Assembly: GCF_018499875.1 (NCBI RefSeq)
Contig: NZ_JAHBAY010000006.1
Span: 186,001-250,000, forward strand
From: Kineosporia corallincola
GTDB lineage: Bacteria; Actinomycetota; Actinomycetes; Actinomycetales; Kineosporiaceae
DNA length: 64,000 bases
Reading direction: 5' to 3'
Shown here: positions 1 through 64,000 of the stretch, piece by piece
How positions within the stretch are numbered: position 1 is the stretch's first letter
How the letters are laid out: each line of letters begins with the position of its first letter
Made by a program: the position numbers and the translations under genes
Notes under the pieces: model-generated
What the model saw: only the letters and a program-made list of their open reading frames with translations
Database searches by the model: none
Told to the model about the DNA's origin: nothing

Positions 1-201
1 GGTGCGACCACGCACCATGTGCTGGTCGCTGCCACAGATGTTGGTGGTGGCGACCTTGAGAATCACACCGTGACCGCATTTTCGGCCGATGTTGTCCGGA
101 TGCACGCCCGGACCGTCCTGGAGTTCCAGCTTGGGGTAGTCGATGTCCTGGACCTCGACCTTGCCGGGTCCCGTGTACGCAACGCCTCGGTTGCCTGCCA
201 T
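1..201 (-). CDS. fdhA: Glutathione-independent formaldehyde dehydrogenase, N-terminal part (runs off the window)
   Basis: Only the first 67 codons are present; the gene continues beyond base 1. The start is an ATG at 201 with an AAGAGG-like ribosome site upstream. The visible protein opens MAGNRGVAYTGPGKVEVQ and contains ICGSDQHMVRGR, which is the catalytic-zinc cysteine region of zinc-dependent medium-chain dehydrogenases and matches the Pseudomonas-type FdhA family. That family oxidises formaldehyde to formate with a tightly bound NAD and acts in the cytoplasm. The insertion around HPDNIGRKCGHG is typical of this subfamily. The next gene on this strand, ispH, ends 110 bp upstream. Assignment is from the N-terminus only. 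Confidence 0.85.
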   Translation of the reverse strand, partial: MAGNRGVAYTGPGKVEVQDIDYPKLELQDGPGVHPDNIGRKCGHGVILKVATTNICGSDQHMVRGRT

Positions 202-311
202 CTGCGATCAACCTCTTCGTCGAACGACGCCAGGTGAACGCTCCCCATCAGAACACGGCAAAACGGGTTGCGCCCCCTCCGAACGGAGAGGGCGCGACCG
301 GAAAGAGCGGG

Positions 312-1331
312 TCAGTCCTGCTGGGCCGCGGCCTTGGCCTTCATGTCGCGACGGATCTCGCGGGGCAGCGAGAACAGCAGGTCTTCCTGCGCGGTCACGA
401 CCTCCTCGGTGCGCCCGTAACCCCGCTCGGCCAGCCAGGCCAGCACGTCCTGCACCAGGATCTCCGGCACCGAGGCGCCGGAGGTGACACCGACCGTGTT
501 CACGCCCTCCAGCCAGGACTCGTCGATCTCCGCGGCGAAGTCGATGCGGTGCGAGGCCCGGGCGCCGTACTCCAGCGCCACCTCCACCAGGCGCACCGAG
601 TTGGACGAGTTGCGCGAGCCGACGACGATGACCAGGTCGGCCTCCGGCGCGATCTTCTTCACCGCGACCTGACGGTTCTGCGTGGCGTAGCAGATGTCGT
701 CGCTCGGCGGGTTCTGGAGGTTGGGGAACTTCTCCTTGAGCCGCCGCACCGTCTCCATCGTCTCGTCGACCGAGAGCGTGGTCTGCGACAGCCACACCAC
801 CTTGTCGGGGTCGCGCACCTCGATGCCGTCGACGTCGTCGGGAGAGTTCACCACCTGGATGTGCTCGGGCGCCTCGCCGGCGGTGCCCTCGACCTCCTCG
901 TGACCGGTGTGGCCGATCAGCAGGATGTCGAAGTCGCCCCGGGCGAACCGGACGGCCTCCTTGTGCACCTTCGTGACCAGGGGGCAGGTGGCGTCGATGG
1001 TGTGCAGCTGACGGCGGTCGGCCGCCTCACGCACGGCGGGCGACACGCCGTGGGCGGAGAACACCACGATGGCGCCCTCGGGCACGTCGTCGGTCTCCCC
1101 GACGAAGATCGCGCCCTTGTTCTGCAAAGAGGTGACGACGTGCCGGTTGTGCACGATCTCCTTGCGCACGTACACCGGGGCTCCGTGCACCTCCAGGGCC
1201 TTCTCCACCGCGAGGACGGCCCGGTCGACGCCGGCGCAGTAGCCGCGCGGCGAGGCCAGCAGCACCCGCTTGGTGTCGGCGGGCGCGCCGTCGGGAGTGG
1301 GGGCCGGGGAGGCGATGCTCGATGCGGTCAC
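312..1331 (-). CDS. ispH: 4-hydroxy-3-methylbut-2-enyl diphosphate reductase
   Basis: Last enzyme of the MEP pathway: it reduces HMBPP to IPP and DMAPP using a [4Fe-4S] cluster in the cytoplasm. All three cluster cysteines are visible, in [11 protein letters not shown] (about residue 32), DATCPLV (about 116) and [10 protein letters not shown] (about 214), along with the [10 protein letters not shown] catalytic glutamate region. I chose the GTG at 1331, giving 339 aa. An open frame extends to 1478, but it would overlap the divergent xseA and has no family similarity. The gene is divergent from xseA, with about 55 bp between the two starts that must hold both promoters. The same neighbours (lytB2/xseA/xseB) occur in mycobacteria. 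The products feed the prenyl synthase at 16 kb. Confidence 0.95.
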
Positions 1332-1386
1332 GCCCCCATGGTAAGTGGCGAATCCCTGGGCCCGAGGGTCGGCTAGCGTGAACCGG

Positions 1387-2643
1387 GTGAGCGACACACC
1401 CCGGAAGATCCCGGCCACGGCGGGTGAGACCACAGCGGAACATCCCTGGCCGGTGCGGCTGCTGTCGTCCAAGCTCACCGACTATGTGGCCAGGTCACCG
1501 GCGGTCTGGGTGGAGGGCCAGGTGGTGCAGCTCACGCGCAGACCCGGACAGACCACCTGCTACCTCACCCTGCGTGATCCGGACGTGGACCTGTCGTTCA
1601 GCGTGAGCACGCACGTGCGGGTGCTCGACGCCCTGCCCACCCCGTTGCGCGACGGCTCCCGCGTGGTCATGCGGGCCCGGGCCCAGCTCTATCCGCGCCG
1701 CGGGTCGCTCAGCCTGTTCGCCGAGCAGATCCGCCCGGTCGGGGTCGGCGAACTGCTCGCCCAGCTGGAGCACCTGCGCCGGCTGCTGGCGGCCGAGGGC
1801 CTGTTCGCCGCCTCGCGCAAGCGCGCGCTCCCGTTCCTCCCCCGCACCGTGGGCCTGATCTGTGGACGCGCGTCGGCGGCGGAACGGGACGTGGTCGAGA
1901 ACGCCAGGCGACGCTGGCCCGCCGTCCGCTTCGACATCCGGGCGGTCGCGGTGCAGGGCCCGAAGGCGGTGGAGGACGTCGTGGGGGCGCTGCGGGCGCT
2001 CGAGGCCGATCCGGACGTCGATGTGATCGTGATCGCCCGGGGCGGGGGCTCGGTCGAAGACCTGCTGCCGTTCAGCAACGAGGCCCTGCTGCGGGTGGTC
2101 TCGGCCTGCCGCACGCCGATCGTCAGCGCGATCGGGCACGAGGTGGACAAGCCCCTGCTCGACGACGTGGCCGACCTGGCGGCCTCCACCCCGACCGACG
2201 CGGCCAAGCGGATCGTGCCGGACGTGGAGGCCGAGCTGGACGGCATCCGGCAGACCCGGCTGCGGGCCCGGAACGCCCTGCGGGCGCGCATTCTCGGCGA
2301 GCTCGGCACCGTCGCCGCCCTGCGCTCCCGGCCGGTGCTGGCCGACCCGCACCGCCTGCTCACCGCCCAGGCCGATCTGGTCGCCGGGCAACGGGAACGG
2401 GCCGCCCGGGCTCTGCGCAACCGGCTGTCGCACGCCCACCAGGACGTGGACCACCTGCGGCAGCGGGTGCGGGCGCTGTCGCCGATGCAGACCATGGCCC
2501 GCGGCTACGCGGTGGTGCAGCTGGCCGACGGGCAGGTGGTGCGCTCCCCGGCCCAGGCCCCGGCCGGCGAGCCCCTGCGCGTCCGGGTGCACGAGGGCGA
2601 GTTCGCCGCCCGCGTGACGACACCCGCCGACAACACGCCCTAG
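1387..2643 (+). CDS. xseA: Exodeoxyribonuclease VII large subunit
   Basis: Catalytic subunit of exonuclease VII, which degrades single-stranded DNA to oligonucleotides in both directions. The protein has an N-terminal OB-fold (about residues 20-120), then the catalytic domain with [29 protein letters not shown] and ASTPTDAA motifs, then a helical C-terminal region. The start is uncertain: GTG at 1387 (418 aa) and GTG at 1378 are both plausible, and the ATG at 1345 would run into the ispH start region. xseB follows after 10 bp, so the two subunits are translated from one transcript. Confidence 0.95.
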
Positions 2644-2653
2644 GCTCGGTGAC

Positions 2654-2944
2654 GTGACCCCGCCCCGTCAGAAGAAGACCGCCCCGGAGGAGACCGGCCC
2701 GCCCGACCTGGCCGCGCAGGAGGCAGCCGCCCTGGACGCCGAGCTGGCGGAGCTCTCCTACGAGCAGGCCCGTGACGAACTGGTCGTCGTGGTGCGCCGG
2801 CTGGAGAGCGGCGCGGAGACCCTGGAGGAGTCGCTGGCCCTGTGGGAACGCGGCGAGGCCCTGGCCCGGCGCTGCGAGACCTGGCTGGCCGGCGCCCAGG
2901 CGAAACTGGATGCCCGGCAGCCCGCTACGGACCAGGACGGCTGA
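2654..2944 (+). CDS. xseB: Exodeoxyribonuclease VII small subunit
   Basis: Small helical subunit that binds the long helices of XseA; many copies assemble per large subunit. The 96-aa product has the family core [20 protein letters not shown] followed by [18 protein letters not shown], and an acidic and proline-rich N-terminal tail. It starts with GTG, 10 bp after the xseA stop, in the same operon. The convergent regulator gene ends 7 bp beyond its stop, so transcripts from the two strands meet here with no obvious hairpin between them. Confidence 0.93.
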
Positions 2945-2951
2945 GCCGCTC

Positions 2952-3485
2952 TCAGGCCGGCAACTGCCCCCGCACCGCCCGCTCCACCAGTCCCCCGATC
3001 CCGGCGTCGAGCCCCATCGGCTCCAGAGTGAGATCGGCCGCGACCGTCGCGATGCCGTGCACATGGGTCCACAGCAGCACACCGCGCTCGCGGGCGTCGT
3101 CCATGGTCGGGTACCCGGCGGTGATCACCCCGACGAGCTGCCCGAGCAACGGCACCGACAGCTCACGCAACGCGTAACCGCTGCCGGAAAGCAGGTCGTG
3201 CCGGAAGATCAGGCGGAACATGCCCGGCCGTTCCCGGGCGAACCCGACGTAGGCGTGGGCCGCCGCGAGCAGGCGCTCCGGCACCGGGCCGGCCGCGTCC
3301 AGCGCCTCGGTCAGCACCGCGGTCAGGTCGCCCAGCCCCTCCCGGGCGATCGCGGCCAGCAGTTGCTGACGTGTGGGGAACCAACGGCGCGGCGCTCCGT
3401 GCGAAACCCCTGCCCGACGGGCGATCTCGCGTAGCCCGAGGCTCTCCGGGCCGGAGGTCTCCAGCAGCTCGACCCCGGCCCGCAC
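2952..3485 (-). CDS. TetR-family transcriptional regulator
   Basis: A 177-aa TetR-type repressor. The helix-turn-helix is at about residues 18-37 (LREIARRAGVSHGAPRRWFP), followed by the usual all-helical ligand domain containing RPGMFRLIFRHDLL, as in the WHG-type C-terminal family. It lies 25 bp downstream of the acyltransferase gene and is surely co-transcribed with it. The start is debatable: the annotated GTG at 3485 has no close ribosome site, while a CTG at 3500 in the same frame sits 6 nt after GAGGGG and would add the usual LRERL helix start. The likely target is the 19-bp palindrome at 4207-4225 in front of the operon. The ligand is unknown. Confidence 0.85.
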   Translation of the reverse strand: MRAGVELLETSGPESLGLREIARRAGVSHGAPRRWFPTRQQLLAAIAREGLGDLTAVLTEALDAAGPVPERLLAAAHAYVGFARERPGMFRLIFRHDLLSGSGYALRELSVPLLGQLVGVITAGYPTMDDARERGVLLWTHVHGIATVAADLTLEPMGLDAGIGGLVERAVRGQLPA

Positions 3486-3510
3486 CAGCCGTTCTCTCAG
3501 GCCGTTCCCC

Positions 3511-4185
3511 TCAGCGGACAGTGTTCTTCACCGAGGCCGCGTAGACGTCGACGTACTCCTGATCGCCCCGGGCCGCCAGGGTCTGCATCAGCTCGTCGGT
3601 GAGTTGCCGCACCAGCTGCCGGTTCTTGCCCTGCCCGTGATGCGCGGACAGGTCCATCGGCGGGCAGAAGGTGACCCGCACGCGTCCCGGCCGCCAGATC
3701 CGGGTGCCCGGCGGGTTCACCCGGTCGGTGCCGCGCAGCACCACCGGGATCACCGGCGCCCCGGTGTCGAGCGCCACCCGGATCGCCCCGGTCCTGCCCC
3801 GGTGCAGACGCCCGTCCGGCGAGCGCGTGCCCTCCGGGAAGATGCCCCAGACCCCGCCGTCGGCAAGGATTTTCCTGGCCCGGGCGAGAGAGGACACGGC
3901 CTGCGCGGGGTTGGAACGGTCGACCGGGATCTGCCCGGCCCGGACGAAGAACCAGCGCCGGCAGCGCCCGGTCAGGCCACGCCCGGTGAAGTACTCGCTC
4001 TTGGCCAGGAAGGTGACCCGGCGGCGCGAGGTCAGGACGAGGAACAGCGAGTCGGAGAACGACAGGTGGTTCGGGGCCAGGATCGCCGCCCCCTCCCGCG
4101 GCACGTTCTCCAGCCCTTCGACCACCGGGCGGCCGAACAGCCACACGAACGGTGCCAACAGCACCCTGAACACCCTGAACCCCAC
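3511..4185 (-). CDS. 1-acylglycerol-3-phosphate O-acyltransferase (PlsC family)
   Basis: Phospholipid-synthesis acyltransferase that converts lysophosphatidic acid to phosphatidic acid at the inner face of the membrane. The catalytic HX4D motif is NHLSFSD (His40, Asp45) and the substrate-binding FPEGTRS motif is at about residues 113-119. An N-terminal hydrophobic stretch (FRVLLAPFVWLF) suggests membrane association. The start is a GTG at 4185 with GGAGG 6 nt upstream. It is the first gene of a two-gene operon with a TetR regulator. A perfect 9-bp-arm palindrome lies 22 bp upstream, suggesting repression by that regulator. Actinobacteria carry several PlsC paralogues, so the exact acyl acceptor is not certain. 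Confidence 0.88.
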   Translation of the reverse strand: MGFRVFRVLLAPFVWLFGRPVVEGLENVPREGAAILAPNHLSFSDSLFLVLTSRRRVTFLAKSEYFTGRGLTGRCRRWFFVRAGQIPVDRSNPAQAVSSLARARKILADGGVWGIFPEGTRSPDGRLHRGRTGAIRVALDTGAPVIPVVLRGTDRVNPPGTRIWRPGRVRVTFCPPMDLSAHHGQGKNRQLVRQLTDELMQTLAARGDQEYVDVYAASVKNTVR

Positions 4186-4206
4186 GGCGCCTCCTGGCGG
4201 ACGATT

Positions 4207-4225
4207 GCGTAGACACTGTCTACGC
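4207..4225. promoter_or_regulatory. Probable TetR operator: perfect 19-bp palindrome
   Basis: GCGTAGACA C TGTCTACGC has two perfect 9-bp arms around one central base. It lies 22 bp upstream of the acyltransferase start, in the only promoter space available to the acyltransferase-TetR operon. Size, symmetry and position are those of a TetR-family operator. Binding by the neighbouring regulator is inference. Confidence 0.75.
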
Positions 4226-4256
4226 GAGACGGCGCGTCAGGGCAAGGGCCAAAACA

Positions 4257-4297
4257 AATGGACGACGCCGGGCCCGTCCGGCCCGGCGTCGTCCATT
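4257..4297 (-). terminator. Rho-independent terminator of the DUF4245 gene
   Basis: Perfect 17-bp arms (4257-4273 and 4281-4297) with a 7-nt loop, followed on the minus strand by TTTGTTTT. It lies 10 bp after the stop codon of the DUF4245 gene. The outer stem, AATGGACGACG, recurs in another terminator at 15956. Confidence 0.9.
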
Positions 4298-4306
4298 GAT
4301 TGAAGG

Positions 4307-4948
4307 TCAGTCCAGCTCGGCCGCCACAGCGGTGGCGAACTCGTCCATCTCCGTCTCGCTCGCGGTTCCGGTGACCACGGTGGTGATGCCGTCGTCACCG
4401 CGGTTCACCAGGCTGATGGTGCCCCGGTCCTCCCGGCTGCGCACCACCCACTGCACCCCACCGATCGACTCGGTGCCGTTCTCCTGCCCGTCGGTGACCT
4501 GACGCGACTCCCAGGCCTTGGTGACGTCCTCGGCCTGCTGGATGCCGGCATAGGTTCCGGTCGGGGTGGTGAAGGTGAGCTGCCAGGTGGCGATTCCGTC
4601 GGTGGTGCCGCTCTCCAGCCCGGCGGCGCGGGCGGTCCAGCCGTCCGGCAGGTCCGGGTTCACCGGGTCGAACCCGAGCGTCCCCTTGGCGCCCAGGGCG
4701 GCCGAGGAGACATCGATGTTGTGCTCCGGCACCTTGTTCGGGCGGGGCACGATGAGCAGCAGCAGAAGCACGATGCCGACGATCACGGCCATCGAGATCA
4801 GCATGTCTTGCGGGCGGGTGCTGAGCGACTTGCGCCGGTGCTCCGCACTGCGCTCGGCGGCCGAGCCGACCGCCTGCGCGCCCGGCGCCGACGGGGCGGG
4901 CGACGGCGACGTGTCGGCGGGACTGCTGGGGCTGGGCGTCTCGGTCAC
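4307..4948 (-). CDS. DUF4245 membrane-anchored protein
   Basis: A 213-aa protein with a Pro/Ser/Ala-rich cytoplasmic N-terminus (about 45 residues), one transmembrane segment at about 49-68 (MLISMAVIVGIVLLLLLIVP), and an extracytoplasmic domain of about 145 residues. That domain contains the DUF4245 hallmarks NIDV near its start, LPDGWTARAAGLE and a GVQWVVRSREDRGTISLV segment. Its function is unknown. Genes of this family usually sit between xseB and glpX/fumarase in actinobacteria, as Rv1100 does in M. tuberculosis. Here the glpX part of that arrangement is not seen and a sugar kinase follows divergently. It ends just before a strong terminator. Confidence 0.85.
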   Translation of the reverse strand: MTETPSPSSPADTSPSPAPSAPGAQAVGSAAERSAEHRRKSLSTRPQDMLISMAVIVGIVLLLLLIVPRPNKVPEHNIDVSSAALGAKGTLGFDPVNPDLPDGWTARAAGLESGTTDGIATWQLTFTTPTGTYAGIQQAEDVTKAWESRQVTDGQENGTESIGGVQWVVRSREDRGTISLVNRGDDGITTVVTGTASETEMDEFATAVAAELD

Positions 4949-5086
4949 TCCCCTATGGTCGCGCTCCGGCCCGGCAAACGCGTAACCGGGTGGCCCCCGA
5001 CGCGCCCCCCATGATCATCGAACGCCCGGGGCCTTAGCCTGGGGCAGACCCGAGGGGGTCTTCGAAGGCATCGCGAGGAGGCGGCT

Positions 5087-6004
5087 GTGGACGAGGTTCT
5101 GGTCATCGGTGAAGCACTGGTCGACATCGTCACCGCCCCGGGGAAGCCACCGGCCGAGCATCCTGGCGGCAGTCCTGCCAACGTTGCCATCGGTCTGGCC
5201 AGGCTCGGGATCGACACCCGTCTGCTGACCAGAATCGGGGACGACGCACGCGGCCGGCAGATCGCGGCGCACCTGCACGACTCCGGTGTCGGCCTGGTCG
5301 AGGGCTCGGTCACCGCCGGCGCCACCTCCACCGCCACCGCCCGGCTCGACGCGCAGGGGGTGGCCAGCTACGAGTTCGCCCTGGACTGGGCCCTGCCGCG
5401 CAGGAGCATCGAGAACGTCCGGGCCGTGCACACCGGCTCGATCGGCGCCACTCTCGCCCCCGGCGGTGACGAGGTGCTGCGCACGATCGAGGAGAACGCC
5501 GGCCGCGTCGTCATCTCGTACGACCCGAACGCCCGCCCCGCGCTGATGGGCTCGCGGGAACAGGCGCTGGAACGGATCGAGCGGATCGTGCGCGCCGCCG
5601 ACGTGGTGAAGGTCAGCGACGAGGACCTGGACTGGCTGCTCCCGGGCGTGGACCCGCTCCAGGTGATCGAGAACTGGCGGGCGGCCGGACCGGCCCTGGT
5701 CGTGCTGACCCGGGGCGGTGAGGGTGCGGTGGGGGTGCTGGCCTCCGGCCTGGTCGAGGTGCCGGCGCCGAAGATCGCCGTGGCCGACACCGTCGGGGCG
5801 GGTGACGCGCTGATGGCCGGGCTGCTCGACGGCCTGGACCGGGCCGGCCTGCTCACCCCGTCGGCCGTCGGCGACCTGCGCACCAGGTCCGCCGCCGACC
5901 TGGCCCCCCTGCTCGCGCACGCGGTGAAGGTGGCCGCCCTCACCTGCACCCGGGCCGGCGCCCAGCCCCCGACCCGCTCGGAACTGGACGCCTGGACGCC
6001 GTGA
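5087..6004 (+). CDS. PfkB-family carbohydrate kinase (fructokinase-like)
   Basis: Cytoplasmic sugar kinase of the ribokinase/PfkB family, 305 aa. The N-terminal glycine-rich signature (GGSPANVAIGLARLGI, about residues 28-43) and the C-terminal ATP/anion-hole signature DTVGAGDALMAG (about 231-242, with the catalytic Asp) are intact. Overall layout is closest to fructokinases, but 2-keto-3-deoxygluconate or similar substrates cannot be excluded. The start is GTG at 5087 with GAGGAGG five bases upstream. It occupies the place where the class II fructose-bisphosphatase gene glpX normally stands, and converges with the class I fumarase gene 6 bp away. Confidence 0.85.
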   Translation: MDEVLVIGEALVDIVTAPGKPPAEHPGGSPANVAIGLARLGIDTRLLTRIGDDARGRQIAAHLHDSGVGLVEGSVTAGATSTATARLDAQGVASYEFALDWALPRRSIENVRAVHTGSIGATLAPGGDEVLRTIEENAGRVVISYDPNARPALMGSREQALERIERIVRAADVVKVSDEDLDWLLPGVDPLQVIENWRAAGPALVVLTRGGEGAVGVLASGLVEVPAPKIAVADTVGAGDALMAGLLDGLDRAGLLTPSAVGDLRTRSAADLAPLLAHAVKVAALTCTRAGAQPPTRSELDAWTP

Positions 6005-6010
6005 GCGGGC

Positions 6011-7702
<1,692 letters not shown>

Positions 7703-7757
7703 GGCCACATCGTAGGCACGGCCGCCGCCTGACCGGACAGGTGGCACGTGCAAGCCG

Positions 7758-8819
7758 TCACACCGGCGCCGCGACCACCGTGATCACCCGGTCGATCTCC
7801 TCGATGATGGCCCGGGTGGGGGCGCCCGACGAGGCGATCCGGCGGATCTCCAGCAGCTTGTTCAGGGTCGCCCGGTCGGCCTGCGCCAGCACCTCCTCGG
7901 CCCGCTTCTCGGCCAGCTCGCGCTGCGCCTCCTCGTGGTTCACCTGGCCGCCGTTGAACAGCGTCTCCAGCGCCGCCATCAGCCGGGACAGCACGCCGTG
8001 CACCACGTCGGCCGCGAAGCCGCCGATCAGCGCGACCGCCGGCCGGGCCAGCCCGGAGAGCCCGTCGTCACCGTTGCCCAGCGGGATCAGCTCGGCGATC
8101 ACCAGCCCGGACGCCATGCCGAGCAGGATCCGCTGGAGGAAGGTGTGGTCGAACTCCGGGTCGTAGCTGCCCCGGGCCACCTCCCGCCCGGCGCGGTAGA
8201 CGGCGGTCAGCCCGGCCCCCAGCGCGGCGGCGGTGAGCAGGAACAGCTCGCGCAGCAGGAGCGCCGCGAAATCCGGCTCCCGGTAGGTGTATCCGGCACT
8301 CACCCGGCGCGCCTCCGGCACCGCGGCCAGCAGCACGAAGGCCACCAGGAACACCACGGTCGCGGTCATCAGCCAGCGCACCAGGGGCACGGTGCTGCCG
8401 GCCGGGGGCACGACGGTCTTCTTCGGCGTGCGGGACGAGGAGGCGGGGCGGCCCTGACGCGGGATCTGCCCGCCCGGGCGGGGTGGCCGCCGGCCCTCCC
8501 GGTAGTCGTGCAGAAGCTCCAGGGTGGCCGGGCGGGCCGGGGCCACCACCCGGCTGAGCTCCCGGTGCGCCCGCACCAGGGCCTCGGTCGCGAGCATCCG
8601 GTCGGAGTCCGTCGGCGGGGTGTTCCACCCGTCGCCGTTCAGGTCGACCACGGTGCGGTCGCGCACCGCCTCGAACATCCAGGCCTGCGGCGCCGGGGTG
8701 AGTCCCAGGTCCAGGACGTGGGCCAGCATCACCTCGACCTGCCGGCGCAGACGGTCGACTTCCTGTCCCTTACCCGCCTCGACGTTCCCCAGGGCGGTCA
8801 GTGTCGTCTCCGGAACCAT
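7758..8819 (-). CDS. Unrecognised membrane protein with cytoplasmic N-terminal half
   Basis: A 353-aa protein I do not recognise. The first 140 residues are soluble and contain [17 protein letters not shown] and a helical [17 protein letters not shown] Pro/Arg linker follows, then three to four hydrophobic segments ([68 protein letters not shown]). The C-terminus is charged and helical, probably a coiled coil ([20 protein letters not shown]). I chose the ATG at 8819 because AGGGGA precedes it by 5 nt; the ATG at 8843 has no such site. It follows the fumarase gene with no operon partner. A gating or anchoring role is possible, but nothing shows it. Confidence 0.75.
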
Positions 8820-9221
8820 CACGTCCCCTTTCACAGGCTCCATGGGTCACTGAACGTAAGGGATCGGTAGCGGATTGTTTCGCATCTTTGGAGTGGGCCG
8901 ACGAAAGTAAGGCGTTCGGTCCACACCTGCATCCCCCTGGCCAGCCCCTCCACAAAGGTCCCCCATCGTCCCAACCGCACCGCATGGCGCAGGAGATGGG
9001 CGCGAAAGCTGGCATCCCGGCATGTCGTAACGTCTTGTCGGGTCATCAGGGGACACGGCGCGCGTGTCGCAATCCGGCGTGTCGGCGTGTCGCGCCCCGA
9101 ATCGGCACTCTCTGCACGATTCAGATGCGCAGTTGATAGCTCACTGTTGTCCGGGGGCAACCGTGGGGAAGAATCCCCTTGCCGGCTCCACACGGGGTCC
9201 GGCACAGGCGACGATGAGGGT
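8820..9221. other. 400-bp intergenic region between divergent genes
   Basis: Separates the membrane-protein gene (minus) from the carbonic anhydrase gene (plus) and must carry both promoters. No frame has family similarity. I see no strong hairpin or clear sigma-70 hexamers. The stretch around 9060-9130 has short GTGTCGC/GTGTCGG repeats. Confidence 0.6.
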
Positions 9222-9902
9222 GTGAGTACGAACATGGGACCGACCGACAGCACCGGCATCGACCTGCCCGATGCGGCCGGCAGCCTGGCCGAACTCCTGG
9301 ACGGCAACCGCCGTTTCGTGCTGGGTGACGCTCTGCACCCGAACCAGGACGTGCACCGGCGCGCCACCCTGGCCTCCGGGCAGCGGCCGTTCGCCCTGAT
9401 CTTCGGCTGCGCGGACTCCCGGGTGGCCGCCGAGATCATCTTCGACCGCGGCCTGGGCGACCTGTTCGTGGTGCGCACCGCCGGCCACGTGGTCGACAAC
9501 GCGGTGCTCGGCTCGATCGAGTTCGGGGTCGAGGTGCTCGGCATTCCGCTGGTGATCGTGCTGGGCCACGACAGCTGCGGCGCGGTGACGGCGACCATGA
9601 ACGCCCATGACAGCGGCACCATGCCCTCCGGCTACCTGCGCACCGTGGTCGAGATGCTGAGCTCCAGCGTGATCGGCGCCCGTCAGCGCGGGCACGGCGA
9701 GATCAACGAGATCGTCGCCGAGCACGCCGTGCAGGTGGCCCAGGAACTGCCGGAGCGCTCCAGCGTCATCGGCCGCCGGGTGGCCGAGGGCAAGCTGGCC
9801 ATCGTCGCCATGGAGTACGCCCTCTCCGACGGCGCGGTGCAGGTGCTGAGCAGCACCATCCCCACCCCCGAGCTCGAGGCGCCCGACCCCCAGGTGGCCT
9901 GA
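9222..9902 (+). CDS. Beta-carbonic anhydrase
   Basis: Zinc enzyme that interconverts CO2 and bicarbonate in the cytoplasm. It has the beta-class ligands: FGCADSRVAAE (Cys63, and the Asp65/Arg67 dyad) and LGHDSCGAV (His and Cys near residues 117-120), plus the hydrophobic VVRTAGHVVDNAVLGSIEF core. The start is uncertain: GTG at 9222 (226 aa) or ATG at 9234. Upstream in-frame codons to 9087 are not family-like. It is a single gene with a hairpin about 48 bp after its stop. Bicarbonate supply to carboxylases is the usual role. Confidence 0.92.
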   Translation: MSTNMGPTDSTGIDLPDAAGSLAELLDGNRRFVLGDALHPNQDVHRRATLASGQRPFALIFGCADSRVAAEIIFDRGLGDLFVVRTAGHVVDNAVLGSIEFGVEVLGIPLVIVLGHDSCGAVTATMNAHDSGTMPSGYLRTVVEMLSSSVIGARQRGHGEINEIVAEHAVQVAQELPERSSVIGRRVAEGKLAIVAMEYALSDGAVQVLSSTIPTPELEAPDPQVA

Positions 9903-9949
9903 TCCGGTCCGACCATGGACGACGCCCAGACCGCTTCACCGTGATCCGG

Positions 9950-9983
9950 CACGTTCTCCCCCGGCCCGTCCGGGGAGAACGTG
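9950..9983 (+). terminator. Hairpin after the carbonic anhydrase gene
   Basis: Perfect 12-bp arms CACGTTCTCCCC and GGGGAGAACGTG with a 10-nt loop, 48 bp after the stop and 45 bp before fumC. No T-run follows, so termination would be of the tractless kind. Confidence 0.6.
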
Positions 9984-10028
9984 GGACCCGGGTGGCTCCG
10001 CACCCGCCCGCGGGGCGAGGATCGGGGC

Positions 10029-11420
10029 ATGGCCAACGAAGACATGCGCGTCGAACACGACACGATGGGCGAGGTACTGGTGCCCGCGGACGCCCTGTGG
10101 GGAGCCCAGACCCAGCGCGCCGTGGACAATTTCCCGATCAGCGGGGTCCGGATCGACCCGGCGGTGATCTCCGCGCTGGCGTTCGTCAAGGCGTCGGCTG
10201 CCCGGGTGAACGCCGAGCTCGGCGTGGTGCCGAAGGAGATCGCCGAGGCGGTGGCCGCGGCCGCCACCCGGATCGCCGGCGGTGAGCACGCCGACCAGTT
10301 CCCCATCGACGTGTTCCAGACCGGCTCCGGCACCTCGACCAACATGAACGTGAACGAGGTGGTGGCCACCCTGGCGAGCCGCGAGCTCGGCCAGAAGGTG
10401 CACCCGAACGACCACGTCAACGCCTCGCAGTCGTCCAACGACACGGTGCCGACGGCCGTGCACGTGGCCGCGGCCGCCGCCGTGGTCAACGATCTGCTGC
10501 CGGCACTCGACCTGCTCGCCTCGTCGTTCGAGAACCTGTCCGGCCGCACCCAGCACGTGGTGAAGGCCGGCCGCACGCACCTGATGGACGCCACCCCGGT
10601 CACCCTCGGCCAGGAGTTCGGCGGCCACGCGGCGCAGGTCCGGCGCTCGATCGAGCGGATCATCGACACCGTGCCCCGGGTGGTGGAGGTGCCGCTGGGC
10701 GGCACCGCGACCGGCACCGGCATCAACACCCCGCCCGGCTTCGCCGTCGGGGTGATCGCGGATCTGTCTGTCAGCACGGGACTTCCGATCACCGAGGCCC
10801 GGGACCACTTCGAGGCACACGGTTCCCGGGACGCCCTGGTCGAGTTGTCCGGCGCACTGCGCACTCTCGCGGTCAGCCTGACCAAGATCTGCAACGACCT
10901 GCGCTGGATGTCGTCCGGCCCGAACGCCGGGCTGGGCGAGATCCACCTGCCCGATCTCCAGCCCGGCTCGTCGATCATGCCGGGCAAGGTGAACCCGGTG
11001 ATCCCCGAGGCCGTGCTCCAGATCTGCGCCCAGGTGATCGGGCACGACGCCACCCTGGCCTGGGCCGGGGCCAGCGGCAACTTCGAGCTGAACGTGATGG
11101 TGCCGGTGATCTCCCGCTCGCTGCTGGAGCAGATCCGGTTGCTGACCCGGGGCTCGGTGCTGCTGGCCGAGCGGGTCGTGGACGGGATCGAGCCGGACGA
11201 GCGCCGGGCTCGCGAGCTGGCCGAGTCGTCGCCGAGCATCGTCACCCCGCTGGCCCGGCCGCTGGGCTACGAGGCCGCCGCGAAGATCGCGAAACACGCC
11301 GTGGCCGAGCGGATCACGATCAAGGCCGCGGCCGTGGCCCTGGGCGTGGTGGAGCGCGGCGAGCTGACGGAGCAGCAGCTGGACGAGCTGCTCGACGTGA
11401 GCACGATGACTCACCCGTGA
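10029..11420 (+). CDS. fumC: Fumarate hydratase class II
   Basis: Iron-independent, oxygen-stable fumarase of the aspartase/fumarase superfamily, active as a tetramer in the TCA cycle. The 463-aa protein carries the active-site signature [11 protein letters not shown] (about residue 313), [15 protein letters not shown] and the substrate loop [19 protein letters not shown]. The start is the ATG at 10029 ([11 protein letters not shown]), preceded by a GAGGATCGGGG purine stretch. It is the expected fumarase of this conserved neighbourhood (Rv1098c position), whereas the class I enzyme upstream is extra. A strong bidirectional hairpin separates it from the convergent wall hydrolase gene. Confidence 0.96.
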
Positions 11421-11474
11421 CCTGTATCAGCGGCCGGTCGCCGAGGCTCTCCTCGGTGTGATCGGCGCAAACGC

Positions 11475-11507
11475 CGAACGGCGTCCTCGGGGGGAGGACG
11501 CCGTTCG
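11475..11507. terminator. Bidirectional terminator between fumC and the wall-hydrolase gene
   Basis: Perfect 14-bp arms (11475-11488, 11494-11507) with a GGGGG loop, located between two convergent genes. Confidence 0.85.
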
Positions 11508-11528
11508 TGCGGTTGTTCGACGGGGCGA

Positions 11529-12896
11529 TCAGTACCAGCCGACGGACTGGCTGTGCGCCCAGGCACCGCACGGGGTGCCGTAGCGCTCGGCGATGTAGTC
11601 GAGGCCCCAGCGGATCTGCGTGACCGGGTTGGTCTGCCAGTCGGAACCGGCGCTGGCCATCTTGCTGCCGGGCAGCGACTGCGGAATACCGTAGGCACCG
11701 GACGAGGCGTTGGTGGCCTGGTAGTTCCAGCCGCTCTCCTTGGTCCAGAGCGAGTCCAGGCAGCTGAACTGCGACGAGGACCAGCCGCGGTCGGCGAGCA
11801 GCAGCTTGGCCGCGGACTTCGGGTCGCGCTGCGCGTTGCGCAGGGCCTTCTCGCGGCGCTCCGCGGCGGCCTTGATCCGGTCGGCGGCGGCCTTGGCCTG
11901 CTTGTACTGCGACAGGGCGGCCTTCGCCTTGGCGGGCGAGGCGTCCTTCACCGAGGCCTTGAGGTCCTCGGCCTCCTCGGCCTTGTCCTGTGCCTCCTTC
12001 AGGGCGGCGGCGGTCTCGGCCTCTTCGTCGTCCAACGCCTGCTGCTCGGCGGCGGTGAGCGCGAAGGCCGACGAGGCGGACGAGCTGTCGCTGTCGATCG
12101 GCGAGGCGTTGCCGGCGAGCTGGGTGACCGCGACGCCCTCGGCGCCCACGACGAGCGCCATGACCAGCAGCCGGGCCGCGGTGGACTTGCCGCCGCCGAA
12201 CAGCCGCCGCGGTGAGCTCTCGGGCGCCTGCTGCACGGGGCGGCCGGCGGTCTTGGCGCGGCGGGGGTCGGCCTCGACACCGTCGGTGGTGAGGTCGAGA
12301 CCCCACTCGGCCGGGTCGACGCCGGCTGCGGCCGGTGCGCGGAACTCGATCGGTGCGGTGGGCGGCTGCGGGGCCTGGCCGCCCTGCTGGCGTTCCGGCG
12401 CCGGGATGGCGATCGGCACCAGCGGGGGCCGACGGTCGGGCTGCCGGAAGGCGTCTTCGGAGACCGGGCGCGGCACCGGCATGTCGATGCCGGCGGGACG
12501 CCACGGGTCGGTCTGCGGGATCGGCAGGACGGCGGGAGTGGGGGCCACCGCGACCGGGTAGCGCGCCTGGAGGGTGGAGCGGCGCGTGGCCTCGGGACTG
12601 CGCATGGCGCTGGCCGGGGCCGGGGGCCGCTGCCGGCCGGCGGGCGCCCCGGTGGGGCGGCTACCGCTGGGGCGGCTGTTGCTCGGCCCGCCGGAACCGC
12701 TGCCCGGGCGTCGTGCTGCGGCACGGGCCTCGGCCCTGCGCAGCTCCGACCGCTTGGGGAAGCTCTTGGTCTCGCCTCGGACCGAGGTGGGCACCCCTCC
12801 TGTGCTCAACCACGCGTCCGCGAGGTCTTCATCGTTTTCAGACCCAACGGTTGCCGTCACGCGGACTACCGTGGCGAATCGGAACGACGAGCACAA
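11529..12896 (-). CDS. Membrane-anchored lysozyme-fold (transglycosylase-like) wall protein, paralogue 1
   Basis: A protein of about 455 aa with three parts. The N-terminal half is long, low-complexity and Pro/Arg/Ala-rich. One hydrophobic segment follows (ARLLVMALVVGAEGVAVTQLAG), then an Ala/Lys/Glu-rich coiled coil. The last 85 residues form a lysozyme-like domain with LWTKESGWNYQATNASSGAYG, GIPQSLPGSKMASAG and NPVTQIRWGLDYI. The glutamate in TKESGW is the expected catalytic residue, so the protein probably cleaves peptidoglycan outside the membrane. The start is unclear: TTG at 12896 and GTG at 12860 are both possible. The tandem neighbour at 13116 has the same final domain, ending GWY, so the pair arose by duplication. 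Confidence 0.8.
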   Translation of the reverse strand: MCSSFRFATVVRVTATVGSENDEDLADAWLSTGGVPTSVRGETKSFPKRSELRRAEARAAARRPGSGSGGPSNSRPSGSRPTGAPAGRQRPPAPASAMRSPEATRRSTLQARYPVAVAPTPAVLPIPQTDPWRPAGIDMPVPRPVSEDAFRQPDRRPPLVPIAIPAPERQQGGQAPQPPTAPIEFRAPAAAGVDPAEWGLDLTTDGVEADPRRAKTAGRPVQQAPESSPRRLFGGGKSTAARLLVMALVVGAEGVAVTQLAGNASPIDSDSSSASSAFALTAAEQQALDDEEAETAAALKEAQDKAEEAEDLKASVKDASPAKAKAALSQYKQAKAAADRIKAAAERREKALRNAQRDPKSAAKLLLADRGWSSSQFSCLDSLWTKESGWNYQATNASSGAYGIPQSLPGSKMASAGSDWQTNPVTQIRWGLDYIAERYGTPCGAWAHSQSVGWY

Positions 12897-13006
12897 GTCC
12901 CCTGGTGAGGGTTAATAAAGGTTTGACACCGATCAGACGTACAAATCTACCCTGCGTCAGGCGCCCCCACAGAGGGTGATTCCACCCGGCTCGCCCGGAA
13001 CGCAGA

Positions 13007-13047
13007 GCCGGGCCGGGCGTCCCCCGAGGGGGGATGCCCGGCCCGGC
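13007..13047 (-). terminator. Terminator of the second wall-hydrolase gene
   Basis: 19-bp stem (13007-13025 with 13029-13047, one G-T pair) and a 3-nt loop, 69 bp downstream of the 13116 stop codon. No T-run is present. Confidence 0.75.
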
Positions 13048-13070
13048 CCGCCGGAGGGTCCGTGACGCAG

Positions 13071-13132
13071 ATCGATACCAGCCGGTGGCCAGATCAGTAC
13101 CAGCCGGTGGCCAGATCAGTACCAGCCGGTGG
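13071..13132. repeat. 22-bp tandem repeat overlapping a stop codon
   Basis: Units lie at 13071-13092, 13093-13114 and 13115-13132 (partial, 18 bp), reading ATCAGTACCAGCCGGTGGCCAG. The third unit holds the last codons and TGA of the wall-hydrolase gene, so the other two are copies of its 3' end placed just after the stop. The unit is not a multiple of three. Confidence 0.9.
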
Positions 13133-13877
13133 ACCGACTGTGCGCCCAGGCGCCGCACGGGCTGCCGTAGCGGTCCTCGATGTAGTTCAGGCCCCACTTG
13201 ATCTGGGTGGCCGGGTTGGTGCGCCAGTCCTTGCCCGCCGTGGCCATCTTGCTGCCAGGCAGCGACTGCGGGATGCCGTAGGCCCCGGAGGAGGAGTTGG
13301 CCGCGGTGTGCCGCCAGCCGCTCTCCTTGTTCCACAGCTTGACCAGGCAGGTGTACTGGCCGGACTTCCAGCCGCGCTGGGCCACCATCACCTTGGCGAT
13401 GGCCCGGGAGGAGCGCGGAGTGCTCCGGGACGCCTTCTTGCGGGCCTGCTCGCGGCGCTTCTGCGCGGCGGCCTTCTTCTTGGCGGCGGCCTTCTTCGCC
13501 GCGGCTTTCTTCTGCGCGGCCTTCTTCTGCGCCGCCGTCTTCTCCGCGGCCGTCTTCTCCGCGGCCAGCCGGACCTGGGCGGCCAGCCGGATCTCGGCCA
13601 GGGCGGGGGTCTGCACCGCGGTGCGCAGACCGATCCGCGGAACCGTGGCGACCGCGCCGCCGGCGAGGGTGGCGCTGGTGAGAGCGGTACCGCCGGAGGT
13701 GCCGGTGGAGCTGTAGATCGTGCTGCCGGTCAGTTCGATCCGGCCGGTCAGGTCCAGTTCGGCGCCCTGAACGGCGCCGGACGAGGCCTGGGAGTGCGGG
13801 GCGGTGGCGAGCGAGGCGCCGGAAACGGCTCCGAGGAGCACGACCACCGAGAGGGTGCGCAGGGCGCTGGGAACCAC
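13116..13877 (-). CDS. Secreted lysozyme-fold (transglycosylase-like) wall protein, paralogue 2
   Basis: A 253-aa exported protein. I chose the GTG at 13877 because GAAAGG lies 6 nt upstream and a classical signal peptide follows at once (MVPSALRTLSVVVLLGAVSG, cleavage near ASA/APHSQA). GTG at 13925 is the alternative. The middle is an Ala/Lys-rich coiled coil with repeated KKAAAKK units, likely wall-binding. The C-terminal domain of about 85 aa (LWNKESGWRHTAANSSSGAYG ... TQIKWGLNYIEDRYG) is a close paralogue of the neighbouring gene and carries the same candidate catalytic glutamate in NKESGW. It presumably trims peptidoglycan during growth or cell separation. Confidence 0.85.
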   Translation of the reverse strand: MVPSALRTLSVVVLLGAVSGASLATAPHSQASSGAVQGAELDLTGRIELTGSTIYSSTGTSGGTALTSATLAGGAVATVPRIGLRTAVQTPALAEIRLAAQVRLAAEKTAAEKTAAQKKAAQKKAAAKKAAAKKKAAAQKRREQARKKASRSTPRSSRAIAKVMVAQRGWKSGQYTCLVKLWNKESGWRHTAANSSSGAYGIPQSLPGSKMATAGKDWRTNPATQIKWGLNYIEDRYGSPCGAWAHSRSTGWY

Positions 13878-14248
13878 GAAGGGCCTTTCGACGGTACGCC
13901 CCGGGTGACGGCGCAACTGACTCACACCGCTCCGGGCCCGCCGGTACCCAGGTTCGGCACCGCACTGACACCACAGGGGCCCGCGGGATCCGACCGGAAG
14001 ACCACCACCGGGCGGGCCCGGCACATCCGTTCGTCACCCACAGGAGCGGGGTGCTGACGGACCCACCGTGCAAGCCGTCACCCTCAGGAATCAAACGAAT
14101 CACATGGGTGTGATTGCTCTGCGTCGATTTTGGTGACACTTCTATTACCCAGGGTGGGCTTTGTGACAGTCCTCACGCACGATCGGGTGGAGTTCCTGAT
14201 TCGTCGGTCAATCCCTTCCGGCACAACGGTTTCCAAGATTCACAACGC
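13878..14248. other. 370-bp leader/promoter region upstream of the wall-hydrolase gene
   Basis: Long untranslated region on the 5' side of the secreted hydrolase gene (minus strand). It holds an 18-bp palindrome at 14098-14115, a weak TAATAG -10-like element near 14145, and GC-rich sequence next to the gene. Related genes in streptomycetes often carry a cyclic-di-AMP riboswitch. I looked for its conserved blocks and could not recognise them with confidence. Confidence 0.5.
14098..14115. promoter_or_regulatory. Palindromic candidate operator
   Basis: AATCACA-TGGG-TGTGATT has perfect 7-bp arms about 220 bp upstream of the secreted wall-hydrolase start. It resembles an operator for a dimeric regulator. 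The half-sites face the opposite way to a CRP site. Confidence 0.5.
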
Positions 14249-14286
14249 ACCGCGGCCCGGCCGGGAACGCCCGGCCGGGCCGCGGT
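14249..14286 (-). terminator. Terminator of the phoH gene
   Basis: Perfect 17-bp GC arms (14249-14265, 14270-14286) with an AACG tetraloop, 30 bp after the phoH stop. Confidence 0.85.
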
Positions 14287-14315
14287 CATGATCACCAGCA
14301 GTCAGCGACGTGATG

Positions 14316-15659
14316 TCACGGGACCAGGTTCTCCAGCAGTTCGGTCACCAGCGCCGCCACCGGCGAACGCTCCGACCGGGTGAGCGTGACGTGGGCGAAC
14401 AGCGGGTGCCCCTTCAGCGCCTCGATCACCGCCGCGACCCCGTCGTGCCGCCCCACCCGTAGGTTGTCGCGCTGGGCCACGTCGTGGGTGAGCACCACCC
14501 GGGAGTTCTGCCCGATCCGGGAGAGCACGGTCAGCAGCACGTTGCGCTCCAGCGACTGCGCCTCGTCGACGATCACGAAGGCGTCGTGCAGGGAACGGCC
14601 GCGGATGTGGGTGAGCGGGAGCACCTCCAGCATGCCCCGGGCCATCACCTCCTCGACCACCTCGGGCGCGACCAGCGCGCCGAGGGTGTCGAAAACCGCC
14701 TGGGCCCAGGGGTTCATCTTCTCCGACTCGGACCCGGGCAGGTAGCCGAGCTCCTGGCCGCCGACCGCGTAGAGCGGGCGGAACACCATGATCTTGCGGT
14801 GCTGCCCGCGCTCCAGCACGGCCTCCAGCCCGGCGCACAGGGCCAGCGCCGACTTACCGGTGCCGGCCCGGCCACCCATCGACACGATGCCGATCTCGGA
14901 GTCGAGCAGCAGGTCGATGGCGATGCGCTGCTCGGCGCTGCGGCCGTGCACCCCGAACACCTCGCGGTCGCCGCGCACCAGCTTGACCTTCTTGTCCGGC
15001 GTGACCCGGCCCAGCGCCGACCCGTTCGGCGAGACGATCACCAGCCCGGTGTGACAGGGCAGATCGCGGGCCATGTCCACGTCCAGCGTCTCGCCCGCAT
15101 ACAGCGCGCCCACCTCGGTGGCGTCCAGCTCCAGCTCGTCCAGCCCGGTCCAGCCCGAGTCCACGGCCAGACCTGCCTGGTACTCCTCCGCCGCCAGCCC
15201 GATCGCCGAGGCCTTGATCCGCATCGGCAGGTCTTTGCTGACCAGCGTCACCGAGCTGCCCTCGGAAGCCAGGCTGCGGGCCACCGCCAGGATCCGGCTG
15301 TCGTTGTCGGTGCTGCGGAAACCGTCTGGCAGCACGGCCAGATCGGCGTGGTTGAGCTCGACCCGGAGCGTGCCCCCGGCCTCCCCGATCGGCATCGGCG
15401 CGTCCAGCCGCCCGTGCCGGATCCTCAGGTCGTCGAGCAGACGCAGGGCCTGACGCGCGAAGTACCCGAGCTCGGGGTGGTTGCGCTTCCCCTCGAGCTC
15501 GGTGATCACGACGACGGGGAGAACGACCTCGTGCTCGGCGAAGCGGTGGATCGCCTTCGGGTCGGACAGCAGGACGGACGTGTCGAGCACGAACGTCCTC
15601 CCCGCTGAAGCCGCAGGCTCGCTGGCAGAGGTCTGGGTGAAACTACCGGGCAATGCCAC
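14316..15659 (-). CDS. PhoH2-type PIN-domain/PhoH ATPase
   Basis: Fusion of an N-terminal PIN nuclease domain ([16 protein letters not shown] near residue 20, later [11 protein letters not shown] and a [12 protein letters not shown] segment) with a C-terminal PhoH ATPase that has Walker [13 protein letters not shown] and Walker [10 protein letters not shown]. Mycobacterial PhoH2 (Rv1095) of the same layout is an ATP-dependent RNA helicase and RNase, so RNA decay is the likely role. The start is GTG at 15659 with AGGGGA 7 nt upstream, giving 447 aa; an ATG at 15725 has no ribosome site. It is a single gene with its own terminator. The upstream region has a CCGTTT-N6-AAACGG inverted repeat at 15777-15794. 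Confidence 0.9.
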
Positions 15660-15955
15660 GGTGAACTCCCCTCGCTGGAGGACTACGAGCGCCTCGCCTG
15701 GCAACGACGTATTGCCTGGCGGCATGCGACGCTACGCGGAGGTACCACCGTCGCTATCCGGACCGCCCGCCGTCAACCGTTTGCACGTAAACGGCTTTGA
15801 CGTGACGCGTGACGAAGCCGACGGCCAATCACGGATCGATATCCGCGTTATCACACCCAGGTTACGAGTCCCTGACCAGAAGGCCGTGGCCCTGGTCGCA
15901 CGGACCGAACAGGGCGGCAGGTCAATACCGGCGAGGGATGGGGATTTCCAAAAAA

Positions 15956-16003
15956 AATAATGGACGACGGAGAGCCCGCACGGGCTCTCCGTCGTCCATT
16001 ATT
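15956..16003 (-). terminator. Canonical Rho-independent terminator of the prenyl synthase gene
   Basis: Perfect 23-bp arms (15956-15978, 15981-16003), followed on the minus strand by seven T residues. It lies 10 bp after the prenyl synthase stop. The outer stem AATGGACGACG is shared with the hairpin at 4257. Confidence 0.95.
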
Positions 16004-16012
16004 GTGGGTTGT

Positions 16013-16780
16013 CTAAGCCCCGTAACGGCGCTCGCGCTGGGCGTACTGCCGCAGGGCCCGCAGAAAGTCGACCTTGCGGAAGTCGGGCCACAGCGCCTCG
16101 CAGAACGAGAACTCGCTGTGCGCGCTCTGCCAGAGCAGGAAGCCGGACAGACGCTGCTCGCCCGAAGTGCGGATGACCAGGTCCGGATCGGGCTGGCCCT
16201 TGGTGTAGAGGTGCTCGGCGATGTGGTCGACGTCGAGGATCTCGGCGAGCTCCTCGATCGTGGTGCCGCGCGCGGCGTGGTCGGACAGCAGCGAGCGCAC
16301 CGCGTCGGCGATCTCGCGGCGGCCGCCGTAGCCGATCGCGATGTTCACCATGCGCGGGCAGCCGACCTCGCGGGTCTGCTCCTCGAGTTCCTTGAGCCGG
16401 CCCGAGGTGGCCGCGGGCAGCAGGTCGAGGGCGCCCACCGGGTGCACCTGCCAGCGGCCGGTGGCCGCGATCTCGCCCGCGACACCCTCGGAGATCTGGA
16501 ACAGCGCGGAGAGCTCCTCGGGCGAGCGCCCGGTGAGGTTGTCGGTGGACAGCAGCCACAGCGTGACCACCTCCACGCCCACCTGGTCGCACCAGCCGAG
16601 GAACTCGAGAATCTTGGCGGCACCGGCCCGGTGGCCGCCGCTCGCGTCGAGCCCGGAGTTCTTGGCCCACCGCCGGTTGCCGTCGAGGATGACCCCGATG
16701 TGACGGGGAATCGCCTGAGGCGACAGGCCTGCCAAGACGTTTCGCTGATAGGCCCGGTAGACCAGCTGGCGCAGTCCCAT
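16013..16780 (-). CDS. cis-prenyl diphosphate synthase, probably short-chain (Z-farnesyl type)
   Basis: UppS-family enzyme (255 aa) that adds IPP units in cis. The catalytic aspartate is in VILDGNRRW (Asp33). IGYGGRREI, RTSGEQRLSGFLLWQ and the C-terminal EALWPDFRKVDFL motifs are all present. The usual FSTENW stretch reads LSTDNLTGR, like the mycobacterial Rv1086 Z,E-farnesyl diphosphate synthase. The next gene is hemolysin III, as next to Rv1086. I therefore infer a C15 product, which is a primer for polyprenyl carriers, rather than full undecaprenyl synthesis. The start is the ATG at 16780; a GTG at 16789 is possible. The window also holds ispH upstream and uppP downstream in the same pathway. 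Confidence 0.88.
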   Translation of the reverse strand: MGLRQLVYRAYQRNVLAGLSPQAIPRHIGVILDGNRRWAKNSGLDASGGHRAGAAKILEFLGWCDQVGVEVVTLWLLSTDNLTGRSPEELSALFQISEGVAGEIAATGRWQVHPVGALDLLPAATSGRLKELEEQTREVGCPRMVNIAIGYGGRREIADAVRSLLSDHAARGTTIEELAEILDVDHIAEHLYTKGQPDPDLVIRTSGEQRLSGFLLWQSAHSEFSFCEALWPDFRKVDFLRALRQYAQRERRYGA

Positions 16781-16982
16781 GAGCCTCACGCTATCGCTGT
16801 CTTGAGGGTGGGTTGTAGCGAAGTGCCCGTTCTTCAAGCTGTCGGCGCATTCTCGAAACCTGAAAGTGACATCCATCCGGCCGTGCACGGGACCTATGAC
16901 CACGTCAAGGGGACTGGACCCCCGAAATGCCGAGTGGTTCGCCCACCGCCAATCTCCAGGAAGGCGGTCTACTCTCGGTGCG

Positions 16983-17738
16983 ATGACGGATCACGCAGGC
17001 GGTGACAACCAGGACGAGCGCCTCCCCCGCACGGGGCGCGAGCTGATCGACTCCGGCCGGGAACGGATCGGCCGCATCGAGGAGACGATCGAGAACAAGC
17101 TCACCGAGCTGAAACCCCGGCTACGGGGCTGGCTGCACGTCGGCACCTTCCCGCTGGCCGTGCTGCTCGGTGCCACTCTGGTGATCCTGGCCCCCGACGA
17201 GCGCACCCGGGTGTCCACCGCGATCTTCGCCGTCACCGCCTCGATGCTGTTCGGCGTCAGCGCGCTCTACCACCGCGGCGACTGGGGCCCCCGGGCCAGC
17301 TCGGTGCTCAAGCGGCTCGACCACGCCAACATCTTCCTGATCATCGCGGGCACCTACACCCCGTTCAGCGTGCTGCTGCTGCCCTCCGGCCCGGCCCGCA
17401 CCCTGCTGTGGATCGTCTGGACCGGCGCCCTGCTCGGGGTGGCGTTCCGGGTGCTGTGGGTCGGTGCCCCGCGCTGGCTCTACGTGCCGGTCTACATCGC
17501 CCTGGGCTGGGTGGCCCTGGCCTACGTGCCGCAGCTGCTGCACGGCGGCGGCTGGACGGTGTTCGCGCTGGTGGTGACCGGCGGCGCGCTCTACACCGTC
17601 GGGGGCGTGGTCTACGGGCTGAAGCGGCCGAACCCGAGCCCGCGCTGGTTCGGGTTCCACGAGGTGTTCCACGCCTTCACGGTGCTGGCGTTCCTGGCCC
17701 ACTTCACCGGGATCAGCATCGCCGCGTTCAACGCCTGA
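16983..17738 (+). CDS. Hemolysin III/TrhA-family seven-helix membrane protein
   Basis: A 251-aa PAQR-type membrane protein. A charged N-terminus of about 45 residues precedes seven predicted transmembrane segments. The family's probable zinc-binding residues are visible in SALYHRGDW, FHEVFHAFTVLAF and FLAHFTGI. Members are called hemolysin III, and the E. coli member TrhA affects membrane energetics. A toxin role is not implied here. The start is the ATG at 16983; upstream in-frame codons overlap the divergent prenyl synthase region. The position next to that synthase repeats the Rv1085c-Rv1086 pairing. Confidence 0.9.
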   Translation: MTDHAGGDNQDERLPRTGRELIDSGRERIGRIEETIENKLTELKPRLRGWLHVGTFPLAVLLGATLVILAPDERTRVSTAIFAVTASMLFGVSALYHRGDWGPRASSVLKRLDHANIFLIIAGTYTPFSVLLLPSGPARTLLWIVWTGALLGVAFRVLWVGAPRWLYVPVYIALGWVALAYVPQLLHGGGWTVFALVVTGGALYTVGGVVYGLKRPNPSPRWFGFHEVFHAFTVLAFLAHFTGISIAAFNA

Positions 17739-17756
17739 GGTTCCGGCGTCCGTGGC

Positions 17757-18302
17757 TCAGTTGGCCGGGCCGGACCGGCGCACCTTCTCCACCGCCTCCA
17801 TCGCCGAGCGCAGGTCGGTGAGCCAGGTCGAGGTGTTGTCGCCGACCAGCCGCACGCACCAGGCCAGCGCGTGGGCCCGCGAGCGCGCCACGCCGGCCTC
17901 CACCAGCGTGTCGAGCACCAGACGCTCGGGCTGACGCAGCCGGGTCATCACCGGCACGGCCAGGCTGGTGAACACCTCGGTCTCGCCGCCACAGGTGACG
18001 GCCCAGGCCACCTTTCGCCCGAAGCGGTGTTCCGCCTCGCGGGCCACCTGGATCCGGCGGTCGCGGGTCTCGTCGCGGAACCGGGCGATGCCACCGGCGA
18101 TCGCCTCGGCCCGGGCGGCCGCGGCCGCGTCGTCCTTCTCCGGCTCGTCCGCCACGCCTTTCAGAGCCGGCACGCCTTCCGGGGCCGGCACGGTGAGCCG
18201 GACCAGGATCTCCTCCCGGTCGGTGGTCACCTCGGCGGCGGGCTCGTTCCATTCGGCCGGCAGTCGGGCGCCGAACCAGGCCTTGATCGCATCTGTGCTC
18301 AT
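17757..18302 (-). CDS. Conserved actinobacterial protein with ribbon-helix-helix-like C-terminus
   Basis: A 181-aa protein without a named domain that I can assign. The N-terminus (MSTDAIKAWFGARLPAEW) is followed by VTTDREEILVRLTVPAPEG, a charged helical stretch and FGRKVAWAVTCGGETEVF. The C-terminal part, LDTLVEAGVARSRAHALAWC, has the spacing of a ribbon-helix-helix DNA-binding pair. I saw the same architecture in my memory of many actinobacterial hypothetical proteins. The start is the ATG at 18302. A perfect 15-bp inverted repeat begins 8 bp upstream, in position for autoregulation. It converges with hemolysin III. A regulator role is inference from the repeat and the C-terminal pattern. 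Confidence 0.7.
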   Translation of the reverse strand: MSTDAIKAWFGARLPAEWNEPAAEVTTDREEILVRLTVPAPEGVPALKGVADEPEKDDAAAAARAEAIAGGIARFRDETRDRRIQVAREAEHRFGRKVAWAVTCGGETEVFTSLAVPVMTRLRQPERLVLDTLVEAGVARSRAHALAWCVRLVGDNTSTWLTDLRSAMEAVEKVRRSGPAN

Positions 18303-18310
18303 GTAGCGAT

Positions 18311-18347
18311 GATTACTCGCTTGCATACCTCGTGCAAGCGAGTAATC
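18311..18347. promoter_or_regulatory. 15-bp inverted repeat, probable operator
   Basis: GATTACTCGCTTGCA and its exact complement TGCAAGCGAGTAATC are separated by 7 bp. It lies between the ribbon-helix-helix-like gene (minus, 8 bp away) and the DUF397 gene (plus, 113 bp away). It is richer in A/T than its surroundings. No T-run follows, so it is more likely an operator than a terminator. Confidence 0.8.
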
Positions 18348-18460
18348 ACGACTTCGCGCTGGGCAGATGCGAGCACGCCGCGCTGCCCTCGCACGGCATC
18401 GATGTCACGGGCGTTCATCGAACCGGCCTGCCTGCGCAATCAGAGCGCTACCCTGTGCAC

Positions 18461-18712
18461 ATGACCACACAGCGCAGCGGCAAGGTCACAGATCTGCGTG
18501 TTGCGATCGATCCGGCCACCACCACCTGGGTGCCCGGCCGCTCCCAGGAGGGGCTCGACGACCGGCTCGAGGTCGCCGTGCTGGAGCCCGGCGACCGGGT
18601 GGCCGTGCGTGACACCGCCAACCCCGCCGGGCCGGCCCTGGTGTTCAGCAGCGCCGAGTGGCAGGGCCTGCTCAGCGGCCGGCCCAGCCTGGTCGACCTG
18701 CGCCGTTCCTGA
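18461..18712 (+). CDS. DUF397-like small protein
   Basis: An 83-aa protein. The C-terminal half, LEVAVLEPGDRVAVRDTANP followed by GPALVFSSAEWQGLL, matches the DUF397 pattern of a short beta-sheet protein with VAVRD and F-x-x-x-E-W. In streptomycetes DUF397 proteins are often paired with XRE regulators as toxin/antidote-like or developmental modules. No XRE gene is adjacent here, and the nearest candidate partner is the divergent ribbon-helix-helix-like gene. The start is the ATG at 18461; TACCCT lies 6 nt before, so the message may be nearly leaderless. Confidence 0.7.
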   Translation: MTTQRSGKVTDLRVAIDPATTTWVPGRSQEGLDDRLEVAVLEPGDRVAVRDTANPAGPALVFSSAEWQGLLSGRPSLVDLRRS

Positions 18713-18721
18713 GGGTCGGCG

Positions 18722-20812
18722 CTAGTTCTGCGGCCCTAGCCGGCGCTCCAGTTCCTCCGCCGTCGTCACCGGCAACTGGCACACGAACTCCCGGCACACA
18801 TAAGCGCGGGCCTCGCCGAGCGGGGCCGTCTCCCGACCAGCCAGCAGCGGCACCCCCGGCGCGTCCGGCCGCCCTGCGCTGACCACCACCCCCGGCGCGG
18901 GCGAGGCCAGAGCGGCCAGGCGCAGATCCCTGAAGTTCGGGGTGTCGTCGTCCCCGACGATCGCCACCTCACGCGGACCGTCCAGCCGGGCCACCGACAC
19001 CGCCAGCGCCCAGCCGAACGCCTGCGGCGCGCGCCCACCGACCGCCCCGCAGGCGGCCAGACACCGGTCGGCCGCCTCCCGGGCCCGGTGCGAACCGGTC
19101 AGCGCGGCATACGAAAGCAGAGCGCCGGCCGCGGCCGAGGCACCGGAGGGATACGCGTTGTCGGTCGGGTCGGCCGGGCGGCGCAGGGCGAGCAGGGCCT
19201 GATCGGTCGCGTCCTTCGCCGTGTCGTGCACCCCGTCCTCGTCGATGAACTGGGCCATCACCACCTGGAGCAGATTGCCGGCGGTGGCCAGCCAGCGCAC
19301 CTCACCGGTCACGTTGTGCAGGGTGAGCAGTCCCTCGGCCAGGTCGGCGTAGTCCTCCAGCACTCCGGCCGACGCCCCGTGCGCGCCGTGCCGGCTCACC
19401 CGGTACAGCCGCGGCACCACGCCGGAACCGTGAATGTGCACGCGCAGCACCAGATTCGCGATCCGCTCGGCGGCCGTCACCAGGTCGGGGCGGTTCAGCA
19501 GCGCACCGGTCTCGGCCAGCGCGGCGATCGCCAGGCCGTTCCAGGCCGCCACCACCTTGTCGTCGCGGCCGGGCTGGGGGCGGGCCGCCCGCACCAGGCG
19601 CAGCTTCTCCCGCAGGCTCTGCCAGCGGGCCGCCGTGAACGGGTCGGCCCAGACGTCGTGGCTGAGCTGGGCGGTGGAGGTGCCGCGCTCGAAGGTGCCG
19701 GGCCGGCCCACGCGCAGCAGGGCCGCCGCCCAGGCGCCGTCCTCCGGGCCGAGGTGGGTGAGCAGGTCCTCGGGGGTCCACACATAGGTGCGGCCCTCCT
19801 CGCCGTGCCTCTCGCCGGTCTCCTCGTCCACCACCTCGGTGTCGGCGTCGAGCGACGAGGCCAGGCCGTGCTCCTCGGTCAGCAGCTCGGAGAGCATCCA
19901 GTCGCAGGTCTCCAGCGCGATCCGCGAGCCCACCTGCTCACCGGTCAGCCGCCACCAGTGCAGGTACACCCGGGCCAGCTGGGCGTTGTCGTAGAGCATC
20001 TTCTCGAAGTGCGGCACCACCCACCCGGCGTCCACGCTGTAGCGGGCGAAACCGCCTGCCACCTGGTCGTACATACCGCTGCGCGCCATCGCCCGCAGGG
20101 TCCGCCCGGCCAGGTCGCGGGCCGCCCGTCCGCCCGGGGTGGCCGGCTGCGCGGCGGCGTGCCGGATCAGGAACTCGGTCACCATGGACGGCGGGAACTT
20201 CGGGGCGCCGCCGAACCCGCCGTGCACCGGGTCCTCGGCCGCGACCAGTTTCTCCAGGGCGTGGGTGATCGTGGTGTCGTCCGGCGGCAGGGCCCCGGCG
20301 CCGGCCGGGATGGCCTGGTCGGCCAGGGCCCGGGCGATCCGGTCGCCGGCCTCCTTCACCTCGTGACGACGCTGCCGCCAGGTGTTCGAGACCGCCGTCA
20401 GCAGCTGCCGGAACGAGGGCAGCCGGCCGTGCGGCACCGGCGGGTAGTAGGTGCCCGCGTAGAACGGCGTGCCCTCCGGGGTGAGGAACACCGTCATCGG
20501 CCAGCCGCCCGAGCCGTTCAGCGCCTGGGTCGCCGCCATGTAGGTGGCGTCCACGTCGGGCCGTTCCTCGCGGTCCACCTTGACGTTGACGAACAGCACG
20601 TTCATCAGGTCGGCGACCTCCGGGTCCTCGAAGGACTCGTGGGCCATCACGTGACACCAGTGGCAGGCGGCGTAACCGACCGACAGCAGCACCGGGCAGT
20701 CCCGGCGGGCGGCCTCGGCGAAGGCCGCCTCACCCCACTGCCACCACTCGACCGGATTGTCCTTGTGCTGCAACAGGTAGGGGCTGGTCGCGTACTCCAG
20801 TCGGTTCGCCAC
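18722..20812 (-). CDS. DUF255/YyaL thioredoxin-fold protein
   Basis: A large (696 aa) cytoplasmic protein. The N-terminal thioredoxin-like domain begins with [18 protein letters not shown] and holds [16 protein letters not shown] (a CxxC motif at about residues 51-54) and [17 protein letters not shown] long alpha/alpha-barrel domain follows, with the [20 protein letters not shown] segment that resembles N-acylglucosamine epimerase/mannosidase folds. The family (YyaL, spermatogenesis-associated protein 20) has no settled reaction. The start is GTG at 20812. It corresponds to Rv1084 in the conserved neighbourhood and lies close to mca in both, which may hint at a thiol link, but that is speculative. 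Confidence 0.9.
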
Positions 20813-20866
20813 GCAGCCTAAAGTCTCACGTCATGCGGGGTGCCGCCGCCGGACACGCACCCGGCG

Positions 20867-21754
20867 TCAGATCACCGGCGGACGGCCCGCCCGGGTCATC
20901 CGCCAGACCGCCTTCCAGCCCATCTTGCGGCGCGGTCCGCTCTCCAGCGTGAGGCCCTGCCAGTAGCCCTTCATCATCTCCATCGCGTCGTCCTTGCGAC
21001 GCAGGCGCAGCGCGGAGATGGTGAACCAGACCGAGACGTAGACGATGCCGATCGGCATCGGCAGGTTGCGCCGGGCCAGCCAGACCCGGTTGCGAGCCGA
21101 GAACCGGTGGAACACGCTGTGCCGGGTCGGCGCGATCACCGGGTGGTTCACCACGATCTCGCCGTCGTAGCGCACCCGGTAACCGGCGTCCCACACCCGC
21201 CAGGCAAGCTCGATGCCCTCGTGGGCGTACCAGAACGGGGCCGGCCAGCCGTCGGTCGCGGCGAACACGTCGCGGCGCAGGGCCACGCCGCCCTCCCAGA
21301 TCGCGGCCACGTCGCTGCTGCGGTGCGGGTCGCCCACCCGCAGCCGGGGCGTCCACCGGCGGGGCGAGGGCAGGCCGTCCGGGTCGGCCACCCGGGGCTG
21401 GATCAGGCCGACGCCGGGCTCGTCGACGAACCGCTGGGCGATCAGCGCCAGCGTGTCGGAGGTCGGCAGGAACGCGTCGTCGTCGAGAAAGAACAGCAGT
21501 TCGCCCTGCACGTAGGGCACACCCGCGTTGCGGCCGGCCGGGATGCCGAGGTTCTCCGGCAGGGCCACACCGCGCACACCCTCGGGCAGGCCGGTCGGCT
21601 CCCAGCCGTTGCCGACCACCACCACGTCGGTGATCACGCCACGCTGGGCCAGCACCGAGCGCACGGCCCGGTCGAGCGTCTCCGGGCGGCTGCCCTGGGT
21701 CAGCAGCACCACGCCGTAGCGGGCCACCGGCAGGGACTTGAGCTGGGGAGTCAT
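20867..21754 (-). CDS. GT2-family glycosyltransferase
   Basis: Cytoplasmic GT-A glycosyltransferase of 295 aa. The N-terminal nucleotide-sugar fold shows VVLLTQGSRPETLDRAVRS, NLGIPAGRNAG and the DXD-type metal motif FFLDDDAFL. The acceptor region has APFWYAHEGIELAWRVWDAGYR, typical of rhamnosyl- and galactofuranosyl-type transferases. A hydrophobic stretch near the C-terminus (MPIGIVYVSVWFTISAL) may touch the membrane. The start is the ATG at 21754 with AGGAGG 8 nt upstream. It is the last gene of a three-gene operon with two CDP-alcohol phosphotransferases, so it probably glycosylates the lipid or polymer they make. Confidence 0.9.
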   Translation of the reverse strand: MTPQLKSLPVARYGVVLLTQGSRPETLDRAVRSVLAQRGVITDVVVVGNGWEPTGLPEGVRGVALPENLGIPAGRNAGVPYVQGELLFFLDDDAFLPTSDTLALIAQRFVDEPGVGLIQPRVADPDGLPSPRRWTPRLRVGDPHRSSDVAAIWEGGVALRRDVFAATDGWPAPFWYAHEGIELAWRVWDAGYRVRYDGEIVVNHPVIAPTRHSVFHRFSARNRVWLARRNLPMPIGIVYVSVWFTISALRLRRKDDAMEMMKGYWQGLTLESGPRRKMGWKAVWRMTRAGRPPVI

Positions 21755-21783
21755 CGCCTGGTCCTCCTGTTCCGTCACGGCGC

Positions 21784-22623
21784 TCACCGAAGCCGCGCCG
21801 AGGAGAGGACCGCGGCCAGGTGACCCACCAGGGTCACCAGGCCCGCCAGGACCAGACCCACCAGCAGCACCTCGGTGGCCGTGTAACCACCCACCACCAG
21901 GTCGATCACGGCTGCCGCGAGGATCAGCAGAGTCAGCTCGACCGAGTGGAACACCCGGTGGAAGGGCACCAGCCGGGCCACCCGGCGCAGCGTGCGCACG
22001 GCGCCGGCGCTGGGCACCCGGACCTGCTCGACGTCTTTCATGGCAGGCATGCCGGCGTAGTGCCGCGAGACGTGCACCAGGTCGTTCTCCACCTTGTTGA
22101 GGGCCACCAGCAGAGCCAGCAGCGCACCGAGGAACAGGGCCGGGTCGGCCAGGGCCCCGAGCAGCCCGGCCCACCAGCCCGTTCCGTCGGCCACGACCGC
22201 GGGGCTGTGGCCGAGGCCGTCACCGTTCGCGACCCGGACGCCGAGGGCGAGCGCGATGCCGCACTCCGCCACGTAGTGCCCCACCCGGTCGAGGTAGACG
22301 CCGACCGGTGAGGACGTGCCCCGCCACCGCGCCACCTCCCCGTCCGAGCAGTCGAACAGCATCTGGAGCTGCACCAGGAAGGCGGCCAGCAGGGCACCGG
22401 CCAGGCCGGTCCAGGCGGTGGACAGCGCCGCCAGCGCGGCCGAGGTGATCATCAGCCAGGTGACCTGGTTCGCCGACAGCCCCATGGCCAGCAGCGGACG
22501 GGTCAGGTAAGGCGAGATCTGCCGGAGGTAGGCATGTGCCACCCAGTGCTCGGCGGCGGCCCGGGAGCGAACGTGCTCGGGCTGTGCGACGCGCCGGAGC
22601 TCGGCGATGGTGGGCCCGCTCAT
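21784..22623 (-). CDS. CDP-alcohol phosphatidyltransferase with atypical final motif residue
   Basis: Integral membrane enzyme (279 aa, about six transmembrane segments) of the family that moves a phospho-alcohol from a CDP-linked donor to an acceptor. The signature D-x2-D-G-x2-A-R-x8-G-x3-D-x3-D appears as DCSDGEVARWRG then VGVYLDRVGH. The last aspartate, the proposed catalytic base, is a histidine here. The start ATG (22623) overlaps the stop of the upstream gene by 4 bp, so the two are translationally coupled. It may act as a partner to the larger phosphotransferase or use an unusual acceptor. The GT2 gene follows 29 bp downstream. Confidence 0.85.
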   Translation of the reverse strand: MSGPTIAELRRVAQPEHVRSRAAAEHWVAHAYLRQISPYLTRPLLAMGLSANQVTWLMITSAALAALSTAWTGLAGALLAAFLVQLQMLFDCSDGEVARWRGTSSPVGVYLDRVGHYVAECGIALALGVRVANGDGLGHSPAVVADGTGWWAGLLGALADPALFLGALLALLVALNKVENDLVHVSRHYAGMPAMKDVEQVRVPSAGAVRTLRRVARLVPFHRVFHSVELTLLILAAAVIDLVVGGYTATEVLLVGLVLAGLVTLVGHLAAVLSSARLR

Positions 22624-24398
22624 CGGGCGGCTCCGATCCATGACTTGAGACTGGTTCCGGCCGAGGTCACGGCGACCACGGCGGTGAGTGCCCAGAGACC
22701 GCCGGTGACCCAGTCCTCGGTGTCGAGGGGGAGCAGCAGGCCGGGCAGGAAGATCAGCACGATGAAAGCGACGATCCGCAGGTCCGCACCGATGACCAGA
22801 CCGGCCGAACCGGCACCTTCGCGCACCCCGTACGCCTGGAGGTAGTGCGCCACCGCGATCACCGCGACCAGCATGACCGCGGCGCCGTGCTGCGCCTCGA
22901 CCGCCGAGCTGAGCAGGTAGACGAGCGCCGTCTCGGCCACCGCCACGACGGCCGGGGCGATCACCGCGGACCGGCCGCGCAGACGCTGGAGAACGGCGCC
23001 GAGCCAGGGACCGGTGTCGGCCGGGACGGCGGCCGCCAGGTCGCCGGCCAGCGAGCGGGCCCGCGACGTGAGGGCGGCCAGCAGGTAGACGGCCGCGCCC
23101 AGACCGAACACGCACAGCAGGATCAGCGTGGCCTTCGGGGTCCACAGCGCCGCGCCGAGCGAGATCACCAGGAAGCGCTCGCCGATCGGGAAGTGACCGA
23201 TGCGCTTGAGCCAGCCGGTGACCCCGAAGGTGTCGGTGGCCGAGCTGAAACCACGTGGGACGCGGACCGGTTCGGCCGGGGCGACCCAGGAGACCGGCGC
23301 CGGGACCACCGGGCCGGCCAGCTGCGCGCGGCGCAGCGACCAGGACAGGTCGGCCAGGCTGCGGAAGGTCTGCACGCCGATCGCCAGCGCGGCCAGCGGC
23401 CACAGGTCCTGGTCGGCGCGGGCCCCGGCGACGGCCAGGGCGAAGATCACCGCGAACTCCTTGATCCGGTCGGTACTGGCGTCGAGCCAGGCGCCCAGCC
23501 GGGAGAAGCGGCGGCGGTAACGGGCCAGTTCGCCGTCCACGCAGTCGACGACGACGCAGAGCTGGAGCAGCAGCGCACCGATCACCGCGGGAAGCCGGTC
23601 GCCGGAGGCGATCAGCACGGCGGCGACCAGGCCGAGCACGAACGAGCCGGCGGTGACCTGGTTGGGGGTCAGGCCCAGGCGCTCGGCCGGGCCGGTGAGC
23701 CGCCAGGACAGCTTGCGCAGCACGAAGGTGGAGAAGAAACCGTCACCACCACGGGCCGCCTCGCGCAGCCGCACCCGGCGCTCAGGCACGGCGGCCAGCG
23801 CCCGGACCGCTGTGTCGGCCTGCTCGGCGTCGGCCGGGCGGGCCCAGAGGTAGCCGCCGATCTGCACCGGCTGCACCGTGACACCCGCGCCGGGCAGCCG
23901 CCGGACCAGCTCGATCAGGAGGTCGTCCGGGGCGGCCGGGTCGAGGTCGTGGATCAGGCCGCCGGCGGCGGGCCGGTCGGCGGCGTCGATCTTGAGCACG
24001 TCGAGCAGCTCGTACGTCTCGTCACCGCCCGCGACGGCGGAGGCCAGCGCTCCGGTGCGCACCCGGGGGTGGTCGAGTACCGCGCCCAGGGCGGTGCCGT
24101 TGACCACCAGCTCGGCCGGGATCAGTGCGACCGGGCGGGCCGGGACGGCGTTGGCGCCCTCGACCGGGGCGCCGCCAGGTGCCTGCGGCCGCCCGGCCAC
24201 CGCGCGGGCCAGGGCCTCCGGGCCGCCGGGGCTGCCGATCGTGACGATCTGCTCCCGGGCCACCGTGATGCCCTGCTCGCCGAGGGCGGCCCGCAGGGCA
24301 TCGACCCGGGAGGGTACGTTCGGGTGAAGAACGAGGAAAACCACGTCGAGACCGGCTTCGGCGGGAGAAATCGTCACCCCTGCGGCGGTTGCGCTCAT
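22620..24398 (-). CDS. Cytidylyltransferase-like region fused to CDP-alcohol phosphotransferase and DUF5941-like domain
   Basis: A protein of about 592 aa. Residues 1-180 look like a decayed nucleotidyltransferase (VVFLVLHPNVPSRVDALRAA, ARPVALIPAELVVNGTAL). The segment GGDGFFSTFVLRKLSWRLTG then leads into a complete CDP-alcohol phosphotransferase motif, DCVDGELARYRR ... LGAWLDASTD, with all aspartates. A third, multi-spanning C-terminal part resembles DUF5941. This order recalls the two-domain inositol-phosphate cytidylyltransferase/DIPP synthase enzymes, though the N-terminal part lacks a clear glycine-rich donor loop. The start is uncertain: ATG at 24398 follows GGAGG at 11 nt, and ATG at 24473 is the alternative. 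It is the first gene of the surface-polymer operon. Confidence 0.8.
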   Translation of the reverse strand: MSATAAGVTISPAEAGLDVVFLVLHPNVPSRVDALRAALGEQGITVAREQIVTIGSPGGPEALARAVAGRPQAPGGAPVEGANAVPARPVALIPAELVVNGTALGAVLDHPRVRTGALASAVAGGDETYELLDVLKIDAADRPAAGGLIHDLDPAAPDDLLIELVRRLPGAGVTVQPVQIGGYLWARPADAEQADTAVRALAAVPERRVRLREAARGGDGFFSTFVLRKLSWRLTGPAERLGLTPNQVTAGSFVLGLVAAVLIASGDRLPAVIGALLLQLCVVVDCVDGELARYRRRFSRLGAWLDASTDRIKEFAVIFALAVAGARADQDLWPLAALAIGVQTFRSLADLSWSLRRAQLAGPVVPAPVSWVAPAEPVRVPRGFSSATDTFGVTGWLKRIGHFPIGERFLVISLGAALWTPKATLILLCVFGLGAAVYLLAALTSRARSLAGDLAAAVPADTGPWLGAVLQRLRGRSAVIAPAVVAVAETALVYLLSSAVEAQHGAAVMLVAVIAVAHYLQAYGVREGAGSAGLVIGADLRIVAFIVLIFLPGLLLPLDTEDWVTGGLWALTAVVAVTSAGTSLKSWIGAAR

Positions 24399-24859
24399 GG
24401 TCGGGGGAACCTCCGGAGCCACCGGGGCGTTGTCACGTACAGTGACGGCAGTGCCGGTGCGGCGACGGAACATGGTTCCGGCCGAACGCCCTCGCGCATC
24501 CACCCTGTGGGATCCGTTCTCTCGGTCTCGAGTCGAAAGACATTAGCACTGCGTTCATGTGCCGGTCGCCCTGATGCCCGGTCTCGTTCCCCCGGGCGCG
24601 AAGTTTAAAACCTTCGCGAAAAGTCACCGCATGTGACCACATAGCTTTCACACAGCGGCAACATCACACAGAGCGATCATCATCGGGGAGACGCAGAACA
24701 CTTCCGGGGCGTGTAACGATCTGAACGCGAAACGACGATCAGGCAAACGAGCCGCCACCCTGGAAGCGGAGCCCGGACACGGCGAGACACAGCTCCCACA
24801 TAAACTGCGCGCCGGTCCCCCGACCACGACCATTCCCACGAAGGAGCACCAGACCCCCG
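24399..24859. other. 460-bp divergent promoter region of the surface-polymer cluster
   Basis: Separates the phosphotransferase operon (minus) from the TagF-like gene (plus). It is less GC-rich than its surroundings, notably AAGTTTAAAACCTT near 24601 and ACATAAACTG near 24800, consistent with two promoters. No family-like frame or strong hairpin is seen. Part of the left end (24399-24473) may be coding if the upstream start is used. Confidence 0.6.
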
Positions 24860-26407
24860 ATGGCGCTGCCGACCTCCGTCTCCAACTTCCTCCGCTCACC
24901 CAGCCCGGCCACGCTGGGGGCTCTGGCCAACACGATCAACAACAAGCGGCGCAACCTGCGCCGCGGCTCGGTCAAGCCGCGCGGCCCACGGCTGAACCGG
25001 GTGCCCGAGGGCCCGGCGCCGGCCGCCGAGGTGGTCATCTACTTCGCCGAGGACAAGCGGAAGATGTACCAGCTCGACCAGTGGCTGCCGGTTTTCGAGG
25101 AGCTGCACCGGCGGCACCCGCTGGTGATCGTGATGCGGTCCAAGCAGTCGTTCAACCACCTGAGCGAGCGCACGCCGCTGCCCACCGTGTACACCCGCCG
25201 GCTGGCCGACGTCCTGGAGCTCTACGACGAGCTGGACCCGAAGGTGGCGATCTACGTCAACAACGGCGTCGCCAACTTCCAGTCGCTCGCCGTCGCGTCG
25301 ATCCTGCACGTGCACGTCAACCACGGTGAGAGCGACAAGGTCAGCATGGTCTCGAACCAGGCCAAGGCCTACGACCGGGTGTTCGTCGCGGGTGAGGCCG
25401 CCGAGCGCCGGCACGCCGCCGCGCTGATCAACTTCGACTACGGCAAGCTGATCCGGACCGGCCGCCCCCAGCTCGACCTGAAGTTCGAGCCGGTGCTGGC
25501 GCCGTCCCCCCGCAAGACCGTGATCTACGCCCCCACCTGGGAGGGCGAGAACGACTTCAACAACTACACGTCGGTGGACCGGTACGGAGCGGCGATCGTG
25601 CGCCAGCTGCTGACACTCGACGACGTCCGGGTGGTCTACCGGCCGCACCCGCGGGTGGCCAGCAGCACCACGCTCGACGTGATCGGCGGCCACAAGGAGA
25701 TCCTCTCGCTGCTGGACCACGCCGCGGCGGCCGACCCGGAGGCCGGGCACGCCACCGCGATGGAGGGCTCGATCCTGGCCCTGTTCCAGGAGTGCGACGC
25801 GATGGTGACCGATGTGTCCAGCGTCGGCCTGGACTTCCTCTACCTGCGCAACGACGCCCCGCTGTTCATCACCGACCGTCGTGACAACCCGGCCCAGCTG
25901 GCCGTGGACGCCCCGATCTCCGGCGCCTCCGACGTGATCAACAGCGACACGATCGACGAGTTCGGCGCCGTGCTGGCCTCCCGGCTGGAGTTCGACTCCC
26001 GCATGCAGGAGCGAATCGCCAAGCGCCGCTTCTACTTCGGCGACATCGCGCCGGGCGAGAGCACGCAGCGGTTCCTCGATGCCGTCAGTACCGTCGCCGC
26101 CCAGCGCGACGAGATGGTGGCCCGGCTGCCGCACCGCCAGACGCACGCCGCCGGCGCGGCCGCGGCCACCGGCGACATGGCCGGCGACGTGACCCCGGCC
26201 GAGGCCGATTCCGGCTACGGGCACACCGAACTGCTCGAGGCCATCGAGGAAGCCATCGAAGAGGCGATCGAGACGCCCGACGACCCGGAGGAGAACCCCG
26301 TGGACAGCGACGAGAACCGGACGGACGCGGACCAGCCGCGCGAGAACCCCCAGGGCGAGGTGGTGGCCGACCCGGCCCCGGTGGGAGACGTGGCAGGCCG
26401 CCGCTGA
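24860..26407 (+). CDS. CDP-glycerol glycerophosphotransferase (TagF-like) family protein
   Basis: A 515-aa peripheral membrane enzyme of the Glyphos_transf family, which polymerises glycerol- or ribitol-phosphate into teichoic-acid-like polymers. The C-terminal catalytic half shows KTVIYAPTWEGENDFNNYTS, VVYRPHPRVASS, the ECDAMVTDVSSVGLDFLYLR segment and APLFITDRRD, all typical of TagB/TagF. The last 90 residues are an acidic low-complexity tail (ATP-, Glu- and Asp-rich) that other family members lack. AAGGAG lies 13 nt before the ATG. A glycerophosphodiesterase gene follows after 4 bp, matching synthesis and turnover of a glycerol-phosphate polymer. Confidence 0.88.
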   Translation: MALPTSVSNFLRSPSPATLGALANTINNKRRNLRRGSVKPRGPRLNRVPEGPAPAAEVVIYFAEDKRKMYQLDQWLPVFEELHRRHPLVIVMRSKQSFNHLSERTPLPTVYTRRLADVLELYDELDPKVAIYVNNGVANFQSLAVASILHVHVNHGESDKVSMVSNQAKAYDRVFVAGEAAERRHAAALINFDYGKLIRTGRPQLDLKFEPVLAPSPRKTVIYAPTWEGENDFNNYTSVDRYGAAIVRQLLTLDDVRVVYRPHPRVASSTTLDVIGGHKEILSLLDHAAAADPEAGHATAMEGSILALFQECDAMVTDVSSVGLDFLYLRNDAPLFITDRRDNPAQLAVDAPISGASDVINSDTIDEFGAVLASRLEFDSRMQERIAKRRFYFGDIAPGESTQRFLDAVSTVAAQRDEMVARLPHRQTHAAGAAAATGDMAGDVTPAEADSGYGHTELLEAIEEAIEEAIETPDDPEENPVDSDENRTDADQPRENPQGEVVADPAPVGDVAGRR

Positions 26408-26411
26408 TCCG

Positions 26412-27224
26412 ATGACCGAGAACAACGCACCGACGCACACCACACCGGCTCCCCCGTCCCGGGGCCCGTTCGGGCCGGGACTGGCGATCGCCTCGCACCG
26501 GGGCTTCGGCAAGAACGTCGACGGCTGGCCGGAGAACTCGCTGCCGGCCTTCCGCGAGGCCGTCCGCTACGGGGTGCCGTGGCTGGAGGTCGACGTCCGG
26601 CGCACCCGCGACGGCGCACTGTTCGTGCACCACTGGCCGAGTGTGGGGGTGGACGACGGACGCTTCGTCTCCGACCTGACCGGCGACGAGGCGCGCAAGG
26701 CCGGGCTGCTGGCCCTGGACGACCTGCTCGAGGTGGTGCCGAAGCACGTCGGCGTGATCTACGACGTGAAGACGGCGATGGAGGACGCCCTGCTGCCGCC
26801 GTCCCGGGACACCACCGCCCTGCTGCTGCCGGTGCTGGACGCCGAACGCGACAGGCCGCAGCTGGTGACGTCGTTCGACCCCGCCTCACTGCTCTTCGTG
26901 GGTCAGGAGATGCCCGGCGTGGCGCGCGGGCTGATCACCTGGATCTCGTTCCCGATGCGCAAGGCCGTGCCGGCCGCCGCCCGGCTGGGCGTGGAGGTGC
27001 TGTCGGCGCACTGGAAGTCGTTCGGGCCCAACGGCACCGACTCGGCCCCGCACCACCGCCCGGCCGAGTACGCGATCGACATCGCGCACCGGGCCGGGGT
27101 GCAGGTGCTGGCCTGGTCACCCGCCATGGGGCCGGCCGCGGAACTGGCCGCGGCCGGGGTGGACGCCCTGGTGGTGGACGACGTGCCGGGCGGCCTAGCC
27201 CTGGCCCGGGGCCTGGACCGCTGA
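26412..27224 (+). CDS. Glycerophosphodiester phosphodiesterase
   Basis: Metal-dependent hydrolase (270 aa) that splits glycerophosphodiesters to glycerol-3-phosphate and an alcohol. The TIM-barrel catalytic residues are visible: IASHRGFG (His29), PENSLPAFREAV (Glu41), WLEVDVRRTRDG (Glu59, Asp61) and LFVHHW (His73/74). There is no signal peptide, so it should act in the cytoplasm. It starts 4 bp after the TagF-like gene, so the two are co-translated. It overlaps the convergent small membrane-protein gene by 30 bp. In context it may recycle polymer or phospholipid head groups. Confidence 0.92.
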   Translation: MTENNAPTHTTPAPPSRGPFGPGLAIASHRGFGKNVDGWPENSLPAFREAVRYGVPWLEVDVRRTRDGALFVHHWPSVGVDDGRFVSDLTGDEARKAGLLALDDLLEVVPKHVGVIYDVKTAMEDALLPPSRDTTALLLPVLDAERDRPQLVTSFDPASLLFVGQEMPGVARGLITWISFPMRKAVPAAARLGVEVLSAHWKSFGPNGTDSAPHHRPAEYAIDIAHRAGVQVLAWSPAMGPAAELAAAGVDALVVDDVPGGLALARGLDR

Positions 27225-27461
27225 GTCCCCGCCGGCTTCCCGCTCGCGTTCGATCTGCTCGGCCATGAACTTGGCCCTGCGCATGTGCTTGGTCATGCTG
27301 CGGATCAGGAACAGCGTGGCCACGGCGATGCAGAACACCGCCAGGAAGCCGGCGAACCCGGGCGAAACGATGTCCGGGTCGGGGGTGCGGACGGCGTCCG
27401 GCTCGGTCGAACTCGCCAGCGTCGTGACGAACATCGTCGCCGAAGCAATCACTGCACCCAC
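27195..27461 (-). CDS. Small single-span membrane protein (Rv1083-like)
   Basis: An 88-aa protein with a short exterior N-terminus, one transmembrane helix (GFAGFLAVFCIAVATLFLIRSM, about residues 36-57) and a positively charged cytoplasmic tail with a helical KHMRRAKFMAEQIERER. The GTG at 27461 has AGGAAC five bases upstream. It lies just downstream of mca on the same strand. M. tuberculosis has an 88-residue membrane protein, Rv1083, beside mca, which supports this being a real gene. Its 3' end overlaps the end of the phosphodiesterase gene by 30 bp. Function unknown. Confidence 0.75.
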   Translation of the reverse strand: MGAVIASATMFVTTLASSTEPDAVRTPDPDIVSPGFAGFLAVFCIAVATLFLIRSMTKHMRRAKFMAEQIEREREAGGDSAVQAPGQG

Positions 27462-27481
27462 ACCCAGTTCCTAGCTAGTGG

Positions 27482-28366
27482 TCAGACCTTGGCCCGGTCA
27501 CGGATGCCGGAGAACAGGTCGTCCTCGGGCACCTCGGTGTCGACCAGACTACGCGCCAGCTCGAAGTCGTCCGTCGGCCACACGTCGGCCTGGATCTCGT
27601 TCGGGATGGCGAAGAACCAGCCGTCCGGGTCGATCTGCGTGGCGTGGGCGCGCAGCGCCGCGTCGCGCCGGTCCATCCAGCCGACGATGTTGACCCGGGT
27701 GGTGATGGTGCGCTCCGGCGGGGCGTCGGCGTTGTTGCGGCGCTCCAGCCACTCGGTCATCGGCGACTCCTTGCCCGCGGCGAGCAGCGCCTCGTGGAAC
27801 GCCATCATGCGGGCGCGGGAGAAGCCCACGTCGTAGTACAGCTTCAGCGGCGCCCAGGGGTCACCGCTGTCGGTGTAGCGGGTCGGGTCACCTGCGGCCT
27901 CGAACGCCTCGACCGACACCTTGTGGGTCATGATGTGGTCGGGGTGGGGGTAACCGCCGAGCTCGTTGTAGGTGGTCATCACGTGCGGGCGGAACTCGCG
28001 CACCAGACGCACCAGCGGGGCCGAGGCCACCTCCAGCGGCTGCGCCGCGAAGCAGCCCTCGGGCAGCGGCGGCAGCGGGTCGCCCTCGGGCAGGCCGGAG
28101 TCGACGAATCCGAGCCAGTGGTGCCGCACGCCGAGCGCGGCCGCGGCGGCCGCCATCTCCTTGCGGCGCAGCTCGGGCAGGTCGCGCTCGACCTCGGGGT
28201 CGTGCTGGAGCTTGGGGTTGAGCACGTCGCCGCGCTCGCCGCCGGTGCAGCTGACCACCAGGACGTCGACACCTTCGTCCACGTAACGGGCGAGCGTCGC
28301 CGCGCCCTTGCTGGACTCGTCGTCGGGATGCGCATGCACCGCCATGAGCCTGAGCTGCTCGGCCAT
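27482..28366 (-). CDS. mca: Mycothiol S-conjugate amidase
   Basis: Zinc amidase that cleaves mycothiol conjugates of electrophiles and drugs into a mercapturic acid for export and GlcN-Ins for reuse. It is a LmbE-family protein of 294 aa with the zinc motif VHAHPDDE (His13, Asp16) and the distal GGYPHPDHIMTH motif. KGAATLARYVDEGVDVLVV and NPKLQHDPEVERDLPELR are typical of Mca rather than the deacetylase MshB. The start is the ATG at 28366 with AGGAGG upstream. It demonstrates mycothiol as the low-molecular-weight thiol of this organism. DUF4307 is divergent upstream, as in mycobacteria. Confidence 0.95.
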   Translation of the reverse strand: MAEQLRLMAVHAHPDDESSKGAATLARYVDEGVDVLVVSCTGGERGDVLNPKLQHDPEVERDLPELRRKEMAAAAAALGVRHHWLGFVDSGLPEGDPLPPLPEGCFAAQPLEVASAPLVRLVREFRPHVMTTYNELGGYPHPDHIMTHKVSVEAFEAAGDPTRYTDSGDPWAPLKLYYDVGFSRARMMAFHEALLAAGKESPMTEWLERRNNADAPPERTITTRVNIVGWMDRRDAALRAHATQIDPDGWFFAIPNEIQADVWPTDDFELARSLVDTEVPEDDLFSGIRDRAKV

Positions 28367-28512
28367 GCCGGGTCCTCCTGAGGTCAGATCTGCCGGAACT
28401 GTGGACGGTTGACGGATCCGGGCACGCCGACGGTCCCCCGCCGACGGGCGCACCCCGATCTGAGGGGACAATCATGTCGGACGTCGGGGCATTCCCGGAC
28501 CGGCGGCCGATC

Positions 28513-28563
28513 CACCCAGCAGTCCCCACCAGCAGTCGCCACCAGCAGTCGCCATCGAGTCGC
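28513..28563. repeat. 13-bp tandem repeat upstream of the DUF4307 gene
   Basis: CACCAGCAGTCGC occurs twice perfectly (28527-28539, 28540-28552), flanked by an imperfect 14-bp copy at 28513 and an 11-bp copy at 28553. It ends 16 bp before the GTG start of the DUF4307 gene. Confidence 0.8.
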
Positions 28564-28579
28564 CACCAGAGGGAAGACA

Positions 28580-29029
28580 GTGACCACGCCAGCGGAGTCC
28601 CCCGCCACCGACGACCCGGCCCCCACCGAACCGGCCGCTGACGCCTCGGCAGCCCTCGCCCGGCGCTACGGCCGGCGTCGCGCCCCCCGCCGCCCCGTGG
28701 TGATCGGCGCGCTGCTGGTGCTCGCCGTGCTCGTGCTCGGATTCATCTACTGGGCCACGGTGATCGACCGCGACCGGGTGACCTACCAGGACCACAGCTT
28801 CGACGTGCGCTCCGCCTCGCAGGTAGTGGTCACCTTCGACGTGCAGTTGCACGCCGGGGCGACGAAGGCGATCTGCACGGTGCACGCCCTGAACTCCCTG
28901 GGCACCGAGGTCGGGCTGACCGACGTGGAGGTCGAGGGCGACGACGACAACCGGGTCAGGATGACCGTGACACTCCCCACGAGCGAGGAGGCCACCACCG
29001 GTCTGGTCGAGGAGTGCGTGGCCGAATAG
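28580..29029 (+). CDS. DUF4307 membrane-anchored protein
   Basis: A 149-aa protein with an acidic, Ala/Thr/Pro-rich N-terminus, an arginine-rich stop (RRYGRRRAPRRP), one transmembrane helix (VVIGALLVLAVLVLGFIYWA, about 40-60) and an extracytoplasmic beta-domain. That domain includes VTYQDHSFDVRSASQVVVTF and a cysteine in KAICTVHALN that may pair with the one in VEECVAE. This is the DUF4307 pattern (Rv1081c). Its function is unknown, but it keeps the mca-DUF4307-greA order of actinobacteria. The start is GTG at 28580 with GGGA upstream. Confidence 0.85.
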   Translation: MTTPAESPATDDPAPTEPAADASAALARRYGRRRAPRRPVVIGALLVLAVLVLGFIYWATVIDRDRVTYQDHSFDVRSASQVVVTFDVQLHAGATKAICTVHALNSLGTEVGLTDVEVEGDDDNRVRMTVTLPTSEEATTGLVEECVAE

Positions 29030-29176
29030 GCCGGTCAGGCACGGTTCGGCCAACTCCCCCGTTGCACCCTGCACTTGTCATCCGGCCTTTCTTGTTAAGC
29101 TCAAGGTTTCGTCCCGGACGCCGTCGTCGCATCAAGAAAATGGCGACCTCAATGCGACCAGAAATGGAGATGCCCC

Positions 29177-29668
29177 GTGAGTGAGACCGGTGCTGCCGTC
29201 GCATGGCTGACACAAGACGCCTATGACCGGTTGAAGAACGAGCTCGAATACCTCTCTGGCGAGGGCCGGGTCGAGATCGCGAAGACCATCGAGGCCGCCA
29301 GGGCCGAGGGCGACCTGAAGGAGAACGGCGGTTACCACGCCGCCAAGGACCAGCAGGGCAAGATGGAGGCCCGCATCCGCCAGCTGCGCCAGCTGCTCGA
29401 GACCGCCAAGGTGGGCGAGACCACGGCCAGCGACGGCACGGTGGCCTCCGGCAGCGTGGTCACGATCGACCTGGCCGGCGAGGAGATGGTCTTCCTGCTC
29501 GGCAGCCGCGAGGTCGCCGGTGACACCGACCTCGACGTGTACAGCGAGAAGAGCCCGCTCGGCTCCGCGATCGTCGGGCACAAGGTGGGCGACACCACCT
29601 CGTACACCGCCCCGAACGGCCGCGAGATCACGGTGAAGATTCTCGAGGCGAAGCCGTTCACCGGCTGA
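29177..29668 (+). CDS. greA: Transcription elongation factor GreA
   Basis: Stimulates RNA cleavage by backtracked RNA polymerase. The 163-aa protein has the N-terminal coiled coil that enters the secondary channel, with the acidic tip in ARAEGDLKENGGYHAAKDQQ. The C-terminal FKBP-like domain ends in the DTTSYTAPNGREITVKILE motif. The start is GTG at 29177 with GGAG 7 nt upstream. A TTGTCA hexamer at 29075 and TAAGCT at 29096 could be a weak promoter (15-bp spacing). A very strong terminator follows the gene. Confidence 0.96.
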   Translation: MSETGAAVAWLTQDAYDRLKNELEYLSGEGRVEIAKTIEAARAEGDLKENGGYHAAKDQQGKMEARIRQLRQLLETAKVGETTASDGTVASGSVVTIDLAGEEMVFLLGSREVAGDTDLDVYSEKSPLGSAIVGHKVGDTTSYTAPNGREITVKILEAKPFTG

Positions 29669-29714
29669 GTTCCGCTCACCTCACGGCGGCCCCGCGGTAT
29701 TGACCGCGTTCCGC

Positions 29715-29764
29715 GCGCAAAAGGCGGCCCGGGCTTCGCACGAAGCCCGGGCCGCCTTTTGCGC
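29715..29764. terminator. Strong bidirectional terminator after greA
   Basis: Perfect 24-bp arms (29715-29738, 29741-29764) that include AAAAGG/CCTTTT, so each strand has a T-run at the 3' side of the stem. Confidence 0.95.
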
Positions 29765-29832
29765 AAGAGACCTTCGCACCGTGCGCCCGGCGCTAAAAAC
29801 CCTGGGGTAATCAAACTGGGACGATGCCTGAC

Positions 29833-29940
29833 ATGTGCGGGCTCGCCGGCGAGGTGCGGTTCGATTCCTCACGTGCCGATGCCGGGGCGGCCGCGGGGGC
29901 ACGGGGAATCGCGGCCCGGTCGCCGAAGGGTCCAGTTGTC
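29833..29940 (+). pseudogene. Remnant of a glutamine-hydrolysing asparagine-synthase-like gene
   Basis: Translation from the ATG at 29833 begins MCGLAGEVRFDSSRADAG and continues with ARGIAARSPKG. This is the class II glutamine amidotransferase start, with Cys1 nucleophile and the beta-strand that follows. It corresponds to the MAARGPDG region of AsnB-type proteins. After about 35 codons the similarity is lost and the sequence turns into short CTTTCAGG repeats. No other part of such a gene is found nearby. It is likely a truncated remnant. The match is judged by eye. Confidence 0.55.
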
Positions 29941-29999
29941 AGCGACTTTCAGGCGGCACGGACTTTCAGGTGGCGCGGCGCTTTCGGGCGCGCGGGCTT

Positions 30000-31253
30000 T
30001 CAGGCATCGGGGCGGCCCGGTGCGGTGACGACGTGGGGGTCGTCCTCGTCGGTGTCGTCCCAGGTGGACCGGTCGTCGGTCGCGTCGTCGGTCGCCTCGT
30101 CGTCGCGGGACTCGTCGGCCAGCGGCCCGACCTGTTCCTCGCTGGGTTGCTCGTGCCGGCCTTCGGGGTCACGGCCGGCCAGGTACTCGCCGATCACGTT
30201 GGCCACGGCCACGAACGGCACCGCGAACAGGGCACCGACGATGCCGGCCAGCAGCACCCCGGCCGAGATCGCGATAATCACGGCCAGCGGGTGCACGCGC
30301 ACCGCCCGGCCGAGCAGGAACGGCTGGAGCACGTGGGCCTCCAGCTGCTGCACGGCGATCACGATGCCGAGCATGATCACGGCGTCCCAGAAACCGCCGG
30401 CCACCAGCGCGACCAGCACGGCCGCGGCGCCGGACACCAGAGCACCGACGATCGGCACGAAGGCGCCGATGAAGACCACCATGCCGAGTGGAAAGGCCAG
30501 CGGTACCCCGAGGAAGGCCGCGCCGACGCCGACGCCCACGCCGTCCACAATGGCCACGATCACGGTGGCCCGCACGTACGCGGTGAGCGTAGCCCAGGCC
30601 CGCACGCCCGAGCCACGCACCTTGTCACGGGTGGGGGCGGGGAACAGGCCGACCACCCACTCCCACATCCGGTCGCCGCCGGAGAGGAAGAAGTAGGTGG
30701 AGAACAGCACGATGAAGATGCCGGTGAGCACGTGACCGGCGGTGTTGGTGACTTCCAGCGCGCCGGAGACGATCTCGCTGCCGCCGTTGCCGCGGATGCT
30801 GTCCTGGATGCTGGTGACGTACTCGTCGAGCTGGTCGCTGGTCACGTTGAGGGGGCCGCGGGCCAGCTGGGCCTGGAGCTCGGTGATGCCGTCGGCGGCG
30901 TCGTCACGCAGGTCGTCGAAACCGGTGACGGCCTGCTGCCCGATCAGCGTCATCAGGCCGGCCACGAAGACGATCGTGAGGAACACCGTGAGCAGGGCCG
31001 CCGCCGCGTTCGGCAGCCCGGCCCGGTTCTCGCCCCGCGACAGCCCCCGGTGCAACGGCTTCAGCAGCGCCGACAGCATCAGGGCCACGAGCAGCGGCAC
31101 GAAGATCACCTGGTACTGGCTGAAGATGCGCCACAGCAGCCAGACCGTGCCGGCGATGAGCAGCACCCGCCAGGCCCACGCCGCGCTCACCCGCAGGCCG
31201 TGCGGGAGTTCGGCCGGGCGCACCCGGGTCGGGTCGTCCTGCTCGATGCTCAC
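30000..31253 (-). CDS. AI-2E family transporter (PerM-like)
   Basis: A 417-aa membrane protein with about eight transmembrane segments. The family core is recognisable: FVPLLVALMLSALLKPLHRG near the N-terminus, LFSTYFFLSGGDRMW in the middle, and FIGAFVPIVGALVSGAAAVL plus QQLEAHVLQPFLLGRAVRVHP near the C-terminus. The family includes the quorum-signal exporter TqsA and Na+/H+ exchangers, so the substrate cannot be told. The C-terminal tail of about 50 residues is strongly acidic (DDEATDDATDD). The start is GTG at 31253 without a strong ribosome site. No greA co-transcription is possible because the genes converge. Confidence 0.9.
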   Translation of the reverse strand: MSIEQDDPTRVRPAELPHGLRVSAAWAWRVLLIAGTVWLLWRIFSQYQVIFVPLLVALMLSALLKPLHRGLSRGENRAGLPNAAAALLTVFLTIVFVAGLMTLIGQQAVTGFDDLRDDAADGITELQAQLARGPLNVTSDQLDEYVTSIQDSIRGNGGSEIVSGALEVTNTAGHVLTGIFIVLFSTYFFLSGGDRMWEWVVGLFPAPTRDKVRGSGVRAWATLTAYVRATVIVAIVDGVGVGVGAAFLGVPLAFPLGMVVFIGAFVPIVGALVSGAAAVLVALVAGGFWDAVIMLGIVIAVQQLEAHVLQPFLLGRAVRVHPLAVIIAISAGVLLAGIVGALFAVPFVAVANVIGEYLAGRDPEGRHEQPSEEQVGPLADESRDDEATDDATDDRSTWDDTDEDDPHVVTAPGRPDA

Positions 31254-31296
31254 CCGTCCATCTTGCCTGCTGTGTGAAGATCGGCGCGGCGAATCC

Positions 31297-32652
31297 TCAC
31301 CCCGGGGCCACCGGTTGCAGACCGGCCGTCGCGAGTCGCCGCACCACCGCCGGATCCGCCCGGCCGCTCAGCAGCCCCGCGGCGAACAGCGTGTACCTCG
31401 CGTCCACGGCCAGGGTCGCCTGCTCGGGCACGGCCCAGCCACCGGCGTGGTCGGCCAGCAGTTGCTTGAGGACGTCGTCCCGCTCCGCTCCCCCGCAGTG
31501 ACGCAGCACACCCCCGCTCCCCACCACCGTGACGACCTCGCGCAGCGGGCGCGGCAGGGCGCCCGGGTGCGGCGCGCGGCCGTGACGGCGGACCGCGATC
31601 AGGACCGCCAGCCGGGCCAGCGTCAGGTCGAGGTGCTGGGCGGGCCGCGCCGACGGGGACCCGACGCGCGCCCGGAGCCGCGCGGCGTCCTCCTCTTCCA
31701 GCAGCCCTTCGGCCAGCGCGGCCTCGACCACCCCGGCCGCCCCCGAGCGCACGCCCAGGTCGCCTTCGACGGTGCGGGCGCAGAGCCAGTCCCCGGTGGC
31801 GCCGGTCGTTTTCCCCTGGGGGCCGTGCTCGGGGTCGTGGGCCGGGTCGGGGAGCGCGGAGTACACGTCGGTGGTGGCACCGCCGACGTCGGCCAGCAGC
31901 AGCCCCCGGCCCGCGGCGAGCGCCTCGACGCCGGACAGCACGGCGTCCGGGGTCGGTGCCACCACGAGCTGCCGGAAGCTGCGCCCGGCGATTCGTGAGC
32001 CGCTGCGCGACAGGCCTTTTCCGCCGATCACATGCTCGAGGAAGGCGGCCCGCACGGCCTCCCGGGCGGGGCCGGGACGGTAGGTGCCGATGCTCGGCAG
32101 CAGGTTGTCAGTGACGCTGACCGCGCGACCCCGGCGGCGCAGCTGTGCCTCCACCTCGGCGGAGGCGTCCTGGTTGCAGGCCACCACCACCGGCACCGGG
32201 AGGCGGGCGACGCCCAGACGCCGGGCGTTGTGCACCACCACGTCGGCGTTGCCCCCGTCGGTGCCGCCGGTGAGGACGATCAGGTCGGGCCGGTCGTCGC
32301 GCAGGGCCCGCACGCCGTCGGGGGTGAGCGGACCGGAGCTCAGGTGCACCACCCGGCCGCCGGCCGAGAGCGCCGCTCTACGGCCGGCTTCCGCGGTGAC
32401 CAGCCGCTCGTGGCCGACCACGGCCAGCCGCAGGCCGCCGCCGGCGCTGGAGCAGGCCAGGATCTCGGCGGCATGGACATGTCGGGGGTCGGGCGCGGCC
32501 AGCTCTTCCCGCACCGCGGCGATGCCGGCCATCACGTCGGGCCGGGTGGTGGGGTGCTGCGCCGTGCCCAGCACCCCACCGTCGGAGGCATCGACCAGCA
32601 CCGCCTTGGTGTAGGTCGAGCCGACGTCCACACACAGAACCAGTTGCGGCAC
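31297..32652 (-). CDS. Glutamate-mutase MutL-family ATPase-fold protein
   Basis: A 451-aa protein of the MutL group found with B12-dependent glutamate mutase (unrelated to mismatch-repair MutL). It has an actin/hsp70-type fold: phosphate-1 loop LCVDVGSTYTKAVLVD at the N-terminus, LTGGTDGGN, and the phosphate-2-like LLADVGGATTDVYSAL. Members are thought to be chaperones or reactivases for B12 mutases or related enzymes. No mutase S/E subunit gene lies within the window. The start is GTG at 32652 with GGGAGG 4 nt upstream. It may be co-transcribed with metB, 117 bp upstream on the same strand. Confidence 0.85.
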   Translation of the reverse strand: MPQLVLCVDVGSTYTKAVLVDASDGGVLGTAQHPTTRPDVMAGIAAVREELAAPDPRHVHAAEILACSSAGGGLRLAVVGHERLVTAEAGRRAALSAGGRVVHLSSGPLTPDGVRALRDDRPDLIVLTGGTDGGNADVVVHNARRLGVARLPVPVVVACNQDASAEVEAQLRRRGRAVSVTDNLLPSIGTYRPGPAREAVRAAFLEHVIGGKGLSRSGSRIAGRSFRQLVVAPTPDAVLSGVEALAAGRGLLLADVGGATTDVYSALPDPAHDPEHGPQGKTTGATGDWLCARTVEGDLGVRSGAAGVVEAALAEGLLEEEDAARLRARVGSPSARPAQHLDLTLARLAVLIAVRRHGRAPHPGALPRPLREVVTVVGSGGVLRHCGGAERDDVLKQLLADHAGGWAVPEQATLAVDARYTLFAAGLLSGRADPAVVRRLATAGLQPVAPG

Positions 32653-32769
32653 CGGGCCTCCCTGCCTCGCCGCTGCGACCGATCAGATGTTGCTGACGTT
32701 CCGGTGCCCGGACGCTGCCGTCGCCGGCCTCGCCCCGGCTCCGCCGTGCCCCCTGAGCCCGGTGTGTGC

Positions 32770-34014
32770 TCAGCCCAGCGCCTGCTCCAGGTCGGCGATC
32801 AGGTCCGAGGCGTCTTCCAGCCCGACCGAGATCCGGACCAGGTCGTCCGGCACCTCGAGCGCCGAGCCGGCCACCGAGGCGTGGGTCATCTGGCCCGGGT
32901 GCTCGATCAGCGACTCCACCCCGCCCAGCGACTCGGCCAGGGTGAACACCCGCGCCTTGCGGCACACCTCGAGCGCGGCCTCACGGCCACCGGCGACCTG
33001 GAACGAGATCATCCCGCCGAAGCGCCGCATCTGCTCGGCCGCCGCCTTGTGGCCCGGGTGGTCGTCGAGGGCCGGGTAGAGCACCCGGGTGATCTTCGGG
33101 TGCTGACGCAGCATCTCGACCACCTTCTCGGCGTTGTCGCAGTGCCGCTCCATGCGCACGGCCAGGGTCTTCAGCCCGCGCTGCACCAGCCAGGAGTCGA
33201 ACGGGCCGGGGACGGCGCCCATCGAGTTCTGGTGGAAACCGACGCGCTCGGAGACACTTTCGCCCAGACCCGCGACGCCGGCCATCCACGGGGCGGACGC
33301 CCGGTCGGACACGACGACCGCGCCGCCGACGACGTCGGAGTGGCCGCCGCAGTACTTGGTGGTGGAGTGCACGACGATGTCGGCGCCGAGGCTCAGCGGC
33401 TGCTGGAGGTACGGCGTGGCGAAGGTGTTGTCGACTACCAGCAGTGCCCCGGCCTCGTGCGTGACCTCGGCCAGGGCGGCGATGTCGGCCACGGACAGCA
33501 GCGGGTTCGTCGGGGTCTCGATCCAGACCAGGCGGGTGCGGCCGGGCTCGATGGCGGCCCGCACCTCTTCGACGTCCACGATGGAGGCGGGCGTGTGCCG
33601 CACCCCCCACGGCTCGGCGACGCGGGACACCAGACGGTAGGTGCCGCCGTAGGCGTCGTCAGGGATCACGATGTGGTCGCCGGGGCGCAGCAGCGAGCGC
33701 AGGAGGGCGTCTTCGGCGGCCAGGCCGGAGGCGAACGCGAAGCCCTGGGCCGAGCCGTCGGGAGCCTCCAGAGCGGCCAGACACTCTTCGAGCGCGGTGC
33801 GGGTGGGGTTGCCCGACCGCGAGTACTCGTACCCCGTGCCCAGCCCCTGGCGGAGGCCGCCCACGCCGTCCTGCGCGTAGGTGGAGGTCTGGTAGATCGG
33901 GGTGACGACCGCCCCGGTGGCGGGGTCGGCCTCGGATCCCACGTGGATCGCCCGGGTCGAGAACCCGGCCTGTGACCAGCGGGAATTTCCGGAGATCTGG
34001 TTCGGCTCGTTCAC
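32770..34014 (-). CDS. metB: Cystathionine gamma-synthase (PLP-dependent, Cys/Met metabolism family)
   Basis: Fold-type I PLP enzyme of about 414 aa that condenses an activated homoserine with cysteine to give cystathionine for methionine synthesis, or works in the reverse direction. The PLP lysine is in HSTTKYCGGHSD (about residue 219). GYEYSRSGNPTRTALE, ETPTNPLLSVADI, and the C-terminal ESLGGVESLIEHPGQMTH are all characteristic. Synteny with greA and mca matches Rv1079 (metB). A cystathionine gamma-lyase activity cannot be excluded by sequence. The start is GTG at 34014 with only a weak ribosome site. cbs lies 20 kb away in the window. Confidence 0.92.
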   Translation of the reverse strand: MNEPNQISGNSRWSQAGFSTRAIHVGSEADPATGAVVTPIYQTSTYAQDGVGGLRQGLGTGYEYSRSGNPTRTALEECLAALEAPDGSAQGFAFASGLAAEDALLRSLLRPGDHIVIPDDAYGGTYRLVSRVAEPWGVRHTPASIVDVEEVRAAIEPGRTRLVWIETPTNPLLSVADIAALAEVTHEAGALLVVDNTFATPYLQQPLSLGADIVVHSTTKYCGGHSDVVGGAVVVSDRASAPWMAGVAGLGESVSERVGFHQNSMGAVPGPFDSWLVQRGLKTLAVRMERHCDNAEKVVEMLRQHPKITRVLYPALDDHPGHKAAAEQMRRFGGMISFQVAGGREAALEVCRKARVFTLAESLGGVESLIEHPGQMTHASVAGSALEVPDDLVRISVGLEDASDLIADLEQALG

Positions 34015-34167
34015 GGGGCCCAAGCTACTACCGGGCGGCGACAGTTCCGGCCACCCGCGCGGTCGGCGGCGGGAACGGACCGGGGCCACACTCGGTTGTG
34101 GTAGGCGGGCGCGGACCGGTCGTTCCGCCCGGAGGAATCCGCCCGGAGGAAACAGGAGGAGGTCGGA

Positions 34168-34857
34168 ATGATTTTCGGCAGCAGGGCGAGGAGCACGATG
34201 GTGGAGCAGGACCAGGCTCTGCCGGGCCGCGACAGCCGGCCGTTCACCGTCCCGGCCCGGCATGCCGTGCTCGGCACACCGCTCGAGGGCCCCTGGCCCG
34301 AGGGCACCCAGGTGGTTTACGTTGCCATGGGCTGTTTCTGGGGTGCGGAGAAGACGTTCTGGCAGACCCCCGGCGTCGTCACCACCGCGGTCGGTTACCA
34401 GGGTGGCCACACCCCGAACCCGACCTACGAGGAGACCTGCACCAGCCTCACCGGCCACACCGAGGCCGTGCTGGTGGCCTACGACCCGGCCAGGGTCAGC
34501 ATCAACGACCTGCTCAAGACGTTCTGGGAGTCGCACGACCCGACCCAGGGCTACCGCCAGGGCAACGACCTGGGCACGCAGTACCGCTCGGCGTTCTACT
34601 GGACCACCGACGAGCAGCGTGAGGCCTACGAATCGAGCCGGGCCACCTACCAGGCCGCCCTCGACAAGGCCGGATTCGGCGCCGTCACCACGGAGTCCCG
34701 CTCCGCGCAGGAAGCCGGCACGTTCTGGTACGCCGAGGACTACCACCAGCAGTACCTCTACAAGAACCCGAACGGGTACTGCCCCGATCACGGCACGGGC
34801 GTCGCCTGCCCGATCGGCGTGGGCGTGCTGTACGGAACCGGCGTGAAGGCCGAGTAA
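34168..34857 (+). CDS. msrA: Peptide-methionine (S)-S-oxide reductase
   Basis: Repairs oxidised methionine (S-epimer) in proteins. The 229-aa protein has the catalytic [12 protein letters not shown] (Cys56), [14 protein letters not shown] and the C-terminal [20 protein letters not shown] motif. The last contains a resolving cysteine, with a further one at GVACPIG. The start is the ATG at 34168 with AGGAGGAGG 6 nt upstream. It is divergent from metB, and the two share about 150 bp of promoter space. A 62-bp copy of its 3' part reappears at 35536. Confidence 0.95.
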
Positions 34858-34900
34858 GGCTCCCGGCCGCGCCCGCCCCCACAGCGGGCACGGCTTCGGA

Positions 34901-35278
34901 TCAGGCCGCCACGAAACTCTTGAGCTGACCGGCGATCACAGCCAGATCGTCGAGTTCGCCCGACGCGATGGCCATCACCAGGTCGAAGGCGTCGTCGTCA
35001 GCCGGCGCGAGCTCCACACCGTTCTTGGCACAGAAGACGTAGGTCCCCAGCCACGCCAGCCGCTTGTTGCCATCGACCAGCGGATGGTTGGACACCAGCG
35101 AGTGCAGGAGCGCCGCCGCCTTGGTCAGCAGGTCCGGATAAGCCTCCTGGCCGAACATCCCGGCCCGGGGCCGGTTCACCGCAGCGTCCAGGAGACCGAT
35201 GTCCCGCACCTGGACCGGCCCGGCGACGGCATACCGCGAGATCAGCAGGGCCTGCTCGACGCTCAGGTAGCGGATCAT
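34901..35278 (-). CDS. Doc-family (death-on-curing) toxin
   Basis: A 125-aa Fic-fold protein. Doc toxins of this kind phosphorylate elongation factor Tu and stop translation. The active-site motif is HPLVDGNKR (residues 65-73), the normal HPF(x)DGNKR with Leu in place of Phe. The N-terminal YLSVEQALLISRYAV and GLLDAAVNRPRA are typical of bacterial Doc. Its ATG overlaps the antitoxin stop by 4 bp, as in a translationally coupled toxin-antitoxin operon. The module lies between msrA and a partial msrA copy, which suggests it was inserted. Confidence 0.88.
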   Translation of the reverse strand: MIRYLSVEQALLISRYAVAGPVQVRDIGLLDAAVNRPRAGMFGQEAYPDLLTKAAALLHSLVSNHPLVDGNKRLAWLGTYVFCAKNGVELAPADDDAFDLVMAIASGELDDLAVIAGQLKSFVAA

Positions 35279-35478
35279 TCGCCGAGACGGCGCAGCAGAT
35301 CGGCGAACTTCGTCGCACCCGCAGCCGCGAGTTCCTCGGTCTGAGCATCGTCGTCGGCCCGGAGCAGGTAGTCACTGATCGCAGCCTGCGCAACCTGCTG
35401 CATGCTCCGACCCTCCCGATCAGCCCTGCGTCGAAGAGCCTCGGACTGCACATCATCAAGACGTAGTGTCATCGCCAT
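35275..35478 (-). CDS. Ribbon-helix-helix antitoxin of the Doc module
   Basis: A small (about 67 aa) protein starting MAMTLRLDDVQSEALRRRAD with REGRSMQQVAQAAISDYL, a standard ribbon-helix-helix antitoxin that both represses its operon and binds the toxin through its C-terminus (ELAAAGATKFADLLRRLGE). ATGs at 35487, 35478 and 35472 are all in frame, so the exact start is open. There is no strong ribosome site, which suggests a near-leaderless message. Direct repeats TGATACCA lie immediately upstream and are the probable operator. Confidence 0.85.
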   Translation of the reverse strand: MAMTLRLDDVQSEALRRRADREGRSMQQVAQAAISDYLLRADDDAQTEELAAAGATKFADLLRRLGE

Positions 35479-35486
35479 GCACGCCA

Positions 35487-35505
35487 TGATACCAACTTGA
35501 TACCA
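35487..35505. promoter_or_regulatory. Direct-repeat operator of the toxin-antitoxin operon
   Basis: TGATACCA occurs at 35487-35494 and again at 35498-35505, 11 bp apart (one helical turn), at the start of the antitoxin gene. This is the spacing expected for two ribbon-helix-helix dimers side by side. Confidence 0.65.
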
Positions 35506-35535
35506 CTCAACCGCTTCAATTACCGGTTGAGGGCT

Positions 35536-35597
35536 AGGACTACCACCAGCAGCACCTCTGCAAGAACCCGAACGGCTACTGCCCCGGCCACGGCACC
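35536..35597 (+). pseudogene. Partial copy of the msrA 3' end
   Basis: 62 bp matching 34736-34797 of msrA with five mismatches, by eye (about 92 percent identity), exactly 800 bp downstream. It would encode [19 protein letters not shown]. It has no start codon and no upstream msrA sequence. It is a remnant of a duplicated or replaced msrA. Confidence 0.8.
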
Positions 35598-35618
35598 CGG
35601 CACCGCGCAGAACCGTCG

Positions 35619-35909
35619 TCAGTCCGCCGCCAGAAGCCGCTCGTCCAGCTCCTGGATCCAGAAGGCAGCCAGGTCGGCAGGACTCTCCGCGCCGCATCCC
35701 GCCATGTAGGCCCTCGTGGCCTCGAGGCGATCCACGGCCTGCGCTCCGGAGGCAAGGTCCTCGTAGCGAACCTCGACGGCAAAGTCCTCTGCTCCCCGCG
35801 ACACCAGCCGGACGTCCCCCACCACCGCTCCTCGCCCGTTCGGGGAGAGTCCCTGCCGGGCAAAGGCTCTGGACAGGTTGGCGACGAAGCCCGCCTCGTC
35901 GTCAATCAT
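35619..35909 (-). CDS. Small hypothetical acidic protein
   Basis: A 96-aa protein that I do not recognise. It begins MIDDEAGFVANLSRAFARQG, contains GAVVGDVRLVSRGAEDFAVEV (beta-strand-rich) and ends with helical DLAAFWIQELDERLLAAD. Its ATG overlaps the stop of the upstream small gene by 4 bp, so they are coupled. It has the size and layout of an immunity or antidote protein in a two-gene accessory module. The upstream gene could be its partner, but nothing in the sequence proves this. Confidence 0.55.
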   Translation of the reverse strand: MIDDEAGFVANLSRAFARQGLSPNGRGAVVGDVRLVSRGAEDFAVEVRYEDLASGAQAVDRLEATRAYMAGCGAESPADLAAFWIQELDERLLAAD

Positions 35910-36254
35910 TGATTTTCCCGATAGGCATTGACGACCCCCATCATGCGCTTGTAACCGTCCCGATGAGTGGTGTTCACCACCACCCGGAAACGGTAGACCG
36001 GATCACAATCCGTCTGCCAGGACGTCACGTATATGTCCGTGGTGGAGTTCTGGGCCCAGTGGCTTGCCGGGGCGGACAACGTGATGACGATCACGTCGCG
36101 GTACCAGACGTTCCAGCGTCCTTTCGCCTTGAGTTTCTTCACCCCCCCATCCCTTCGCGCCGTCCCAGTACCCGCACACCTCAGCGGAACGCTCCGACCG
36201 CAGGTGTCTGTGTAGGTCGAGTACGTGTGCCAGGAGGCGGAGGATGTCGTGCAT
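35906..36254 (-). pseudogene. Small hypothetical gene, apparently frameshifted at a seven-C run
   Basis: The 3' part (GTG at 36142 to stop at 35906, 78 aa) reads KGRWNVWYRDVIVITLSAP then TDIYVTSWQTDCDPVYRFRV. It resembles a compact beta-domain and is coupled to the next gene by 4-bp overlap. The frame upstream of it (from ATG 36254: MHDILRLLAHVLDLHRHLRSE, ending CGYWDGAKGWG) also looks protein-like, but is one base out of phase. Removing one base from the seven-C run at 36142-36148 joins the two into one protein of about 115 aa. It is thus either a recent frameshift, a sequencing error in a homopolymer, or two separate genes. Function unknown. Confidence 0.5.
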
Positions 36255-36368
36255 GCCGCCATCACGTCCAACGGCCCCGGTCAGCGAAATGCCCCGGTTC
36301 TGCCCTCTCTTCGCCCCGAGGACGCAGCTCCGGCCGTCGCGCAACACCAGGCCCACCCGTCCGGCGCC

Positions 36369-37637
36369 TCACAGGTCCGGGTCGCCGGGCGGGATCCCGG
36401 CGTCCTGCAACGCCTCGAACTGTTCCTCGAAAGGCGGTCTCTTGTAAGTGATCCTGGCCCCCACCCGACGCCGGCCGTCCGGCAGTGAGTCGATGCGCAG
36501 CACCTCGCAGGTGCAGTCCAGGAGCCCGGCGTCGGTCGGGATGGCCACCCGCACCGTGCCACCCAGGGGCTCGGCGAAGCCGTGCGGCACGTCGAAGGCG
36601 AGGCCGGTGTAGCTGGCGTTGTACAGGCTCGCGGCCATCCGCTCGTTCTCGGTGATCACGTGGATGTCCACCCGCTGCTTCGTGCGGGTGGCCCCGCGCC
36701 GCTCGGCCGCGTTGATCGAGTGGATGAAGTCTTTCACCTCGCCCCGCAACCGCTCGGAGACCGGGATCAGGCCGCTGCCGTCGCCGGTTCCCTCGGCGGA
36801 CTCGACGATTTCCTGGATGCGGCGGCTCATCTCGGTGATCTGGTCGGTGATGCCCTCCAGCACCGAGATGGTCGACTCGGCCGCCTCGCGCACGGCGTTC
36901 ACCCCGCCGATGATCGACTTGGACGAGTTGCCGGACTCGTCGGCCAGCCCCTTCACCTCGGTGGCGACCACCGCGAAGCCCCGCCCGGCCTGCCCCGCCC
37001 GAGCTGCCTCGATGGTTGCGTTCAGTGCGAGAAGCCTGGTCTGGTCGGCGATCTGGGTGATCAGCCGGACCGCGCTACGGATCCCCTCGGTGCTCTCCCG
37101 CAGCGAGGCCACGGTTCCCCGGGCCCGCTCGGCGTCGGCCTGGGCGTCCTGTGCGTAGGAGGCCACACCCACTGCCACGTCACGCACGCTGGTGACGGCC
37201 GAGGACATGTCGTTGGTCAGCCCGACCAGCGTCTCCTCCAGCTGGGCGCCGAGGTTGCGGCGGTCCCGGGCGGCGGAGCGGGTGGCGTCGTTGGCCGCCT
37301 GCAACGAGATCCGGCCGGTCTCGATCACCCGCGCGCTGTCGAGGAACGCCCCGGGCAGACCGGTCTCCAGCAGACGCCGGTAGAAGTGCCCGTTGCTGGC
37401 GGCGATGATCGCGGCCGACGACTCCCGCACGTAGGCGTCGACGACGTCCAGCATCCCGTTGACGGCGTTGCGGGCCCGGGCCTCCACGCGCGGGTCCACC
37501 CCGTCCAGCCCCAGCGGCGGCAGCCGGGCCTCCAGATCGCCGCCGGCCACTCGTTCGGCCATCTCGGAGATCATCACCAGGGTGTGACGGCAGAGTTCGC
37601 TCTCCGCCGCCCGCCCACCGATCCGGCGTCCGATCAT
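36369..37637 (-). CDS. Soluble methyl-accepting chemotaxis protein with C-terminal PilZ domain
   Basis: A 422-aa receptor with no transmembrane segment. The N-terminal HAMP-like/helical part ([18 protein letters not shown]) leads to the MCP signalling helices with the conserved hairpin [17 protein letters not shown] and [15 protein letters not shown]. From about residue 325 a PilZ domain follows: RTKQR (the RxxxR motif) and NASYTGLAF (the D/NxSxxG motif), so it should bind cyclic-di-GMP. Its ATG overlaps the stop of the PAS gene by 4 bp. Together they make a two-part Aer-type aerotaxis receptor with cyclic-di-GMP input. Chemotaxis kinase genes are not in the window. Confidence 0.88.
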
Positions 37638-38164
37638 GGCGTGATCGACCAGATGAACTCGTCGTACGAGAGCCCGCGATCGACCAGTTCGGCGTTCAGC
37701 GCCGCGGTCGAGGCGTCCAGTCCCTGCCGGGAACCGCCGCCGCTCTGCTCGATCCGGCACAGCTCGCGGTACAGCGGCTCGATCGCGTTGATCGCCTCCC
37801 GGCCGGGCGCGCGCCGGTTGGAGTGGTAGCCGGTCACCTGGCCGTCGGTGCGGCCGCTGGCCGTGACGTGCGCGAAGACCCAGTAGAACGACCCGTCCAT
37901 GCCCATGTTCTTGACATAGGCGAAGACCTCCTTGCGGGCCGCGATCGTCTCCCACAGGTACTTGAAGATGGCCCGCGGCATGTCCGGATGCCGGATGACG
38001 TTGTGGGGTTTCCCGATCAGGTCGATCTCGTCCGCGACCGCCAGACGGCAGAACGTCTCGTTGACATAGGTGAGAATGCCCTTGGTGTCCGTTTTGCTGA
38101 CGATCAGCTCGTCGCGACCCAGGACGTGTTCCACCCCGGTCGGCGTAATGGTGGCCGGTCTCAT
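37634..38164 (-). CDS. Aer-like PAS sensor protein
   Basis: A 176-aa single-PAS protein. The motif [20 protein letters not shown] with [18 protein letters not shown] and [15 protein letters not shown] is the FAD-binding PAS of the aerotaxis receptor Aer. Unlike Aer, no HAMP or signalling domain follows; these are encoded by the next gene, coupled by ATGA overlap. It is therefore probably a redox or oxygen sensor that docks onto the neighbouring MCP-PilZ protein. The start is the ATG at 38164 with AGGGGG 5 nt upstream. Confidence 0.88.
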
Positions 38165-38270
38165 CGTTACCCCCTGTCGCTCCCCTGATCTCCTCGGCCC
38201 ACGAACGGCCCTGCCTTGAGCCCGGGGTGCGAGGGATTTCACCGGAACGGCGGATCGCCGGCCGGAGACG

Positions 38271-38309
38271 CGGAAGGGGCGCCCGGCCGTCGGCCGGGCG
38301 CCCCTTCCG
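38271..38309 (-). terminator. Terminator of uppP
   Basis: Perfect 18-bp arms (38271-38288, 38292-38309) with a 3-nt loop, 16 bp after the uppP stop. Confidence 0.9.
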
Positions 38310-38324
38310 GGAGACGTGCGGGGA

Positions 38325-39149
38325 TCAGGTGGCCGAGATCCAGCCCAGGCTCAGCGCGCCGAGCAGCATGAGGCCGAGCACGATCCGGTACCAGACGAAG
38401 ACGTACACGCTGTGCCGCTCCACGAACTTGAGCAGCCAGGCGATGATCGCGTAGCCGACCACGAACGCCACCAGGGTGGCCACGACCATCTGGGCGGTGC
38501 TGACGCCGCTGTCACCCGCGGTCACGTCGCCGAGGCTGAACAGGCCGGAGGCGACCACGGCCGGGATGGCCAGCAGGAACGAGTAGCGCACGGCCACGGC
38601 CCGCTTGAGGCCGATGGCCAGACCGGCGGTGATCGTGCCGCCGGAGCGGGAGACACCGGGGATCAGGGCCATCGCCTGGGCGAAGCCCAGGATGATGCCG
38701 TCCTTGACGGTCAGGCTGTCGTAGTCGCGGCGCTGCGGGCCGAACCGCTCGGCCAGGCCGAGCACGATGCCGAAGATCACCAGCATGCTGGAGACCAGCC
38801 AGAGGTTGCGGGCCGGCTCCTTGATCGCGTCCTCGAACAGCAGGCCGAGCACGCCGATCGGGATGGTGCCGATGATGACCAGCCACGCCATCCGGTAGTC
38901 GAACGTGCGGCGCACCTCGGCGTCCACGAACCCACGGCACCAGGTGATGAAGAGGTTCCAGATGTCCTTGGCGAAGTAGATGACGACAGCCGCCTCGGTC
39001 CCCAGCTGGGTGACCGCGGTGAAGGCCGCCCCGGCGTCCTTCTCGAAGAACACCTCGGCCACGATCCGCAGGTGCCCCGACGACGAGATCGGGAGGAACT
39101 CGGTGAGCCCCTGCACCAGACCGAGGACGATCACCTCTAGCCAGCTCAC
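38325..39149 (-). CDS. uppP: Undecaprenyl-diphosphatase
   Basis: Membrane enzyme (274 aa, about eight helices) that recycles the undecaprenyl carrier by dephosphorylating undecaprenyl diphosphate, needed for peptidoglycan and other wall polymers; also linked to bacitracin resistance. Both family motifs are intact: [15 protein letters not shown] near residues 15-30 and [14 protein letters not shown] in the C-terminal half. I chose the GTG at 39149 ([14 protein letters not shown]), where family members start; AAGGGG lies 11 nt upstream. A 24-bp perfect palindrome lies 69 bp before the start. Confidence 0.94.
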
Positions 39150-39217
39150 GGTGGTCAATACCCCTTCGTAGCGGCACGCGGCCGACCCCACCGGCTGCCG
39201 CGAGATGCCTACGCGAA

Positions 39218-39241
39218 ATCCCTGGCGACGTCGCCAGGGAT
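39218..39241. promoter_or_regulatory. 24-bp perfect palindrome upstream of uppP
   Basis: ATCCCTGGCGAC directly joined to GTCGCCAGGGAT, with no spacer. It lies 69 bp before the uppP start, so it is either an operator or a hairpin in the 5' leader. Confidence 0.6.
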
Positions 39242-39496
39242 GGATGTTCTTGGTTGCGCACCGCGACATGCGGAGGAGACCTCGCGGGGACGGTGGCCCG
39301 CCGACCATACACGTCCTGACGGATCGTCAGGCAAACTCCCCGAAGTCCCGAAAACGCCCGCGACAGGCGGGGCGTCATGCAACGATCCGGCCTTCGTGGT
39401 GGTTCCGGCAGGGGCCATGAATTGTGGACGACGAACCGCTTGCATCCTCATCGCTGCACCGGGTCAGGGAATTCGCCCGTGTGCCACGGCAAAACC

Positions 39497-39530
39497 GGTG
39501 AGCCGCCCGGCCTTCGCCGGACGGCTCACC
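39497..39530 (-). terminator. Hairpin downstream of the Clp-N/HTH gene
   Basis: 15-bp arms (39497-39511, 39516-39530) with one mismatch and a CTTC loop. It lies 124 bp after the stop of the gene at 39655. Confidence 0.55.
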
Positions 39531-39654
39531 CGTTCAGGTCTTGTCCCGTCCCGCCGGGCACCCGCCGGCGTTCCCCTCCTGGCGCCGGATCGCCGCCAGA
39601 TCGTGACCCGGCTCGGGCCTTTCGCGCCCGGATGATGAGACGAGGGTGAGGCGC

Positions 39655-40368
39655 TCAGCCCTTCGCGAGTTCTTCGAGCACCGTGCCGATCTCGGTCTCG
39701 GTGCGCTCACGTGTCACGCCGAGCTCGTGCAGCACCCCGGCGTCGTCCTCCCATTCGAGGTACGCGAGCAGGATGTGCTCGGTGCCGACGTAGTTGTGGC
39801 CGAGCCGCAGGGCGGTGCGCATGGTCAGCTCGAGCACCTTCTTCGCCGCCCCGTCGTAGGGGATCAGGCCGGGCGCCTCGTCCACCCGCTCCGGCAGGAG
39901 CGCCGTGGCCGCCTCGACCAGCCGCTCCTTCGTGACCCCCTGGGTCGCCAGGACCTTCAGGGCGAGCGAGTCGGCCGGGCCGGCCAGCCCGATCAGCAGA
40001 TGCACGGGGACGACGTGGGCGTTACCGGCTGCCCGAGCGGCGGTGTGCGCCGTGCCCACCACGTCGCGGGCCTTCGGGGTGAACCGGCTGAAGCCCTCTT
40101 TCGGGTCGAGCGGCCCGTCGTCTGCCTTGGTGACGAAGCGCTTCTGCACGGCCTGTTTGCTCACGCCCATGCTGGCGCCGATCTCGGTCCAGGAGGCGCC
40201 GGAGCGCCTGGCCTGGTCGACGAAGTGCCCGATCAGGTGATCGGCCACCTCGCCCAGGTAGTCCCCCACCACGACGGCGCCGGACAACTGGTCCAGCGGA
40301 GCCTCATGGTTCTTCTTGATGGCCTGGATCAGATCGTCCAGACGCACGGTCGAACTGGAATCCGTCAT
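39655..40368 (-). CDS. Clp N-terminal-repeat protein with helix-turn-helix
   Basis: A 237-aa cytoplasmic protein. Residues 1-80 contain a helix-turn-helix-like stretch (ASWTEIGASMGVSKQAVQKR). The rest is two Clp-N repeats (FTPKARDVVGTAHTAARAAG ... VPVHLLIGL and YDGAAKKVLELTMRTALRLG ... GTEHILLAYL), as in ClpC substrate-binding domains but without any ATPase. Such proteins may act as repressors whose activity reports Clp state or stress. Two copies of GTCAACC-N3-GGTTGAC overlap and precede its ATG, so it is probably autoregulated. The target beyond itself is unknown. Confidence 0.85.
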   Translation of the reverse strand: MTDSSSTVRLDDLIQAIKKNHEAPLDQLSGAVVVGDYLGEVADHLIGHFVDQARRSGASWTEIGASMGVSKQAVQKRFVTKADDGPLDPKEGFSRFTPKARDVVGTAHTAARAAGNAHVVPVHLLIGLAGPADSLALKVLATQGVTKERLVEAATALLPERVDEAPGLIPYDGAAKKVLELTMRTALRLGHNYVGTEHILLAYLEWEDDAGVLHELGVTRERTETEIGTVLEELAKG

Positions 40369-40415
40369 GCGTCAACCATAGGTTGACGCATTCGGGCCGT
40401 CAACCACAGGTTGAC
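40368..40415. promoter_or_regulatory. Two palindromic operators at the Clp-N/HTH start codon
   Basis: GTCAACC-ATA-GGTTGAC (40371-40387, extended to 10-bp arms at 40368-40390) and GTCAACC-ACA-GGTTGAC (40399-40415), centres 28 bp apart. The first reaches the start codon, an ideal place for repression. Confidence 0.85.
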
Positions 40416-40434
40416 GCTGGTGGTGGTCCTGTCG

Positions 40435-42093
40435 TCAGGCGGCTCGGGTGTATCCGGACGGTTCGCGGTCCCCGGCGGCCCGTTCGGCCGGGTCGGCCGG
40501 GTCGGCCGGGTCGGTCGGCAGCCCGAGCGCACCGGGCACGAGGAGCAGGCCGGGAGCCGGCTCCGCCACCCGGCGGCGGACCCGGCCACGGGAACCGGGT
40601 CGGCCGACCCGAGCGTCGTCGTGGGCCGGAGCGTCGTCGTCAACCCGAGCGTCGTCGCCAACCCGAGCGTCGTCGCCAACCCGAGCGTCGTCGTCAACCC
40701 GAGCGTCGTCGCCAACCCGAGCGTCGTCGTCAACCCGAGCGTCGTCGTCAACCCGAGCGTCGTCGTCAACCCGAGCGTCGTCGTCAACCCGAGCGTCGTC
40801 GTCGGTAGCGACGGACGCCGCCTGGCTGCTCGCGATGCCGCTGCGGATCTCTCCCACTCGCACGGCGAATGCCTCACGCGACTCGACGCCGGCTGACGCA
40901 CCGGAAGGGGCCGAGGCCCCGGAGGAGACCGGCGCACCGGAAGAGGCCGACACCCCCGCAGCCGCCGAAGCCCCGACGAGCACCGGCGACTCGACAGCCA
41001 CCGATGATCCGGCCGCTTCCGACCATCCGGCAGCCACCGACGATCCAGCCGCCACCGATGATCCGACGGCCACCGACCATCCGGCAGCCACCGGGGCGAG
41101 GGCCTCCAGCGGCTCCCGGGCTCCGGCGGGAGCGGAATCCGCTTCCGGCTGAGCGGCTTTCGCCGTCCTTGATTGGTAGACCGTGCCGATGTAGATGCCG
41201 GCCAGCAGCACCAGGCCACCGCCGACCTGGCCGGCCCCGGCGGGCTCGCCCAGCACCAGGATGCCGATGGCGGTGGCGACCAGCGTCTCGAGGTTGAGGA
41301 AAACGCCCGCGATGTGCGGCTCCACGCCGGTCTGCCCGTAGGCGAAAAGGGTGAAGGGGAGCACCGTTCCGAGCACCGCCAGGGCCAGGCCGGCAAGCAG
41401 CGCGGAGCCGGTCAGGCCGTTCTGGCCGGGCACCGGCAGGTCCTCGGTGAGCAGTGCGAAGGGCAGCACCGCGACGGCCGAGGCGAAGAACTGCGCGGTG
41501 CTCACCGCGATCACGTCCTGCCCGGGCAGCAGCCGGGCCTGGAGCATGGTGAAGGCCGCGCCGATCGCTACCGAGCCGAGCACGATCACGTCGCCGAGCA
41601 CGGTGGATCCGGCGCCGCCCGCGCCGGCCACCACGACGATGCCGGTCAGCGAGAGCGCGAAACCGGCCCAGGCGATCGGCCCGACGCGGGCCCCGTTGAA
41701 CACCACGGCGAGCACCGCCACGATCACCGGCACCGACCCGAGCAGCAGGGCCGCATGGGTGACGCTGGTGCGCTCCAGACCCAGGTTCTGCAACAGCACG
41801 CACGCGCCGTAGCCGAAGGCACCGTAGAACCAGAGCGCCGGGCGCACCGTGCGCAGCTTCGGCCGCACCAGCAGCACGATCACCAGACCGGCCACGGCGA
41901 ACCGGAACACGGTGAGCCAGGCGGGGCCGAAACCGGCGAACGCCGCCTTGCTCAGCGGCACCGTGGTGCCCCAGGTCACACCGGCGACGGTGAGCGCGGC
42001 GAGGGCGGAGGTACGACGGTCGGAGAAGCGGGCGAGGAGGGCACCGAGGCGGGGCGGACGAGCGGCGAACATGCTTGCCATCATGCGCTGCAC
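40435..42093 (-). CDS. EamA/DMT-family exporter with long repeat-containing C-terminal tail
   Basis: A 552-aa protein. The first 320 residues form ten transmembrane segments in two EamA repeats (ALTVAGVTWGTTVPLSKAAF; GLALAVLGTVLPFTLFAYG), typical of drug/metabolite exporters. The remaining 230 residues are low-complexity: first Ala/Ser/Val-rich (VAAGSSVAAGW), then eleven six-residue units DDDARV or GDDARV encoded by an 18-bp repeat, then a Pro/Asp-rich end. Such a tail is unknown to me in this family. The GTG at 42093 is one of several possible starts. An Lrp-type regulator is divergent, a common arrangement for amino-acid exporters. Confidence 0.85.
   Translation of the reverse strand: MQRMMASMFAARPPRLGALLARFSDRRTSALAALTVAGVTWGTTVPLSKAAFAGFGPAWLTVFRFAVAGLVIVLLVRPKLRTVRPALWFYGAFGYGACVLLQNLGLERTSVTHAALLLGSVPVIVAVLAVVFNGARVGPIAWAGFALSLTGIVVVAGAGGAGSTVLGDVIVLGSVAIGAAFTMLQARLLPGQDVIAVSTAQFFASAVAVLPFALLTEDLPVPGQNGLTGSALLAGLALAVLGTVLPFTLFAYGQTGVEPHIAGVFLNLETLVATAIGILVLGEPAGAGQVGGGLVLLAGIYIGTVYQSRTAKAAQPEADSAPAGAREPLEALAPVAAGWSVAVGSSVAAGSSVAAGWSEAAGSSVAVESPVLVGASAAAGVSASSGAPVSSGASAPSGASAGVESREAFAVRVGEIRSGIASSQAASVATDDDARVDDDARVDDDARVDDDARVDDDARVGDDARVDDDARVGDDARVGDDARVDDDAPAHDDARVGRPGSRGRVRRRVAEPAPGLLLVPGALGLPTDPADPADPAERAAGDREPSGYTRAA
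40607..40804. repeat. 18-bp tandem repeat, 11 units
   Basis: Eleven contiguous 18-bp units of the type ACCCGAGCGTCGTCGTCA (position 17 and a few others vary), from 40607 to 40804. They encode the DDDARV tail of the exporter. The unit is a multiple of three, so copy-number change keeps the frame open. Confidence 0.95.
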
Positions 42094-42143
42094 ATATAGA
42101 TAAATCGGGCAGTCGGCGATCTGGCCAACTATTCTTCGGTGAT

Positions 42144-42632
42144 ATGGCCGTTGAGCTTGATGAAATTGACGTAAAGCTGCTGACGCAGCTCCAGCAGGAC
42201 GCCGATCGGACGAATCTCGAGCTGGCCGAGCTGGTGGGGCTGTCGCCCGCCGCCACCCTGCACCGGGTGCGGCGGCTCAAGGAGAGCGGTGCGATCCGGA
42301 TCATCAGCGCCCAGGTCGACGCCGCGGCGGTCGGCTTCCCGCTCACCGTGTTCATGGCCGTCACCACCGGAAACGCCCGTGCCACCGAGCGGTTCGAGCG
42401 TGAGGTGCAGCTGCTGCCGCAGGTGGTCGCGGCCGAGACGGTGGCCGGCGAGATGGACTACTGGGTCACGGTGGTGGCTCGCGACGTGGAGGACCTGGAG
42501 CACACACTGACCCGGATCGCCACGCACGGGGGCGGCCGGGTGGTCACCTATCTGCGCCTCAAACAACTGAAACCGCCCACCCCGCTGCCGCTTCTGCCGA
42601 GCTCGACGACCCGGCAGCGCCGCCGCGGCTGA
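42144..42632 (+). CDS. Lrp/AsnC-family transcriptional regulator
   Basis: A 162-aa regulator. The N-terminal helix-turn-helix is VELDEIDVKLLTQLQQDADR ... ELAELVGLSPAATLHRVRRL. The C-terminal RAM/AsnC ligand domain includes FPLTVFMAVTTG and GEMDYWVTVVARDVEDLEHT. The start is the ATG at 42144. It is divergent from the EamA exporter with about 50 bp between starts, so it probably controls that exporter in response to an amino acid, as LrpA-type pairs do. The intergenic stretch is A/T-rich (ATATAGATAAAT), consistent with an Lrp site. Confidence 0.92.
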   Translation: MAVELDEIDVKLLTQLQQDADRTNLELAELVGLSPAATLHRVRRLKESGAIRIISAQVDAAAVGFPLTVFMAVTTGNARATERFEREVQLLPQVVAAETVAGEMDYWVTVVARDVEDLEHTLTRIATHGGGRVVTYLRLKQLKPPTPLPLLPSSTTRQRRRG

Positions 42633-42642
42633 CCCGACCGGT

Positions 42643-43155
42643 TCAGCGGGGGTGCCCGGCGTAGGTGCCGAAGTACCAGGTGTTGCCCTCCGGGTCCTGG
42701 GCGGCGAAGTCGGTGGAGCCGTAGTCGGTCGTCATCAGTTCCGTGGTGATCGTGGCACCGGCCGCGCGGGCGCGCTCGCAGAGGGCCGCGATCTTCGGGC
42801 CGGGCACCACCACATAGCAACTGAAACCGCCCACCTGGATGGGTTTGCCGTCGTCCCGGGCCGACCCGAGCATCACCCCGCCGCCGGGCGGCCAGCTCAG
42901 CTCGGCGTGGTCCACCCGGTCACCCTCACCGTGACAGACGGTCTGTTCGAAGCCGAAAGCCTCGATCAGGAAGGCGATCAGGGCGCGGGCGTCACGGGCC
43001 CGGAAGGTCGGCCAGACGGTGGGCGGAGGCGGCGCGGCATTGCCGGTCGCGGCGTTCCCGGTCACGGCGTTCCCGGTCGCGGCATTCCCGGTCGCGGTGT
43101 TCTGGCTCGCGGGGGTCGGCGTCGTGGAGTTCGGTGTCTCAGGGGTCGGCGTCAT
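42643..43155 (-). CDS. VOC (glyoxalase/bleomycin-resistance) family protein
   Basis: A 170-aa protein. Residues 46-170 are a single VOC domain: PTFRARDARALIAFLIEAFG, VDHAELSWPPGGGVMLGS, GFSCYVVVPGPKIAAL, DYGSTDFAAQDPEGNTWYFG. The terminal PEGNTWYFG is a hallmark of the PhnB-like subgroup. The N-terminal 45 residues are a Thr/Pro/Asn-rich low-complexity tail with five 15-bp repeats (ATGNA, TGNAV). The start is the ATG at 43155 with AGG 8 nt upstream. VOC proteins bind metals and small molecules; a specific role cannot be given. Confidence 0.88.
   Translation of the reverse strand: MTPTPETPNSTTPTPASQNTATGNAATGNAVTGNAATGNAAPPPPTVWPTFRARDARALIAFLIEAFGFEQTVCHGEGDRVDHAELSWPPGGGVMLGSARDDGKPIQVGGFSCYVVVPGPKIAALCERARAAGATITTELMTTDYGSTDFAAQDPEGNTWYFGTYAGHPR
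43037..43111. repeat. 15-bp tandem repeat, 5 units
   Basis: Five adjacent 15-bp units (GCGTTCCCGGTCGCG type) at 43037-43111 that encode the ATGNA repeats at the N-terminus of the VOC protein. Confidence 0.85.
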
Positions 43156-43294
43156 GGGGTCAGCCTGGCTGATCGGCGCCCTCGGGCCCCGGGACACGGG
43201 AGGTTGCGCCGGACGTGTCGGAGGCGGTCGTGCGGCCGGTGGCCAGGCCGCCAGGTGAGGCTGCCAGGTGGCCAGGCGTCCACCCGGTCGTGAG

Positions 43295-43329
43295 GAAGGC
43301 GCGGCCCCCTGCGTGGGAGCCGCGCCTTC
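43295..43329 (-). terminator. Terminator of the small membrane-protein gene
   Basis: Perfect 11-bp arms (43295-43305, 43319-43329) with an additional CCC/GGG inner helix, 43 bp after the stop at 43373. Confidence 0.75.
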
Positions 43330-43372
43330 GGTGGACGATCGACGGACGGGATGCGGGCGGGCCGCCGTCCGC

Positions 43373-43531
43373 TCACCCGTTGTTGATGCCGGTGTCCGGG
43401 TGCAGCGGATGGGTGGGCTCGAAGTGGCGGGGGTCGAGGTTGCGGGAGTCGAGGTTGCGGGAGTCGGCGCCCAGCCAGGGAGCAAGGACGACGGTGCCGA
43501 TCAGCATGAGGATCACAATCAAGGAAGCCAT
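43373..43531 (-). CDS. 52-residue membrane microprotein
   Basis: MASLIVILMLIGTVVLAPWL is one transmembrane helix, followed by GADSRNLDSRNLDPRHFEPT and a His/Pro-rich tail. The internal repeat DSRNL is from a 15-bp tandem repeat. The ATG at 43531 has GGATG nearby. It is divergent from the MocR regulator 59 bp away and followed by a terminator, which together support a real gene. Function unknown. Confidence 0.6.
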   Translation of the reverse strand: MASLIVILMLIGTVVLAPWLGADSRNLDSRNLDPRHFEPTHPLHPDTGINNG

Positions 43532-43590
43532 ACATCCATTGTGTTCTTTTTGGCCTTGCACCCCATAGCCAATCCGACGACACTGGCCAC

Positions 43591-45111
43591 ATGCCAACCG
43601 CTCGGAGACAGCCAATTCAGCAACGTGGGCGCGTCAGTGCTCGAGAACTGATGCCACTTCTCACGGATTGGCGTTCCACCGAGGGTGTGCCCGGCTATCG
43701 CGCGCTGGCCGACCGGCTGCGGCTGCTGGTGCTCGACGGCCGGCTGCCGGTCGACACCGTGCTGCCCTCGGAACGCACGCTGGCCGAGGCCCTTCAGACC
43801 AGCCGCACCACCACCACGTCGGCCTACCGGCTGCTGCGCGAGTCCGGCTTCGCCGAGGGCAGCCAGGGCGCGGGCACCTGGACCACGCTGCCGCGCGACA
43901 GCAAGCTGGAGTCGCCGATCTGGCCGGAGCATCTGAGCGGCGAGGCCGACCCGTCGGGGGCCCGCGGCGACTTCTCCTCGGCCGCGCTAGAGGCACCGGC
44001 CGAGCTGTACCCGGCCTACCAGGCCGCGCTCGCCGAGCTGCCCCGGTTCCTGCCCGGCAACGGCTACGTCACCAGCGGCCTGCCCATCCTGCGCGAGGGC
44101 ATCGCCCGTTACTACACCGACTCCGGGCTGCCGACCACGCCCGAGCAGATCCTGGTCACCAACGGCGCGCTCCAGGCCCTGCACCTGGCGCTCGGCGTGG
44201 TGCTGGAGCGCGGCGACCGGGTGCTGGTCGAGCACCCCACCTACCCGGCCGCGGCGCAGGCCATCCGTGAGCTCGGCGGGCGCTGCGTGCCCCTGCCCGT
44301 GGAGGCCGGGTGGGACATCTCCCGCACCGCCAACCTGATCCGGCAGACCGGTGCGCACCTGGCCTACCTGATGGCCGACTTCCACAATCCGACCGGGCGC
44401 CTGCTCGGCGAGGCCGGGCGCCGCGAGCTGGGCGCGATGATCGCCGACACCGGCTGCCGGATCATCGTGGACGAGACGATGCGCGAGGTGGACCTGCGCG
44501 CCGCGCTGCCGGCCGTGCGGGCGGGCCGGCCGGTGCCCGGGCGGTTGCCGATGCCCCGGCCGGTGGCCGCCTTCGCCCCGGCCGAGCACGTGATCACCCT
44601 GGGCTCGGCCTCCAAGACGTTCTGGGGCGGCCTGCGGATCGGCTGGATCCGGGCCTCGCAGCCCCTGATCCGCCGGCTCGCCCTGGCCCGCGGCAACCAG
44701 GACCTGGGTGGCCCGCTGCTGGAGCAGCTGGCCACCGTGCACCTGCTGGAGAACCTCGGCCCGATCACCACCCAGCGTCAGCAACTGCTGGCCGAGCGCT
44801 GCGTGGCGCTGCACGACGCGCTGGCCGAGCGCTTCCCGGACTGGGTGCTGCCGCTGCCGGAGGGCGGCCTCTCGCTCTGGTGTCACCTGCCCGAGCCCCG
44901 CAGTTCGCACATGGCCGCAGCCGCCCGGTCGCTCGGCGTATGGGTCACCCCCGGGCCACGTTTCGGGCTGGACGGGGCGTTCGAGGCACGCATCCGGCTG
45001 CCGTTCGCCCGGCCCGTTCCCGACCTGGTGGCGATGGCCGACGTGCTGGCCCGGGCCTGGCACTCGCGGGGCCGCGCCGCGCCGTTCGACGACGACCGCA
45101 CCACGGTGTGA
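43591..45111 (+). CDS. MocR-type GntR regulator with aminotransferase-like domain
   Basis: A 506-aa transcription factor. The N-terminal winged helix (GVPGYRALADRLRLLVLDGR, LPSERTLAEALQTSRTTTTS) is fused to a fold-type I aminotransferase domain with the PLP lysine in LGSASKTFWGGLRIGW and YLMADFHNPTGRLLGE. MocR proteins sense PLP or amino compounds and usually regulate a divergent gene. Here the divergent gene encodes a 52-aa membrane protein, which may be the target. The start is the ATG at 43591. DUF2277 follows 84 bp downstream. Confidence 0.9.
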   Translation: MPTARRQPIQQRGRVSARELMPLLTDWRSTEGVPGYRALADRLRLLVLDGRLPVDTVLPSERTLAEALQTSRTTTTSAYRLLRESGFAEGSQGAGTWTTLPRDSKLESPIWPEHLSGEADPSGARGDFSSAALEAPAELYPAYQAALAELPRFLPGNGYVTSGLPILREGIARYYTDSGLPTTPEQILVTNGALQALHLALGVVLERGDRVLVEHPTYPAAAQAIRELGGRCVPLPVEAGWDISRTANLIRQTGAHLAYLMADFHNPTGRLLGEAGRRELGAMIADTGCRIIVDETMREVDLRAALPAVRAGRPVPGRLPMPRPVAAFAPAEHVITLGSASKTFWGGLRIGWIRASQPLIRRLALARGNQDLGGPLLEQLATVHLLENLGPITTQRQQLLAERCVALHDALAERFPDWVLPLPEGGLSLWCHLPEPRSSHMAAAARSLGVWVTPGPRFGLDGAFEARIRLPFARPVPDLVAMADVLARAWHSRGRAAPFDDDRTTV

Positions 45112-45195
45112 CCGGCCGGCCGCCGATGAGTTCCGCGGCCCCGGACCGTCTCAATCCCATCACGTCCGACTTCACATCCGAGCGAGGAGCAGCTC

Positions 45196-45468
45196 ATGTG
45201 CCGCAACATCCGCACCCTGGCCAACTTCGAGCCGCCCGCCACGACCGACGAGATCGAGGCCGCGGCCTTGCAGTACGTGCGCAAGGTGGCCGGCACGACC
45301 CATCCCTCGCGGGCCAACGAGGAGGCATTCGCCCGGGCGGTGGCGGCGATCACCGCGCAGACCCACCTGCTGCTCGACGAGCTGGTCACCACGGCGCCGC
45401 CGAAGGACCGGGAGGTGGAGGCGGCCAAGGCGCGGGCGCGTAACGAGGCCCGGTTCGGGAGCCGCTGA
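45196..45468 (+). CDS. DUF2277 protein
   Basis: A 90-aa protein that opens MCRNIRTLANFEPPATTDEI with LQYVRKVAGTTHPSRANEEA and ends AKARARNEARFG, the standard DUF2277 pattern. The family occurs widely in actinobacteria and is uncharacterised. The start is the ATG at 45196 with GAGGAGCAGCTC upstream. The flanking genes are a MocR regulator and a MoxR ATPase, and neither suggests a role. Confidence 0.9.
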   Translation: MCRNIRTLANFEPPATTDEIEAAALQYVRKVAGTTHPSRANEEAFARAVAAITAQTHLLLDELVTTAPPKDREVEAAKARARNEARFGSR

Positions 45469-45648
45469 GGAGTCAGCCGCCGAGGAGTCACCGCGAAGAA
45501 CCTTGGGGGACGACGCGAGAACCGGCCCGCTTCGTCGTCCACAAGTTCTTGCCCGAATGCTCTATTCCCGATCACGCTGCGGGCGAAAAGCCAGATCCGT
45601 GGCCCCGGCGGCGTGCCAGGCGACCGTTCACCGTCGTAACGTCGTGAC

Positions 45649-47094
45649 GTGACGATCTCCCCGGATCTGTGGCCCGACCATCTGCCCACCACGCTCGGGG
45701 CGCTGCGCGCCTCCGGCCATGTGCACCGCAGTGTGAAGCAGGAGATCTCGGCCAACCTGCTGGAACTGATGCGGGCCGGCAAACCGCGCTTCCCGGGCGT
45801 GGTCGGCTTCGACGAGACGGTGCTGCCCGACCTGGAACGCGCCCTGCTGGCCGGGCACGACCTGGTGCTGCTGGGTGAGCGCGGCCAGGGCAAGACCCGG
45901 CTGATCCGCACGATCGTCGGCCTGCTCGACGAGTGGACGCCGGTGATCGAGGGCGCCGAGCTGAACGAGCACCCGTACGCGCCGATCACCCCGTCCTCGA
46001 TCCGCCGGGCCGCCGAGTACGGCGACGACCTGCCGGTGGCCTGGGTGCACCGCGAGGCCCGCTACGCCGAGAAGCTGGCCACGCCCGACACCAGCGTCGG
46101 CGACCTGATCGGCGACGTCGACCCGATGAAGGTGGCCGAGGGCCGCACGCTGGGCGACCCCGACACCATCCACTTCGGCCTGGTGCCGCGCATGCACCGC
46201 GGCATCATGGCCGTCAACGAACTGCCCGACCTGGCCGAGCGCATCCAGGTGGCGCTGCTGAACGTGCTGGAGGAGCGCGACGTGCAGGTGCGCGGCTACG
46301 TGCTGCGGCTCGACCTCGACCTGCTGCTCCTGGCCAGCGCCAACCCGGAGGACTACACCAACCGCGGCCGCATCATCACGCCGCTGAAAGACCGCTTCGG
46401 CGCGGAGATCCGCACCCACTACCCGGTCGACCTCGACCTGGAGATCGAGCTGGTGCGGCAGGAGGCCGAGCTGGTCGCCGTGCTGCCCGACCACCTGGTC
46501 GAGGTGCTGGCCCGGTTCACCCGGGCGGTGCGCGAGTCCAACGCCGTCGACCAGCGTTCCGGTGTGTCGGCCCGGTTCTCGATCGCCGCCGCGGAGAGCG
46601 TGGCGGCCGCCGCGCTGCGCCGGGCGGTGCTGACCGGTGAGCTGACCGGCCGGCCCGACGACGGCGCCCGGGCGGTGGCCCGGGTCGGCGACACCGAGGG
46701 GATCACCGGAACCCTGCGCGGCAAGGTGGAGTTCGAGGCGGACGGCGAGGGTCGCGAGATGGAGCTTCTCGACCATCTGCTGCGCCGGTCGGTGGCCGAG
46801 ACCTGGCGTAACCGGCTGGGTGGCGTCGACCTCACCGGATTCGTCGCGGCGGTGGCCGAGGGCGAGGGCGTGTCCACCGGCGACAGCGTGCCGTCGGCCG
46901 ACCTGCTGGCCCAGCTCGGCACCGTGCCCGGCCTGTCCATCGTGCTGGAGCGGCTCGGGTTCGATGACGTGCCCGGCCCGGCCGACGCCGCGTCCGCCAT
47001 CGAGTTCACGCTCGAGGGGCTGCATCTCACCCGGCGCCTGGCCAAGGACTTCCTCGACGACGGGCGCACCGTGTACGGCGGCGACGGCGAATGA
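45649..47094 (+). CDS. MoxR/magnesium-chelatase-like AAA+ ATPase
   Basis: A 481-aa cytoplasmic AAA+ protein. It contains VGFDETVLPDLERALLAGHD, Walker A LGERGQGKTRLI (about residue 75), the GIMAVNELPDLAERIQVALL segment carrying the Walker B equivalent (FLDE is replaced by AVNELPDL, as in BchI relatives) and sensor-1 LLASANPEDYTNRGRII. It ends at the VWA protein with 4-bp overlap. MoxR-VWA pairs work as chaperone-like assembly or metal-insertion machines, similar to magnesium chelatase I/D. The start is GTG at 45649. Confidence 0.9.
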   Translation: MTISPDLWPDHLPTTLGALRASGHVHRSVKQEISANLLELMRAGKPRFPGVVGFDETVLPDLERALLAGHDLVLLGERGQGKTRLIRTIVGLLDEWTPVIEGAELNEHPYAPITPSSIRRAAEYGDDLPVAWVHREARYAEKLATPDTSVGDLIGDVDPMKVAEGRTLGDPDTIHFGLVPRMHRGIMAVNELPDLAERIQVALLNVLEERDVQVRGYVLRLDLDLLLLASANPEDYTNRGRIITPLKDRFGAEIRTHYPVDLDLEIELVRQEAELVAVLPDHLVEVLARFTRAVRESNAVDQRSGVSARFSIAAAESVAAAALRRAVLTGELTGRPDDGARAVARVGDTEGITGTLRGKVEFEADGEGREMELLDHLLRRSVAETWRNRLGGVDLTGFVAAVAEGEGVSTGDSVPSADLLAQLGTVPGLSIVLERLGFDDVPGPADAASAIEFTLEGLHLTRRLAKDFLDDGRTVYGGDGE

Positions 47095-49106
47095 GCCCAC
47101 GCCGGCGCGATCCCCGTTACCGGTACGGTCCGTGGCGCGGCGGACCCGACCCCCTGGCTCCTCCGTACGACGTGCGGCGTGCGCTCGACGCCCTCGGTGA
47201 CCGGGTGCTCAGCGGCGACAACGTGCGCGAGGCGCTGCGCGACCTGCTGCGGCGTGGCCTGCCCGACGAGAACGGGCGGCGCACCGGGCTGGACGACCTG
47301 CGCGCCCGGGCCGAGCGCCGGCGGCGTGAGACCTCACGGCGCGGGCGGCTCGACGGTGCGGTCACCCGGGCCCGGGCCCAGCTCGACCAGGCGCTGGCGG
47401 CGGAGAGGGAAGAGCTCTCGCTGCGGGACGGCGACGACGCCCGGTTCGCCGAGACCCAGCTGGACGCGCTCCCCCGGTCCACGGCCGCGGCGGTGCAGGA
47501 GCTGTCGGAGTACCGCTGGTCCTCGAGGGAGGCCGAGCAGATCTACCGGCAGATCCTCGACGGCCTGCGCACCGACGTGATCGACCAGCAGTTCAACGGC
47601 ATGCGCAACGCCCTCCAGGGGCTGGGGCCCGACGCCGACCCGCAGCAGCGGGCGGCGGCCACGGCCGCCGTGAACGAGATGCTCGACGACCTGAACGGGT
47701 TGCTGGAGAAGCATTCCCGGGGCGAGGACACGCCCGAGGACTTCCAGCGGTTCATGGACCGGCACGGTCGGATGTTCCCCGACGACCCGCAGAACGTCGA
47801 GGAACTCATCGACTCGCTGGCCCGGCAGGCCGCGGCGGCGGAACGGCTGATGAACGCCCTGAGCCCGCAGCAGCGCGAGGAGCTCCAGGGGCTGATGCAG
47901 CAGGCCCTGGGCGACTCCGGCCTGGCCTCGAAGATGGGGCAGCTGACCGACAACCTGCGGGCCCTGCGACCAGGCGAGGGCTGGGGCTCCGGCCGGGGCG
48001 AGGGCCGGCGCATGCGGGGCCAGGGCGAGATGGGTTACGGCGAGGCGGCGGGGGCCCTGCAAGACCTGGCCGACCTCGACGACCTGATCGACCAGCTCGA
48101 CCAGGGCCATCCGGGTGCCACGCTCGACGACATCGACGTGGAGACGGTGGAGCGCTCACTCGGCGCCGGGGCGGCCGCCGACGTGCGGGCGTTGCAGGAG
48201 CTGGAACGCGAGCTGGAACGGCAGGGCTGGCTGACCCGGGCCGACGGCGCGCTCACCCTCTCGCCCAAGGCCCTGCGGCGGCTCGGCCAGACCGCGCTGC
48301 GCCAGGTGTTCGCGCACCTGGGTTCCGGGCGGCGGGGCGAGCACGACCTCCGGGACGCCGGTGCGGCCGGCGAGGCCACCGGCGCCTCCCGGCGCTGGGA
48401 GTTCGGTGACGAGCAGCCGCTCGACGTGGTGCGCTCGCTGCGCAACGCCGTGCAGCGTTCGGCGGGCAGCGGGCAGAGCGGAATCACGCTGCTGGCCGAG
48501 GATTTCGAGGTGGTCGAGACCGAGCGCCGGGCCTCCGCGGCGGTGGCGCTGTGCGTGGACCTGTCGTACTCGATGATCTCCGAGGGCCGCTGGGGCCCGA
48601 TGAAGGAGACGGCGCTGGCGCTGGCCCACCTGGTGGCCACGCGATTCCCGCAGGACGCACTCCAGATCGTCGGTTTCGGCCGCTACGCCTCCCGGCTGTC
48701 GGTGGAGCAGCTGGCCGCCATCGAGCCGGACTACGTGCAGGGCACCAACCTCCAGCACGCCCTGTCCATCGCCGGCCGGCACCTGCGCCGCCACCCGGAC
48801 GCCGAGCCGGTGGTGCTGGTGGTCACCGACGGCGAGCCGACGGCCCACCTGACGCCCGACGGCAGCGCGTTCTTCGACTACCCGCCCTCACCGGCCACGA
48901 TCAGCGCCACGGTGACCGAGGTGGACGCCCTGACCCGCTACGGCGCCGCGATCAACATGTTCATGCTGGGTGAGAACGCCGGCCTGCGCCGGTTTGTCGA
49001 CGCGATCGCCCGGCGCAACGGCGGCCGGGTGTTCACGCCGGGTCTCGACAACCTGGGCGAGTACGTGGTCAGCGACTACCTGACGGCGCGGAAGGGGCGG
49101 CGCTAG
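47091..49106 (+). CDS. VWA-domain protein, partner of the AAA+ ATPase
   Basis: A 671-aa protein. The first 460 residues are long charged helices (MNALSPQQREELQGLMQQAL, DLADLDDLIDQLDQGHPGAT). The C-terminal von Willebrand A domain begins near residue 480 with the MIDAS motif CVDLSYSMI (DxSxS), then QIVGFGRYASRL, VQGTNLQHALSIAG and VVLVVTDGEPTAHLTPDG. Its ATG overlaps the ATPase stop, so both are made together. This is the two-component layout of a MoxR-VWA machine. The client is unknown. No signal peptide is present, so it acts inside the cell. Confidence 0.9.
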   Translation: MSPRRRDPRYRYGPWRGGPDPLAPPYDVRRALDALGDRVLSGDNVREALRDLLRRGLPDENGRRTGLDDLRARAERRRRETSRRGRLDGAVTRARAQLDQALAAEREELSLRDGDDARFAETQLDALPRSTAAAVQELSEYRWSSREAEQIYRQILDGLRTDVIDQQFNGMRNALQGLGPDADPQQRAAATAAVNEMLDDLNGLLEKHSRGEDTPEDFQRFMDRHGRMFPDDPQNVEELIDSLARQAAAAERLMNALSPQQREELQGLMQQALGDSGLASKMGQLTDNLRALRPGEGWGSGRGEGRRMRGQGEMGYGEAAGALQDLADLDDLIDQLDQGHPGATLDDIDVETVERSLGAGAAADVRALQELERELERQGWLTRADGALTLSPKALRRLGQTALRQVFAHLGSGRRGEHDLRDAGAAGEATGASRRWEFGDEQPLDVVRSLRNAVQRSAGSGQSGITLLAEDFEVVETERRASAAVALCVDLSYSMISEGRWGPMKETALALAHLVATRFPQDALQIVGFGRYASRLSVEQLAAIEPDYVQGTNLQHALSIAGRHLRRHPDAEPVVLVVTDGEPTAHLTPDGSAFFDYPPSPATISATVTEVDALTRYGAAINMFMLGENAGLRRFVDAIARRNGGRVFTPGLDNLGEYVVSDYLTARKGRR

Positions 49107-49241
49107 GCGCGGATTCGCTGGGCCCGGGTTCGCTGGGCCGAACGGGTCGAGTGCTCCTCGTCGTCCCCCTGTTGGTCAAGATCGGTCAGCGGGATGCCGA
49201 CGATGGCCGAGTCCGCACACTCATACCGTCAGGGGACGCCC

Positions 49242-49640
49242 ATGGCCGACATCCTCGTGATCGACGACGACCCGGATATCCGTGACCTGCTCTTCGACGC
49301 CCTGAGCGGTGCCGGGCACGCGGTCCGGCTCGCCCACGACGGCCACACCGGGCTGGAGGCGGCGGCCGGGCTGCCGCCCGACCTGGTGGTGCTGGACTGG
49401 ATGCTGCCCGAGCACAGCGGCCTGGAGATCTGCCGGGCGATGCGCGCCGACCGGGCCCTGTCGTCGGTGCGGGTGCTGATGCTCTCGGCCCGCGGCACCG
49501 AGTCGGACATCGAGTTCGGCCAGCAGGCCGGCGCGGACGGCTACATCGTCAAGCCGTTCAGCCCGCGCGCGCTGGTCTGGCGGGTGGAGTCGATGCTGGC
49601 CCAGGAGCACCAGGTGATCGACGCGACCCCGGACGAGTGA
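49242..49640 (+). CDS. Stand-alone response regulator receiver
   Basis: A 132-aa CheY-like protein: DILVIDDDPDIRDLL (acidic pocket), phosphoacceptor Asp in LVVLDWMLPEHSGLE, VLMLSARG and YIVKPFSPRAL (conserved Lys). No output domain. The start is the ATG at 49242 with GGGGA upstream. It lies next to two histidine kinases and two further receivers on the other strand, so it is probably an intermediate in the same phosphorelay. Confidence 0.9.
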   Translation: MADILVIDDDPDIRDLLFDALSGAGHAVRLAHDGHTGLEAAAGLPPDLVVLDWMLPEHSGLEICRAMRADRALSSVRVLMLSARGTESDIEFGQQAGADGYIVKPFSPRALVWRVESMLAQEHQVIDATPDE

Positions 49641-49653
49641 GAAGCGTTATGAC

Positions 49654-49695
49654 CAGGCCCGGTTCGCCCCCTCGCGCGGGGGCGGACCGGGCCTG
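49654..49695. terminator. Bidirectional terminator between convergent response-regulator and kinase genes
   Basis: 18-bp stem (49654-49671, 49678-49695, one G-T pair) with a 6-nt loop. Confidence 0.85.
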
Positions 49696-49711
49696 ATCGG
49701 GTTGGCGGGCC

Positions 49712-51193
49712 TCAGAGGCGCAGCGGGGCCGGGACCAGGTTGATGGCCGGCAGGCTCACGATGAACGTGGCCCCCTCGTCGGCGGCACTGCGCACGCCGA
49801 TCGTGCCGTGGTGCGCCTCCACGATCTGCCGCACCACCGCCAGGCCCAGCCCGGTGCCCTGGATCGCCTGCCGCCGGGCCTGCTCGGTGCGGAAGAAGCG
49901 GGTGAACAGCTGGTCCTGCTCCTCGGTCGGGATGCCGATCCCGGTGTCGGTCACCTGGATCTCGACGGCGGGACGGGTGACATCCGGCACCGAGGCCGAC
50001 ACGGTCACCGTGCCGCCGGCGGTGGAGAACTTCACCGCGTTCGAGAGCAGGTTCAGCAGAACACGTTCCAGCTGCGAGCGATTGCCGATCAAGCAGGGCA
50101 GGCCGACCGGGACGCGCACGTCGAGCTCGACGCCCTGGGACTCCATCGCCGGGCCGAGCACACCCGCGGCGGTGCCGACCAGGTCGGTCAGGTCGACCTC
50201 CTCGTCCATCCGGGCGGCCACGCCGGAGTCCACCTTCGACAGCGTCAGCAGGTCTTCGACCAGGGTGAGCAGCCGGCGGGAGTTCCGGTCGATCACCTGG
50301 ATCATGCGCCGGTGCGAGGGGTCGTCGTCACCGGCCAGCAGCATCTCCGCGTAGCCGGTGATGCTGGTCAGCGGGGTGCGCAGCTCGTGGCTCACGGTGG
50401 CCACGAATTCGCCCTTCAGCCGGTCGAGTTCGCGCAGTTCCTCCTCCACCTGCTTCTGCCGGCTGATGTCGACGTAGATCGCCCCGATCGCGAACCGCCG
50501 TCCGGTGCCGTCGACCACCGGGTAACGGACGACGAGGAAGGTGCGGTCCTCGCCGTCCACCGACCAGATCTCCTCGCCCTCCACCTTGTCGGCGCCGTCC
50601 AGGCAGGCCTGCTCGACGGACGTCAGTTTGCGCCGGTCGAGCACGGCCGGGCGGGCGGCGGAGGCGGTGGGGCGCAACCGGTCGAACTCGGCGTTGGTCA
50701 GCAGACTGCGGCCGTTCGCGTCCCGCACGCAGATCGCGGCCGGGGCGTGATCGACCACGCCGCGCAGGATCTCGGCGGTCTCCCGGCGCTCCTGGTCGAT
50801 GGTGCGGGCCTGGGCGGCCAGGCGGCGGCCGGCCAGGGCGTGCTCGATCGCCGGGGCCAGGCGCACCAGGCGGTCTTTCAGCAGGTAGTCGGTGGCGCCC
50901 AGGCGCAGCGAGTTGACGCAGGTGTCCTCGTCCATGATCCCGCTGACCACGATGAGCGGGATGTCGATCTGGAGCTCGGTCAGCATCCGCAGGGCATCCG
51001 GTGCGGTCATCGAGGGCAGGGAGTAGTCGCACAGCACGATGTCCGGCTGCTCGCCCAGCCCGGAGACGAACTCCTCCGGGGTCTCCGCCCGGGTCCAGAT
51101 CGGTTCGTAACCAGCGCGTTTCAGCTCCAGCAGGAGCAGCTCCGCGTCGTCGGGACGGTCCTCGACGATCAGCAGCCGCAGTGGCGATGGCAT
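49712..51193 (-). CDS. Hybrid receiver-PAS-histidine kinase
   Basis: A 493-aa soluble protein. Its receiver (LRLLIVEDRPDDAELL; Asp in IVLCDYSLPSMTAPD; YLLKDRLVRL) precedes a PAS region (VVDHAPAAICVRDANGRSLL). HisKA follows with the phosphoacceptor His in VATVSHELRTPLTSITGYAE, then HATPase with NLLSNAVKF, VTDTGIGIPTEEQDQLF and GTGLGLAVV. The order receiver first, kinase last is a relay node rather than a membrane sensor. The start is the ATG at 51193 with GGGAGAAAGC upstream. It follows the Rcp1-like receiver gene after 31 bp and belongs to the same operon. Confidence 0.92.
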   Translation of the reverse strand: MPSPLRLLIVEDRPDDAELLLLELKRAGYEPIWTRAETPEEFVSGLGEQPDIVLCDYSLPSMTAPDALRMLTELQIDIPLIVVSGIMDEDTCVNSLRLGATDYLLKDRLVRLAPAIEHALAGRRLAAQARTIDQERRETAEILRGVVDHAPAAICVRDANGRSLLTNAEFDRLRPTASAARPAVLDRRKLTSVEQACLDGADKVEGEEIWSVDGEDRTFLVVRYPVVDGTGRRFAIGAIYVDISRQKQVEEELRELDRLKGEFVATVSHELRTPLTSITGYAEMLLAGDDDPSHRRMIQVIDRNSRRLLTLVEDLLTLSKVDSGVAARMDEEVDLTDLVGTAAGVLGPAMESQGVELDVRVPVGLPCLIGNRSQLERVLLNLLSNAVKFSTAGGTVTVSASVPDVTRPAVEIQVTDTGIGIPTEEQDQLFTRFFRTEQARRQAIQGTGLGLAVVRQIVEAHHGTIGVRSAADEGATFIVSLPAINLVPAPLRL

Positions 51194-51224
51194 GCTTTCT
51201 CCCGTTTTTCGATCCGGATCCCCA

Positions 51225-51689
51225 TCATGCGAGCACGCCCCGGCGGACATGGGGCGGCTGGTTATGGACCAGCCAGTACCGGCCGATCTCGAGCACCGTT
51301 CCGAAGTAGGTCTCGATCTCGACCGGCTTGACGATGTAGCTGTTCGCGCCGAGCGCGTAACAGGCCTCCAGGTCGCCGTCCTCGGCCGAGGACGTCATCA
51401 TCACCACCGGCACCTCGGAGAGCACCGGGTGAGAACGGATCTCGCGCAGCACGTCGATGCCGGAGAGCATCGGCATCTTGATGTCGAGCAGCACCGCCCG
51501 GGGCAGGTCGGCCAGGTCCCGGCCGGTCCACTCGCCCCGGCCCAGCAGCAGGTCGAGAGCCTCCACCCCGTCCTTGGCCGCCTCCACCCGGCCGGGGAAG
51601 TGCCCTCGGCGCAGGGCGTGGAGGGCCAGTTCCCGGTCGTGCGGGCTGTCTTCCACCAGCAGCAGCCAGGGCGGGAACGCGGCGCTCAT
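51225..51689 (-). CDS. Rcp1-like response regulator
   Basis: A 154-aa receiver of the type paired with bacteriophytochrome kinases: LLLVEDSPHDRELALHALRR, Asp in RAVLLDIKMPMLSGIDV, VVMMTSSAEDGDLEACYALG, YIVKPVEIETYF. A C-terminal helix (FGTVLEIGRYWLVHNQPP) is characteristic of the Rcp1 class. Its ATG overlaps the stop of the PAS-kinase gene, so it is almost surely the phospho-acceptor of that kinase. There is no output domain. Confidence 0.92.
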   Translation of the reverse strand: MSAAFPPWLLLVEDSPHDRELALHALRRGHFPGRVEAAKDGVEALDLLLGRGEWTGRDLADLPRAVLLDIKMPMLSGIDVLREIRSHPVLSEVPVVMMTSSAEDGDLEACYALGANSYIVKPVEIETYFGTVLEIGRYWLVHNQPPHVRRGVLA

Positions 51690-53365
51690 CGCAGTTCACC
51701 GTTGGGCACGGGCAAGGTGAATCCCATCGTCGCTCCCACGCCTGGTTCTCCCACGGCGGACAGCTGCCCGCCGTGCCTTTGCACGATCCGCTGCGACAGC
51801 GCCAGGCCGATGCCGGTGCCCGCGAACTCCTCGTGGTGGTGCAGTCTCTGGAACACCTGGCCGAGCTTGGCCGCGTAGCGCATGTCGAACCCCGCGCCGT
51901 TGTCCTTGACCAGGTACATCACGGTGTCCGGCACCTTCAGCGGGTCGGGCCCGGGCTGCGGCGCCTCGTCCTCCTCCGCCACCTCGGCCCGCACCTCGAC
52001 CCGGGCCGCGTCCTTCTTGCCGGTGTACTTGATCGCGTTGTCCAGCAGGTTCATCCACACCTGCTGGATCAGCCGGCCGTCCCCGAAGGCCGGTGGAAGC
52101 GGTGCCAGCACGAACTCGATGTCCCGTCCCTCGCGGGCCGGTTCCAGGGCGTTCCAGCAGTCCTGGGCCAGGGTCGTCATGTCGATCGGACGGGACTGCA
52201 TCTCCTGCCGCTGCATGCGGGAGAAGGCCAGCAGCGCGTCGATGAGACTGCCCATGTGCTCGGCGTTCTCGGTGACCTTGGTGAGGTACTTCAGGGCCTC
52301 GGGCGGCATCTGCGACCCGTACTCCTCGGACATGATCCGGGCGAACCCGCTCATCGCCCGCAGCGGGGCGCGCAGGTCGTGGGACACGCTGTAGGAGAAC
52401 GCCTCCAGCTCGGCGTTGACGGCGGCCAGGTCGGCGGCCTTCTGCTCCAGCTGCACCGTGCGCTCGGCCACCCGGCTCTCCAGCAGCTCGGTCAGCTCCT
52501 GGCTGGCCTGCTGGAGCGCCCGCTGCTCGGACACGTCGTGCGTGACCTTCACGTAGCCCTGGAGGCGGCCCTGCTCGTCGCGCATCGCCGAGATCGAGGC
52601 GTGGGCCCAGAACACCGACCCGTCGTGGCGCACCCGCTTGCCCTCGACGTTGATCTTGCCCTGGGCCGCCGCGTCGGCCAGGATCCGGGCCGGCAACCCG
52701 GCGTGCTGGTCGGCCGCGTCGAAGAACGAGGCGTAGGGCAGGCCGATCGCCTCGTCGGAGGAGTAGCCCTGGATGCGTTCCGCCGCAGCACTCCAGGAGT
52801 GCACCTTGCCACAGGCGTCGAGCATGATGATCGCGTAGTCCGAGGCCCCCTCGAGCAGCTGGCCCAGCCGGTCCAGCTCGTTGCGGCTGCGCTCGGCGAA
52901 CTGCCAGCTGTCGGTGACGTCGGTCCAGATCATCAACGCGCCCGGCTCGTCGTCCTCCAGCCGGATCGGCTGACCGGACAACAACATTCGCCGCGCCGGG
53001 TTCCCGTCGCCGTACACCACGTTGACCAGGGCGCGGGTGAACCCGGCACCGCCGAGGACGTCCTCGACCGGCGTCAGCTCGGTGGTCTCGTCGACCGCGG
53101 GACGGCCGTCCGGGCCGGCGTTCACCGGGTGCACGCGCGCGTACCGCGGCACCACCTCGCCCACCGACACCCCGAACCGGCCCAGCGCGGCGGCGGCCGC
53201 CGGATTCGCGTGGTGCAGCACCCGGTCCGACCCGATCACCGCCATCGATGCCTCGGACGCCCCCCACAGCAGGTCGATCAGTGCGCTGCCGTCGGTGACC
53301 GGCGGGACGAAACCGGCGGCGATCGACGACGCCAGTGCGGCAGGCGCCTGATAGGTACTGCTCAC
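51686..53365 (-). CDS. PAS-domain sensor histidine kinase (phytochrome-like kinase core)
   Basis: A 559-aa soluble kinase. There are two or three PAS domains (ASMAVIGSDRVLHHANPAAA; LEGASDYAIIMLDACGKVHS with VFWAHASISAMRDEQGRLQG), then a coiled coil. HisKA has SYSVSHDLRAPLRAMSGFAR and the HATPase has NLLDNAIKYTGK, VKDNGAGFDMRYAAKLGQVF and GTGIGLAL. The ADLAAVNAELEAFSYSVSHD start is typical of kinases next to phytochromes, though no GAF/PHY chromophore domain is present. The start is GTG at 53365. The partner receivers are the next gene, by 4-bp overlap, and the one upstream at 53421. Confidence 0.92.
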   Translation of the reverse strand: MSSTYQAPAALASSIAAGFVPPVTDGSALIDLLWGASEASMAVIGSDRVLHHANPAAAAALGRFGVSVGEVVPRYARVHPVNAGPDGRPAVDETTELTPVEDVLGGAGFTRALVNVVYGDGNPARRMLLSGQPIRLEDDEPGALMIWTDVTDSWQFAERSRNELDRLGQLLEGASDYAIIMLDACGKVHSWSAAAERIQGYSSDEAIGLPYASFFDAADQHAGLPARILADAAAQGKINVEGKRVRHDGSVFWAHASISAMRDEQGRLQGYVKVTHDVSEQRALQQASQELTELLESRVAERTVQLEQKAADLAAVNAELEAFSYSVSHDLRAPLRAMSGFARIMSEEYGSQMPPEALKYLTKVTENAEHMGSLIDALLAFSRMQRQEMQSRPIDMTTLAQDCWNALEPAREGRDIEFVLAPLPPAFGDGRLIQQVWMNLLDNAIKYTGKKDAARVEVRAEVAEEDEAPQPGPDPLKVPDTVMYLVKDNGAGFDMRYAAKLGQVFQRLHHHEEFAGTGIGLALSQRIVQRHGGQLSAVGEPGVGATMGFTLPVPNGELR

Positions 53366-53420
53366 GTCCGGCCCCCGTCCTCAGCCCGGTTCTAGCAACA
53401 GCTCGGTCCTGGCTCCCGGA

Positions 53421-53813
53421 TCACCAGGCGTGCTCGGTGACGGAGGGGATCGGCCGGCCGGTGATCGCCTCGTCGACCGCGTCCAGCAGGGCGTGTGCGG
53501 CGAACGGCTTGGTCAGGTACGCGGCTCCGAGCTCGTGCCCGCGCAGGATGTCCCGCTCCCGGGCGGAGGCCGAGACGAAGATCGCCGGGATGTCGTGCTT
53601 GCCCTGCCGCAGTCGGGTGAGCAGGTCGAAGCCGTCCATGCCGGGCAGGCCGACATCGAGCACGTAGGCGTCGGGGGCACCGAACTGGTCTACCGAGTCC
53701 AGGGCGAGATCCGCGTCGGGCATCGCGATGACGCGGTGGCCGACCATGACCAGCCGCATGGAGATCAGATCACGCACGTCCGGGTCGTCCTCGACCACCA
53801 GCAGTCGGGCCAC
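53421..53813 (-). CDS. Stand-alone response regulator receiver
   Basis: A 130-aa CheY-like protein: RLLVVEDDPDVRDLISMRL, Asp in AYVLDVGLPGMDGFDLL, AIFVSASARERDIL, YLTKPFAAHALLDAV. The start is GTG at 53813 with GGAGG 4 nt upstream. It is the first gene of the kinase/receiver operon on this strand (four genes to 49712). No DNA-binding domain is seen, so the output is probably by protein contact or via the hybrid kinase. Confidence 0.92.
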   Translation of the reverse strand: MARLLVVEDDPDVRDLISMRLVMVGHRVIAMPDADLALDSVDQFGAPDAYVLDVGLPGMDGFDLLTRLRQGKHDIPAIFVSASARERDILRGHELGAAYLTKPFAAHALLDAVDEAITGRPIPSVTEHAW

Positions 53814-54010
53814 GGTGCCTCCTCGTTCGCGGATGTCCGGGGGAAATCGCTTGTCAGCGTTCCATCGGCGCGAGGGAGGGGTTTTCTACAGCGTCAGGGC
53901 CCGGAGACACTCGGATGCCCTATCCAGGTGACGGCCGAATGACGGAGAGTCAGCGACAGCTGTCACCGGCTCAGTCCTTCGGCCGTCACCCTTTTCAGGT
54001 GCTTTCGATC

Positions 54011-54030
54011 ATGGACGACGGAGAGTCCGC
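54011..54030. repeat. Single arm of the shared terminator stem
   Basis: Twenty bases beginning ATGGACGACGGAGAG match the left arm of the terminator at 15961-15980 with one difference, but no complementary arm follows here. It lies 41 bp downstream of the cbs stop on the minus strand. Confidence 0.6.
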
Positions 54031-54041
54031 GCCCACGTAGG

Positions 54042-54070
54042 GCGGGCCACCCGTGCGGCGGGTGCCCCGC
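54042..54070 (-). terminator. Hairpin directly after the cbs stop codon
   Basis: 12-bp stem with one mismatch (54042-54053, 54059-54070), loop TGCGG, adjacent to the cbs stop. Confidence 0.6.
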
Positions 54071-55435
54071 TCAGCCGGCGTAGACGCCGAGGAGATCCAG
54101 ACGGGTCAGCACGCCGGTGGGCTTGCCGTCCGCGACCACCATCACGGCATCGACCTGTTCCAGTGACTTCCTGATCACCTCGACCGGTTCTCCTGCGCCG
54201 ACCAGCGGAAGTGGCTGCGACATGTGCCGTTCCACCGGGTCCGCGAGGTTGGCGCGGCCGGTGAACACGGCCTCCAGCAGGGCCCGCTCGCTGACCGACC
54301 CGGCCACCTCACCGGCCATCACCGGCGGCTCGGCCTTGACCACGGGCATCTGCGACACGCCGTACTCGCGCAGGATGTCGATGGCGTCGCGCACCGTCTC
54401 GGTCGGGTGCGTGTGCACCAGCGCGGGCAGGTCGCCGGCCTTGGCGCGCAGCACGTCGCCCACGGTCATGCCGCCGTCCTGGCTGAGGAAGCCGTACGAG
54501 GCCATCCACTGGTCGTTGAAGATCTTGCCCAGGTATCCGCGACCACCGTCGGGCAGCAGCACGACCACCACGTCGTCCTTGGTCAGTTTCTCGGCCGCCC
54601 GCAGTGCCGCGACCACGGCCATGCCGCAGGAACCACCCACCAGCAGGCCCTCCTCCCTGGCCAGCCGGCGGGTCATCGCGAACGAGTCGGCGTCGGAGAC
54701 CGCGATGATCTCGTCCGGCACCGACGGGTCGTAGGCGGACGGCCAGAAGTCCTCACCCACGCCCTCGACCAGATAGGGACGCCCGGTGCCGCCGGAGTAG
54801 ACCGACCCCTCCGGATCGGCGCCGATCACCTTCACCCGGCCCTCGGAGGCCTGCTTGAGGAAGCGGCCGGTGCCGGTGATGGTGCCACCGGTGCCGACGC
54901 CGGCCACGAAATGCGTGACCCGGCCCTCGGTGTCGTTCCAGATCTCCGGCCCGGTAGTGGCGAAGTGGCTCGCCGGCCCCTCCGGGTTGGCGTACTGGTT
55001 CGGCTTCCAGGCGCCCTCGATCTCGCGCACCAGACGGTCGGACACGGAATAGTAGGAATCCGGGTGCTCGGGCGCCACGGCGGTGGGACACACCACCACC
55101 TCGGCCCCGTAGGCGGCCAGGACGTCCCGCTTGTCCTTGCTCACCTTGTCCGGGCAGACGAACACACACTTGTAACCCCTGCGCTGAGCGACGAGCGCCA
55201 GCCCGACCCCGGTGTTGCCGGAGGTGGGCTCCACGATCGTGCCACCAGGACGGAGTAGTCCGTCACGCTCGGCGGCCTCGATCATCCTCAGCGCGATGCG
55301 GTCCTTCACGGATCCGCCCGGGTTGAGGTATTCCACCTTGGCCAGCACGAGGGGTGCCACATGCTCGGCGATCCGGCCCAGCCGGACCAGCGGGGTGTTG
55401 CCCATCAGCTCAACGATCGACTCGGCGTACTTCAC
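54071..55435 (-). CDS. cbs: Cystathionine beta-synthase
   Basis: Fold-type II PLP enzyme (454 aa) that makes cystathionine from serine and homocysteine, the entry to reverse transsulfuration. The PLP lysine is in LNPGGSVKDRIALRMIE (Lys44), with PTSGNTGVGLALVAQRRGYK, GVGTGGTITGTGRFLK and GLLVGGSCGMAVVAAL. Two CBS regulatory repeats follow from about residue 335 (MTVGDVLRAKAGDLPALVHT and HMSQPLPLVGAGEPVEVI). The GTG at 55435 fits the family start; ATG at 55453 is possible. Synteny equals Rv1077, with the SGNH hydrolase gene 39 bp upstream. Confidence 0.95.
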   Translation of the reverse strand: MKYAESIVELMGNTPLVRLGRIAEHVAPLVLAKVEYLNPGGSVKDRIALRMIEAAERDGLLRPGGTIVEPTSGNTGVGLALVAQRRGYKCVFVCPDKVSKDKRDVLAAYGAEVVVCPTAVAPEHPDSYYSVSDRLVREIEGAWKPNQYANPEGPASHFATTGPEIWNDTEGRVTHFVAGVGTGGTITGTGRFLKQASEGRVKVIGADPEGSVYSGGTGRPYLVEGVGEDFWPSAYDPSVPDEIIAVSDADSFAMTRRLAREEGLLVGGSCGMAVVAALRAAEKLTKDDVVVVLLPDGGRGYLGKIFNDQWMASYGFLSQDGGMTVGDVLRAKAGDLPALVHTHPTETVRDAIDILREYGVSQMPVVKAEPPVMAGEVAGSVSERALLEAVFTGRANLADPVERHMSQPLPLVGAGEPVEVIRKSLEQVDAVMVVADGKPTGVLTRLDLLGVYAG

Positions 55436-55474
55436 AGGCCCATCCAACCCCACCGGCCGGGCATTCGCAGGTAG

Positions 55475-56509
55475 CTACGCGCTCGGTGACGACTCGCCGG
55501 GCGTCACCGACACCTCGTGCCCGCCCGCCGCGGCCTGGGGCGCCCGGCGGCGACGGAACGCCGCCCAGCGACCGCGAGGGCCACGCTCGGCCCCGGACAC
55601 CTCGATGCCGGACACCTCGGTGCCGGCCGTGTCGACGGCCCGGACCGCGGCGTGCGCCACGTCGTCGATGCCCTCGCCCCGGCCCAGGTCGGGCACCCGG
55701 TCGCGCTCGCCCGCCGGGTAACCGAGGACGGTGGCGACGCTGGGCAGGATCGCCTCGGCCACCCGGGCGTAGCCGGTGGGCGAGGGATGGAACCGGTCGC
55801 TGGCGAACATCTCGACACGGTGCTGCCGGAACTCGTCGCCCAGCAGGTCGGCCAGCGACACCGTGGCGCCGCCCGCCTCGACCACGCCGATGGTCTGCGC
55901 GGCGGCCAGCTGACGGCTCAGCCGCTGCGCGACATACCGCAGTGGGCGCGGGATCTCCTGGATCGTGCCGAGGTCGGGACAGGTGCCGACGACGACCTCG
56001 ACACCGGCCTCGCGCAGCTTGCGCACCGACGCCTCCAGGGCGCGGACCGCGACCTGCGGCTTGACCCGGTGGGTCACGTCGTTGGCGCCGACCATGATCA
56101 CCACGACGTCGGGCTTCGGCCCCTCGTCGAGGGCCCGGGCGGTCTGCCCCTCCAGCTCCCAGGACTGCCCACCGACCCGGCCCAGCATGCGCATCCGCAC
56201 CGGCCGCCGGGCGATCGGCGCCAGACCGGCCGCGATCACCGCGCCGGGGGTCTGCCGGCCGTGGTCGGCGCCGAGCCCGACCGAGGTCGAGTCGCCGAGC
56301 ATGACCAGCTGGATCGGCTCGCCCGGGAAGTCGCCGTAGAGCCCCTCACCGCCGGGACCGGCGTTACCGAAGGGCTGCCCGATCACCTTGCGCGCGATCT
56401 TCACCTCGGCCAGCACCAGACCGTAGGCCGCCGCCCCCAGCGCACCGATGCCCCCACCGCCGAATGCCGCCGCTGCTGCGATCTTCCGCGCTCTTCCGGC
56501 TCGACTCAT
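55475..56509 (-). CDS. SGNH/GDSL-family hydrolase, membrane-anchored
   Basis: A 344-aa lipase/esterase-like protein. A non-cleaved hydrophobic N-terminus (KIAAAAAFGGGGIGALGAAA) precedes the SGNH blocks: VMLGDSTSVGLGAD (Ser), GRVGGQSWELEGQ (Gly), IMVGANDVTH (Asn) and SDRFHPSPTGY (Asp/His). The last 80 residues are charged low-complexity sequence. Rv1075c has the same position in M. tuberculosis and is reported as an esterase. The start is the ATG at 56509 with GGGAG 7 nt upstream. It is probably co-transcribed with cbs, 39 bp downstream. Confidence 0.9.
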   Translation of the reverse strand: MSRAGRARKIAAAAAFGGGGIGALGAAAYGLVLAEVKIARKVIGQPFGNAGPGGEGLYGDFPGEPIQLVMLGDSTSVGLGADHGRQTPGAVIAAGLAPIARRPVRMRMLGRVGGQSWELEGQTARALDEGPKPDVVVIMVGANDVTHRVKPQVAVRALEASVRKLREAGVEVVVGTCPDLGTIQEIPRPLRYVAQRLSRQLAAAQTIGVVEAGGATVSLADLLGDEFRQHRVEMFASDRFHPSPTGYARVAEAILPSVATVLGYPAGERDRVPDLGRGEGIDDVAHAAVRAVDTAGTEVSGIEVSGAERGPRGRWAAFRRRRAPQAAAGGHEVSVTPGESSPSA

Positions 56510-56797
56510 GTGCGCTCCCTCTCCCTCAGCGGGTACCAGTACCCCAGCCGCAGATGAACAACGGCGGCGAGTTCAGGCAACGCCGTGATCACGGCTCGAA
56601 GACCGTTACCGGTTCCGCTGCACCCACCTTCGTCGCCGGGAGTCCTGCTGTTACACGCCACCTCCCATTGCAGCGCACGGTCTTTGGGATTCTGTTCCCG
56701 AACCGGGGCATAGCGCGACGCGATTCATCTCACGCCGGGTTCCGCTCATGTGCAAGACGCGTTCGGGGGCCGGGCCTGGTTCGGACGCCGGACTGCC
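56510..56797. other. 288-bp intergenic region upstream of the SGNH hydrolase
   Basis: Holds the SGNH-cbs promoter on the minus strand. I see no gene, strong hairpin or RNA gene. Around 56680 there is a short CTTTGGGATTC stretch of lower GC. Confidence 0.5.
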
Positions 56798-57124
56798 TCA
56801 GACCAGGTTGTAGACGTCGCCGATCGCCTCGACCGCGTCCACCCGGAACAGGTCGGTGCGGTCACCGTCGCGCAGCAGGTCGTTGCCCAGCACCAGCATC
56901 TGGTCGGCCAGGGCGTAGGCGGACAGCTCCGGCACCGCGCGACGTGGCTCGCCGTCGGCGTCGGCGGTCAGGTCGGCGATGTGCTGGAGCCCGGCACGGA
57001 TGCGAGCCAGCAGCTGCGCGGCCTCCACCCCCTGCCGGGCCGCCAGCCGCGGACCGACCACGCGCAGGCGGTCGGCACAGCGCTCGAGTCGTTGGGCGGC
57101 GTCGTCATGGGTGGGGCTGAGCAT
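56798..57124 (-). CDS. Small helical hypothetical protein
   Basis: A 108-aa protein that I do not recognise. It is all helical by eye: DAAQRLERCADRLRVVGPRL, QLLARIRAGLQHIADLTADA and LADQMLVLGNDLLRDGDRTD, ending AVEAIGDVYNLV. The ATG at 57124 follows a GGA site, 16 bp after the stop of the glutamine-synthetase-like gene. It is therefore the third gene of that operon and could be a partner or regulator of the enzyme. No catalytic motif is seen. Confidence 0.7.
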   Translation of the reverse strand: MLSPTHDDAAQRLERCADRLRVVGPRLAARQGVEAAQLLARIRAGLQHIADLTADADGEPRRAVPELSAYALADQMLVLGNDLLRDGDRTDLFRVDAVEAIGDVYNLV

Positions 57125-57140
57125 CCGGGAATCCTAGACG

Positions 57141-58466
57141 TCACTGCATCTCGAAGCCGCGCCGTCGTTCCCAGTCCGTCACCGTGGTGCCGAAGGCGTC
57201 CAGCTCGGCGTCGGCGGCACGCAGGCACATCGCCACCACGTCCTCGCCGAAGGCGTTGCGGGCCAGGTCGGACCCGGCGAAGGTCTCCCGGGCCGCGGCC
57301 AGCGTGGCCGGCACCCGGGCCAGCCCCGGCGCCCGCGAGTCACCGATCAGCGGCTGCTCCAGCGGCAGTCCGGCACGGATCCCGTAGAGCCCGCCGGCCA
57401 GCATCCCGGCCAGCGCCAGGTAGGGGTTGACGTCGGCGCCGGGCACCCGGTTCTGCACCCGCAGCGTCTCGCCCCGCCCGGCCACCCGCAGCGCGCTGGC
57501 CGTGCCGCCCTCACCCCAGGTGATCGCCGTCGGCGCGGCCGGATCATGGCGGAAACGCTTGTAGGAGTTGACGGTCGGGGCGTAGAGCAGCGTGAAGTCG
57601 CGCAGGGTGGCCAGCACCCCGGCGACGAAACTGCGGAACACCGCGCTGCGCCCGTCGGAGTAGTCCTGGTTGGCGGTGTCGGCGAAGACGAACGCCCCGT
57701 CCAGCCCACGCAGGCTCATCGACAGCCGGGCGCCGTTGCCGGGCCGGTCGTCGTAGCGGGCCATGAAGGTCAGGGACTTGTCGTGACGCCGCGCCAGCTC
57801 GGTGGCCAGGGCCCGGAAGGCGACGTGGTTGTCGGCCGTGCGCACCAGATCGTCGTGCTGGAAGGCGATGTCGTGCTGCCCGGGCACGCCGGTGCCGTGT
57901 GACGAGCGCACCGTGAGCCCGGAGTTGTAGGCGGTCTGCCGCAGGTCGCGCAGCAGGTCCTCGTCGACGTTGGTGCCGCCCAGACCGTTGCCGCTGCCGC
58001 CGGGCAGGGCGCTCCAGAACTGCCCGGCCGCCTCCGCGTAGGTCGCGCCGAACACGGTGAACTGTGAGGACACCGCGCCCGTCGGCACCACCCCGAGGTC
58101 GGCGGCCTCCTTCACCTGCGCGCTGAGCACCTGCCGGGGAGACGTGCGCACCGGCAGGCCGTCGGCCCGGAACAGGTCGCCCTGCACCATCACCGAACCC
58201 GCCAGCCACGGCGCCGGGCGCAGCGTGGCCGGATCGGGCCGCAGCACCAGCGCACCGGACGGCGCGGCCAGCGCGGCCGCGCTCGGATCGGCCCGGCCGG
58301 GCTCCAGATTCAGCCCGCCGGCCAGCACCGAGCCGCTGAAGTGCCGGGCGTGCACCCGTTCTCCCTGCAACCGGCCGGCCGGGTCGGTCCACACCACGAG
58401 AACGGTGTCGACGTGCCCGGAGCCGACCAGACGCTCGAACTCCTCCAGCTCCAGCGGTGCGGCCAT
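57141..58466 (-). CDS. Glutamine-synthetase-like protein with altered active-site residues
   Basis: A 441-aa protein of the GlnA family (gamma-glutamyl ligases such as GlnA3/GlnA4). It keeps the fold markers TVLVVWTDPAGRLQGERV, VPGQHDIAFQHDD, SYKRFRHDPAAPTAITWGEG and VPGADVNPYLALAGML. Several residues that bind metal or substrate in the family look changed: PGQxE has Asp, the glycine-His stretch GSGMHxH is NGARLSMS, and the usual NR and E-N-R positions read GG and Q-N-R. It may have a different substrate, or be non-catalytic. It lies 19 bp after the APS-kinase-like gene in one operon. The start is the ATG at 58466 with GGAGGGAG upstream. Confidence 0.82.
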   Translation of the reverse strand: MAAPLELEEFERLVGSGHVDTVLVVWTDPAGRLQGERVHARHFSGSVLAGGLNLEPGRADPSAAALAAPSGALVLRPDPATLRPAPWLAGSVMVQGDLFRADGLPVRTSPRQVLSAQVKEAADLGVVPTGAVSSQFTVFGATYAEAAGQFWSALPGGSGNGLGGTNVDEDLLRDLRQTAYNSGLTVRSSHGTGVPGQHDIAFQHDDLVRTADNHVAFRALATELARRHDKSLTFMARYDDRPGNGARLSMSLRGLDGAFVFADTANQDYSDGRSAVFRSFVAGVLATLRDFTLLYAPTVNSYKRFRHDPAAPTAITWGEGGTASALRVAGRGETLRVQNRVPGADVNPYLALAGMLAGGLYGIRAGLPLEQPLIGDSRAPGLARVPATLAAARETFAGSDLARNAFGEDVVAMCLRAADAELDAFGTTVTDWERRRGFEMQ

Positions 58467-58485
58467 CGCGTCTCCCTCCGTGGAC

Positions 58486-59841
58486 CTACTCGGTCTTCTC
58501 CGGCGCCACCAGGTAGCCCCGCTCGGTCAGCAGCGCCCAGACCTGGTCGACGGCGGCCTCGATCGGGATGCCGGTGGTGTCGATGCGCAGCTCCGGGCCG
58601 GCCGGGGTCTCGTAGGGCGAGGAGATACCGGTGAAGTCCGGGATCTCGCCGCGCCGGGCCTTGGCGTAGAGACCCTTCCGGTCCCGGCGCTCGCACTCCT
58701 CCAGCGGGGTGGAGATGTGCACCAGCACGAAGTCGCCCACCTGCTCGACCCCGGCGCGGACCTCGGCCCGCACCGACTCGAACGGCGCGATCGGCGCGCA
58801 GATCGCCAGTCCGCCGTGCCTGGTCACCTCGGCGGCCACGAACCCGATCCGGCGGATGTTCAGGTCGCGGTCCGCCCGGCTGAAGGTCAGCCCGGCCGAG
58901 AGCATGCGCCGCACCTCGTCGCCGTCGAGCAGCGAGACGGTGCGCGTGGTGTGGTCGAGAAGCCGCTCGGCCAGGGCCTTCGCCACCGTTGACTTGCCCG
59001 ATCCGGACAGCCCGGTGAAGAACAGCGTCAGCCCTCGACGGTGGGGCGGGGGGACGGCGCGGGCGTGCTCACGGGCGAAGGCCGGATGCAGTTCGCCCTC
59101 GGCCGGCCCGGGCACGAGCACCTCGGTGGCGCCGTGCGCCCGCGCGACCGCGGTCAGCAGCGCCACGTCGTCGACCGCGACCGACCGGGGGACGACGACG
59201 GGTACGGCCACCGCCGCCGGTGCTCCCGGATCCGGCTCGGCCGCGACGTCACGCACCGCCCGCCAGAGTCCGTCGGCCGGCAGGGGCAGCGTGCGGCCGG
59301 TGCCCGCGACGGCGATCCAGAGCAGCCGGTGGCTCGTGTTCAGGGCCTGAGCACGCAGCTGCTCCACCTGGGCCGCGGTGAGGAGAGTGGTGACGACCAC
59401 GGCGAGCACCGGGGAGGCGGACCCCGCGTCGTCAGGGCCGGTGGCGGCCGGGTCGGTGCCCGCCAGGTCCGCGCGCACCTGCGCCGGGGTGCGACGGGCG
59501 GCGCGCACCGGAGCGTGGGTGAACGGACGGCGAGGCGTGAACGTGAGCATCGGCAGACTCGCGGTGCCGCCTTGCTCACCCGAGGCGACCCCCGCCACCG
59601 CGAGGCTCATCCCCGCGACCGGCGTGCCCTCGGCGTCTTCGAGCACCACCGTGTCACCGGCGGCGAGCCGCCCGGAGATCTCGGGCGGCAGACCGGAGGC
59701 CCCCTGAGGACCGAAGGTCTGCTCCAGGCCGGCCGCGACCGGCAGCGCACCGCTGAGCACCAGCTCGGCGATCTCGAGCACCTGCTGCGGCGGGTGCCAG
59801 CTGAACTCGGTGGACGGGCTGGGCGACGGGTTCTCGGGCAC
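58486..59841 (-). CDS. cysC: Adenylylsulfate (APS) kinase with an extra N-terminal region
   Basis: A 451-aa protein. From about residue 265 the APS kinase domain runs LTLFFTGLSGSGKSTVAKAL (Walker A), SLLDGDEVRRMLSAGLTFSR, DLNIRRIGFVAAEVTRHGGL and LYAKARRGEIPDFTGISSPYE, all family hallmarks. It phosphorylates APS to PAPS. The first 260 residues resemble a degenerate ATP-sulfurylase N-terminal (PUA-like) part without a clear catalytic HxGH, so the sulfurylase step needs another enzyme. The start is GTG at 59841. Downstream in the operon are a glutamine-synthetase-like protein and a small helical protein. Confidence 0.88.
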   Translation of the reverse strand: MPENPSPSPSTEFSWHPPQQVLEIAELVLSGALPVAAGLEQTFGPQGASGLPPEISGRLAAGDTVVLEDAEGTPVAGMSLAVAGVASGEQGGTASLPMLTFTPRRPFTHAPVRAARRTPAQVRADLAGTDPAATGPDDAGSASPVLAVVVTTLLTAAQVEQLRAQALNTSHRLLWIAVAGTGRTLPLPADGLWRAVRDVAAEPDPGAPAAVAVPVVVPRSVAVDDVALLTAVARAHGATEVLVPGPAEGELHPAFAREHARAVPPPHRRGLTLFFTGLSGSGKSTVAKALAERLLDHTTRTVSLLDGDEVRRMLSAGLTFSRADRDLNIRRIGFVAAEVTRHGGLAICAPIAPFESVRAEVRAGVEQVGDFVLVHISTPLEECERRDRKGLYAKARRGEIPDFTGISSPYETPAGPELRIDTTGIPIEAAVDQVWALLTERGYLVAPEKTE

Positions 59842-59903
59842 GGCGTCAGCCTATGGCCTGATCCTGTCCCCGGCAGGGTCCGGAACAGGACAGGTGCGGA
59901 CAA

Positions 59904-59942
59904 AGATCACCCCCGCCGGGAGGAGCCCGGCGGGGGTGATCT
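59904..59942 (-). terminator. Terminator of the Bax-inhibitor-1-like gene
   Basis: Perfect 17-bp arms (59904-59920, 59926-59942) with loop AGGAG, followed on the minus strand by TTTGT. It lies 18 bp after the stop at 59961. Confidence 0.9.
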
Positions 59943-59960
59943 GCTTCAGGACCTGGCGGC

Positions 59961-60761
59961 TCAGTCGTCGCCGCGCAGGATCGCCAGCAGGCGCAGGATC
60001 TCGATGTACAGCCAGACCAGCGTGACCACGAGGCCGAACGCGGCGGTCCAGGCGTACTCCTGCGGCAGCCCGTTGCGGATGCCCTGCTCGACGAAGTCGA
60101 AGTCGAGCACCAGGAAGAAGGCGGCCAGGCCGACACCGAAGGCGGCGATCAGCCAGCCCAGCGGGCTGTTGTAGGCGTTGTTGCCGCTGATCCACGAGAC
60201 CAGCATGTTGATCAGGCCGAAGGCCAGGTAGCCGAAGCCCGCGATCATCAGGATCTTGGTGAACTTCGGGGTGGCCTTGACCACACCGAACTTGTACAGC
60301 GCCAGCATGGCCACGAAGGCGCCCAGGGTGCCCAGCACGGCCTGCGCGACGATGCCGTCGTACAGCGTGTTGAACAGCAGGCTGATGCCACCGACGAAGA
60401 GGCCCTCGGCCGCCGCGTAGACGAACATCAGGGCCGGGCGGATCTTCTTGCTGAACGAGATGATCAGGCTCATCACGAGGCCGACGATGGCGCCCCCGAA
60501 GACCAGCGGCGCGAGGATCGGGTCGCTCGGCTCGACCAGCGCGAACACGGCCACGGCGGTGACCAGCAGGACACCGAACAGCGACGCGGTACGCATGATC
60601 ACGTCGTCGAGGGTCATCCGGTCGGTGTTGCGCCAGGAAGCCGCAGGCTTGTCGTACATGCCTTGCAGATCGTCCGCGCTCGGGGTGCGCGCGTCGAACG
60701 TCGCGTAGCCCCCACGCGAGAACTGCTCGCTGCGCCCGAAGACGGGGTTTCTGCTTTCCAT
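59961..60761 (-). CDS. Bax inhibitor-1/YccA-family membrane protein
   Basis: A 266-aa protein with a cytoplasmic N-terminus of about 55 residues (RNPVFGRSEQFSRGGYATFD) and seven transmembrane helices. The family features are SLFGVLLVTAVAVFALV, YAAAEGLFVGGISLLFNTLY and the C-terminal FVEQGIRNGLPQEYAWTAAF. That segment has the two conserved acidic residues in DFDFVEQG thought to gate calcium leak in BI-1 proteins. The start is the ATG at 60761 with GGAGG 4 nt upstream. It is a single gene with its own terminator. Confidence 0.92.
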   Translation of the reverse strand: MESRNPVFGRSEQFSRGGYATFDARTPSADDLQGMYDKPAASWRNTDRMTLDDVIMRTASLFGVLLVTAVAVFALVEPSDPILAPLVFGGAIVGLVMSLIISFSKKIRPALMFVYAAAEGLFVGGISLLFNTLYDGIVAQAVLGTLGAFVAMLALYKFGVVKATPKFTKILMIAGFGYLAFGLINMLVSWISGNNAYNSPLGWLIAAFGVGLAAFFLVLDFDFVEQGIRNGLPQEYAWTAAFGLVVTLVWLYIEILRLLAILRGDD

Positions 60762-61220
60762 CGGTCCTCCGACCGTTGTTCGTGTCTCCTTCTGCCCGTA
60801 GTTGGCCACGTCCGGGCACGGTCGACCTTGTGCGACCGTTGTGAATCTAATGTTTCGACGACCGGGGAAGTTCCCATCCCGGCGATCTTTCTCAGAACTT
60901 TTCCTGGACGCTTTATGGACGCCCCCGGACACCCCCGGTGAGCGCCGTCGTGCTCCGGATCAGCCCGGATGACCACGTTCTGTCTCCGAGTTCCTCATCG
61001 TCCGGCCACGCCCCAGCCCTGGATGTCCCGTTACGCGTGGGTTGACTGTGTCGGGAGTGACCCGAGCGGCGTTACCCTTCTGCCCCCAGCGTGATTGCAC
61101 CGTTCGATGTCGAAATGGATGTCACGGCGCGCGATGGACCGGCGGCGACGAAGGCAGGAGCCAGGACGAGATGAGGGTTGACCGGACCGGTCTCCCCACC
61201 CGGCTGAACCGTGGATCCGA
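60762..61220. other. 460-bp divergent promoter region
   Basis: Lies between the Bax-inhibitor-1-like gene (minus) and the GGDEF-EAL gene (plus). A TTGACT near 61041 may be a -35 element, though no good -10 is paired with it. A short reading frame at 61171 (24 codons) ends 6 bp before the GGDEF-EAL... start region and could be a leader peptide, but I see no support. Confidence 0.5.
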
Positions 61221-63728
61221 GTGCAGTCCTCAGTGCTGACCGACGAGATGGTCGAGGAACCCGGGGCGGCCGAGCAGAACGACGGCGAGGAGGGCACCTC
61301 ACCGCTGCTGGTCGGTGCCCTCGGCCTGCTGGCCGTGCTGGTGCTGGTGCGCTCGGTGCTGCCCGACCTGGCGGGTGACCTGCTGCACGTGCTGATCGGC
61401 GCCGGGGCGGTGCTGATCGGCACCCTCGCGGTGATGGGCTATCGGCCCACCCGCCGCCGCGGCTGGTACCTGCTGCTCGGCGGCACCTCGCTCTGGGTGC
61501 TCGGCGACCTGACCCGCGCGGTCGCGGCCGGCGGCACCCCGAGCGACAGCGTGACCGTGCCGGACGTGATCTCGCTCGTCGGCTTCCTGCTGCTCGGTCT
61601 CGGCGCCCTGGACTTCACCCGGGCCCGCAGCGGCGCCAGTGACCTGGGCTCCGTGCTCGACGCGATGATCGTCACCACCAGCATCGCCGTGGCCCTGGGC
61701 ATCTTCGTCGTCGCCCCGCTGGCCGACACCTCCACGCTGCCGCTGGCCACCAAGGCCGTGAACGCCGCGTTCCCGGTCGGCGACCTGTTCCTGCTCGGCG
61801 TGCTGGTGCGGCTGTACGCCGTACCCGGCGCGCGCGTCGTGTCGTACTACCTGCTCACCGCCGGCGCCGGGCTGCTGCTGGCCGCCGACACCGGTTATGA
61901 GCTGTCCACGCTGATCGCCTCCGACCTGGAGTCCAGCCGGCTGATCGACGCCGGCCGGCTGGCCGGCTACCTGCTGATCGCGGGCGCGGCCACGGCGCCG
62001 TCGATGCGGGTACTGGCCGACCCGGACCCGCCGCCGCCGCAGAACCGGCTCAGCCGGCGCCGGCAGGGTGCCCTGGTGGTGGCCCTGCTGCTGCCCAACG
62101 TGGCGCTGCTGACCGACGGTTTCAGCAGCGGGGCCCGGCACTGGCAGGTGATCGCGGCCGGGATGCTGCTGATCTGCATCCTCATGCTGGTGCGCATCCT
62201 GCGGCTGATCTCCACCGTGCAGGAGCAGGCGATCAGCCTGGGCGACCTGGCCCGGGCCGACGGCCTGACCGGCGCCCCGAACCGGCGCACCTGGGACTAC
62301 GAGGTGACCCGCGCCACCGACATGGCCCGTGAGCACGGCACCTCGCTCTGCGTCGCGATCATCGACCTGGACAAGTTCAAGGTCTACAACGACACCCACG
62401 GGCACCAGGCCGGCGACAAGCTGCTCAAGGAGTCGGTGGCGGCGTGGACCGCCCAGCTGCGCCCGCCGGCCCTGCTCGCGCGGTACGGCGGCGAGGAGTT
62501 CGCCCTGCTGGCGCCCGGTTTCACCCCGCTCCAGCTGGCCACGGTGCTGGAGCGGCTGCGCACGGTGACGCCGTACGGTCAGACCTTCTCGGCCGGGGTG
62601 GCGCAGTGGGACCCGCTGACCGAGGCGACCAGTGCCACCAAGGCCGCCGACGCCGCGCTGTACGCGGCCAAGCGGGCCGGCCGCAACCGGGTGGTGATCG
62701 CCGGGCAGGAGCCCCCGCCCGGCCCGCCGACCGGCTCGGTCGAGCTCACCTCGATCACCGTGAAGGCCGACCCGATCCGGCCGATCGACGAGGACAAGCC
62801 ACCGCTGGCCTCCCGTCGTGGGCGCCGCCGGGTGCACCACATGCCCGCCTTCACGATGGTCACCCAGCCGATCGCCGACCTGCGCGCGCAGCAGGTCTGC
62901 GCGCACGAGGCGCTGGCCCGCTTCGACATGCCGGGCACCCTGAACGACAACACGGCCGACGTGTTCCGGCAGGCCTACCGGGAGGGTTTCGGCGACCTGC
63001 TGGAGCTGGCCGCGATCCAGGCCGCGCTCGACCTGCCGGACCGGCCGGCCGACCACGACCTCTACGTCAACGCCTCGGCCCGGGCGCTGATGTCGGCCCG
63101 CATGCGCACCGGCCTGCCGGACGACCTGTCCGGCGTGATCGTCGAGCTCAGCGAGGACCCGGGCGACGTGGACATGGCCGACCTGGTGCGGGTGGTCAAC
63201 GACCTGCGCGACCGCGGCGCCGGGATCGCCCTGGACGACGTCGGTGCCGGGGCGCTGGAGTTCGCCCGCCTGGCCCAGATCCAGCCGGACATGGTGAAGA
63301 TCGACCGGTCGCTGGTGGTCGGCTGCGCGTCCGACCCGGGCCGCACCGCCGTGCTGCGCGGCCTGGTCACCTACGCCGAGGCGGTGGACGCCCTGCTCTG
63401 CGCCGAGGGTGCCGAGACCGCGGCCGACCTGAGCCACCTGATGTCGCTGGGCGTGACCCACGCGCAGGGCAACCTGCTCTCGCCGGCCCGCCCCGGCTGG
63501 ATGCCCACGCTGTACCGGCCGCCGTTCGTGACCGACGGGCAGCCGCCGGTGCAGACGACGGCCCGGACGCCGGTGCAGGCGACCGGTGCCACGCTGGGTG
63601 AGACGACCGGTGACACACCGGGCGAGGTGGCTTCCGAGATGGCGGACACCAACCCGCTGGGCTACCGGCCGGGCGGGTTCGAGGACCCGGACTCGACCAG
63701 CCCGATCTTCATCCGGCCCGAGCCGTAG
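61221..63728 (+). CDS. Membrane diguanylate cyclase/phosphodiesterase (GGDEF-EAL)
   Basis: An 835-aa membrane protein: eight or nine transmembrane segments (residues about 30-335), a GGDEF domain (about 340-495) and an EAL domain (about 540-770), then a Thr/Pro-rich tail. The cyclase motif is intact (RYGGEEF, about 420, with LDKFKVYNDTHGHQAGD). In the EAL domain the metal/catalytic residues are mostly kept: HEALARF, NASARAL, IVELSED, ALDDVGAG, MVKIDRS and GAETAADL. Both synthesis and breakdown of cyclic-di-GMP are thus possible. The likely readers include the PilZ domain at 36.4 kb. The start is GTG at 61221; GTG 61233 is an alternative. Confidence 0.92.
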   Translation: MQSSVLTDEMVEEPGAAEQNDGEEGTSPLLVGALGLLAVLVLVRSVLPDLAGDLLHVLIGAGAVLIGTLAVMGYRPTRRRGWYLLLGGTSLWVLGDLTRAVAAGGTPSDSVTVPDVISLVGFLLLGLGALDFTRARSGASDLGSVLDAMIVTTSIAVALGIFVVAPLADTSTLPLATKAVNAAFPVGDLFLLGVLVRLYAVPGARVVSYYLLTAGAGLLLAADTGYELSTLIASDLESSRLIDAGRLAGYLLIAGAATAPSMRVLADPDPPPPQNRLSRRRQGALVVALLLPNVALLTDGFSSGARHWQVIAAGMLLICILMLVRILRLISTVQEQAISLGDLARADGLTGAPNRRTWDYEVTRATDMAREHGTSLCVAIIDLDKFKVYNDTHGHQAGDKLLKESVAAWTAQLRPPALLARYGGEEFALLAPGFTPLQLATVLERLRTVTPYGQTFSAGVAQWDPLTEATSATKAADAALYAAKRAGRNRVVIAGQEPPPGPPTGSVELTSITVKADPIRPIDEDKPPLASRRGRRRVHHMPAFTMVTQPIADLRAQQVCAHEALARFDMPGTLNDNTADVFRQAYREGFGDLLELAAIQAALDLPDRPADHDLYVNASARALMSARMRTGLPDDLSGVIVELSEDPGDVDMADLVRVVNDLRDRGAGIALDDVGAGALEFARLAQIQPDMVKIDRSLVVGCASDPGRTAVLRGLVTYAEAVDALLCAEGAETAADLSHLMSLGVTHAQGNLLSPARPGWMPTLYRPPFVTDGQPPVQTTARTPVQATGATLGETTGDTPGEVASEMADTNPLGYRPGGFEDPDSTSPIFIRPEP

Positions 63729-63763
63729 GAGTGCGGACGTCGCGGCGTTGCCCATGAACTGGG

Positions 63764-63836
63764 TGCCCCCGACGGGATTCGAACCCGTACTGAAGCGCTT
63801 TTAAGGCGCCTGCCTCTGCCGTTGGGCTACGAGGGC
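63764..63836 (-). tRNA. tRNA with anticodon UAA (nominally Leu) but class I structure
   Basis: A 73-nt cloverleaf. The acceptor stem is GCCCTCG/CGGGGGC (one U-G pair) with discriminator A. The anticodon stem GGCGC/GCGCU has loop CUUAAAA, so the anticodon is UAA. The T arm is ACGGG-TTCGAAT-CCCGT. The variable loop is only five nucleotides (TCAGT), whereas tRNA-Leu normally has a long variable arm. The D stem has a mismatch at 13-22. No CCA is encoded exactly (CCCA follows the discriminator). It is a tRNA by structure, and the amino acid identity is uncertain. Confidence 0.8.
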
Positions 63837-63937
63837 GTACGGTCCACAGATTATGCGGTCACCGACCGCCGATGTGTGCGGACCGGACCACAGGTCCGTC
63901 ACAGCGGGATCCGCGGGCCGGGCTTACGCTGCTCGGT

Positions 63938-64000
63938 ATGGGACATCTGGTGGATCGTCGCCGCGTCGTCCGGGTGCGCGCGGCGGGTAGCCCGCAGGTC
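63938..64000 (+). CDS. fdhD: Probable FdhD formate dehydrogenase accessory protein, N-terminus (runs off the window)
   Basis: The last 63 bases encode MGHLVDRRRVVRVRAAGSPQ, which resembles the start of actinobacterial FdhD (MGR-type start with RRRVVRVR). FdhD passes sulfur to the molybdenum cofactor of formate dehydrogenase. TTACGCT lies 13 nt before the ATG, so the message may be leaderless. Only 21 codons are visible, so this is tentative. Confidence 0.5.
   Translation, partial: MGHLVDRRRVVRVRAAGSPQV

Follow-up and report, generated by a model that had tools for sequence, protein, structure and literature searches.

The five-gene locus in the soil bacterium Kineosporia corallincola was best explained, with a probability of about 0.6 as judged from sequence and predicted structure, as a Kineosporia version of a module of actinobacteria, one that would build a lipid-linked, teichoic-acid-type glycopolymer with polyol phosphate. 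Three of its genes, encoding a fusion protein (FUS), a second CDP-alcohol phosphotransferase (CAP2) and a family 2 glycosyltransferase (GT2), form a conserved actinobacterial module. All five genes most likely contribute to making a phosphate-rich polymer of the cell surface, through an unusual putative enzyme pair in the membrane, FUS and CAP2, that is common to many other actinobacteria. A surface-polymer cluster, as proposed in the initial annotation, accounts best for the data, since the trio's relatives are located beside genes for a TagGH-like exporter, LCP ligases, TagF-like enzymes and cytidylyltransferases.

Gene content of the locus

The window, a stretch of 64,000 nucleotides, contained all five genes in two divergent groups at the places initially annotated, and the Pfam scores of all five proteins were above the curated cut-offs.

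20867-21754, minus strand: GT2, family 2 glycosyltransferase, gene 3 of the minus-strand group (PF00535, 39.3 bits)
21784-22623, minus strand: CAP2, second CDP-alcohol phosphotransferase (PF01066, 27.6 bits, cut-off 22)
22620-24398, minus strand: FUS, degenerate cytidylyltransferase-like domain, phosphotransferase core and DUF5941-like part (PF01066, 40.7 bits, cut-off 22)
24399-24859: intergenic region between the divergent groups (from gene coordinates only)
24860-26407, plus strand: TagF-like polyol-phosphate transferase with an acidic tail (PF04464, 39.5 bits over residues 156-409, cut-off 22.1)
26412-27224, plus strand: GDPD, glycerophosphodiester phosphodiesterase family (PF03009, 69.4 bits, cut-off 23.6)

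The reading frames of FUS and CAP2 share 4 bp, and a 4 bp gap separates the TagF-like stop codon from GDPD. FUS begins with an ATG at 24398 that has GGAGG upstream, while a longer start (GTG at 24503) is without a GGAGG-type site; an alternative GT2 start (GTG at 21787) would overlap CAP2. The five-gene order was identical in the five Kineosporia assemblies in which the locus was read (the window's own, G002, G003, G004 and L055) and is therefore not a chance arrangement. In a sixth assembly (G005) FUS and CAP2 alone were seen, adjoining each other. Gene calls outside the window were made with a G+C-frame script.

Conservation across the Actinomycetota

Two patterns from conserved FUS stretches were used to find relatives, and the best 80 of 449 were taken as the FUS loci. 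Orthologues were mostly clustered, with FUS, CAP2 and GT2 all present in 64 of these best 80 loci and a TagF-like gene linked in 42, both counts being lower bounds because many of the 80 loci were on short contigs. Likewise as lower bounds, an NTP transferase was found in 58 of the best 80 at a loose threshold, which let in some other nucleotidyltransferases at 26-31% (54 matches were above 50%), and an ABC ATPase and permease in 44 and 32 of the best 80, weak matches included. A TagGH-like ABC exporter pair, the NTP transferase and TagF-like genes adjoin the trio in relatives, and LCP proteins are encoded close to the cluster in L059, L061, L080 and L120.

DUF5941 was present in 18 of 396 evenly sampled Actinomycetota genomes, a small part of the phylum. 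A strong CAP2 match (E<1e-30) was located on the same contig in 17 of these 18 genomes and within 3 kb in 16. The term unusual in the initial annotation overstates the case somewhat: the module recurs in the Actinomycetota, albeit in that small part of the phylum, and a Streptomyces version of it has been published as a synteny block (PMC13118837, available text), so that a set seen nowhere else was rejected. In the available text that block comprises a CDP-alcohol phosphatidyltransferase, GT2, tagG, tagH, araM and a sugar-phosphate nucleotidyltransferase, gene kinds that correspond to the CAP2, GT2, NTP transferase, glycerol-1-phosphate-dehydrogenase-like and ABC genes of five Streptomyces loci (L069, L095, L101, L116 and L129); it is presented there as synteny only and tied to teichoic acid, and FUS is not named in that text. 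The Kineosporia locus differs from the Streptomyces block in being without the NTP transferase, dehydrogenase and ABC genes and in having the TagF-like gene and GDPD. Among the papers listed in literature searches on Kineosporia wall polymers there was no structural work on its polymer; in the literature searched no paper mentioned DUF5941, and the locus tags SCO6752-SCO6757 gave one unrelated match. The cluster was not described in the available portions of papers on umbrella toxins (PMC13274773), CglA (PMC11481543) and Streptomyces teichoic acid (PMC7300013).

A FUS tree separated a TagF-linked clade, which includes Kineosporia, from one in which a glycerol-1-phosphate-dehydrogenase-like gene is linked, a separation of labels that is partly by construction because loci had to be free of the dehydrogenase to receive the TagF label. 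L120, which has both genes (TagF 35.8%), was labelled with the dehydrogenase, 23 rows were unlabelled, and long branches meet at the join of Kineosporia, as the program warned. FUS and CAP2 are neighbours in the TagF clade. Among the 22 non-Kineosporia loci with a TagF-like match of at least 35% and no dehydrogenase, 20 have an NTP transferase gene next to TagF on the same strand, and the contig stops at TagF in the remaining two (L090 and L121). In the other clade the glycerol-1-phosphate-dehydrogenase-like gene adjoins the NTP transferase gene; it matched NF002022 with an E value of 6.2e-66, yet at 222.8 bits against a cut-off of 413. An IspD-SDR fusion resembling ribitol-5-phosphate enzymes adjoins a TagF-like gene in three Streptosporangiaceae loci examined (L059, L062 and L120). 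Freshwater Nanopelagicales-type MAGs were also among the tree rows, and the FUS-CAP2-GT2 trio would, if the main reading is true, mark a surface polymer of actinobacteria in these organisms as well.

Domains and predicted fold of FUS

The FUS model comprised a degenerate cytidylyltransferase-like domain (residues 13-204), a CDP-alcohol phosphotransferase core (about 217-447) and a DUF5941-like four-helix part (about 464-592). The full eight-residue phosphotransferase signature, D1xxD2G1xxAR...G2xxxD3xxxD4, was present in the window and in all 80 relatives (best 80 of 449), including the fourth Asp. The initial annotation had likened the order of the fusion to IPCT-DIPPS, and in the model FUS indeed shares with IPCT-DIPPS (4mnd) and AF2299 (4o6m) of Archaeoglobus fulgidus a nucleotidyltransferase fold placed before the membrane core. 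Neither scattered orthologues nor the absence of this fold, the two outcomes that would have spoken against the initial annotation, was seen. FUS differs from these proteins in lacking the catalytic loop, in four extra C-terminal helices in the model and in having relatives amid surface-polymer genes. Using [AG][AG]GxGxR as our own pattern for the active cytidylyltransferase loop, the loop was absent from the window FUS and was found, even loosely matched, in only two of 80 relatives (best 80 of 449), as against 54 of 54 stand-alone cytidylyltransferases. The cytidylyltransferase implied by the fusion therefore did not appear to be a working one, and FUS as a two-headed IPCT-DIPPS was rejected for this reason and for its score of 69.6 bits against the family model NF041135 (cut-off 580). 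The structural match to IPCT-DIPPS stops at residue 446, ahead of the DUF5941-like helices.

The DUF5941 label could not be given to the window FUS on Pfam alone, as PF19365 had no match in it at E<=1, nor anywhere in the genome it comes from at E<=0.001. Three of the relatives' proteins that were scanned did match PF19365, at 43-122 bits, and this region aligns with that of FUS. With a structure alignment that covered the window and 46 of the 80 loci, the closest fold for residues 217-592 of the model was cholinephosphotransferase; the FUS and TagF-like structures were both predicted, and Z scores are inflated by helical bundles. The FUS model has the 10-helix CHPT1/CEPT1-type fold including the four C-terminal helices, at 11-13% identity to 8ul9, 8gyw, 8ero and 9uet. 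With its DUF5941-like C-terminus, FUS as modelled would resemble the 10-helix eukaryotic cholinephosphotransferases, which are lipid-acceptor enzymes. According to the available text of PMC4634129, lipid-acceptor CDP-alcohol phosphotransferases typically have three to four extra C-terminal helices. The available text of PMC10182977 gives CHPT1 10 helices, terms the eukaryotic fold different from that of prokaryotic homologues and mentions that tandem forms occur in bacteria. Judging by the FUS model, the eukaryotic fold may have a counterpart in bacteria. The proposed catalytic residues E129 and H133 in helix 3 of xlCHPT1 (PMC10182977, available text) are both Ala in FUS (GAWLDASTD). If the main reading is true, DUF5941 gains a fold and a likely role as extra helices for a lipid acceptor.

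An altered signature in CAP2

The CAP2 signature reads DCSDGEVAR...GVYLDRVGH, with His116 where the fourth catalytic Asp (D4) was expected. From 76 best matches, eight that were the FUS ORF itself were dropped and L108 was unreadable; among the 67 readable relatives D4 was replaced by His in 64 and by Ala in three. The other seven signature residues were invariant in all 68 rows, window included, as were E25, H26, W27, K177 and R213. Being without D4, CAP2 is a divergent relative rather than a canonical CDP-alcohol phosphotransferase. In the available text of PMC4634129 the fourth Asp is termed absolutely conserved, and its change to Asn is described as leaving PIP synthase nearly inactive with substrate binding kept.

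It is conceivable, and somewhat doubtful, that CAP2 is a non-enzyme structural partner of FUS that binds CDP-polyol, as one half of a heterodimer or as a donor-loading subunit; this changes a single step and is compatible with the main reading. The replacement of D4 in every readable relative, with Ala in three, would fit such a role, as would the Asp to Asn result in PIP synthase and the closeness of the two genes, whose ends overlap in the window and which adjoin each other across the TagF clade. Against it, the invariance of the remaining signature and of the five further residues looks like that of an active site under selection, and His is able to act as a base. If the main reading is true, CAP2 is a natural test of the need for the fourth Asp in CDP-alcohol phosphotransferases.

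The TagF-like protein and GDPD

The TagF-like model had TagF (3l7l) as its top Foldseek match (E 4.1e-12), with UDP-GlcNAc 2-epimerases tying in Z. Similarity to TagF (3l7i-3l7m) covers residues 313-724 of the latter, its catalytic GT-B domain, together with the motifs. Nothing in the match corresponds to TagF before residue 313. The Kineosporia protein is short and has an acidic tail. Residues H155, G156, H263, P264, D318, S320 and S321 were invariant in 27 rows (the window and 26 of the 42 TagF-linked loci); the conserved His and Asp-Ser motifs have a catalytic role in TagF. The acidic tail noted previously is real, and model confidence in it was mostly low. Within the 27-row alignment, the three Kineosporia rows had an acidic tail of that length and some Streptosporangiaceae rows had shorter, different tails.

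GDPD had no hydrophobic segment in a simple scan and is therefore probably cytosolic. It was linked to FUS in five of the best 80 of 449 loci, a lower bound, three of them Kineosporia, and in L100 a weaker match (30%) was separated from FUS by about 6.5 kb. Recycling of glycerophosphodiesters by this enzyme is possible.

Candidate partners elsewhere in the genome

A search of the Kineosporia genome for the cytidylyltransferase of the TagF clade found none: of the genome's 12 NTP_transf_3 places, not one matched the two TagF-type reference NTP transferases (from L045 and L047) below an E value of 1 in a comparison that included positive loci. A TagD-like gene (TIGR01518, E 1.8e-37) is located elsewhere, on C11, and was kept at 90-91% in the five other Kineosporia genomes searched, and its product may replace that cytidylyltransferase. 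An ABC pair at C6:60 kb was 39% and 57% identical to the pair of the Streptomyces cluster. Near it are genes for an LCP protein and for a GT2, the GT2 sharing 61-64% identity with genes in the surroundings of FUS in L059 and L120. These exporter, LCP and CDP-polyol synthase candidates are unlinked to the cluster, the ABC pair and LCP gene being about 142-148 kb away.

Proposed pathway and alternatives

From sequence, synteny and predicted folds we infer a series of steps in which a cytidylyltransferase from elsewhere, with the TagD-like enzyme as best candidate, would make a CDP-polyol, probably CDP-glycerol, and GT2 would put a sugar on a lipid carrier. FUS would then transfer polyol phosphate from the soluble CDP-polyol to the membrane lipid-sugar, its N-terminal domain having a structural or binding role and no catalysis. 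CAP2, its active site altered by the exchange of the catalytic Asp for His, would perform another transfer of a related kind or act as a partner of FUS, and further polyol phosphate would be added by the TagF-like enzyme. The TagGH-like ABC transporter would export the polymer and an LCP ligase would attach it to the wall, with GDPD cleaving glycerophosphodiester by-products or failed intermediates in the cytosol. A more specific and decidedly tentative version is that FUS, as a 10-helix enzyme acting on a lipid-linked sugar, and CAP2, with His or partnership with FUS in place of the lost D4, prime or decorate an actinobacterial teichoic-acid-type polymer; the donor of the second clade would be CDP-glycerol of sn-1 (archaeal) handedness, supplied through the glycerol-1-phosphate dehydrogenase and a dedicated cytidylyltransferase, and Kineosporia would have swapped this supply for the TagD-like enzyme.

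The product might instead be a membrane phosphoglycolipid or lipoteichoic-acid-like polymer, with GT2 making a glycolipid, FUS and CAP2 loading it with polyol phosphate, and the product staying in the membrane without attachment to the wall. The closest fold of FUS is that of a maker of membrane lipids and the exporter and LCP candidates of Kineosporia are unlinked to the cluster, but with TagGH-like exporters and LCP proteins adjoining the relatives and TagF-like enzymes linked in 42 of the best 80 of 449 loci this outcome was considered rather unlikely. A soluble phosphodiester, the other product envisaged in the initial annotation, would be a DIPP-like compatible solute made as by IPCT-DIPPS and recycled by GDPD. 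It is improbable because the partners are surface-polymer genes; the low NF041135 score, the absent loop and the end of the structural match before the DUF5941-like helices also argue against it.

Least probable of all was a role of FUS and CAP2 in ordinary phospholipid synthesis, with CDP-diacylglycerol as donor and unrelated genes as neighbours. Both proteins belong to PF01066 and are matched weakly by the NCBIfam PIP-synthase models, but at 53.5 bits for FUS and 36 for CAP2 against a cut-off of 170, and GT2 and TagF are conserved as linked genes. Six other PF01066 places in the genome could serve lipid synthesis, and the one whose neighbourhood was read, at C6:269 kb, is located by polymer-type genes.

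The five-gene locus in Kineosporia

The initial annotation had described a surface-polymer cluster of five genes in two divergent groups. This gene set was confirmed, with each gene exceeding the Pfam cut-off of its family.

20867-21754, minus strand, family 2 glycosyltransferase (GT2)
21784-22623, minus strand, second CDP-alcohol phosphotransferase (CAP2)
22620-24398, minus strand, fusion (FUS) of a degenerate cytidylyltransferase-like domain, a CDP-alcohol phosphotransferase core and a DUF5941-like C-terminus
24860-26407, plus strand, TagF-like protein
26412-27224, plus strand, glycerophosphodiester phosphodiesterase family protein (GDPD)

The FUS and CAP2 frames share a 4-bp overlap with GT2 close behind, and the gap between the TagF-like gene and GDPD is 4 bp. 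The FUS start at 24398 is preceded by a GGAGG site and a longer frame from 24503 is without one. The earlier reading of the locus as a surface-polymer cluster is likely. The FUS protein of the 8.2 Mb host genome shares 70-75% identity with its counterparts in K. mesophila, K. babensis and K. rhizophila, which places the genome in Kineosporia.

Gene order (GDPD and TagF-like, followed by FUS, CAP2 and GT2 in the divergent direction) was identical in all five Kineosporia assemblies in which the locus was read (the window genome, G002, G003, G004 and L055). In a further assembly, G005, FUS and CAP2 were adjacent and the rest of the cluster was not seen there. The flanking genes look by eye like housekeeping genes and were also conserved around the loci of G002, G003 and G004. 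An undecaprenyl-diphosphate-synthase-family gene about 4 kb from the cluster (16013-16789; PF01255, 233.5 bits) was also near it in those three loci and may synthesise the lipid carrier. Two neighbouring minus-strand genes (11529-12605 and 13116-13877) share a similar C-terminal stretch (...GAYGIPQSLPGSKM...) and look like paralogues; the latter matched the SLT transglycosylase family weakly (23.4 bits, cut-off 21.3) and the former had no match in the Pfam scan.

Conservation of the module among relatives

A scan of genome contigs with the FUS alignment gave 449 relatives, of which the best 80 loci were compared using a loose threshold for partner genes. CAP2 was present in 68 of the 80, GT2 in 64, and all three of FUS, CAP2 and GT2 in 64. 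A TagF-like gene was found in 42, an ABC ATPase in 44 and an ABC permease in 32; 32 loci had a glycerol-1-phosphate-dehydrogenase-like gene and 5 had GDPD. Some of the ABC and nucleotidyltransferase (NTP) matches at this threshold belong to other genes; the NTP transferases more than 50% identical to a reference number 54. CAP2 was not found in twelve loci, two of them on short contigs (L094 and L102) and ten covering about 20 kb each; these ten and L102 fell into a single Streptosporangiaceae group in the FUS tree, and a TagF-like gene at about 31% was present in four of the ten. The group is without CAP2 and GT2; a TagF-like gene is nearby in L062, L065, L066 and L104, accompanied in L062 by an IspD-SDR fusion. 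Both kinds of FUS locus are held by Planotetraspora mira and others.

In an independent, evenly drawn sample of 396 Actinomycetota genomes, DUF5941 occurred in 18 and a strong CAP2 (E < 1e-30) in 21, counting the window genome. In 17 of the 18 DUF5941 genomes the two shared a contig, at a distance within 3 kb in 16 and of about 14 kb in G162, and only G257 had no CAP2 at that threshold. FUS and CAP2 therefore travel together, but the module occurs in only a minor share of the phylum.

Two sides of the FUS tree

The FUS-core tree was divided into two sides (support 100/99). One side contained the 26 rows, including the window, that had a TagF-like protein of at least 35% identity and no dehydrogenase, and the 32 dehydrogenase-bearing rows were all on the opposite side. 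Each label changed once on the tree versus about 19 times in shuffles, the labels being mutually exclusive by rule with L120, which has both genes, placed with the dehydrogenase. The dehydrogenase also occurred in 13 of the 42 TagF loci, 12 of these with TagF below 35%. Among the 22 non-Kineosporia loci of the TagF clade, an NTP transferase was the same-strand neighbour of TagF in 20; the contigs of the other two, L090 and L121, stop at TagF. TagF was oriented opposite to FUS in 25 of 25 labelled loci of the clade, and in 10 of the 22 the interval between them was, like that of the window, free of any gene looked for. The exact join of Kineosporia is unsure because long branches meet near it, as the tree program warned. 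L088, on a contig titled Bifidobacterium breve, clustered with freshwater actinobacterial MAGs (100/100) and is probably mislabelled or contaminated.

For the Streptomyces form, a published synteny block includes tagG, tagH and araM, and no functional test was seen in the accessible part of that source (PMC13118837). A literature search, where absences are weak since subscription papers were mostly outside its scope, found no mention of DUF5941 and, among the papers listed, none on a Kineosporia wall polymer.

A probably altered CAP2 active site

The window CAP2 signature reads DCSDGEVAR...GVYLDRVGH. Of the 67 relatives readable at the fourth Asp, the likely base according to the accessible text of PMC4634129, 64 had His there and 3 had Ala. 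The other seven signature residues were invariant in 68 of 68 rows, as were E25, H26, W27, K177 and R213. With this Asp replaced and the remaining signature residues invariant, CAP2 looks to be under selection yet with a changed active site. The missing Asp and the predicted 10-helix shape of FUS are two testable oddities of the locus.

Candidate pathway genes elsewhere in the genome

The NTP transferase of the TagF clade was not found in the Kineosporia genome by a genome search and a check of its 12 NTP_transf_3 places. Contig C11 carries a lone TagD-like gene (TIGR01518, E 1.8e-37; 128 bits, cut-off 165) that was 90-91% identical in the five other Kineosporia genomes. It is not specific to the Kineosporia variant: of 18 other genomes searched, 13 had a weaker match, made up of 3 among the 6 carrying a strong FUS match and 10 among the remaining 12. 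An ABC-2 permease and ATPase at 60 kb on contig C6, roughly 148 kb away from the cluster, have 39% and 57% identity to the pair in a Streptomyces cluster. Close to them are an LCP protein and a GT2 gene that shares 61-64% identity with genes neighbouring FUS in L059 and L120; LCP proteins were also near FUS in L059, L061, L080 and L120. The unlinked TagD-like gene, ABC pair and LCP protein are only candidates for supplying the donor, exporting the polymer and attaching it.

In the glycopolymer region at C6:48-68 kb (L138), an ABC exporter pair and an LCP protein are accompanied by two glycosyltransferases and a UDP-GlcNAc 2-epimerase, and some genes of the region resemble genes near FUS clusters in other genomes. 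At C6:269-270 kb, about 19 kb past the window, a further CDP-alcohol phosphotransferase is divergent to a TagD-like cytidylyltransferase (L144:6879-7625 and 7939-8367; TIGR01518, E 1.8e-15). The adjoining genes, judged by eye, resemble exopolysaccharide genes, and this region is possibly a second polyol-phosphate system.
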